A stretch of DNA of 22,330 nucleotides from a virus, in IMG/VR virus record IMGVR_UViG_3300025698_000063, positions 1 to 22,330 of that record. One strand, written 5' to 3'. A model generated the notes under the pieces. The model ran no database searches. It worked only from the letters and a program-made list of their open reading frames with translations, and was not told the origin of the DNA. Below, one piece after another: positions 1 through 22,330 of the stretch; the first letter of the stretch is position 1, and each line of letters starts with the position of its first letter. Made by a program: the position numbers and the translations under genes.

Positions 1-1176
1 ATCTGTTACACTTAATCGCGCTTTGGCCGGACTTGGAAAGCCTGCCGCCTGCGCTGGTGAGGTATCCATCAATCGTATAAATGATTTGCGGTTTGGAGAT
101 GACGCTGAAGTGGCCCATTCCCTAAGTTTTGGAGACTTTACGCCAACAAACGTCGGGTCAATCACCTTCATTATGCCGTCAAACTGTTTGGCGCTTTTCT
201 TGGTTATTTTGGCCCCTTTTACAAGTTCTGCCATAGCAGCGCCTGTCATAGTGGCAAAATCGTTAGCATTTGGGTCCATACTGCCTGTCATGCCATAAAC
301 ATCTTCACCCTCAAAAATGTCGCGAGCTTTTTGAGATTCGTCGGCAATACGCTTTACGATGTTGGAATTAGACGCCCATATAGAGCGGTTGGCTTGCGCT
401 GCCGGACCGCGCATAAAGTCTACACCGCCTTCAGTATAGACTGGGTTCTCAAAAGAAACGTCGTCAACACCTTCGACAGACATCCCACGGCTGGTCCGGT
501 CACCATAGAATGGCAAAACAAGTTTATTCTCTAGCTCCTCCCAAGAACGCGCAACGCGCGGAAGGTTCTCGCCAAGGTCAACTTGATCTATCTCCACGTC
601 AGACAAAAACTTGTCCATCTTCGTGTCTTGGTAACCAAGCGGGTCAAGTTCTCCCTTGGTTGCCTTCTTTAGACGTATATTGCCACCCATCGAACCAACA
701 GCGTTGGGGTCAATTTCAAGTTGTCTAGCCAACCTACCGGCAGCACGTGTAACTTTAAGCGCTGGGCCAACCGCCGGAATAGCAACACCCACGCCACCAA
801 GCATATCAGACGTAAACGCATCGTTGGCGGCTCGGATCTGAACCGGAGTGGCATTCTGTAGCGTGACGCCTTCCGGCAAATACGCGTCAGCACCTCTGCC
901 AGCGCGTACCATAGACTGGCCGACACTCTGTACAGCGCCCTTAACCGTATCAATCGGAGACGTAACAGCATCCGCAACGCCGGAAAGAATACCGCCGCCC
1001 ATTTGCTTGGCCATGCCAGCCGGATCTGCACGGAACTGACGCCCCAAACGCTCACCCGCACTGTCGTAGCCGTCATCAAGGCCAATCACGTTATCAAGCA
1101 AAGACGTACCCATGCCACTTAATTCGCGGACACCACGGCGCAAGTTGGGCGGAATATACTGTTCCAACCCTGCCAT
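1..1176 (-). CDS. Large phage protein, C-terminus beyond window (possible internal virion protein)
   Basis: This frame is open from an ATG at 1176 to the window edge, giving 392 residues with no stop, so the true C-terminus lies outside. The start overlaps the upstream lysozyme-like gene's stop as TGATG, which suggests translational coupling. The N-terminal 100 residues are Gly/Ala/Met-rich with amphipathic stretches (for example GMAKQMGGGILSGVADAV). The rest is mixed alpha/beta with no catalytic motif I recognise. Large proteins of this style occur in tailed phages near lysozyme-like genes and may be injected with DNA, but that is inference from context. Function is unassigned. Confidence is high that it is a gene and low for its role. 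Confidence 0.8.
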   Translation of the reverse strand, partial: MAGLEQYIPPNLRRGVRELSGMGTSLLDNVIGLDDGYDSAGERLGRQFRADPAGMAKQMGGGILSGVADAVTSPIDTVKGAVQSVGQSMVRAGRGADAYLPEGVTLQNATPVQIRAANDAFTSDMLGGVGVAIPAVGPALKVTRAAGRLARQLEIDPNAVGSMGGNIRLKKATKGELDPLGYQDTKMDKFLSDVEIDQVDLGENLPRVARSWEELENKLVLPFYGDRTSRGMSVEGVDDVSFENPVYTEGGVDFMRGPAAQANRSIWASNSNIVKRIADESQKARDIFEGEDVYGMTGSMDPNANDFATMTGAAMAELVKGAKITKKSAKQFDGIMKVIDPTFVGVKSPKLREWATSASSPNRKSFIRLMDTSPAQAAGFPSPAKARLSVTD

Positions 1177-1775
1177 CAGATAAGAGATCCGCTATTACGC
1201 GGCGGCATCCGCTGCGCGGGCGGCATCACATTAAGCAAACCTTGCGGCTGTGGCTGTGGCCGCATCTTAGGGCGCGGTGACATCTCAAGTAATCCCTGCG
1301 GGCGAGCCTGCGGACGCATGGGCGTCAAACTATATGGGTCAACGCCGGAAAATTTCTTACCGTAGTCAGAAATACGCGTCTTAAACTGGTCACTAGCGTC
1401 AGATTTGCCGCCACTCTGAATAAAGTCGCGCATACCCTTTCTGCCGCCGATGTGGGCCATCGCTATCATGGCAGGCATATCTACAGGGACGCCGGCAATA
1501 TCTTTTCCGATATACTGATCCAAACCCCTGTCCATTGCGTAGTCAATGACATCACGCTCATGCCAGTCCATAACCTTGTCTTGCAAGCTCATGTCAGACA
1601 GGAAATCATCTTCAGTGAAATCCTCGCCAGTGTCTTCCCTGTAATCCTTTAGGCGTGGCTCAGAAAACTGATAAGCGCCAAACATTTTACGGCCATCGTC
1701 CAAGATGGTCAGCTTGGTCGGGTCGCCGCTGCTTTCACTGAAGCGCATCTTCTCTCTGAAGTCTGTATCTGCCAT
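1176..1775 (-). CDS. Lysozyme/transglycosylase-like protein with Pro/Arg-rich tail
   Basis: This 199-residue protein probably cleaves peptidoglycan, either in the virion or during lysis. Near the N-terminus the sequence RFSESSGDP is followed about 15 residues later by GAYQFSEPRL, the Glu-Ser-Ser-Gly plus G-x-YQF pattern of the lysozyme-like transglycosylase fold. The likely catalytic Glu is residue 14. AMAHIGGRKGMRDF fits the later helix of that fold. The last 50 residues are low-complexity with repeated RPQ-type and PQGLL segments. The frame stays open upstream to a GTG at 1943, but that stretch contains the terminator after terL, so I chose the ATG at 1775; the ATG at 1790 is also possible. 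There is no signal peptide from this start, which fits a virion-associated enzyme. Confidence 0.75.
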   Translation of the reverse strand: MADTDFREKMRFSESSGDPTKLTILDDGRKMFGAYQFSEPRLKDYREDTGEDFTEDDFLSDMSLQDKVMDWHERDVIDYAMDRGLDQYIGKDIAGVPVDMPAMIAMAHIGGRKGMRDFIQSGGKSDASDQFKTRISDYGKKFSGVDPYSLTPMRPQARPQGLLEMSPRPKMRPQPQPQGLLNVMPPAQRMPPRNSGSLI

Positions 1776-1829
1776 GTCGGGTCCGATCATAATTTGGCAG
1801 CATGATAGCATGAAACAAGCCAAAAGAAA

Positions 1830-1868
1830 CCCCGTCACGCGAAACGGGAGGATGTTTGCGTGACGGGG
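1830..1868 (-). terminator. Rho-independent terminator after terL
   Basis: An 11-bp perfect inverted repeat (CCCCGTCACGC at 1830-1840, GCGTGACGGGG at 1858-1868) is extended inward by AAAC/GTTT after one bulged base, leaving an 8-nt loop. On the minus strand the stem is followed by TTTCTTTT, as expected of an intrinsic terminator. It lies about 75 bp past the terL stop. It separates terL from the lysozyme-like gene. Confidence 0.8.
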
Positions 1869-1943
1869 CAGTTGGGAGGCAAATGGCGGGAGAAAGGCCA
1901 ATGACCTATAATAACCCGTAAACCTGCTCAAGTCTAGCGTCAC

Positions 1944-3365
1944 CTACACAACACCCCGAATGCCGCGCTTCAGTGGCTTCTGCCACGAAACAGACTTCGA
2001 CGATCCATACGCCATCGTCGTAAAATCACCAGCGAGGGCCAAACATAACGCGTCAGCCTTATCCGGCGACTTAACCCCACGCTTCTTCATAGCTTCCTTA
2101 CTCTCAACCTGCATCTTGCCAGACGACGTAAACATATACCTCGGAGCCGCAAGCTCAGCGTACAACCCGTCATCCTTTGGAAGCGCCACATCCATACCCT
2201 CAAGCCACGCCTTACACTTAAACCAAAGCTCAGCCCTCATATTCAAATAAGTATCCTTGGCCATAGCACGCTCGGACACGTTCAAACCACGCGCCGGCAA
2301 CCCAAGCTCACGCAACCTATCCAACACGCCAGCGCCAAACCCATTGCTATCCACAATAATCTCCATTGGACGCTTGGATGGTGCCGTCGCATCATAATCC
2401 GCCTTCACCGCACCCGTGAGCTGCATCAAGTCCAAATTGCGCCACACAGTCATGGGATGCACAAGCGGCCCCTGACGCTTGCACAAAACACTGCTGTCAC
2501 CACCCTGCCGTGCCACATCCAACCCCCAAACATACGACGTCTCATCATGCACCCTAATCTTCGTGTTCATCGCATGCTCAATCAACGAAACAGGAATAAC
2601 CGTATCCTCCTCAGACGGAGGGAAGTTTCCAAGTACGCGGACGTGGTATGCCGGACTATCCTCACCATACCGGCGCTTCATATCCTCCACAAAATCATCA
2701 GCAACACGCGGACTATCAACACAACTAACATGCATCGTGTGCCAATCCTCGCGGAGCCGCGTGTGCGTCTCATAAAAGAACCCCGTATTACGCGTAGGGT
2801 TCCCCGTCAAAACCGTCGTGGCATGCTCACCAGACATCGAACCAGACGCAGCCTCGAAAACCGCTTCCGGTATACCACTCGCCTCATCCGCCAATAACAA
2901 AACATTCGCGCTGTGAACCCCAGCCAACGCTTCGGGCGTCTCACTCCTAGACGTCCGACAAGAAATAAACGTACTCTCCGGACTACTCTTCAGCTCAATC
3001 CGGTCAGACTTCACCTCCAGCAAATTATTAAACGGCGGCTTCAAACGCTTGGCCACATTCTTCATCTCAGCGAAACACGCATCAAAAAGCTGCGCAGACG
3101 TGGGTGCCGTCACAACCGTCTTGCTCGGATGGCGCATCAAAACATGCCAAATTGCAGCCATAGCAACGCCAGTCGATTTACCCACACCGTGGCCAGAACG
3201 AACAGATATGCGACGCACCTTCGGAGCGGCGATCGCGTCAAGAAGCTCAATCTGCCAAACATCAGGCTCAATCCCGATAACCTCGCGGGCAAACGCAACC
3301 GGATCACTATGGTAGCGCGTCATTAATTTGATAAACGGGTTTACTCCGCCTTGATGTGCTGTCAT
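1944..3365 (-). CDS. terL: Terminase large subunit (packaging ATPase/nuclease)
   Basis: This is the motor that pumps DNA into the prohead and cuts concatemers. The 473 residues are a normal family length. The N-terminal ATPase domain has Walker A SGHGVGKST (57-65), Walker B LLLADEA with D160/E161, and a coupling motif TGNP (187-190). The C-terminal RNase H-like nuclease has acidic residues at D283 (WGLDVARQGGD), D339 (IIVDSNGFG) and D438 (SPDKADAL). The start at 3365 has GGAG ten bases upstream; an ATG at residue 15 is less likely. It follows terS across a 350-bp spacer and ends before a strong terminator. Assignment is secure; the packaging type (cos or pac) cannot be read from the sequence. 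Confidence 0.96.
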   Translation of the reverse strand: MTAHQGGVNPFIKLMTRYHSDPVAFAREVIGIEPDVWQIELLDAIAAPKVRRISVRSGHGVGKSTGVAMAAIWHVLMRHPSKTVVTAPTSAQLFDACFAEMKNVAKRLKPPFNNLLEVKSDRIELKSSPESTFISCRTSRSETPEALAGVHSANVLLLADEASGIPEAVFEAASGSMSGEHATTVLTGNPTRNTGFFYETHTRLREDWHTMHVSCVDSPRVADDFVEDMKRRYGEDSPAYHVRVLGNFPPSEEDTVIPVSLIEHAMNTKIRVHDETSYVWGLDVARQGGDSSVLCKRQGPLVHPMTVWRNLDLMQLTGAVKADYDATAPSKRPMEIIVDSNGFGAGVLDRLRELGLPARGLNVSERAMAKDTYLNMRAELWFKCKAWLEGMDVALPKDDGLYAELAAPRYMFTSSGKMQVESKEAMKKRGVKSPDKADALCLALAGDFTTMAYGSSKSVSWQKPLKRGIRGVV

Positions 3366-3437
3366 AGTGTTATCACTCCGTTGCGTTGTGGTTTTGAAAT
3401 TTTTTCAAGAATAGGCGTGAGGGGGACGTCAACATTT

Positions 3438-3468
3438 ATGCCCCCGCGTTTTTGCGAGAGGGGGGCAT
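3438..3468. repeat. Inverted repeat, GC-rich hairpin between terS and terL
   Basis: The arms are ATGCCCCC (3438-3445) and GGGGGCAT (3461-3468), with a 15-nt T-rich loop that contains a further CGC/GCG pairing. No T-tract follows on either strand, so it is probably not an intrinsic terminator. Confidence 0.6.
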
Positions 3469-3628
3469 CAGATCCGAAATCTGGCCCAAATCGAGGCAAT
3501 CTGACGGCAAAAGTCGCATAATCAGCATTATGTTAAATAACCGCATCACCGCATCGTCATATAAATAAGGGGTATCGCGCATATCGCTGCTATATCGGCA
3601 CGTCATGCAAAAACCGCGCAATATTGTT

Positions 3629-3667
3629 TAAGTCCAGATGCCTTGACGATCGGGCGAACTGGACTTA
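3629..3667. repeat. Inverted repeat downstream of terS
   Basis: Perfect 9-bp arms, TAAGTCCAG (3629-3637) and CTGGACTTA (3659-3667), are separated by 21 bp, with a weak inner GCC/GGC pairing. It lies about 50 bp past the terS stop. There is no T-tract, so a protein-binding or packaging site is as likely as transcription termination. Confidence 0.55.
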
Positions 3668-3715
3668 TCCGCGCGCCCGCGCACGCATCGCTCAGCCGAT
3701 GTGCGAAATCGCCCT

Positions 3716-4186
3716 TCACACGCCTTCCTCCTCATCGTCACCGTCGCTCACAAGCTCACCCTCAATCACGTCAGCCTCGTTGATTGACGCGAGCAACTGT
3801 GCCGCTTGCGCGTGCAGATCTGTCACGCTGACGTTGACTGCCACGCTAGATTGCTTCGTGTCATACGCGTCGTTCGACTTAGCGGCCAACCACTTGTACG
3901 TGTCCACTGCAAGGCGCGCACTGTTCACGCTCGCCTCTTGCATGTGGATCGTCTCGGCTATCTCCTCCGCCTTGGATGCGTAACCATGCCCAGCGATACC
4001 GCGAGCCTCCTGATACCGCGCGTCACGTCCATCCTCCATCGCAATCCACTTGTGAAAGATGTGCCACCCCACGCCAAAGTGTTTGATCACGTCAGACGGG
4101 TTATTGCCTGACGCCACCATGCCGAAGATCTCTTCCTCGCCAGCCACTTCAAGCGCTGCAATCTTTGCCTTACCTATCTTACCCAT
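3716..4186 (-). CDS. terS: Terminase small subunit
   Basis: This protein would recognise the packaging site and hand DNA to TerL. It has 156 residues, typical of TerS. An N-terminal HTH-like region (GEEEIFGMVASGNNPSDVI, then FGVGWHIFHKWI) is followed by YQEARGIAG and an oligomerisation-type helix. The sequence SARLAVDTYKWLAAKSNDAY closely resembles a conserved segment of phage small terminases. The C-terminus is strongly acidic (GELVSDGDDEEEGV), as is common for the TerL-binding tail. The start at 4186 has GGAG seven bases upstream. It sits directly upstream of terL in the same orientation. Confidence 0.88.
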   Translation of the reverse strand: MGKIGKAKIAALEVAGEEEIFGMVASGNNPSDVIKHFGVGWHIFHKWIAMEDGRDARYQEARGIAGHGYASKAEEIAETIHMQEASVNSARLAVDTYKWLAAKSNDAYDTKQSSVAVNVSVTDLHAQAAQLLASINEADVIEGELVSDGDDEEEGV

Positions 4187-4223
4187 CGTGTAACTCCATT
4201 CAGTTTAACATAACACTTCCCCA

Positions 4224-4805
4224 TCAAAACGGGATCTCATCGTCAAGGTCATCGTTCAGCCCCACGCGCGTCACGGTCGCCTTGGGAAACGCCTCGAACG
4301 CCTTCTGCAAGAATGCGTCCGTAAAGCTGGCGGAGATCACGCGTGCTGCGTCCTCGAATGAGTATACGACCCAGTTTGGGTAGCGCATCCGCAAGTCCGC
4401 AATATTTGTCATTGCGATGCATACAAACTTCCCCTGCTCCAGCTCAACGCAGAACGCGTCGTCGGGCAGCGGCTTATGTCCCGCAGCCTCCGCTTCACTC
4501 TCAAGCACGTCCCACGCCCTCATAAGAGCGCCAACCAGCTTGTTCACCTTCACAATGTCATTCTCTTCCACTGCTGAGTTCAGCGCCTCATATGCTCCGC
4601 TAAACCTTCCAGCCAGATCGGGTGACACAAGCTCCGTTAGACTGTCACCCCACTTGCTCTGCTTGTCCCGCATAACCTTATCAAGTGGCGCGAGCTGACC
4701 CCAGACGCCAGCCGATATGGTATTCGTCTCACCCTCATGCTGAAACGTACCCCTGTCCCTCATCATCTTCGCCGTTGGCTTCTTCACCTGCTTCTTCGCA
4801 ACCAT
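4224..4805 (-). CDS. Phage protein of unknown function with SSB-like acidic C-terminal tip
   Basis: This 193-residue protein starts at 4805, where GGGGAG lies seven bases upstream; longer in-frame starts lack such a site. The N-terminus is Lys-rich (VAKKQVKKPTAK), the middle helical, and the C-terminal half mixed. The protein ends NDDLDDEIPF, very like the acidic hydrophobic tip (DDDIPF) by which bacterial single-stranded DNA-binding proteins recruit partners. I recognise no enzymatic motif. It is the first gene left of the TCCACAGT repeat region and lies directly upstream of terS, so a role in linking replication to packaging is possible but speculative. Confidence 0.85.
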   Translation of the reverse strand: MVAKKQVKKPTAKMMRDRGTFQHEGETNTISAGVWGQLAPLDKVMRDKQSKWGDSLTELVSPDLAGRFSGAYEALNSAVEENDIVKVNKLVGALMRAWDVLESEAEAAGHKPLPDDAFCVELEQGKFVCIAMTNIADLRMRYPNWVVYSFEDAARVISASFTDAFLQKAFEAFPKATVTRVGLNDDLDDEIPF

Positions 4806-4864
4806 GCCATCACTCCCCTTCATTGCCAGCACCTGTAACACCAATACTCCACCACGCTAAATCT

Positions 4865-5001
4865 TCCACAGTCCCCTCCCTCCACAGTATCCCCTTCCTC
4901 CACAGTACCCTATATATAGGGGTACACTGTGGTGGAGAGAATACGGGCCAATATCTCCACGGTGTAGCACAGTCTCCACAGTCACTTAAACACACTGTGG
5001 A
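4865..5001. repeat. TCCACAGT repeat array (iteron-like; candidate origin or operator)
   Basis: TCCACAGT occurs in direct orientation at 4865-4872, 4881-4888, 4899-4906 and 4975-4982, and with one mismatch at 4956-4963. It is inverted at 4994-5001, and its CCACAGT core is inverted at 4926-4932. A CACAGT half-copy sits at 4968-4973. Neighbouring direct copies start 16-19 bp apart. The last copy is part of TGTGGATAG (4996-5004), whose complement CTATCCACA matches the DnaA box TTATCCACA at 8 of 9 bases. The array fills the spacer between the small nuclease-like gene and the 4224-4805 gene. It could be a replication origin with DnaA or phage initiator sites, or a multi-site operator. Confidence 0.75.
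4898..4937. repeat. Large imperfect palindrome with AT core inside the repeat array
   Basis: A perfect 14-bp palindrome, CCCTATATATAGGG (4908-4921), is flanked by inverted TCCACAGT-type units (CTCCACAGTA on the left, TACACTGTGGTGGAG on the right). Together they form an imperfect dyad of about 40 bp. The TATATATA centre would melt easily. No T-tract follows, so terminator function is unlikely. Confidence 0.75.
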
Positions 5002-5006
5002 TAGCA

Positions 5007-5426
5007 TCACGCTATCACCTTAAACGAAGCCACATCAAAGTATGCGACTGGCTCTATGTCTTGCGGATCACCCCGACGCATTGTCCCGCCGGTCTGTATG
5101 TCCATGTCTTTGGCTGGCAGCTTACATATGCCGGCGGCGTCGCTCCACTGCACCGCGAGGAAGCACGGTAGCCCCGTCGCCTGCGTCAGTGTGTTGGCCA
5201 TCATAACCTTGTACAGGGAAATCATGTACGTCGGGTACTGTAGCATCTTTGTTTTTCGCTGCCTCGCCTCTATGAAGGCCACGGCGCTGCCATCTCTGGT
5301 GGCCATGAAGTCTAGGGACAGCTTGATCGGCATCTTTGTGAGCTGGCAGTTGAACTGCCTCTGTATGATGCTTGACAGCGCCTGCTCGTTGTCTCTGTCT
5401 TGTTGCGTCTCGTACAGCGGCCTCAT
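5007..5426 (-). CDS. Small PD-(D/E)XK-like nuclease candidate
   Basis: The protein is 139 residues long. Its ATG at 5426 overlaps the primase-helicase stop as ATGA and has AGGAGG seven bases upstream, which fixes the start. IKLSLDFMATRDG, then VAFIEARQRKTK (D39, E53, R55 and K58), followed by helices and LPCFLAVQWSD, resembles the core of small PD-(D/E)XK/VRR-type nucleases, with an E-x-R variant of the usual E-x-K. Coupling to the primase-helicase suggests a role in replication or recombination. It is the last gene before the TCCACAGT array. The gene call is firm and the nuclease call tentative. Confidence 0.8.
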   Translation of the reverse strand: MRPLYETQQDRDNEQALSSIIQRQFNCQLTKMPIKLSLDFMATRDGSAVAFIEARQRKTKMLQYPTYMISLYKVMMANTLTQATGLPCFLAVQWSDAAGICKLPAKDMDIQTGGTMRRGDPQDIEPVAYFDVASFKVIA

Positions 5427-7618
5427 AGTCCCGCCTCCTCTCCGGTGATCCACTCACCCACTGACACGATCGTCACATCCCTGCCGGCACGCTTGTCCGC
5501 GAACTGCTCAAGGCGTAGCACGCCAGTCTGTATCCATTTTTCCGCGATTGCCTTGGCCCGCGCCTTCTCCGGCTTCTTGTCGATGTCCAGCTCAAGTGTG
5601 CTGGCGACAGCCTTGCCGACCCAGCGCTTGCTGCGCACGTTTTCGCGGTACGGGTCGCCATCCTCTTCGGCTGCACCCACTGCGCGCTGAACCATCATCG
5701 CGTGCTTGGTAGTAACCCCGTCGAACAGGTCAGGCATTTTAAATTCAACCGTGACACCCACGCTTTCCCCGTTAGGGATCTGCACCCCAATCATGCGCCG
5801 GTAGACTGCCTTGGCCGCTGGTGGCGCGAGGTTCGATTTGCCGTCATCAACTCGGAAGACGCCACGGCTCTCGAACTCTGGCACGCCCAGCTTCTGCGCT
5901 TCCTCTTCGGTTATCTTGTTAATTACTCTGGCTGCGCGGCAAGCGCCAATCAATGACCCTGCCCCTCGGATGCTATCAACCGTAGCGTCATCTCCGTTGC
6001 CCTTGCGGATGTGATGTACGAGAGCCGTCGAGCAGTCCGTCGCGTCACACACTGAGCGAACCGCGCCAACCGCTGCGTTCATTGCCACGTTGTCGTTCTC
6101 GCTGATCTGCGTGGCCGCAACCCACGGGTCGATGAAAACCATGCCGATGTCCAGCTCGTTGATCTTGGCGGTCATATACTGGACCATTTCCTCATCAACG
6201 CTGATACCCTCCCTGTCCTGCTTGGCGAAGATCATCTTCAGATCACGTCCGGCGTCTAGAAATATGCGACCCCGCACGTCTTGAGCTTTAATCTTGTAAT
6301 GCTGCATGGTTGCAGCGAAGCGACGCTGAAGCTCCTCCATAGGATCTTCCAAGTTAATCACCCAGACGTTGCAGCGCTCAATAACTTGCTCGCCCAGCAG
6401 CGGCTTGCCGGTAGCAATGGCGAGAGCTTCCGCAATTTGCATGGAGGTCTTCCCGACGCCACCGGCTGACGCTAGGACACTTACGTGGCCCCGAACATAG
6501 TGCTGGCCATAGATCCAGCGCCTCGGCGGTATCAGTGCCGCGTCAATAGGTTCAAACGCTGTCGGCCACATGCGTTCGCTTTCAATCCGCTCCTGTGTGA
6601 CCTCTGCGACCGGCTTAGCCATAGACAGAGCCTCACGCAGCTTCTGTGCGCCCGCCTCTTTCAGATAGTCGTTAGCATCTTTGACGCCGTCCAGACCGAG
6701 CTGGTCGAAGCGAACCACATGCACGTCGGTTGACCCGTCACCGCGCAGAACATCCGCGACAGCTTCCACATCCAAGTCTGGGTCCGCGCAGATCGTCACG
6801 TCAGATGCGCGCGGCGCATTGTAAGTGGACAGGCCAGACTTGCCAAACGTGCAGATGACTGTGGCGCTACCCTCTGACGCCTGATGCACTGACAGTGCGT
6901 CCTCTGGCCCCTCGACCATAATGATTGGGTTGCCGTCTTCCTCTTTGCCGATCCGCATTACATTGCCGACAAGTGCGCCCCTGCTATACTTGCTGATGCC
7001 GTTATGCTCACGCTTTTGGCCGTCATCCGTCAGCAGCACAGCCTGCACGCCACAGATTGTGCCTTGATCGTCAGTGGCTGGGAACATGATCGCCGGCCCG
7101 CCGTACAGGCTAGGGCTGAAGCGTGCTATGTCGGCGGCAGTGCCGGCGCGAAGGCTGCGGCTGTTAAGATATAAGAGCGCCGGTCGGACTGCGTCTTGGT
7201 TGTCTCTGGTAATCGGAACGCAACGCTCCCAAGCCTCGACAGCCTTGGCCACCTTCTGCTGGCGCGTTTCGTCGTCTCTCACCAATAAGTTTTTGGCGGC
7301 AAGGCGTCCAATCAGGCGATCCATTTCAGACGGAGCGAATGGCTCGCTCTCGTTGCCTTCGAGTTGCTTTGGGTTCTCACTCCCGCGCTTAAACCCTGAC
7401 CCGATCGTCGTCTTAATCTCTGGCTCGCTTAGACCGATGGCTTTTGCAGCCGTGTGTAGGTCCAGAATGGTACTGTCTAGATCGCCAGATCCCATGTGTG
7501 CGTGGCGACCGACTGTAAACGCAGCCTTGTTCAACGCCTCATTACGCCCACCCTTGGATGCCAAGCCGATTTCTGCGACAATGCTCTCTCTGACTTTGCT
7601 GAAATATTGTTGGCTCAT
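5423..7618 (-). CDS. Toprim primase / RepA-type (AAA_25) helicase
   Basis: This 731-residue replication protein probably primes and unwinds DNA at the fork. The N-terminus (NEALNKAAFTVG, about 26-37, through TTIGSGFKRG) resembles the helical domain that accompanies archaeo-eukaryotic-type and phage primases. A Toprim domain follows, with IIMVEGPEDALSV (E236) and ICADPDLD (D279, D281). The C-terminal RecA-fold helicase has Walker A ASAGGVGKTS (K390), Walker B GMVFIDPW (D497) and LVHHIRKGNG (H535/H536), as in RepA/AAA_25 helicases. No zinc-ribbon cysteine cluster is visible at the N-terminus. GGGAG eight bases before the ATG at 7618 favours it over a start seven codons upstream. It is flanked by the ssDNA-binding protein and a nuclease-like gene. 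Confidence 0.92.
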   Translation of the reverse strand: MSQQYFSKVRESIVAEIGLASKGGRNEALNKAAFTVGRHAHMGSGDLDSTILDLHTAAKAIGLSEPEIKTTIGSGFKRGSENPKQLEGNESEPFAPSEMDRLIGRLAAKNLLVRDDETRQQKVAKAVEAWERCVPITRDNQDAVRPALLYLNSRSLRAGTAADIARFSPSLYGGPAIMFPATDDQGTICGVQAVLLTDDGQKREHNGISKYSRGALVGNVMRIGKEEDGNPIIMVEGPEDALSVHQASEGSATVICTFGKSGLSTYNAPRASDVTICADPDLDVEAVADVLRGDGSTDVHVVRFDQLGLDGVKDANDYLKEAGAQKLREALSMAKPVAEVTQERIESERMWPTAFEPIDAALIPPRRWIYGQHYVRGHVSVLASAGGVGKTSMQIAEALAIATGKPLLGEQVIERCNVWVINLEDPMEELQRRFAATMQHYKIKAQDVRGRIFLDAGRDLKMIFAKQDREGISVDEEMVQYMTAKINELDIGMVFIDPWVAATQISENDNVAMNAAVGAVRSVCDATDCSTALVHHIRKGNGDDATVDSIRGAGSLIGACRAARVINKITEEEAQKLGVPEFESRGVFRVDDGKSNLAPPAAKAVYRRMIGVQIPNGESVGVTVEFKMPDLFDGVTTKHAMMVQRAVGAAEEDGDPYRENVRSKRWVGKAVASTLELDIDKKPEKARAKAIAEKWIQTGVLRLEQFADKRAGRDVTIVSVGEWITGEEAGL

Positions 7619-7675
7619 TTGTTCCGCTCCCGATGTCAATTATGCCGCGCCCACGTAAGCGGACGCGGCTTGTGT

Positions 7676-8239
7676 TTAAAAGCCGAAGTTGTCGTCACTT
7701 GCGGCTGGAGCGGGAGCAGCGGCTGGAGCGGGTGCCGGTGCAGGCTTGTTGATCCACTTTGTTATGGTGAACCCCAGATCGTATGATGTGCCTTTGCCTA
7801 CAACCACTGGCGTGGAAGTCGTCACAGCCACAACAGGGATAAGACCCTGCGCGAACTCTGGGTGCTTTTCCGCTTCATTGTAGAGCTTGGCGATGAACTG
7901 GCCAGTGCCGTAGCTGTTGTTGGAAAACTGAGCGTTGGTGCCGTCAGATGTCCAGCAGTTTACGTCAAAACCCTGCTTATATGTCGGCTTGCCATCGACA
8001 TCCATCTCCTGTGGTTTTGGAGTTGACTGTGATGGTGATGGCCATTCCTGCCAATCGCGTTGACCGATTGCAATCTTGAGCCAGCCAAATTTGACGTTGG
8101 CAATATCCACTGCGAGGCCAGCCGTCATGTCTAGCGTCTTAGGATCGCCGCCATCGCTAAGCGTCCAGCGGTTTTGTGGTAAGTTGACGCGAATGTATGC
8201 GTTCGCGCTGTTGTTGTTGTCTCCGAAAGAAATGGGCAT
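7676..8239 (-). CDS. Probable phage single-stranded DNA-binding protein
   Basis: The 187-residue protein starts at 8239, with AGGAG six bases upstream. It has a beta-rich body (AYIRVNLPQNRWTLSD, FGWLKIAIG, IPVVAVTTSTPVVVG). A flexible Pro/Ala linker of repeated PAPA units precedes a short acidic, aromatic tip, SDDNFGF. That layout, DNA-binding body plus disordered linker plus acidic-hydrophobic tip, is the signature of bacterial and phage SSBs. The body itself lacks strong similarity to classic SSB that I can recognise. It lies between the exonuclease-like gene and the primase-helicase, as expected for a replication/recombination SSB. Confidence 0.75.
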   Translation of the reverse strand: MPISFGDNNNSANAYIRVNLPQNRWTLSDGGDPKTLDMTAGLAVDIANVKFGWLKIAIGQRDWQEWPSPSQSTPKPQEMDVDGKPTYKQGFDVNCWTSDGTNAQFSNNSYGTGQFIAKLYNEAEKHPEFAQGLIPVVAVTTSTPVVVGKGTSYDLGFTITKWINKPAPAPAPAAAPAPAASDDNFGF

Positions 8240-8273
8240 GTGTGTCTCCTTGACGTGTGTGCCTGTGTTTAAG

Positions 8274-9065
8274 TCAGTCTTGCGTATGCTCGAATGACCA
8301 GCTTGGTATTTGGAGCGTCTGGAGTTCGCCGTAGCCGTAGTCCCAGACGTCCGTTTTACGCGCTGTAGAATATTTCTCCAGTGCGTATCTCGTTGCGGCT
8401 TCACCTTCTTTAAGTGAACGCCAATCTAATTCGTAAACGCCAACGTGGTGTGGCGCTTCTTTGCCAACAGATATGAATATAAACCTGTCGATCTCATAAC
8501 CTTCCAGAGCCATGACCCTGCGATAGAAGGCATCCTGTATGTGATAGCCAAACTGAGCGCATTGCCGACTGAAGCCAGCGGGATCAGGCGAGATTGTCGT
8601 TTTCAGATCTATCAGCGCGGCAATATCACGACGCCATCCATCTGGGCGCGCCCGCAAATCTACACCGTATATCTCATCCTTTGCAAATACGCTTGCCTCA
8701 CACACAAGATCTCCACCTAGAAGGCTGGCCGCTGCCTTGTTCGATCGCACGGCGGTAGCCATGCCCTCTGCGAGCTTATAGTCCGCCTCGGTCAGTAGCA
8801 GCGCGCCACTTTCCTCTGCCTCCTCTTTCAGCTCGGACCATGCCTTGCCGCGACGTGTCTCTGGACCGCACCACACTGTAGACGCCAGCGCCGGTTCGAA
8901 TACCAGCGTGTGCGCAGCGGTTCCAACATCAAAAGCGTTGCTGTGTTTGCGCACGCCATATTTAAAGTCGGACAATGATTTCTGCGCGATCGTCTTAGCG
9001 CCAGACGCGCTGAGAGCGTCCATATCGTGGTATTCTTCGTTGGTCATTGAGAAACTGATGCTCAT
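8274..9065 (-). CDS. RecE / lambda-exonuclease-like PD-(D/E)XK nuclease
   Basis: The protein (263 residues) probably resects DNA ends for recombination. It shows the exonuclease VIII/PDDEXK order: GTAAHTLVF (H52), LRARPDGWRRD (D142), ALIDLKTT (D153, K155) and QFGYHIQDAFYRR (171-183), the Q-x-x-x-Y helix. The N-terminal segment YHDMDALSASGAKTI resembles the start of DUF3799/RecE C-terminal domains. The ATG at 9065 overlaps the upstream nuclease stop as ATGA and has GGGAG eight bases before it. With the downstream SSB-like gene it could form a phage recombination pair, although no annealing protein (Beta, RecT or Erf) is recognised nearby. Confidence 0.88.
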   Translation of the reverse strand: MSISFSMTNEEYHDMDALSASGAKTIAQKSLSDFKYGVRKHSNAFDVGTAAHTLVFEPALASTVWCGPETRRGKAWSELKEEAEESGALLLTEADYKLAEGMATAVRSNKAAASLLGGDLVCEASVFAKDEIYGVDLRARPDGWRRDIAALIDLKTTISPDPAGFSRQCAQFGYHIQDAFYRRVMALEGYEIDRFIFISVGKEAPHHVGVYELDWRSLKEGEAATRYALEKYSTARKTDVWDYGYGELQTLQIPSWSFEHTQD

Positions 9066-9448
9066 GACATTAACTCCCTAACTATAAAACAGAACGTCTC
9101 CAGATCTGTTTCAATTTTACCTTCACCACCGGCCATTACTGCCGATAATGGTATGACCACGCGGTCAGCCTTGCGGTCGTATTTATAGATCAGGCAGGGG
9201 ATCTTGCCCTCACGCTTTGACGCAACCAGAACCTGCCCCCACCACGCCGGAGATCCACCGATGGCCCCGTCTTTGTATCGTTTGAGTTCCAAAGTAAAGG
9301 GAAAGTTACTATTATCTGGTATCAGATCTGCGTATCCGCCTGTTCTATATTGCTCCAGATCTCTCTTAAAGCTGATACCCAAATCGAGGAATAGCTTCTG
9401 AGCAATCTGGCGTTCGTATGCAGCACCCTTATTTCTACCGTTAACCAT
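9062..9448 (-). CDS. Hjc-like PD-(D/E)XK nuclease / Holliday junction resolvase candidate
   Basis: This 128-residue protein has the compact layout of archaeal Hjc and phage resolvase-like nucleases: NKGAAYERQIAQKL (E12), then RTGGYADLIPD (D41), then FTLELKRYKDG (E54 and K56), followed by a WWGQVLVASKREGK helix and a strand IPCLIYKYDR. Length and motif spacing fit. It would resolve branched DNA before packaging or act in recombination. The start at 9448 has GGGAG six bases upstream, and its end overlaps the RecE-like gene. Nuclease fold is fairly sure; substrate is inferred. Confidence 0.85.
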   Translation of the reverse strand: MVNGRNKGAAYERQIAQKLFLDLGISFKRDLEQYRTGGYADLIPDNSNFPFTLELKRYKDGAIGGSPAWWGQVLVASKREGKIPCLIYKYDRKADRVVIPLSAVMAGGEGKIETDLETFCFIVRELMS

Positions 9449-9468
9449 TTTAATCTCCCGATGAACGC

Positions 9469-9621
9469 TCAGACTTCTTCTTTAGCCTCTTTGAGCATCT
9501 TAATGATGGCCAACTCTGTCAGAACCGCCATGCTCATACGCTTCTTTTTCGATAAAGTTCTAAGCTCCGCGATTACGTCAACACGTATGCGCGCTCCGAG
9601 CTGTCTTGTTTCAATTTTCAT
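9469..9621 (-). CDS. Small ribbon-helix-helix protein (RHH-1)
   Basis: This 50-residue protein has an N-terminal strand (ETRQLGARIRVDV) and two helices (AELRTLSKKKR; SMAVLTELAIIKMLKEAKE), the shape of an Arc/MetJ/CopG-type DNA-binding protein. GGAGG lies five bases before the ATG at 9621, a strong ribosome site. It is the first gene behind a candidate promoter at 9645-9673 and is probably a dimeric transcription regulator of this or the divergent promoter. Confidence 0.8.
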   Translation of the reverse strand: MKIETRQLGARIRVDVIAELRTLSKKKRMSMAVLTELAIIKMLKEAKEEV

Positions 9622-9644
9622 GATAACCTCCAATATGTTTGCAC

Positions 9645-9673
9645 ACTGTACGCTCTGCGGTATTTTTGCGCAA
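9645..9673 (-). promoter_or_regulatory. Candidate leftward promoter before RHH-1
   Basis: On the minus strand, TTGCGC (9673-9668) and TACAGT (9650-9645) are spaced 17 bp apart. Both are 4/6 matches to sigma-70 elements. The -35 lies in TTGCGCAAGCATG (9666-9678 on the plus strand), which recurs with one change at 9916-9928 at the next leftward promoter. Confidence 0.45.
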
Positions 9674-9708
9674 GCATGAAGCTACCCTTAAATTGTGGAC
9701 GCTTGCCA

Positions 9709-9867
9709 TTAGTCCGCACGCGGCTGTTCAGAGTGATAGCCTGACGCTGACGCATCAGAGATCGCCAGCATTCTCATATAGGCTGCAACAGTCAGCCCCT
9801 TTGATTTCGCTGACAGCTTTACAACTTCGTAAGTTGCTTCGTCCATTTGGATTTGTACGTTCTTCAT
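9709..9867 (-). CDS. Small ribbon-helix-helix protein (RHH-2)
   Basis: The 52-residue protein MKNVQIQMDEATYEVVKLSA... has a leading strand followed by two helices (DEATYEVVKLSAKSKG; TVAAYMRMLAISDA), a typical RHH repressor plan. The start at 9867 has AAGGAG ten bases upstream; longer frames starting at 9900 or 9927 have no SD site and would run into the promoter. It is the first gene left of the divergent control region, which contains palindromes suited to a dimeric RHH repressor, so autoregulation is likely. Confidence 0.8.
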   Translation of the reverse strand: MKNVQIQMDEATYEVVKLSAKSKGLTVAAYMRMLAISDASASGYHSEQPRAD

Positions 9868-9895
9868 CTTGTTAGGTCTCCTTTTCCCTCTGCGC

Positions 9896-9923
9896 ACCAT
9901 ATCAATGGAAAAACATTGCACAA
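9896..9923 (-). promoter_or_regulatory. Candidate leftward promoter before RHH-2
   Basis: On the minus strand, TTGTGC (9923-9918) and TATGGT (9901-9896) lie 16 bp apart. The -35 falls inside the palindrome at 9909-9933, so a repressor bound there would block it. It would drive RHH-2 and possibly the replication genes beyond. Confidence 0.5.
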
Positions 9924-9933
9924 GCATGTTTTT
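9909..9933. promoter_or_regulatory. Palindromic operator candidate in divergent control region
   Basis: AAAAACAT (9909-9916) and ATGTTTTT (9926-9933) form an inverted repeat that extends inward as TTGC/GCA with one extra base. A second dyad, CAATG/CATTG (9903-9907/9914-9918), overlaps it. They cover the leftward -35 and sit beside the rightward promoter, a good place for an RHH or HTH regulator. Confidence 0.55.
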
Positions 9934-9937
9934 TTAA

Positions 9938-9966
9938 TTGACGCGCATTTGTTTTGCCGTTAGTTA
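9938..9966 (+). promoter_or_regulatory. Candidate rightward promoter for the 10009-13727 operon
   Basis: TTGACG (9938-9943) is a 5/6 match to the -35 consensus. At 17 bp the -10 would be TAGTTA, a weak match; TATGTA lies slightly further on. The sequence GTTTTGCC followed by TATGTAT (9951-9971) recurs upstream of the other rightward gene (15745-15759). Promoter activity is likely, but the exact -10 is uncertain. Confidence 0.4.
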
Positions 9967-10008
9967 TGTATGTAAGGGTAATGAAGCCCACCAATCGGGA
10001 GAACGACA

Positions 10009-10191
10009 ATGACATTTGATCAAGTTAAAGCAGAATACCTTAACGAGAGCTTTGAGTTCGCAATGGCTACAGAGGCGCAGGTTGATAAACTTTCAGAATG
10101 GCTAAACGCAAGCGATCGCCATAACGCGGCACATATGCGCTGGGACGATTATCAAGAAGAATTGCGCGGACTAGCAGCCGAGTTCTATTAA
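10009..10191 (+). CDS. Small acidic protein of unknown function, first gene of rightward operon
   Basis: The 60-residue acidic, helical protein starts MTFDQVKAEYLNESF and ends ELRGLAAEFY. It has no cysteine, signal peptide or membrane segment, and I do not recognise it. GGGAG seven bases before the ATG supports translation. As the first gene after the divergent promoter it would be made early and abundantly. Confidence 0.75.
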   Translation: MTFDQVKAEYLNESFEFAMATEAQVDKLSEWLNASDRHNAAHMRWDDYQEELRGLAAEFY

Positions 10192-10238
10192 TCAAACGGT
10201 GGCCACGCGCCCCCAAACAAACTAAACAAGGAAAACCC

Positions 10239-10325
10239 ATGAACAATCTTATCGAACGCACCGCCGAATTTGTATTCTTGATCGCCTTGCTGGCCATCCC
10301 AATGTTTTTCTCAGGAGGCTTTTAA
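10239..10325 (+). CDS. 28-residue single-span membrane peptide
   Basis: The short frame MNNLIERTAEFVFLIALLAI... ends in PMFFSGGF, with one hydrophobic span over most of its length. AAGGA lies six bases before the ATG. Its last codons contain AGGAGG, which serves as the ribosome site for the cell wall hydrolase two bases downstream, so the two are probably translationally coupled. A small membrane protein before a wall hydrolase could be a holin-like or export helper, or a leader peptide. Too short for a similarity-based assignment. Confidence 0.6.
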   Translation: MNNLIERTAEFVFLIALLAIPMFFSGGF

Positions 10326-10326
10326 T

Positions 10327-10767
10327 ATGCTTGCTTCAATATGCCTTGCAATGGCTGTTTACTATGAAGCCCGCTCAGAGCCGCTTGACGGCCAGCGTGC
10401 CGTCGCAGATGTCGTCTTGGCTCGCACATACCATCCATCATACCCAGACACGGTTTGCGAAGTCGTCGCTGAAGACCGTGGCAGCAAGGACTGGGACTGC
10501 CAGTTTAGCTTCATGTGTGACGGCCTTCCAGAGCGCCCTACAGGCGCTGCATGGGCCACTGCGCAGGCCGTAGCAGCCAAGGCAATCGCTGAACCAGCCA
10601 TTGTTCACGCCACGCATTACCACACGGTAAATGTGAAGCCTATCTGGCGGAACGATTTGACCGTAGTCGGTAAAATCGGCTCTCATATTTTCTATTCAGA
10701 TGGCAGTTGCCACTTGCCAACGTGTTCACTGCGCCCCGTGGCGCGACCAGAAGGAGAAGCAGAATGA
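10327..10767 (+). CDS. SleB-like cell wall hydrolase
   Basis: This 146-residue protein fits the Hydrolase_2 (SleB catalytic) family, which cuts peptidoglycan glycan strands. AMAVYYEARSEPLDGQRAVA carries the catalytic Glu (E14), followed by VLARTYHPSYPDTVCEVV, CQFSFMCDG, HATHYHTVNVKPIW and KIGSHIFY, all conserved blocks of the family. It starts almost at the domain border, with a short hydrophobic N-terminus that might act as a weak export signal. AGGAGG lies eight bases upstream. It is unusual to find it among small regulatory genes rather than in the lysis cassette at 14108-15656. Its C-terminal 89 residues are duplicated in the gene at 11382. Confidence 0.88.
   Translation: MLASICLAMAVYYEARSEPLDGQRAVADVVLARTYHPSYPDTVCEVVAEDRGSKDWDCQFSFMCDGLPERPTGAAWATAQAVAAKAIAEPAIVHATHYHTVNVKPIWRNDLTVVGKIGSHIFYSDGSCHLPTCSLRPVARPEGEAE
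10498..10763 (+). repeat. Duplicated segment, copy A (SleB C-terminal half)
   Basis: Codons 58-146 of the hydrolase align with codons 140-231 of the gene at 11382: CQFSF-CDG, AAW-TAQ, YHT--V-P-W, IG-HIFY-DG, then CSLRP-ARP. Some DNA blocks are still identical, for example TGCCAGTTTAGCTTC and TGTTCACTGCGCCCC. The copies have diverged to roughly half identical residues, judged by eye. Confidence 0.8.
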
Positions 10768-10931
10768 TTGACGAAGGCTTCACTGAAATGGCCGCACCCA
10801 CGCTGTCTTACGACCCCAGCAAGGATGGCGTTTGGATAGGAGATAGCACTGGGCCAGTCTTCTTTTTGCCCCGCAGTCTTGTTGTTGAGATGGTTGGGGT
10901 GCTGGCGGGTAAGGAGAAACAGAATGACTGA
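10764..10931 (+). CDS. Small protein of unknown function
   Basis: A 55-residue protein, MIDEGFTEMAAPTLSYDPSK..., with a beta-rich centre (GVWIGDSTGPVFFL) and a helical end. Its ATG overlaps the hydrolase stop as ATGA and is preceded by AAGGAG with seven bases between. An ATG 57 bases earlier in this frame lies inside the hydrolase and lacks an SD site. Function unknown. Confidence 0.75.
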   Translation: MIDEGFTEMAAPTLSYDPSKDGVWIGDSTGPVFFLPRSLVVEMVGVLAGKEKQND

Positions 10932-11382
10932 CGGAAACATACACGAAAACAACAGACGCCTCGACGACCGTGAAGACTTTGACGCACTGCAAGAAGTCAC
11001 TGCCGAGCTTGATCGGGCAGAGGCTCGGATTGAGCAGCTTGAGGCTGAGCTTTCAGAACAAGTCGGATGGGTAAGGCATATGGCTGAGGACCTTATTGCA
11101 GCAGAGGCCAAGCTGGCGAAGGAGGCGGCTGTAGAGGCAATCGTTGTGGATGACACATGCATGAGGTCCCGCACCACCCTCGCAGAAATAAAGGGAGAAA
11201 CAGAAATGACCAAACAACAAGAACTCGACGACCTCAAGGACGCAGTGGCAAGCTGGCGCAAGCAGCGCGATGCGCTGGCGGCTAAGTATCAAGGCGTCCG
11301 CCCGTCATATGTCAGCACCGATCTGGCGATACTGGAAGAGCGCATTCAGCGCTATGTGGCACAGATTAAGGAGATGGAATAA
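10924..11382 (+). CDS. Coiled-coil protein with an internal in-frame start
   Basis: The 152-residue protein has a long heptad-patterned helix from about residue 12 to 65 (DALQEVTAELDRAEARIEQL and onward), then a linker (TTLAEIKGETE) and a second helical domain starting MTKQQELDDLKD. The start has AAGGAG seven bases upstream and overlaps the previous gene by 8 bp. Before the second domain, a ribosome-site leader nearly identical to the one at the gene start (AGGGAGAAACAGAAATG at 11192-11208) could start a 58-residue product from 11206. The gene may be two former genes joined in frame, or encode two products. Biochemical role unknown. Confidence 0.75.
   Translation: MTDGNIHENNRRLDDREDFDALQEVTAELDRAEARIEQLEAELSEQVGWVRHMAEDLIAAEAKLAKEAAVEAIVVDDTCMRSRTTLAEIKGETEMTKQQELDDLKDAVASWRKQRDALAAKYQGVRPSYVSTDLAILEERIQRYVAQIKEME
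11191..11208 (+). promoter_or_regulatory. Internal ribosome-binding site and start inside the coiled-coil gene
   Basis: AAGGGAGAAACAGAAATG copies the leaders AAGGAGAAGCAGAATG (10751-10766) and AAGGAGAAACAGAATG (10911-10926), which begin real genes nearby. It is in frame with the coiled-coil gene and would give a 58-residue C-terminal protein (11206-11382). Confidence 0.5.
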
Positions 11383-12077
11383 TGACAAGTGAAGAAATAA
11401 TAGAGGCACTGCGTAAAGCCTCAAGGATTGGCCTCACAGCAGCACAGGCCGCTGAGATGATTGGCATCGCCGCAAACACTGCCCGCCGAAGGGCAAAGGC
11501 GGCGGGGTTTCAGTTTGTGAACGCGCGCCGAGTTTTGAACCAAGCAATTCGAGACGAGCAGATTGTGACCAAGAAAAAAGTCGAAGCCAAAAAGGCGGCA
11601 CAGACGTATCAAAAGCGAATTGATGACATCAAGAAAAAAGCCGCTGGGATAAAATGTCCGATTGAGCGCAAGGAGATGATTTATGGCGCGGCGCTCTTGG
11701 CCTTTGAGAGACGGCAACATGATGACGACAAGCGCCCAAAACCGCCCTGCGATGTGGTTAAGCAGCCAAGTCGCCGCCCAGTGACGCGCCCAGCCGCTTG
11801 CCAGTTTAGCTTCTGGTGCGACGGCAAAGACGACACGCCCCACGACAAGGCAGCGTGGCAGACAGCCCAGCAGATCGCCGCACAGGCGCTCTCAGGCGAT
11901 ACTCTGGGGCATGGAGCCGCCTACTATCACACGACCGAGGTGTCGCCTGTGTGGGCCAGCAGCCTTGAGCATGTCGGCCTGATCGGCGGTCACATATTTT
12001 ACACTGACGGAAAGTGCCTTCTGGCGCTGGGCTGTTCACTGCGCCCCAAAGCGCGACCACAGGGAGACGTGTTATGA
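11382..12077 (+). CDS. Chimera: HTH protein fused to the C-terminal half of a SleB-like hydrolase
   Basis: This 231-residue protein joins two unrelated parts. Residues 1-60 contain a DNA-binding HTH (GLTAAQAAEMIGIAANTARR, followed by RAKAAGF). Residues 61-138 are a Lys/Arg-rich helical and then Pro-rich linker. Residues 140-231 match the C-terminal half of the upstream hydrolase (CQFSFWCDG, AAYYHTTEVSPVW, LIGGHIFYTDG, CSLRPKARP). The part carrying the catalytic Glu (YYEAR) is absent, so wall hydrolysis is unlikely unless it pairs with the full enzyme. The ATG overlaps the previous stop (TAATG) and has AAGGAG eight bases upstream. The fusion is in frame and intact, so it may have been kept for a new role. 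Confidence 0.85.
   Translation: MTSEEIIEALRKASRIGLTAAQAAEMIGIAANTARRRAKAAGFQFVNARRVLNQAIRDEQIVTKKKVEAKKAAQTYQKRIDDIKKKAAGIKCPIERKEMIYGAALLAFERRQHDDDKRPKPPCDVVKQPSRRPVTRPAACQFSFWCDGKDDTPHDKAAWQTAQQIAAQALSGDTLGHGAAYYHTTEVSPVWASSLEHVGLIGGHIFYTDGKCLLALGCSLRPKARPQGDVL
11799..12073 (+). repeat. Duplicated segment, copy B (fused to HTH gene)
   Basis: This is the second copy of the hydrolase C-terminal half (copy A at 10498-10763), 1.3 kb downstream in the same orientation. It starts at the CQFSF block and runs to the ARP-x-G end, stopping almost exactly where copy A's reading frame stops. Recombination of related phage genes or a local duplication could both explain it. Confidence 0.8.
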
Positions 12078-12226
12078 TTGAGTGTGAACAATGCAACGGT
12101 GCTGGCGAGTGTGAGGTTAATTATTACATGCCGCATTACAGTGCCTGAGATGTCGGGTTTATTGAAACGAAAATTGAGGAATGTGACTGGTGCGGTGGCA
12201 CTGGTGAAGTTGAGGAGGACGAATAA
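12074..12226 (+). pseudogene. Double CxxCxGxG zinc-knuckle protein interrupted by in-frame TGA
   Basis: From the ATG at 12074 (ATGA overlap with the chimera's stop) the frame encodes MIECEQCNGAGECEV...PHYSA and then meets TGA at 12146-12148. The same frame continues DVGFIETKIEECDWCGGTGE to a TAA at 12224-12226, whose last base is the A of the next ATG. Both halves carry one DnaJ-type CxxCxGxG motif, and the 50 codons fill the gap exactly. It is therefore one gene with a nonsense codon: a recent mutation (for example CGA to TGA), a sequencing error or a readthrough site. If translation stops, the first 24 residues keep a single motif. In other phages such tiny proteins have unknown roles. Confidence 0.7.
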
Positions 12227-12861
12227 TGGTTAATATAATCGGAACAATCGGAGAATTTAGAAGTGTCAGACGCAACAATAATAACGCAGCGCCTACTGAG
12301 GTTGAATGCCGTAATGCTGGAGCAGTCGGAGAAAGCGGACAGACCAAACCTGCGCCAGCAACTGCAAGCCTAGCAAGCATTGATGGAGATGCTAGAACGC
12401 TCCCTCCAGCGGTGACAGATGCGGAGAAAGCTGAGGAAAGGCTTGGTATAGCTATGCTGCGCGAGGCTTTAAATGATCCGTTGATACCAAACCCCGAAAA
12501 GTGGCGTAAGGCGACGGCGTTTGCTCAAGCGAAGCGTTTGCAACTCACAAAAGAGCGTCGTGAGCGTGTTAAGAAATACGCAGAAGAGGGTATAATGACA
12601 ATCTCGGAAGTTGCCAATATTGAGGGCGTCGTTCCAACCACTATTCGCCAAGATTGTCAGCTCTTAGGCGTGCGACTTCATGCCAGCCAGATCAAGGTGT
12701 CGCCGTACCAAGGCGAAATATCGGATCGACGCGACAAACTTGAGGAAATGGCACTAACGGGAATGACACGCGCTGCGGCTGCTGTTGAACTAGGCGTGTC
12801 CGAAGGTACGGTGCGACGCGACCTGCTAGTGGCACGTATTAAATGGAAGGGAAAAGACTAA
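12226..12861 (+). CDS. Protein with two HTH motifs, probable DNA-binding regulator
   Basis: The 211-residue protein has a disordered N-terminus (about 1-65, Asn/Ala/Pro-rich), a helical middle and two HTH-like segments: TISEVANIEGVVPTTIRQDC (125-144) and MTRAAAAVELGVSEGTVRRD (180-199). GAGGAGG seven bases before the ATG gives a strong site, and the start overlaps the upstream TAA. It may control phage genes from the divergent region or mark replication sites. No close family is recognised. Confidence 0.78.
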   Translation: MVNIIGTIGEFRSVRRNNNNAAPTEVECRNAGAVGESGQTKPAPATASLASIDGDARTLPPAVTDAEKAEERLGIAMLREALNDPLIPNPEKWRKATAFAQAKRLQLTKERRERVKKYAEEGIMTISEVANIEGVVPTTIRQDCQLLGVRLHASQIKVSPYQGEISDRRDKLEEMALTGMTRAAAAVELGVSEGTVRRDLLVARIKWKGKD

Positions 12862-13058
12862 TGTCGGACAGGCGCATATTGATGCTAGAAAATAATCTCA
12901 ACGAAGCAAGGACACTTATTAGCGGTTTGCAGAGCAAGGTCGCACGCCAGCGCGAGGACGTGACACGTTTGCGCAATCGCGTAGACACGCTGATGCTGGA
13001 TAAAAAAGAAATCACAAAAAATCTCAACGAGCTACGGGAGGCGAATGATGGCCGATAA
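12861..13058 (+). CDS. Small coiled-coil protein of unknown function
   Basis: The 65-residue, almost entirely helical protein begins MSDRRILMLENNLNEARTLI and continues with a leucine/valine heptad pattern (VTRLRNRVDTLMLDKKEITK). It overlaps its neighbours at both ends (TAATG at the start, 14 bp at the end). It probably oligomerises; no function can be given. Confidence 0.7.
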   Translation: MSDRRILMLENNLNEARTLISGLQSKVARQREDVTRLRNRVDTLMLDKKEITKNLNELREANDGR

Positions 13059-13419
13059 CAAACGTCATCCTATCAAGGAGCAAACCAAGCAAATCTGGCG
13101 AATGTCAAACGAGGGCATGTCTGGTAGGAATATCACTAAAGCCCTCGGTCTAAATCGCGGCGTTGTCAGTGGTGCCATCAATCGCGGGCGTAAATCAGGA
13201 CACTGCAATAAGAAGGTCCGCACAAAGACTACCGCTCACAACGAAAGCCCACTGACTTATGGTTATATTGGCCAAGTCATTGATGCGCTATCTCTGGAGC
13301 AGCTTGACTGGCTGTTTGTTGAAAGCGAGGCTGTCGGGTGTAGTACCACCGCAGAATTTATTGCAGAGTTGGTGCGAGACGCACACGCGGAAGCAATGGC
13401 AAGGGAAACCAACCAATGA
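13048..13419 (+). CDS. GcrA-like HTH protein
   Basis: This 123-residue protein has, near residues 13-48, IWRMSNEGMSGRNITKALG followed by LNRGVVSGAINRGRKSG. This resembles the N-terminal HTH of GcrA, the alphaproteobacterial cell-cycle regulator (W-x-EG-S-x-x-I-x-x-x-LG-x-R-x-x-V-x-G). The C-terminal half is helical (SLEQLDWLFVESEAVG) and not recognised. GGGAGG is better spaced for the second of two adjacent ATGs (13048) than the first (13045). If truly GcrA-like it could mimic or compete with the host regulator; that is speculative. Confidence 0.75.
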   Translation: MADNKRHPIKEQTKQIWRMSNEGMSGRNITKALGLNRGVVSGAINRGRKSGHCNKKVRTKTTAHNESPLTYGYIGQVIDALSLEQLDWLFVESEAVGCSTTAEFIAELVRDAHAEAMARETNQ

Positions 13420-13727
13420 CTAAAGCAGTCAAGCACGACGCAGAAAAGCCACGGGTGGACTTGTTTCCACCTCAAGCAATATTGGCCATCTCGGAGGTGC
13501 TAGGTTACGGCGCTGAAAAGTATTCCGACCACAACTGGCAAGAGAACGGCGGCATGGAGTATTCAAGGATGTATGCGGCTGCACAGAGGCATATGCTGGC
13601 GTTCTGGGATGGTGAGCAGGCAGACGGGGAGACGGGCATGTCACACCTCGCCCACGCGGCCTGCTGTATCGTTTTTCTGTTAAGCTATGAGATCGACGGC
13701 AACGGCATCGACGACCGCCGCGATTAG
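13416..13727 (+). CDS. dATP/dGTP diphosphohydrolase-like (MazG-like) protein
   Basis: The sequence KHDAEKPRVDLFPPQAILAI, then GAEKYSDHNW, MYAAAQRHMLAFWDGE and MSHLAHAACCIVFLLSYE reproduces the conserved order of the phage dATP/dGTP diphosphohydrolase N-terminal family, which is related to all-alpha MazG-type enzymes. Such proteins adjust nucleotide pools during infection and, in some phages, accompany modified-base pathways. The 103 residues are a usual length for single-domain members. The ATG overlaps the previous stop as ATGA. Its stop overlaps that of the opposite gene (TTAG at 13724-13727). No modified-base synthesis gene is seen in the window. Confidence 0.82.
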   Translation: MTKAVKHDAEKPRVDLFPPQAILAISEVLGYGAEKYSDHNWQENGGMEYSRMYAAAQRHMLAFWDGEQADGETGMSHLAHAACCIVFLLSYEIDGNGIDDRRD

Positions 13728-14098
13728 CGGTGGAATAGACCCGCAATGTCATCCGCTTCGGCCTGTTGAGTAAATTCAGCGGGCCGAAGCGTTGTCGTCT
13801 GGAAACCCTTTAGTTGATACTCGCTAAACACGCGGATCAAACCCAGCGGAATACAGACGAACACGAAAATCTCCGCATCTGAGCCGCCACGGCTGAACTT
13901 GAACGACCCAGACAGTGTTGGCACAATCGACGACTTTACCTCAACGCGAAGCACACGCTTGGACGGTAGCGTCACATGTAGGTCGCACGAACCATTGACG
14001 TGGGACGTCTCCAGCCCAGCCATTTGAAACTTTGACGCAGTAAGGAACTCGCCAGCACGGCCAATGCCTGTTGCACTCAGTTTAGCTAATTTAGACAT
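13724..14098 (-). CDS. PD-(D/E)XK-type nuclease candidate
   Basis: The 124-residue protein has GIGRAGEFLTASKFQMAG (E17), then GSCDLHVTL (D39) and VLRVEVKSS (E53 and K55), the restriction-endonuclease fold order of helix with Glu, strand with Asp, strand with E-x-K. It resembles small phage or host proteins sometimes annotated as PD-(D/E)XK or resolvase-like. There is no good SD site before the ATG at 14098, so it may depend on the spanin genes 9 bp upstream. It is the last gene of the leftward lysis operon and converges on the rightward operon with overlapping stops. Confidence 0.75.
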   Translation of the reverse strand: MSKLAKLSATGIGRAGEFLTASKFQMAGLETSHVNGSCDLHVTLPSKRVLRVEVKSSIVPTLSGSFKFSRGGSDAEIFVFVCIPLGLIRVFSEYQLKGFQTTTLRPAEFTQQAEADDIAGLFHR

Positions 14099-14107
14099 AT
14101 TACCGAA

Positions 14108-14308
14108 TTACTTGCACAACTTTTCGCGAGTTTCATTGTGCCGCACAATTTGGCGCAGCAAATCTGCGTCAGTCCAATCCACTACCGATTGATCTTTGAA
14201 TGTAATTACTCGCGAAACATCGCAGTAAGTGTCACCCGTCACTGTCACTCCGCACCCAGCGACTAGCACGGGCAGCAATGTCAGCATCACTAGCATTTTG
14301 AAGTTCAT
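14108..14308 (-). CDS. Outer-membrane spanin lipoprotein (Rz1-like)
   Basis: The 66-residue precursor has a Lys-containing n-region, a hydrophobic stretch (MLVMLTLLPVLVAG) and a lipobox LVAGC with the lipidated Cys at 19, leaving a mature protein of 48 residues. Its end, DLLRQIVRHNETREKLC, is the pattern seen in outer spanins of alphaproteobacterial phages. It starts inside the inner spanin gene in another frame (77-bp overlap), the classic Rz/Rz1 arrangement, with AGAGG six bases before the ATG. With the inner spanin it fuses inner and outer membranes at the end of lysis. Confidence 0.85.
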   Translation of the reverse strand: MNFKMLVMLTLLPVLVAGCGVTVTGDTYCDVSRVITFKDQSVVDWTDADLLRQIVRHNETREKLCK

Positions 14309-14474
14309 CTTCGACCTCTTTCGCTGTCAATATTTTCTCAAGGCGATCATCCTTGATTTCGTATTCTAACTCATCGCGGCCATCGGCACGGCCCCTGTAG
14401 TACACGGTTACAATGGCCAATGCCGCAGCGCCGATCAACGCTGCATACAGCTTTAGTTTACCCAGCAAAAACAT
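14232..14474 (-). CDS. Inner-membrane spanin (Rz-like)
   Basis: The 80-residue protein has one N-terminal membrane span (LYAALIGAAALAIVTVYYRG) and a charged periplasmic helix (KDDRLEKILTAKEVEDELQN) that ends as the outer spanin frame takes over. Its ATG shares one base with the amidase TAA. Membrane anchor, coiled-coil-like periplasmic part, position after the amidase and overlap with the lipoprotein gene all fit the inner spanin. Confidence 0.85.
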   Translation of the reverse strand: MFLLGKLKLYAALIGAAALAIVTVYYRGRADGRDELEYEIKDDRLEKILTAKEVEDELQNASDADIAARASRWVRSDSDG

Positions 14475-15130
14475 TATCTGTCGCCCTTATTCCATTTACT
14501 GAGACGCTCCAAATCAATCACGCCCAGCGCCACCATCGCTACCACTGCCAGAACCCCCATGATCGCTAGGTTCTGCCAAGGCAGACCACCTACAACACCA
14601 ACAAGCGGCGTGGCGACAGATGCCATCTTTGCAACAGAAGAAGCTTGGATTGTCTTGGTTTGGGCAATCCTCTTTCGCTCTGGCTTTTTCTCGGTTTCTG
14701 CGCTGTTTAGCCATGATGTCACTTGAAAGCACGGACATTGCTTGGCCGAAACCTCGTTATGTCCACGCACCTTTGTGATTGACGGGTATTCCATGCGCAG
14801 TTGAGCAATTAGCTTGCGCAGCGCACGATCCTGTTCAGGCGTAAAGTTTTCCTCAAACTTGTCGTCTTGATTTCCGCCGTGTCCACCCCATAGGGAGATA
14901 GCCACTGAACCCGTGTTGTGGCCCTTCTGCGCGGCTGGCGTCTTTTCAATTGGGCGACCTTCAGTAATCGTTCCATCACGGTCCACGAAATAATTATAGC
15001 CCACGTCAGACCATCCTCGGTCCAAATGCCAACGCTTGCACTCGGCAGCTTTCTCGCTGGACCGACGGCCAGCCCACCACTCTGCGCGTGTTGCCGTGCA
15101 ATGTACGAATATGCTATCTAGTTTTCTCAT
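14474..15130 (-). CDS. Endolysin: N-acetylmuramoyl-L-alanine amidase with C-terminal membrane segment
   Basis: The 218-residue enzyme cuts the bond between muramic acid and the stem peptide. Residues 1-140 match the Amidase_2/T7 lysozyme fold: FVHCTAT (H10), GYNYFVDRDGTITEGRP (45-60), GHNTGSVAISLWGG, and VRGHNEVSAKQCPCF with H124, K130 and C132 corresponding to the zinc and catalytic residues. A charged linker is followed by a hydrophobic region at about 172-205 (LVGVVGG, then LAIMGVLAVVAMVALGVI), giving one or two membrane spans. That tail is unusual for T7-type amidases and suggests membrane-tethered or self-exporting activity. AGGAG lies eight bases before the ATG. Confidence 0.93.
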   Translation of the reverse strand: MRKLDSIFVHCTATRAEWWAGRRSSEKAAECKRWHLDRGWSDVGYNYFVDRDGTITEGRPIEKTPAAQKGHNTGSVAISLWGGHGGNQDDKFEENFTPEQDRALRKLIAQLRMEYPSITKVRGHNEVSAKQCPCFQVTSWLNSAETEKKPERKRIAQTKTIQASSVAKMASVATPLVGVVGGLPWQNLAIMGVLAVVAMVALGVIDLERLSKWNKGDR

Positions 15131-15133
15131 CAG

Positions 15134-15292
15134 TCAAACTCCTATCTTAAAGCAATGCAGGTACTCATTGTTCTTGGTCACGAGTACAGTTGCCTTTGTC
15201 AGTTGGGTAAAGCAATCATTTTCAGAGGCGTATTGGCCAATCTCGAAGTGTGTAACGACAGTTGTTAGCTGCATCCAGACAAGAACCCACAT
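15134..15292 (-). CDS. Small protein with hydrophobic N-terminus in lysis operon
   Basis: This 52-residue protein, MWVLVWMQLTTVVTHFEIGQ..., has a short hydrophobic N-terminal segment and two Cys (C27 and C47) that could pair in the periplasm. AGGAG lies eight bases before the ATG at 15292. The ATG overlaps the previous stop as TGATG. The same frame continues upstream to a GTG, but that part overlaps the real gene there and has no ribosome site. It sits between a membrane peptide and the amidase; secreted or membrane-attached, role unknown. Confidence 0.72.
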   Translation of the reverse strand: MWVLVWMQLTTVVTHFEIGQYASENDCFTQLTKATVLVTKNNEYLHCFKIGV

Positions 15293-15402
15293 CACCACTT
15301 CTCCTGATAGACGCCGAAATAGTACAGCGCAGTTGCAGCGCCTCCAGCCGCCGCGATAAAAACGGTAGAGCCGACTGTAAAGTTTATAGGACCGCCATTC
15401 AA
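15292..15402 (-). CDS. 36-residue holin-like membrane protein with TTG start
   Basis: This small frame starts at TTG (15402), overlapping the previous stop as TTGA, and ends as TGATG on the next gene. The product, MNGGPINFTVGSTVFIAAAG..., has one membrane span followed by YYFGVYQEKW. No ATG is available in this frame and the SD site is weak, so it probably relies on coupling. Exact fit between neighbours, a clean membrane span and place in the lysis operon support a real gene and a holin or antiholin role; this is inference. Confidence 0.6.
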   Translation of the reverse strand: MNGGPINFTVGSTVFIAAAGGAATALYYFGVYQEKW

Positions 15403-15656
15403 TTTTGGGCACGCTTTTCGATAACCATTCGGATTGCTTTTATGTTCTCATCAATCCGAGCAAGCATCACAGCTTGTATTTGAGACGTTTTCTCAATTTC
15501 AATAATACGAACCTCATGCCGCGCAATTTCGCGAGCGTTAGTTGCTACCGATGCGTCCAGCGTTGAGACGTACCAAACAAGGCCAACTGTTTGACCTATT
15601 ATGGCCAGTAAAAGCGTGGCTGGTATTGATTTTGATATGTGCCAATTTTCGGTCAT
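15399..15656 (-). CDS. Holin-like membrane protein with coiled coil
   Basis: The 85-residue protein has a short cytoplasmic N-terminus (MTENWHISKS), one membrane span (IPATLLLAIIGQTVGLVWYV) and a soluble helix with heptads (REIARHEVRIIEIEKT, then MLARIDENIKAIRMVIEKR). This layout is common for small proteins at the head of phage lysis operons. The ATG at 15656 lies about 42 bases behind the predicted transcription start of the promoter at 15705-15734. An earlier ATG in the same frame (15779) would put the promoter inside the gene. Role as holin or lysis regulator is inferred. Confidence 0.78.
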   Translation of the reverse strand: MTENWHISKSIPATLLLAIIGQTVGLVWYVSTLDASVATNAREIARHEVRIIEIEKTSQIQAVMLARIDENIKAIRMVIEKRAQN

Positions 15657-15704
15657 GTTAATGACTACCTTTTCATATGCGCAATGCGCTAAATCCGTTG
15701 GCTC

Positions 15705-15734
15705 ATTATAACACCCCTGATCGCTGTTTACCAA
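15705..15734 (-). promoter_or_regulatory. Extended -10 promoter for the lysis operon
   Basis: On the minus strand, TTGGTA (15734-15729) is followed after 18 bp by a perfect TATAAT (15710-15705), preceded by TG one base away (TGTTATAAT). Just downstream, the 11-bp dyad GCGCAATGCGC (15679-15689) could be an operator or part of the leader. This is the best promoter match in the window. Confidence 0.7.
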
Positions 15735-15740
15735 GAATGC

Positions 15741-15769
15741 TTGCGTTTTGCCTATGTATCCGCAACAAT
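15741..15769 (+). promoter_or_regulatory. Weak candidate rightward promoter before the 15794 gene
   Basis: TTGCGT and AACAAT are 17 bp apart. The upstream ATGCTTGCG matches the element around both leftward promoters at 9660-9930, and GTTTTGCC plus TATGTAT recur at the rightward promoter near 9951. Each hexamer match is weak. Confidence 0.3.
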
Positions 15770-15793
15770 GCGACATCACATTGGAGGTTTATA

Positions 15794-15967
15794 ATGTTAG
15801 ACGACGAAACAAAAGAAATTGTCCGTATCCTCAATCAGCCGCACCGCTGCCCAAACATGATGGCCCTTTTTCGCGCCTGTGAAAAAGCGGCGACCATTTT
15901 GCAGGATCAAGGTGCGGAGCTGGCCAAGCTGAAAGCCAAGCCAGCGTCCAAATCTAAGAAGTCTTAG
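15794..15967 (+). CDS. Small helical protein, lone rightward gene
   Basis: This 57-residue, helical protein, MLDDETKEIVRILNQPHRCP..., has two Cys and a Lys/Ser-rich C-terminus (KPASKSKKS). GGAGG lies six bases before the ATG, a strong ribosome site. It is divergent from the lysis operon and converges on the 776-residue structural gene with overlapping stops (TTAG, 15964-15967). No function recognised; the basic tail might contact nucleic acid. Confidence 0.75.
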   Translation: MLDDETKEIVRILNQPHRCPNMMALFRACEKAATILQDQGAELAKLKAKPASKSKKS

Positions 15968-18294
15968 CGCTGGTTCATTATTCCGAACTGTTGCATTAGC
16001 TGCCTAACGCGGCTGTCTTCACCCTCAATATTTTGAGACTGCCCAGCGCCCATCATTGTGCGTTGGGCTGTATTTCCTATTGCCTGAGACCCACGCCGCG
16101 CCCTACTAATGGCTGGCGTCAACGCTTCCATTTGTGCAGCGCTTTGCTGAAGCTGTTGCGGCGTCAGACGCTGCGTCAAGACCGGCGCAAGCTCTCTCGC
16201 TACGGCATCCATACGAGTGCGCTGAGATGGACCGCTAACCAATCCCTCCGCGACTGCACCAGTCATCGTCGGCAGAAGACCCTGACGCGCAATTGTCTCG
16301 CCAAGGTTTTCACCAAGTATCTGCTTCATGCGCTCGTTAACCAAGCCACGTATTGCAGTTTTGGAATTAGACGCAATTAAAGCACGCTGCATGAGAGCGG
16401 CTGACGTATCGTTGATTTGCTTTCCAAGTACGTCAGCGGCCTCATCCCCAAGAGCCATACGCAGCTTGTCAGCTACAGCCCTACTGCTAAGAGATTTAAG
16501 CGTTGCAAGTGCTTCAACCAGATCAGCGTCGGTTGTAGATGTGGGGCTGACCTTTGCGTTTGCCGCTGTTTCCTCAATCTTGTTGCGCAGAGCTTGGCGA
16601 AGTTGCTTCTTCCCGACTTCATCCATGCCCTGCATAGACCGCTCAACTTCCGCTCGCGTCATTTTCGGATTTAATATTTGGTCGCCAATATCCGCTGCAA
16701 TGCGTTGGTCAATAGCGTCTTTACCTGACGCGCGAGCCGCAGCATACTCTGGGCTAATATCATCCAAAGCTGTTCTCATTTGCATGGATAGATTTCGCTT
16801 AGAGTTAGAAGATGTCGTGTTTCCGGCGCGAGCCAACGCCTCGCTTTCACCATACAATTGGCGAGATAAGTAATCCAGCGAAGCGACAGTTGGCGTGTCT
16901 TGCACGGTGTATGTGCCATCAGCGTTGCTGGTTATATTCATTTCAGAGCGTCTAGCCGCAGAAAGGCTGTTAAAGTCATCAGCGTCAATCTTGGTTGGCG
17001 AGAAATATGCAGATGGCTCGTTTGCCTCTTTAAGCAAGTCTTGAGCTTTCTTCAAATCCTTAGAGCCTACTCGATTGAACAGTGACACAACCTGTGCGCC
17101 ACCTTCAGTATTAGGGTCAATCTCAAAGTCATATGCTTGGCCGTAAAGCTCTCTACGCCCCTCGGCTGTGTCATTCATAATCTTTTGCGTTTGACCCTTC
17201 AAATCGCCAAACGGCTTGCCGATCTGAGTATCAATTGTGTCAAAGAGATCCTTCGACGCCACAGACGCTGTCTCGTTTAAGTTTTCAACAACTATCTTGC
17301 GACCCTCTGGGCTGTTGGCAACTTGATCCAATAACGCTTCGGTTGCGCCACCTGTGCTGGCTATGCTTCCATATGGACCCATGCGCTGAGCGTTTTGGAC
17401 TGCTTCGGCGCTGTCTAGCGCCAAGAAGTCTTGAGCAACTTTTGCCGCGTCACCCTTGAAGCCAAGCTGCTCCATGATGTTCCTTACGGGTTCTGACAGG
17501 TATCGGTTTGCCACCGTCGATGCAGCAAGTCCGGCAAACGGAGCGGCTGTGCCGAACAAAACACCTGCCGCAGCGCCTGTCTGAGCCTGTGCTTTTGCCT
17601 CTTCCATGCCGCCTTCGCCATATCCAGCTACAAAGCCTTCAATCGCTGCTAGGGGAGCGCCGATGCCAACGCCTTGAGCTATTTTGCCTAGAAGAGTTAG
17701 GGCTGTTGCCGACGGCAACGCAGCAGCAGATGCCGCCGCGCCTGTTGCAAAACGTGAAGCGGCGACTGTATTCGGCGCTTCCATCTCACGACCTTGGATA
17801 GCCTGACGTATCAGTCCCTCTGTGGCTCTGACGTTGCCTTGCGGTACAGTATCGTCTGCAACTCCAGCGCCAAATCCTGCTATCTGCTCAACGTATCCAC
17901 GTAGGGCGGGCAAACCCTTGAACGCAGATAAGGCGCGCAGGCCACCTTCGCCAGCGCCTTCAGAGACAAGGTCTCTTGCCATCTTGTTTGCAACTACTGA
18001 ACCCTCGCCCTCTCCGACGTTGCCCTTATTGCGTCGTATCATGGCTATTACGTTGGGATCGGAGGTTGCGTACCCTTCGTCCTGATAACTTTCCGGCCCG
18101 TCTTCACCAAACTTTACGATGCGACCGCCATCATCAAATGCCTCAACCAGAGAGTACCCCTCTGGCACAGGTTTCGCGGCAGGCTGCGTCGACGGGAATT
18201 GCTGCATCATGACATCGCGGATCTGGTCCTCTGTCATGGTGTCTGGAAAATTTAAAGGTTCACCTGTGGGCGAAAATACAGTTATCGTTCCCAT
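15964..18294 (-). CDS. Large virion-associated protein (candidate internal/ejection protein)
   Basis: The 776-residue protein begins MGTITVFSPTGEPLNFPDTM and is followed by a segment typical of phage internal proteins (TEDQIRDVMMQQFP, then a Pro/Ala linker). A Gly/Ala-rich hydrophobic region (about 150-260, with ATGAAASAAALPSATALTLL) suggests membrane interaction, then a long helical domain with many Gln/Ala/Arg runs to the end. No enzyme motif is visible. The size, amphipathic composition and place beside the other structural genes fit a protein ejected into the cell at infection. The ATG at 18294 overlaps the upstream stop (TAATG) and has AGAGG eight bases before it. Confidence 0.82.
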   Translation of the reverse strand: MGTITVFSPTGEPLNFPDTMTEDQIRDVMMQQFPSTQPAAKPVPEGYSLVEAFDDGGRIVKFGEDGPESYQDEGYATSDPNVIAMIRRNKGNVGEGEGSVVANKMARDLVSEGAGEGGLRALSAFKGLPALRGYVEQIAGFGAGVADDTVPQGNVRATEGLIRQAIQGREMEAPNTVAASRFATGAAASAAALPSATALTLLGKIAQGVGIGAPLAAIEGFVAGYGEGGMEEAKAQAQTGAAAGVLFGTAAPFAGLAASTVANRYLSEPVRNIMEQLGFKGDAAKVAQDFLALDSAEAVQNAQRMGPYGSIASTGGATEALLDQVANSPEGRKIVVENLNETASVASKDLFDTIDTQIGKPFGDLKGQTQKIMNDTAEGRRELYGQAYDFEIDPNTEGGAQVVSLFNRVGSKDLKKAQDLLKEANEPSAYFSPTKIDADDFNSLSAARRSEMNITSNADGTYTVQDTPTVASLDYLSRQLYGESEALARAGNTTSSNSKRNLSMQMRTALDDISPEYAAARASGKDAIDQRIAADIGDQILNPKMTRAEVERSMQGMDEVGKKQLRQALRNKIEETAANAKVSPTSTTDADLVEALATLKSLSSRAVADKLRMALGDEAADVLGKQINDTSAALMQRALIASNSKTAIRGLVNERMKQILGENLGETIARQGLLPTMTGAVAEGLVSGPSQRTRMDAVARELAPVLTQRLTPQQLQQSAAQMEALTPAISRARRGSQAIGNTAQRTMMGAGQSQNIEGEDSRVRQLMQQFGIMNQR

Positions 18295-19523
18295 TATTCA
18301 AACCTCTGCGTTTCTGGGTTCCATGTTTTGCCAGCGGGTGAGGCTGTTTCATTAAGCCAAGCTGGCCGACCACCTAATGCGGTATCCAGAGCGGCTGGAT
18401 CTCCCGTCGCGTAGGCTTTGCGTATGATGTCAGCATATCTTCCCTTAATTTTTTCAAGATCCGTCAAAACAGCTTCTTGCTTCTGGTTAAGGTTTAGCTG
18501 CGCAATGTCGCTTTCAAGAAGTTTAAGCTCTGGAGCCGAAACTGAACCCAGTGTGGCACCAGTAGCCTTTAAGTTCATAAGAGCGTCTAAAGCCATATTT
18601 GATCGCAGCGTGTCGGCGTCAATTCTTACTTCGCCAGCTTTTGTGAATGGAATGTTTCCTAGAATTGACCCCCAGAAGCCAGTGGCGGATGGGTTGTCTT
18701 TTATGGAACCCATCAAGTCCACTACTGTTTCGATTGTATTAACTGAGCTTTGCACAGACCCAGCAGTCACCAGAGCGCTCTGCTCCTCGGCAGCAATCTG
18801 AGCTAGAAGCGCTTGACCCAATGCCGCTGTGGCTGGGTTGGCAAGTAGCATCATCGCTTGCTGCTTTCGGGCTGAGATTGTGCCTTCGCCACCCACAGCA
18901 CCTTCTCCGAACATGCCTAACAACATCTGCCGCTGAGCCATCGCCGCCTGACGCTTGCGCTGCATGTCGGCTTGAGCGTTAAAGTTACTCATCATACCTT
19001 TGACGCTTGTCCCTTGCCTACCTTGCAAAGCCGCTCCGGCGTCAGATAAGCCAGCAAACGCCAACATACGGCGCTGTGTTTTGGATAGGTTCTCGTATGG
19101 GTCATTCGACGCTGGCTGCGGTGCCACCAAACCAAGCGCTTGCTGTAAAGCTGCTTGACTGCTTGGCGCTTGCGCTGGTGCTGGCGTGAATGTATTTGAC
19201 GCTGGCACGTCGCCTGCCCCCAGAACTTCCTGCACATTTGATACTGGTGGCAAGGCTTGAGGTGCATTACCAGTCGGCGTTCTCAATGACGCCAGCTCCT
19301 CTGGGGTCAGAGTTGCTGCTATATCGTCAGCTTGGCTGTTGAATGTGGCTGGTTCGGGAGAGTTCAAGACTGACATTGTGCTTTCCGCAACCGTGCTGGT
19401 TGGGGTTCCCAGAGCCTCCATTTCCGCTTGGTTAGCCGGTGTCCCTTCTCCGACGCCGCGCATATCCATGCCGCTTTCAGCTAGGGCATCAATATCGTCT
19501 ATAGTTAGTAAATAAGGTTCCAT
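18294..19523 (-). CDS. Virion-associated protein of unknown function
   Basis: The 409-residue protein starts MEPYLLTIDDIDALAESGMD. It has an acidic N-terminus, a Pro/Ala/Gln-rich disordered region (about 80-135) and a mainly helical C-terminal half (LSKTQRRMLAFAGLSDAGAA, MQRKRQAAMAQRQMLLGMFG). A TTG 12 bases earlier is open, but the ATG at 19523, one base after the upstream stop, is preferred. It lies between the S74-containing gene and the large internal protein, so it is probably a virion or assembly protein. No family recognised. Confidence 0.8.
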   Translation of the reverse strand: MEPYLLTIDDIDALAESGMDMRGVGEGTPANQAEMEALGTPTSTVAESTMSVLNSPEPATFNSQADDIAATLTPEELASLRTPTGNAPQALPPVSNVQEVLGAGDVPASNTFTPAPAQAPSSQAALQQALGLVAPQPASNDPYENLSKTQRRMLAFAGLSDAGAALQGRQGTSVKGMMSNFNAQADMQRKRQAAMAQRQMLLGMFGEGAVGGEGTISARKQQAMMLLANPATAALGQALLAQIAAEEQSALVTAGSVQSSVNTIETVVDLMGSIKDNPSATGFWGSILGNIPFTKAGEVRIDADTLRSNMALDALMNLKATGATLGSVSAPELKLLESDIAQLNLNQKQEAVLTDLEKIKGRYADIIRKAYATGDPAALDTALGGRPAWLNETASPAGKTWNPETQRFE

Positions 19524-19524
19524 A

Positions 19525-20910
19525 TTAACGTCCAATCCGCTTGTATAGCCCGTCGTAATTCACGCGGCGGTATCCGTCGTCGCCAACAACTACAAGGTCT
19601 GGGTGTGTCTTCTCAAGCTCTTGCGCCATAACACCGAACCTTGGCTGACCCTCATGCGCAACTTTCTCACCAGCCTCGTTCCAATCCCACGTATAAAAGT
19701 TTACGCCGTCTTGGCTTCCAACTGGTGTGATGTTTTCTTTGAGGCGTATGTCTGAACCTCCGAATATTGCGCCGAACCCACCGCCAGTACCCAATGCTCC
19801 AGCACCTGACATCAAGCTGCCAACCGCACTCAAGCCACCAAACGGATCACGCGTCGATACTGTTCCAAGCCCAGCCGGTATTCCAGAACCTGCCGCGAGC
19901 AACGCGTTAAACTGTGACAGTGGGTTAGCCTGTTCCTGCTGGAACATGGCGTAATCCGCTTGAAGTTGAGCTTGCTCAAGCGCACGCTGCTGCTCGCCGG
20001 CAGACATCTGAGCGCCAAGGCCGGAGATTTCTGATTGCAAACGCTGGCCCGCAAGAGACCCCATAGCGTTGGCCGCTGTGCCTTGAATATTAGCCGCCTG
20101 AAACTGGCCCTGATAATTAGCCGCGTTCGCCGCCTGCTCAAGCTGAGCTTGCTGACTTGCGAATTGATTAGCCGCCTGCATGTTGCCAGCTCTAGCCGCT
20201 TGATCTCTTGCCGCTGCCGCTTCGCGAGCCTGCTGTCCGAGAGTGTTGGCTGTCATCTGCTGACCCGACTGCAAGGCGCGAGCCTGCTGTACATTACCAA
20301 TATCAAACTGGCCCGATTGCAGTGCAGTGTTAAACGCCTGCTGGCGTTGTTGCGCCGACAAGGCACCAGACTGACGTAAAGCCTCGCCTGCCAAAACACC
20401 CTCTTGTACTGCTTGGCGAGATCCGCCAAACGCACCGGCAGCTTCCGCTTGCGCGCCAAGCGTATTAGACGCCATCTGGCGTTGACGCTCAATGTCAGCC
20501 TGCCCCGCGTCAATCACGCTTTGGGCGTAGGGTGACATATATGGGTCAAGGCTTGTGGACGCCAACTGATTAACACCGATTTGATCGGGTGCCATTGCAG
20601 ATCCCACCGCGCCGACGCCCCGCATCCGCTGTGCATCTGCGAGCTGAGCCGCTGACATGCTTGACGGGTCAAAGTTGGACAGCCGGCTCTGGACGCCGAT
20701 CGCCTCGTCATACGTCTGGCCACCCATATTTAGGTTGCCAAAGCCAGAAAGAGCCTGATCTTGCAGCGGCGTCATGCCGGCGATCATATCTCCAGTGTAT
20801 GGAGTGTATTCAGTATCCGCAATTTCTAAGCCTTTAGGCAGAATGTTTTCACGGATGAAGTCTTCTTGCCATTGCGGAAGTTTGGTTTCTTGTGTTTTAG
20901 TAGAACCCAT
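19525..20910 (-). CDS. Virion protein with C-terminal S74 intramolecular chaperone
   Basis: This 461-residue protein has an N-terminal globular part, a long Gln/Ala-rich helical region (about 140-320), a Gly-rich hinge and a final 76 residues matching the Peptidase_S74/endosialidase chaperone: SDIRLKENI, YTWDWNEAG, FGVMAQELEKTHPDLV, GYRRVNYDGLYKRI. Ser386 and Lys391 are spaced as in the self-cleaving Ser/Lys pair, so the chaperone may cut itself off before Ser386 after trimer assembly. The Gln/Ala-rich body looks more like an internal or tail needle-type protein than a beta-helix fibre. The ATG overlaps the upstream GNAT-like stop, and its own stop is one base before the next ATG. Confidence 0.87.
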   Translation of the reverse strand: MGSTKTQETKLPQWQEDFIRENILPKGLEIADTEYTPYTGDMIAGMTPLQDQALSGFGNLNMGGQTYDEAIGVQSRLSNFDPSSMSAAQLADAQRMRGVGAVGSAMAPDQIGVNQLASTSLDPYMSPYAQSVIDAGQADIERQRQMASNTLGAQAEAAGAFGGSRQAVQEGVLAGEALRQSGALSAQQRQQAFNTALQSGQFDIGNVQQARALQSGQQMTANTLGQQAREAAAARDQAARAGNMQAANQFASQQAQLEQAANAANYQGQFQAANIQGTAANAMGSLAGQRLQSEISGLGAQMSAGEQQRALEQAQLQADYAMFQQEQANPLSQFNALLAAGSGIPAGLGTVSTRDPFGGLSAVGSLMSGAGALGTGGGFGAIFGGSDIRLKENITPVGSQDGVNFYTWDWNEAGEKVAHEGQPRFGVMAQELEKTHPDLVVVGDDGYRRVNYDGLYKRIGR

Positions 20911-21353
20911 TAGTTCAGCTCCATTTCAAAGTGCGTGTACATTTCACGGAACGAAGCCGCTTCTGCGTATTTTTTCTGAAAACCCTTGCGGCCATCAGCT
21001 TCAATTGCGTCAAGTTTAGCTTCTCTGGCCACTTTTGTCAAAACAGCTAGGGCGTCATTGACCCACAAGTGCATGTCATTTCCACCCATCCACTCAATTT
21101 TCATATTATGGCTTAGAGGGTGCTTCACAATGCAAGTAACGACAGCCGCTATGGCTTCGCCACCGCTGTAAGCCAGCCAAAGCAATGACCGCCCATCAAA
21201 CAGATCTTCGATAATATGCTCAATGGCTACATTCTGACTTTGGCGATCAATTGCCGGCTCAAGAAATCGCACCGCGTCTTCCAAAACCTCATCAACCTCA
21301 TCCGCTAAGATCGGCACCAAATTAAACCTTGGCTTCATTTGAATTACGTTCAT
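20910..21353 (-). CDS. GNAT-like acetyltransferase-fold protein among virion genes
   Basis: The 147-residue protein has the strand-helix order of GNAT proteins: DLFDGRSLLWLAYSGGEAIAAVV (strand, turn, strand), KIEWMGGNDMHLW, ALAVLTKVAREAKLDAIEAD and RKGFQKKYAEA...FEMELN. The acyl-CoA loop (R/Q-x-x-G-x-G/A) is not obvious, so catalysis is uncertain; phages often carry degenerate GNAT proteins with assembly roles in this location. ATGA overlap with the upstream gene and TAATG with the downstream one suggest tight coupling within the structural operon. Confidence 0.78.
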   Translation of the reverse strand: MNVIQMKPRFNLVPILADEVDEVLEDAVRFLEPAIDRQSQNVAIEHIIEDLFDGRSLLWLAYSGGEAIAAVVTCIVKHPLSHNMKIEWMGGNDMHLWVNDALAVLTKVAREAKLDAIEADGRKGFQKKYAEAASFREMYTHFEMELN

Positions 21354-22000
21354 GCGTTCACCCTAGAGATAGCAAGCGTAGCCGCAGGAGTAGCTGGCGC
21401 AAATGCGTTGGCCGCGTGGTGCTGCAAGCTGCCCTGCGTCCTGTCTGTCGCCCAATACGCCTCAAGGTAATCGCCAGCATTCACATTGAAAATTTGAGTG
21501 CGAGATATAATCATTGTCGCGTTGTTCTGGTGCAGGGTGTTTTGCATTGCACTATCAACAATATCCACTCCGTTCAATTTTGGCCAGAACCAGAAATTGA
21601 CCGTGGAGTCAGATGACGAATGCGTTTGAGCCGTAAAGCTCAGTGTGTACGCGCCACCTTCAGTGAAAACAACGCGGGACGCTGGAGTGCCAAGCGTTAC
21701 GCCAACGCTGCCAGCCATAATTGTAAACGTCAGAGGGTAGGCGGTATTAGCCGACGCTGCGGTTACATCCGACGTAATCTCAAGGTGAGCCACGCCGTTG
21801 GCCAGCACAACCTGACGCCAGACGCCATCTTTTGAAACCACTGGGTAGCCGTTAATGCGATCCCACAGCAATACGCCGTCTTCCGCCGCAGAAGCTGTCA
21901 CATCTTTAGCATCAAGCTGGTTCAAAGCCTTTCCAAGATAACGGCGCAGGTTTTCCGCCCACGCCGCTAGATCGAAAGTAATTGGTGGGACAACTCTCAT
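21350..22000 (-). CDS. Virion surface protein with C1q/TNF-like domain (receptor-binding or decoration candidate)
   Basis: This 216-residue protein starts at 22000, where the ATG overlaps the upstream stop as ATGA; an in-frame start 48 bases earlier would lie deep in that gene. Residues 1-45 (PPITFDLAAWAENLRRYLGK) are helical and probably attach it to the particle. The remainder is beta-rich, with a jelly-roll-like series (YTLSFTAQTHSSSDSTVNFW, KLNGVDIVDSAM, SRTQIFNVNAGDYLEAYWAT) as in C1q/TNF-type phage surface proteins, ending in a Pro/Ala-rich tail. Trimer formation and host contact are inferred from the fold. Confidence 0.78.
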   Translation of the reverse strand: MRVVPPITFDLAAWAENLRRYLGKALNQLDAKDVTASAAEDGVLLWDRINGYPVVSKDGVWRQVVLANGVAHLEITSDVTAASANTAYPLTFTIMAGSVGVTLGTPASRVVFTEGGAYTLSFTAQTHSSSDSTVNFWFWPKLNGVDIVDSAMQNTLHQNNATMIISRTQIFNVNAGDYLEAYWATDRTQGSLQHHAANAFAPATPAATLAISRVNA

Positions 22001-22330
22001 CGACGCCCGCCCTGCCGCGCATCTAGCCGCATGATACCAACGCGCCAATCATCAGCGACAACACCCTCGACACGCATACGAATTTGACGACCTTGGAAGC
22101 GAACCGATGTCGGATTGCTCATGGCAAATGGACCGTATTCACTTTCAGTCCCATTGGGGTAGAACCGCGTCTTAAACGTAGCCGACACATCGCCCTGCGT
22201 TTTTTCATCAGGGATCAGCTCAACCACACTCATAATGTTGTCACCAGCGCCAATTGAGATAGGTCCAGTTTCGGCGTATGGCGTGCTTGAGCCGTAGCTG
22301 TAGCCGATTTCATGCTCATACAGTGTGCCA
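21997..22330 (-). CDS. Virion structural protein, C-terminal fragment (N-terminus beyond window)
   Basis: The minus frame is open from the window's right edge to the stop at 21997, giving 110 residues; an internal Met at 22233 has no ribosome site, so the real start lies outside. The fragment (LYEHEIGYSYGSSTPYAETG, SIGAGDNIMSVVELIPDE, FKTRFYPNGT, SVRFQGRQIRMRVEG, WRVGIMRLDARQGGRR) resembles the C-terminus of large structural proteins in podovirus-like marine phages, sometimes placed in the head-tail or tail-nozzle region. Length and exact role cannot be read here. Confidence 0.75.
   Translation of the reverse strand, partial: GTLYEHEIGYSYGSSTPYAETGPISIGAGDNIMSVVELIPDEKTQGDVSATFKTRFYPNGTESEYGPFAMSNPTSVRFQGRQIRMRVEGVVADDWRVGIMRLDARQGGRR

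Follow-up and report, generated by a model that had tools for sequence, protein, structure and literature searches.

Mosaicism in phage genomes is fed in similar share by illegitimate and homeologous recombination events, and the RecET system promotes recombination between sequences of 5-13 bp (PMC2327257). A second reference point is provided by the SleB-CwlJ hydrolases (Pfam PF07486, Hydrolase_2; PDB 4FET and 4F55), the activity of SleB requiring an essential catalytic glutamate (PMC12331253), and a third by small phage HTH proteins of the type found at loci L009 and L015 (195-203 aa; weakly matching phrog_2727).

The window analysed here, 22,330 nucleotides of an IMG/VR viral record, encodes an open reading frame that has its residues 1-122 in common with the L009/L015-type HTH proteins and corresponds in residues 123-231 to the C-terminal part of the PF07486 domain. 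Unlike the HTH proteins it is without their conserved C-terminal part, and unlike the SleB-CwlJ hydrolases, of which two intact relatives discussed below (hydA and hydB) are full members, it is without helices 1 and 2 bearing the catalytic Glu. As in the phage mosaicism already described (PMC2327257), similarity is absent up to a short shared sequence and stands at 100% beyond it, the module gene order is kept on both sides and recombination genes are present, the mechanism here being read from the sequence only; unlike in that case, the joint cuts through two genes that are unrelated to each other, and the resulting chimeric ORF is in frame. Very probably, the chimera is a recent and nearly neutral product of out-of-register recombination between two phages. 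Rather than a novel type of regulator, the fusion would most likely be a chance outcome of ordinary phage recombination.

Composition of the chimeric reading frame

The frame opens with an ATG and remains intact over 231 aa. Its start overlaps the stop of the upstream coiled-coil ORF (TAATG, 11380-11384), its end overlaps the start of the next gene (ATGA, 12074-12077), and it is composed of residues 1-122 of an HTH protein followed by the last 109 residues of hydB. Promoters and terminators near the gene showed no excess over shuffled sequences, and no family passed for the chimera in an NCBIfam search.

Table 1. Positions of the chimera, its parts, the two joints and related features in the window.
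Feature	Position	Strand	Match
RecE/exonuclease VIII-like nuclease, candidate part of the joint-making machinery	8274..9065	-	PF12684 7e-25, phrog_412 4e-70
hydA, SleB-like hydrolase, intact and with the Glu motif VYYEAR (not the donor)	10327..10767	+	
Coiled-coil ORF upstream of the chimera, stop overlapping its start	11206..11382	+	
Chimera, 231 aa, in frame (HTH half followed by the truncated half of a SleB-like hydrolase)	11382..12077	+	PF07486 3.3e-13
Part derived from the HTH protein (residues 1-122), with HTH, basic helical region and YGxALxAFE motif	11382..11747	+	70% identical to L015
Stretch of 1541 bp shared with L007 (intact hydB, unrelated upstream)	11747..13287	+	100% identical to L007
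Recombination joint on microhomology TGCGATG, common to hydB (L007) and HTH relatives L015/L035, L038 and L047	11748..11754	+	
hydB-derived part, residues 123-231, without helices 1 and 2 and the catalytic Glu	11748..12074	+	100% identical to L007
Second joint GCTTGCC, where the relative G004/L006 exits the chimera into an L054-type terminator	11796..11802	+	

The Pfam match of the chimera to PF07486 is clear (3.3e-13; 50.5 bits against a gathering cut-off of 27), and of the 100 profile positions it covers only 20-100; for the hydrolase at 10327 and that of L007 the match begins at positions 2-3. Because the match begins at profile position 20, the Glu-bearing start is missing from the chimera, and with it the catalytic Glu motif of the first helix (Y-x-E-[AGS]-R), in which E17 and R19 are invariant in 17/17 aligned intact relatives of the hydrolase.

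The C-terminus of the chimera is 53% identical to hydA over 90 aa (E 1e-21). At the DNA level, positions 11747-13287 match L007 at 1541/1541 nucleotides, with zero changes right of the joint, and left of the joint 19/60 nucleotides match, which is chance level. In L007 hydB is intact, with its Glu-bearing helices present and a VYHEGR motif (ACLALAVYHEGR). Judged by these DNA identities, the hydrolase half derives from hydB, a second and diverged allele, and not from the local hydA copy. In L018-L020 a gene of the 12074 type follows hydB, as in the right part of the window, and in L018/L019 the similarity runs on into the 12226 region (about 69-74% DNA identity over hydB and the 12074/12226 genes). 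Since L018 and L019 keep hydB with these two genes directly behind it, the right flank of the window is also native.

The HTH in the N-terminus of the chimera gave weak Pfam matches below the cut-off, and its relative in L015 passes the cut-off of PF20432. The parent family (L009/L036, L015/L035, L037, L038, L040-L042, L046 and, in part, L047) comprises proteins of 195-203 aa with a shared N-terminus and a conserved C-terminus (...LEIxGxxFxSRxxAAEALGVSRGE...); this second helical region, with the SRxxAAEALGVSRGE.. stretch, is replaced after residue 122 in the chimera. The sequences searched did not include the exact HTH donor allele, the nearest being L015 at about 70% identity, and the HTH parent had no match among isolate phages. 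In L009 and L015 the gene order is hydrolase, coiled coil, full-length HTH, which matches the left part of the window. The gene orders are native on both sides of the joint, so in the window two native arrangements meet out of register. The putative HTH half of the chimera may still bind DNA.

An initial annotation, made from the letters of the window, had described an intact frame overlapping its neighbours, a SleB-like hydrolase part and the loss of the Glu-bearing half. The start codon, frame and overlaps given above bear out the first of these, PF07486 and the best fold matches (the SleB catalytic domains 4FET and 4F55) the second, and the partial profile match the third. It had also let the hydrolase part begin at residue 140, behind a basic linker, as a duplicate of the hydrolase at 10327. 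A hydrolase part is present, but it starts at about residue 123 (nt 11747/11748), so the end of the supposed linker (VVKQPSRRPVTRPAA) belongs to it; likewise the similarity to the 10327 gene stands, but the source is hydB.

The joint at TGCGATG and its proposed origin

Similarity changes abruptly at one point between two kinds of parent, of which the HTH parent is represented by relatives of about 70% identity only. The window reads CCGCCC-TGCGATG-TGGTT, L007 reads ACGGTC-TGCGATG-TGGTT and the HTH relative L015 reads CTGCCA-TGCGATG-CACCC; TGCGATG stands at the corresponding place in three of seven HTH relatives. As the exact HTH donor was not found, we infer the length of homology on that side from these relatives. 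The codon phase at the joint is zero in the window, L007 and L015 genes alike, and the frame was therefore kept, for which the chance expectation is one in three.

In the proposed sequence of events, one phage would have carried hydA, the coiled coil and the HTH gene in this order, and the other hydB with the genes at 12074 and 12226 behind it. A crossover on the shared TGCGATG would have cut the HTH gene in the first phage and hydB in the second and, with reading frames that matched by the one-in-three chance, would have left the 231-aa ORF. Wall hydrolysis, if required, would be supplied by hydA, and the chimera would at most retain part of the HTH protein's function; the persistence of the fusion would reflect its recent origin and near neutrality. 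As the agent of the joint, a RecE-type exonuclease of a phage working with an annealing protein is plausible, and RecET recombination between 5-13 bp sequences would fit. Besides the nuclease in Table 1, the window encodes a RusA-like nuclease/resolvase; no annealing protein was recognised in it.

That the frame might be a fresh recombination product, one of several readings offered by the initial annotation, is strongly supported by the two kinds of parent, the exact joint, the absence of any change to its right, the microhomology and the further joints described below. On the comparisons made here, the locus is a case of ordinary phage mosaicism with a well-resolved joint, and neither a regulator nor a decoy nor a new system. 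The open frame, the translational coupling and the sharing across otherwise unrelated backbones could also be explained by function. No sign was seen in the sequences that selection has made or is keeping the fusion, and they are too alike to test for it.

The case is an unusually well-resolved example of phage recombination making in-frame chimeric ORFs, in that one can see side by side an intact parent at 100% identity, sequences related to the second parent, the shared 7 nt and, in another contig, a subsequent joint of 7 nt. It cautions against taking such ORFs for designed multidomain regulators, and provides a test case for the persistence of newborn fusions.

Recurrence of the fusion in other contigs

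Scanning IMG/VR contigs with the chimera protein gave 28 loci. L003, L004 and L005 match it at 100%, L005 only up to the contig end, and L006 matches residues 1-140 at 99%. A junction scan of viral contigs found the joint in four contigs and the window and in no others; the four belong to four metagenome ids other than that of the window's record, and the joint lies in three flanking contexts. None of the genome contigs scanned carries the fusion, isolate phages match the chimera in the hydrolase half only, no diverged version or wider family appeared in the viral and genome contig scans, and a search for the reciprocal product (hydB start joined to HTH end) returned none. A widespread architecture, considered as a candidate, was rejected on these counts. 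The initial annotation had taken uniqueness to its sequence together with decay as counting against its reading; the fusion is indeed confined to these contigs, but shows no decay.

G001 and G002 match the window at 99.9% over 10.9 kb and at 99.8% over 11.1 kb, respectively, and both contain hydA and the chimera. G003 (18.9 kb; locus L048) has only 686 bp in common with the window, namely the coiled coil and the chimera up to the contig end. L056 and L057, to which the G003 backbone is 98.8-99.8% identical, carry a gene resembling dCTP deaminase (by eye) and no HTH directly after the coiled coil. G004 has the left side of the G003 type. Over the coiled coil and chimera the identity to the window is 99.4% for G003 and, as far as 11802, 99.2% for G004. 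Inside the shared coiled coil and chimera, G003 differs from the window at one base and G004 at two (SNPs of their own at 11328 and 11469); the only substitution inside the chimera is A30S in G004. In one phage type (L048/G003, L055-L057), the coiled-coil gene is directly followed by either the dCTP deaminase-like gene (by eye) or the chimera.

In G004 the ORF stops after 158 aa, with nearly all of the hydrolase half gone. At this second joint 7 nt are shared, and the site is a hairpin-plus-T-run resembling a terminator. The hairpin, within positions 1110-1180 of L006, is a creation of this joint: its left arm comes from hydB and its right arm from the L054 terminator, and seven T follow. The several short-homology joints, two of them of 7 nt, imply that the region recombined at least three times. 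Near-identical linkers comprising ribosome site and start (GGAGAARCAGAATGA) stand at 10753, 10913 and 11194, ahead of successive genes. The linker also occurs in L056-type phages, and G003 and G004 switch type there, so gene-start linkers may act as recombination sites.

An assembly or library chimera, in place of a real molecule, might be suspected in metagenome contigs, one of which (G003) ends within the chimera. This origin is barely credible given the identical joint in contigs of four other metagenome ids and the exact 1541 bp on its right; moreover, the 7-8 nt of homology at the joint are much shorter than the k-mers that assemblers usually employ, the G003 and G004 copies have SNPs of their own, and window-type and B-type backbones have only about 30 exact nucleotides in common, at the coiled-coil start. 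The recurrence in four metagenome ids, the short homology and the copies' own SNPs lead us to consider the joint real as far as sequence comparison can tell.

Backbones otherwise without detectable DNA similarity (window/G001/G002, G003 and G004) have a segment of 0.6-0.7 kb in common that varies by no more than two bases downstream of 11205. Together with the intact frame and the overlapping neighbours, this would be compatible with a functional fusion that spreads, the coiled coil and chimera forming a selected cassette in which the chimera serves as an HTH regulator or partner binder and the hydrolase half as a tail. We consider this unlikely, since the near-zero divergence leaves too little time for selection to show, the G003 contig ends inside the chimera so that full length was not seen there, G004 is without nearly all of the hydrolase half, and that half is not confidently predicted to fold. 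That the coiled coil and fusion are a newborn functional cassette, acting as a regulator or protein-binding factor, passing between unrelated phages of one environment and sampled soon after it arose is, in its turn, quite improbable.

Predicted fold and neighbouring genes

AlphaFold modelled intact hydB with a pLDDT of 77 and a pTM of 0.77, and the model matched the SleB catalytic domain 4FET (E 5e-6, TM 0.79 by target). Its first helices, residues 6-18 with the Glu at the end and 23-38, are confident, and the joint comes later, at about residue 47. For the chimera the values are 58 and 0.32, almost every residue from 117 to 163 lies below 50, and the elements modelled with confidence in hydB fall to about 45-70; the mixed alignment may partly lower this confidence, and the chimera model is accordingly support and not proof. 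With the hydrolase half at low confidence and helices 1-2 absent, the chimera does not form a complete lysozyme-like fold in the model. The safest reading is that this half is a dead enzyme half, presumably devoid of hydrolase activity.

These results bear on two further proposals of the initial annotation. A regulator borrowing a wall-binding half finds no backing, as the half that is kept is what remains of a catalytic domain and is no wall-binding module of its own, its fold confidence drops sharply in the fusion, and G004 has lost nearly all of it. A role of the chimera as decoy for, inhibitor of or partner to the intact hydA could draw on the presence of that hydrolase in the same genome (window, G001/G002), but hydA is only 53% identical to the allele that supplied the hydrolase half, the truncation takes out core helices, and G003 and G004, both fragments, have no other Hydrolase_2 gene; such a role is very improbable.

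Among the neighbouring genes, the small one at 12074-12229 (+) has two CxxCxGxG motifs with the look of a DnaJ-type zinc finger. In the window and L007 its frame is broken by a TGA at 12146-12148. L018-L020 have an Arg at this site (SRDVG), so the TGA has the appearance of a nonsense mutation, and the gene that of a dispensable one. The gene at 13416-13727 (+) encodes a dATP/dGTP diphosphohydrolase N-terminal domain (PF18909, 1e-34); PHROGs labelled endolysin or RNA polymerase inhibitor also match it, and are probably mislabelled. An Amidase_2 gene with a C-terminal hydrophobic stretch (14474-15130, -) is a more conventional candidate for the endolysin of the phage.
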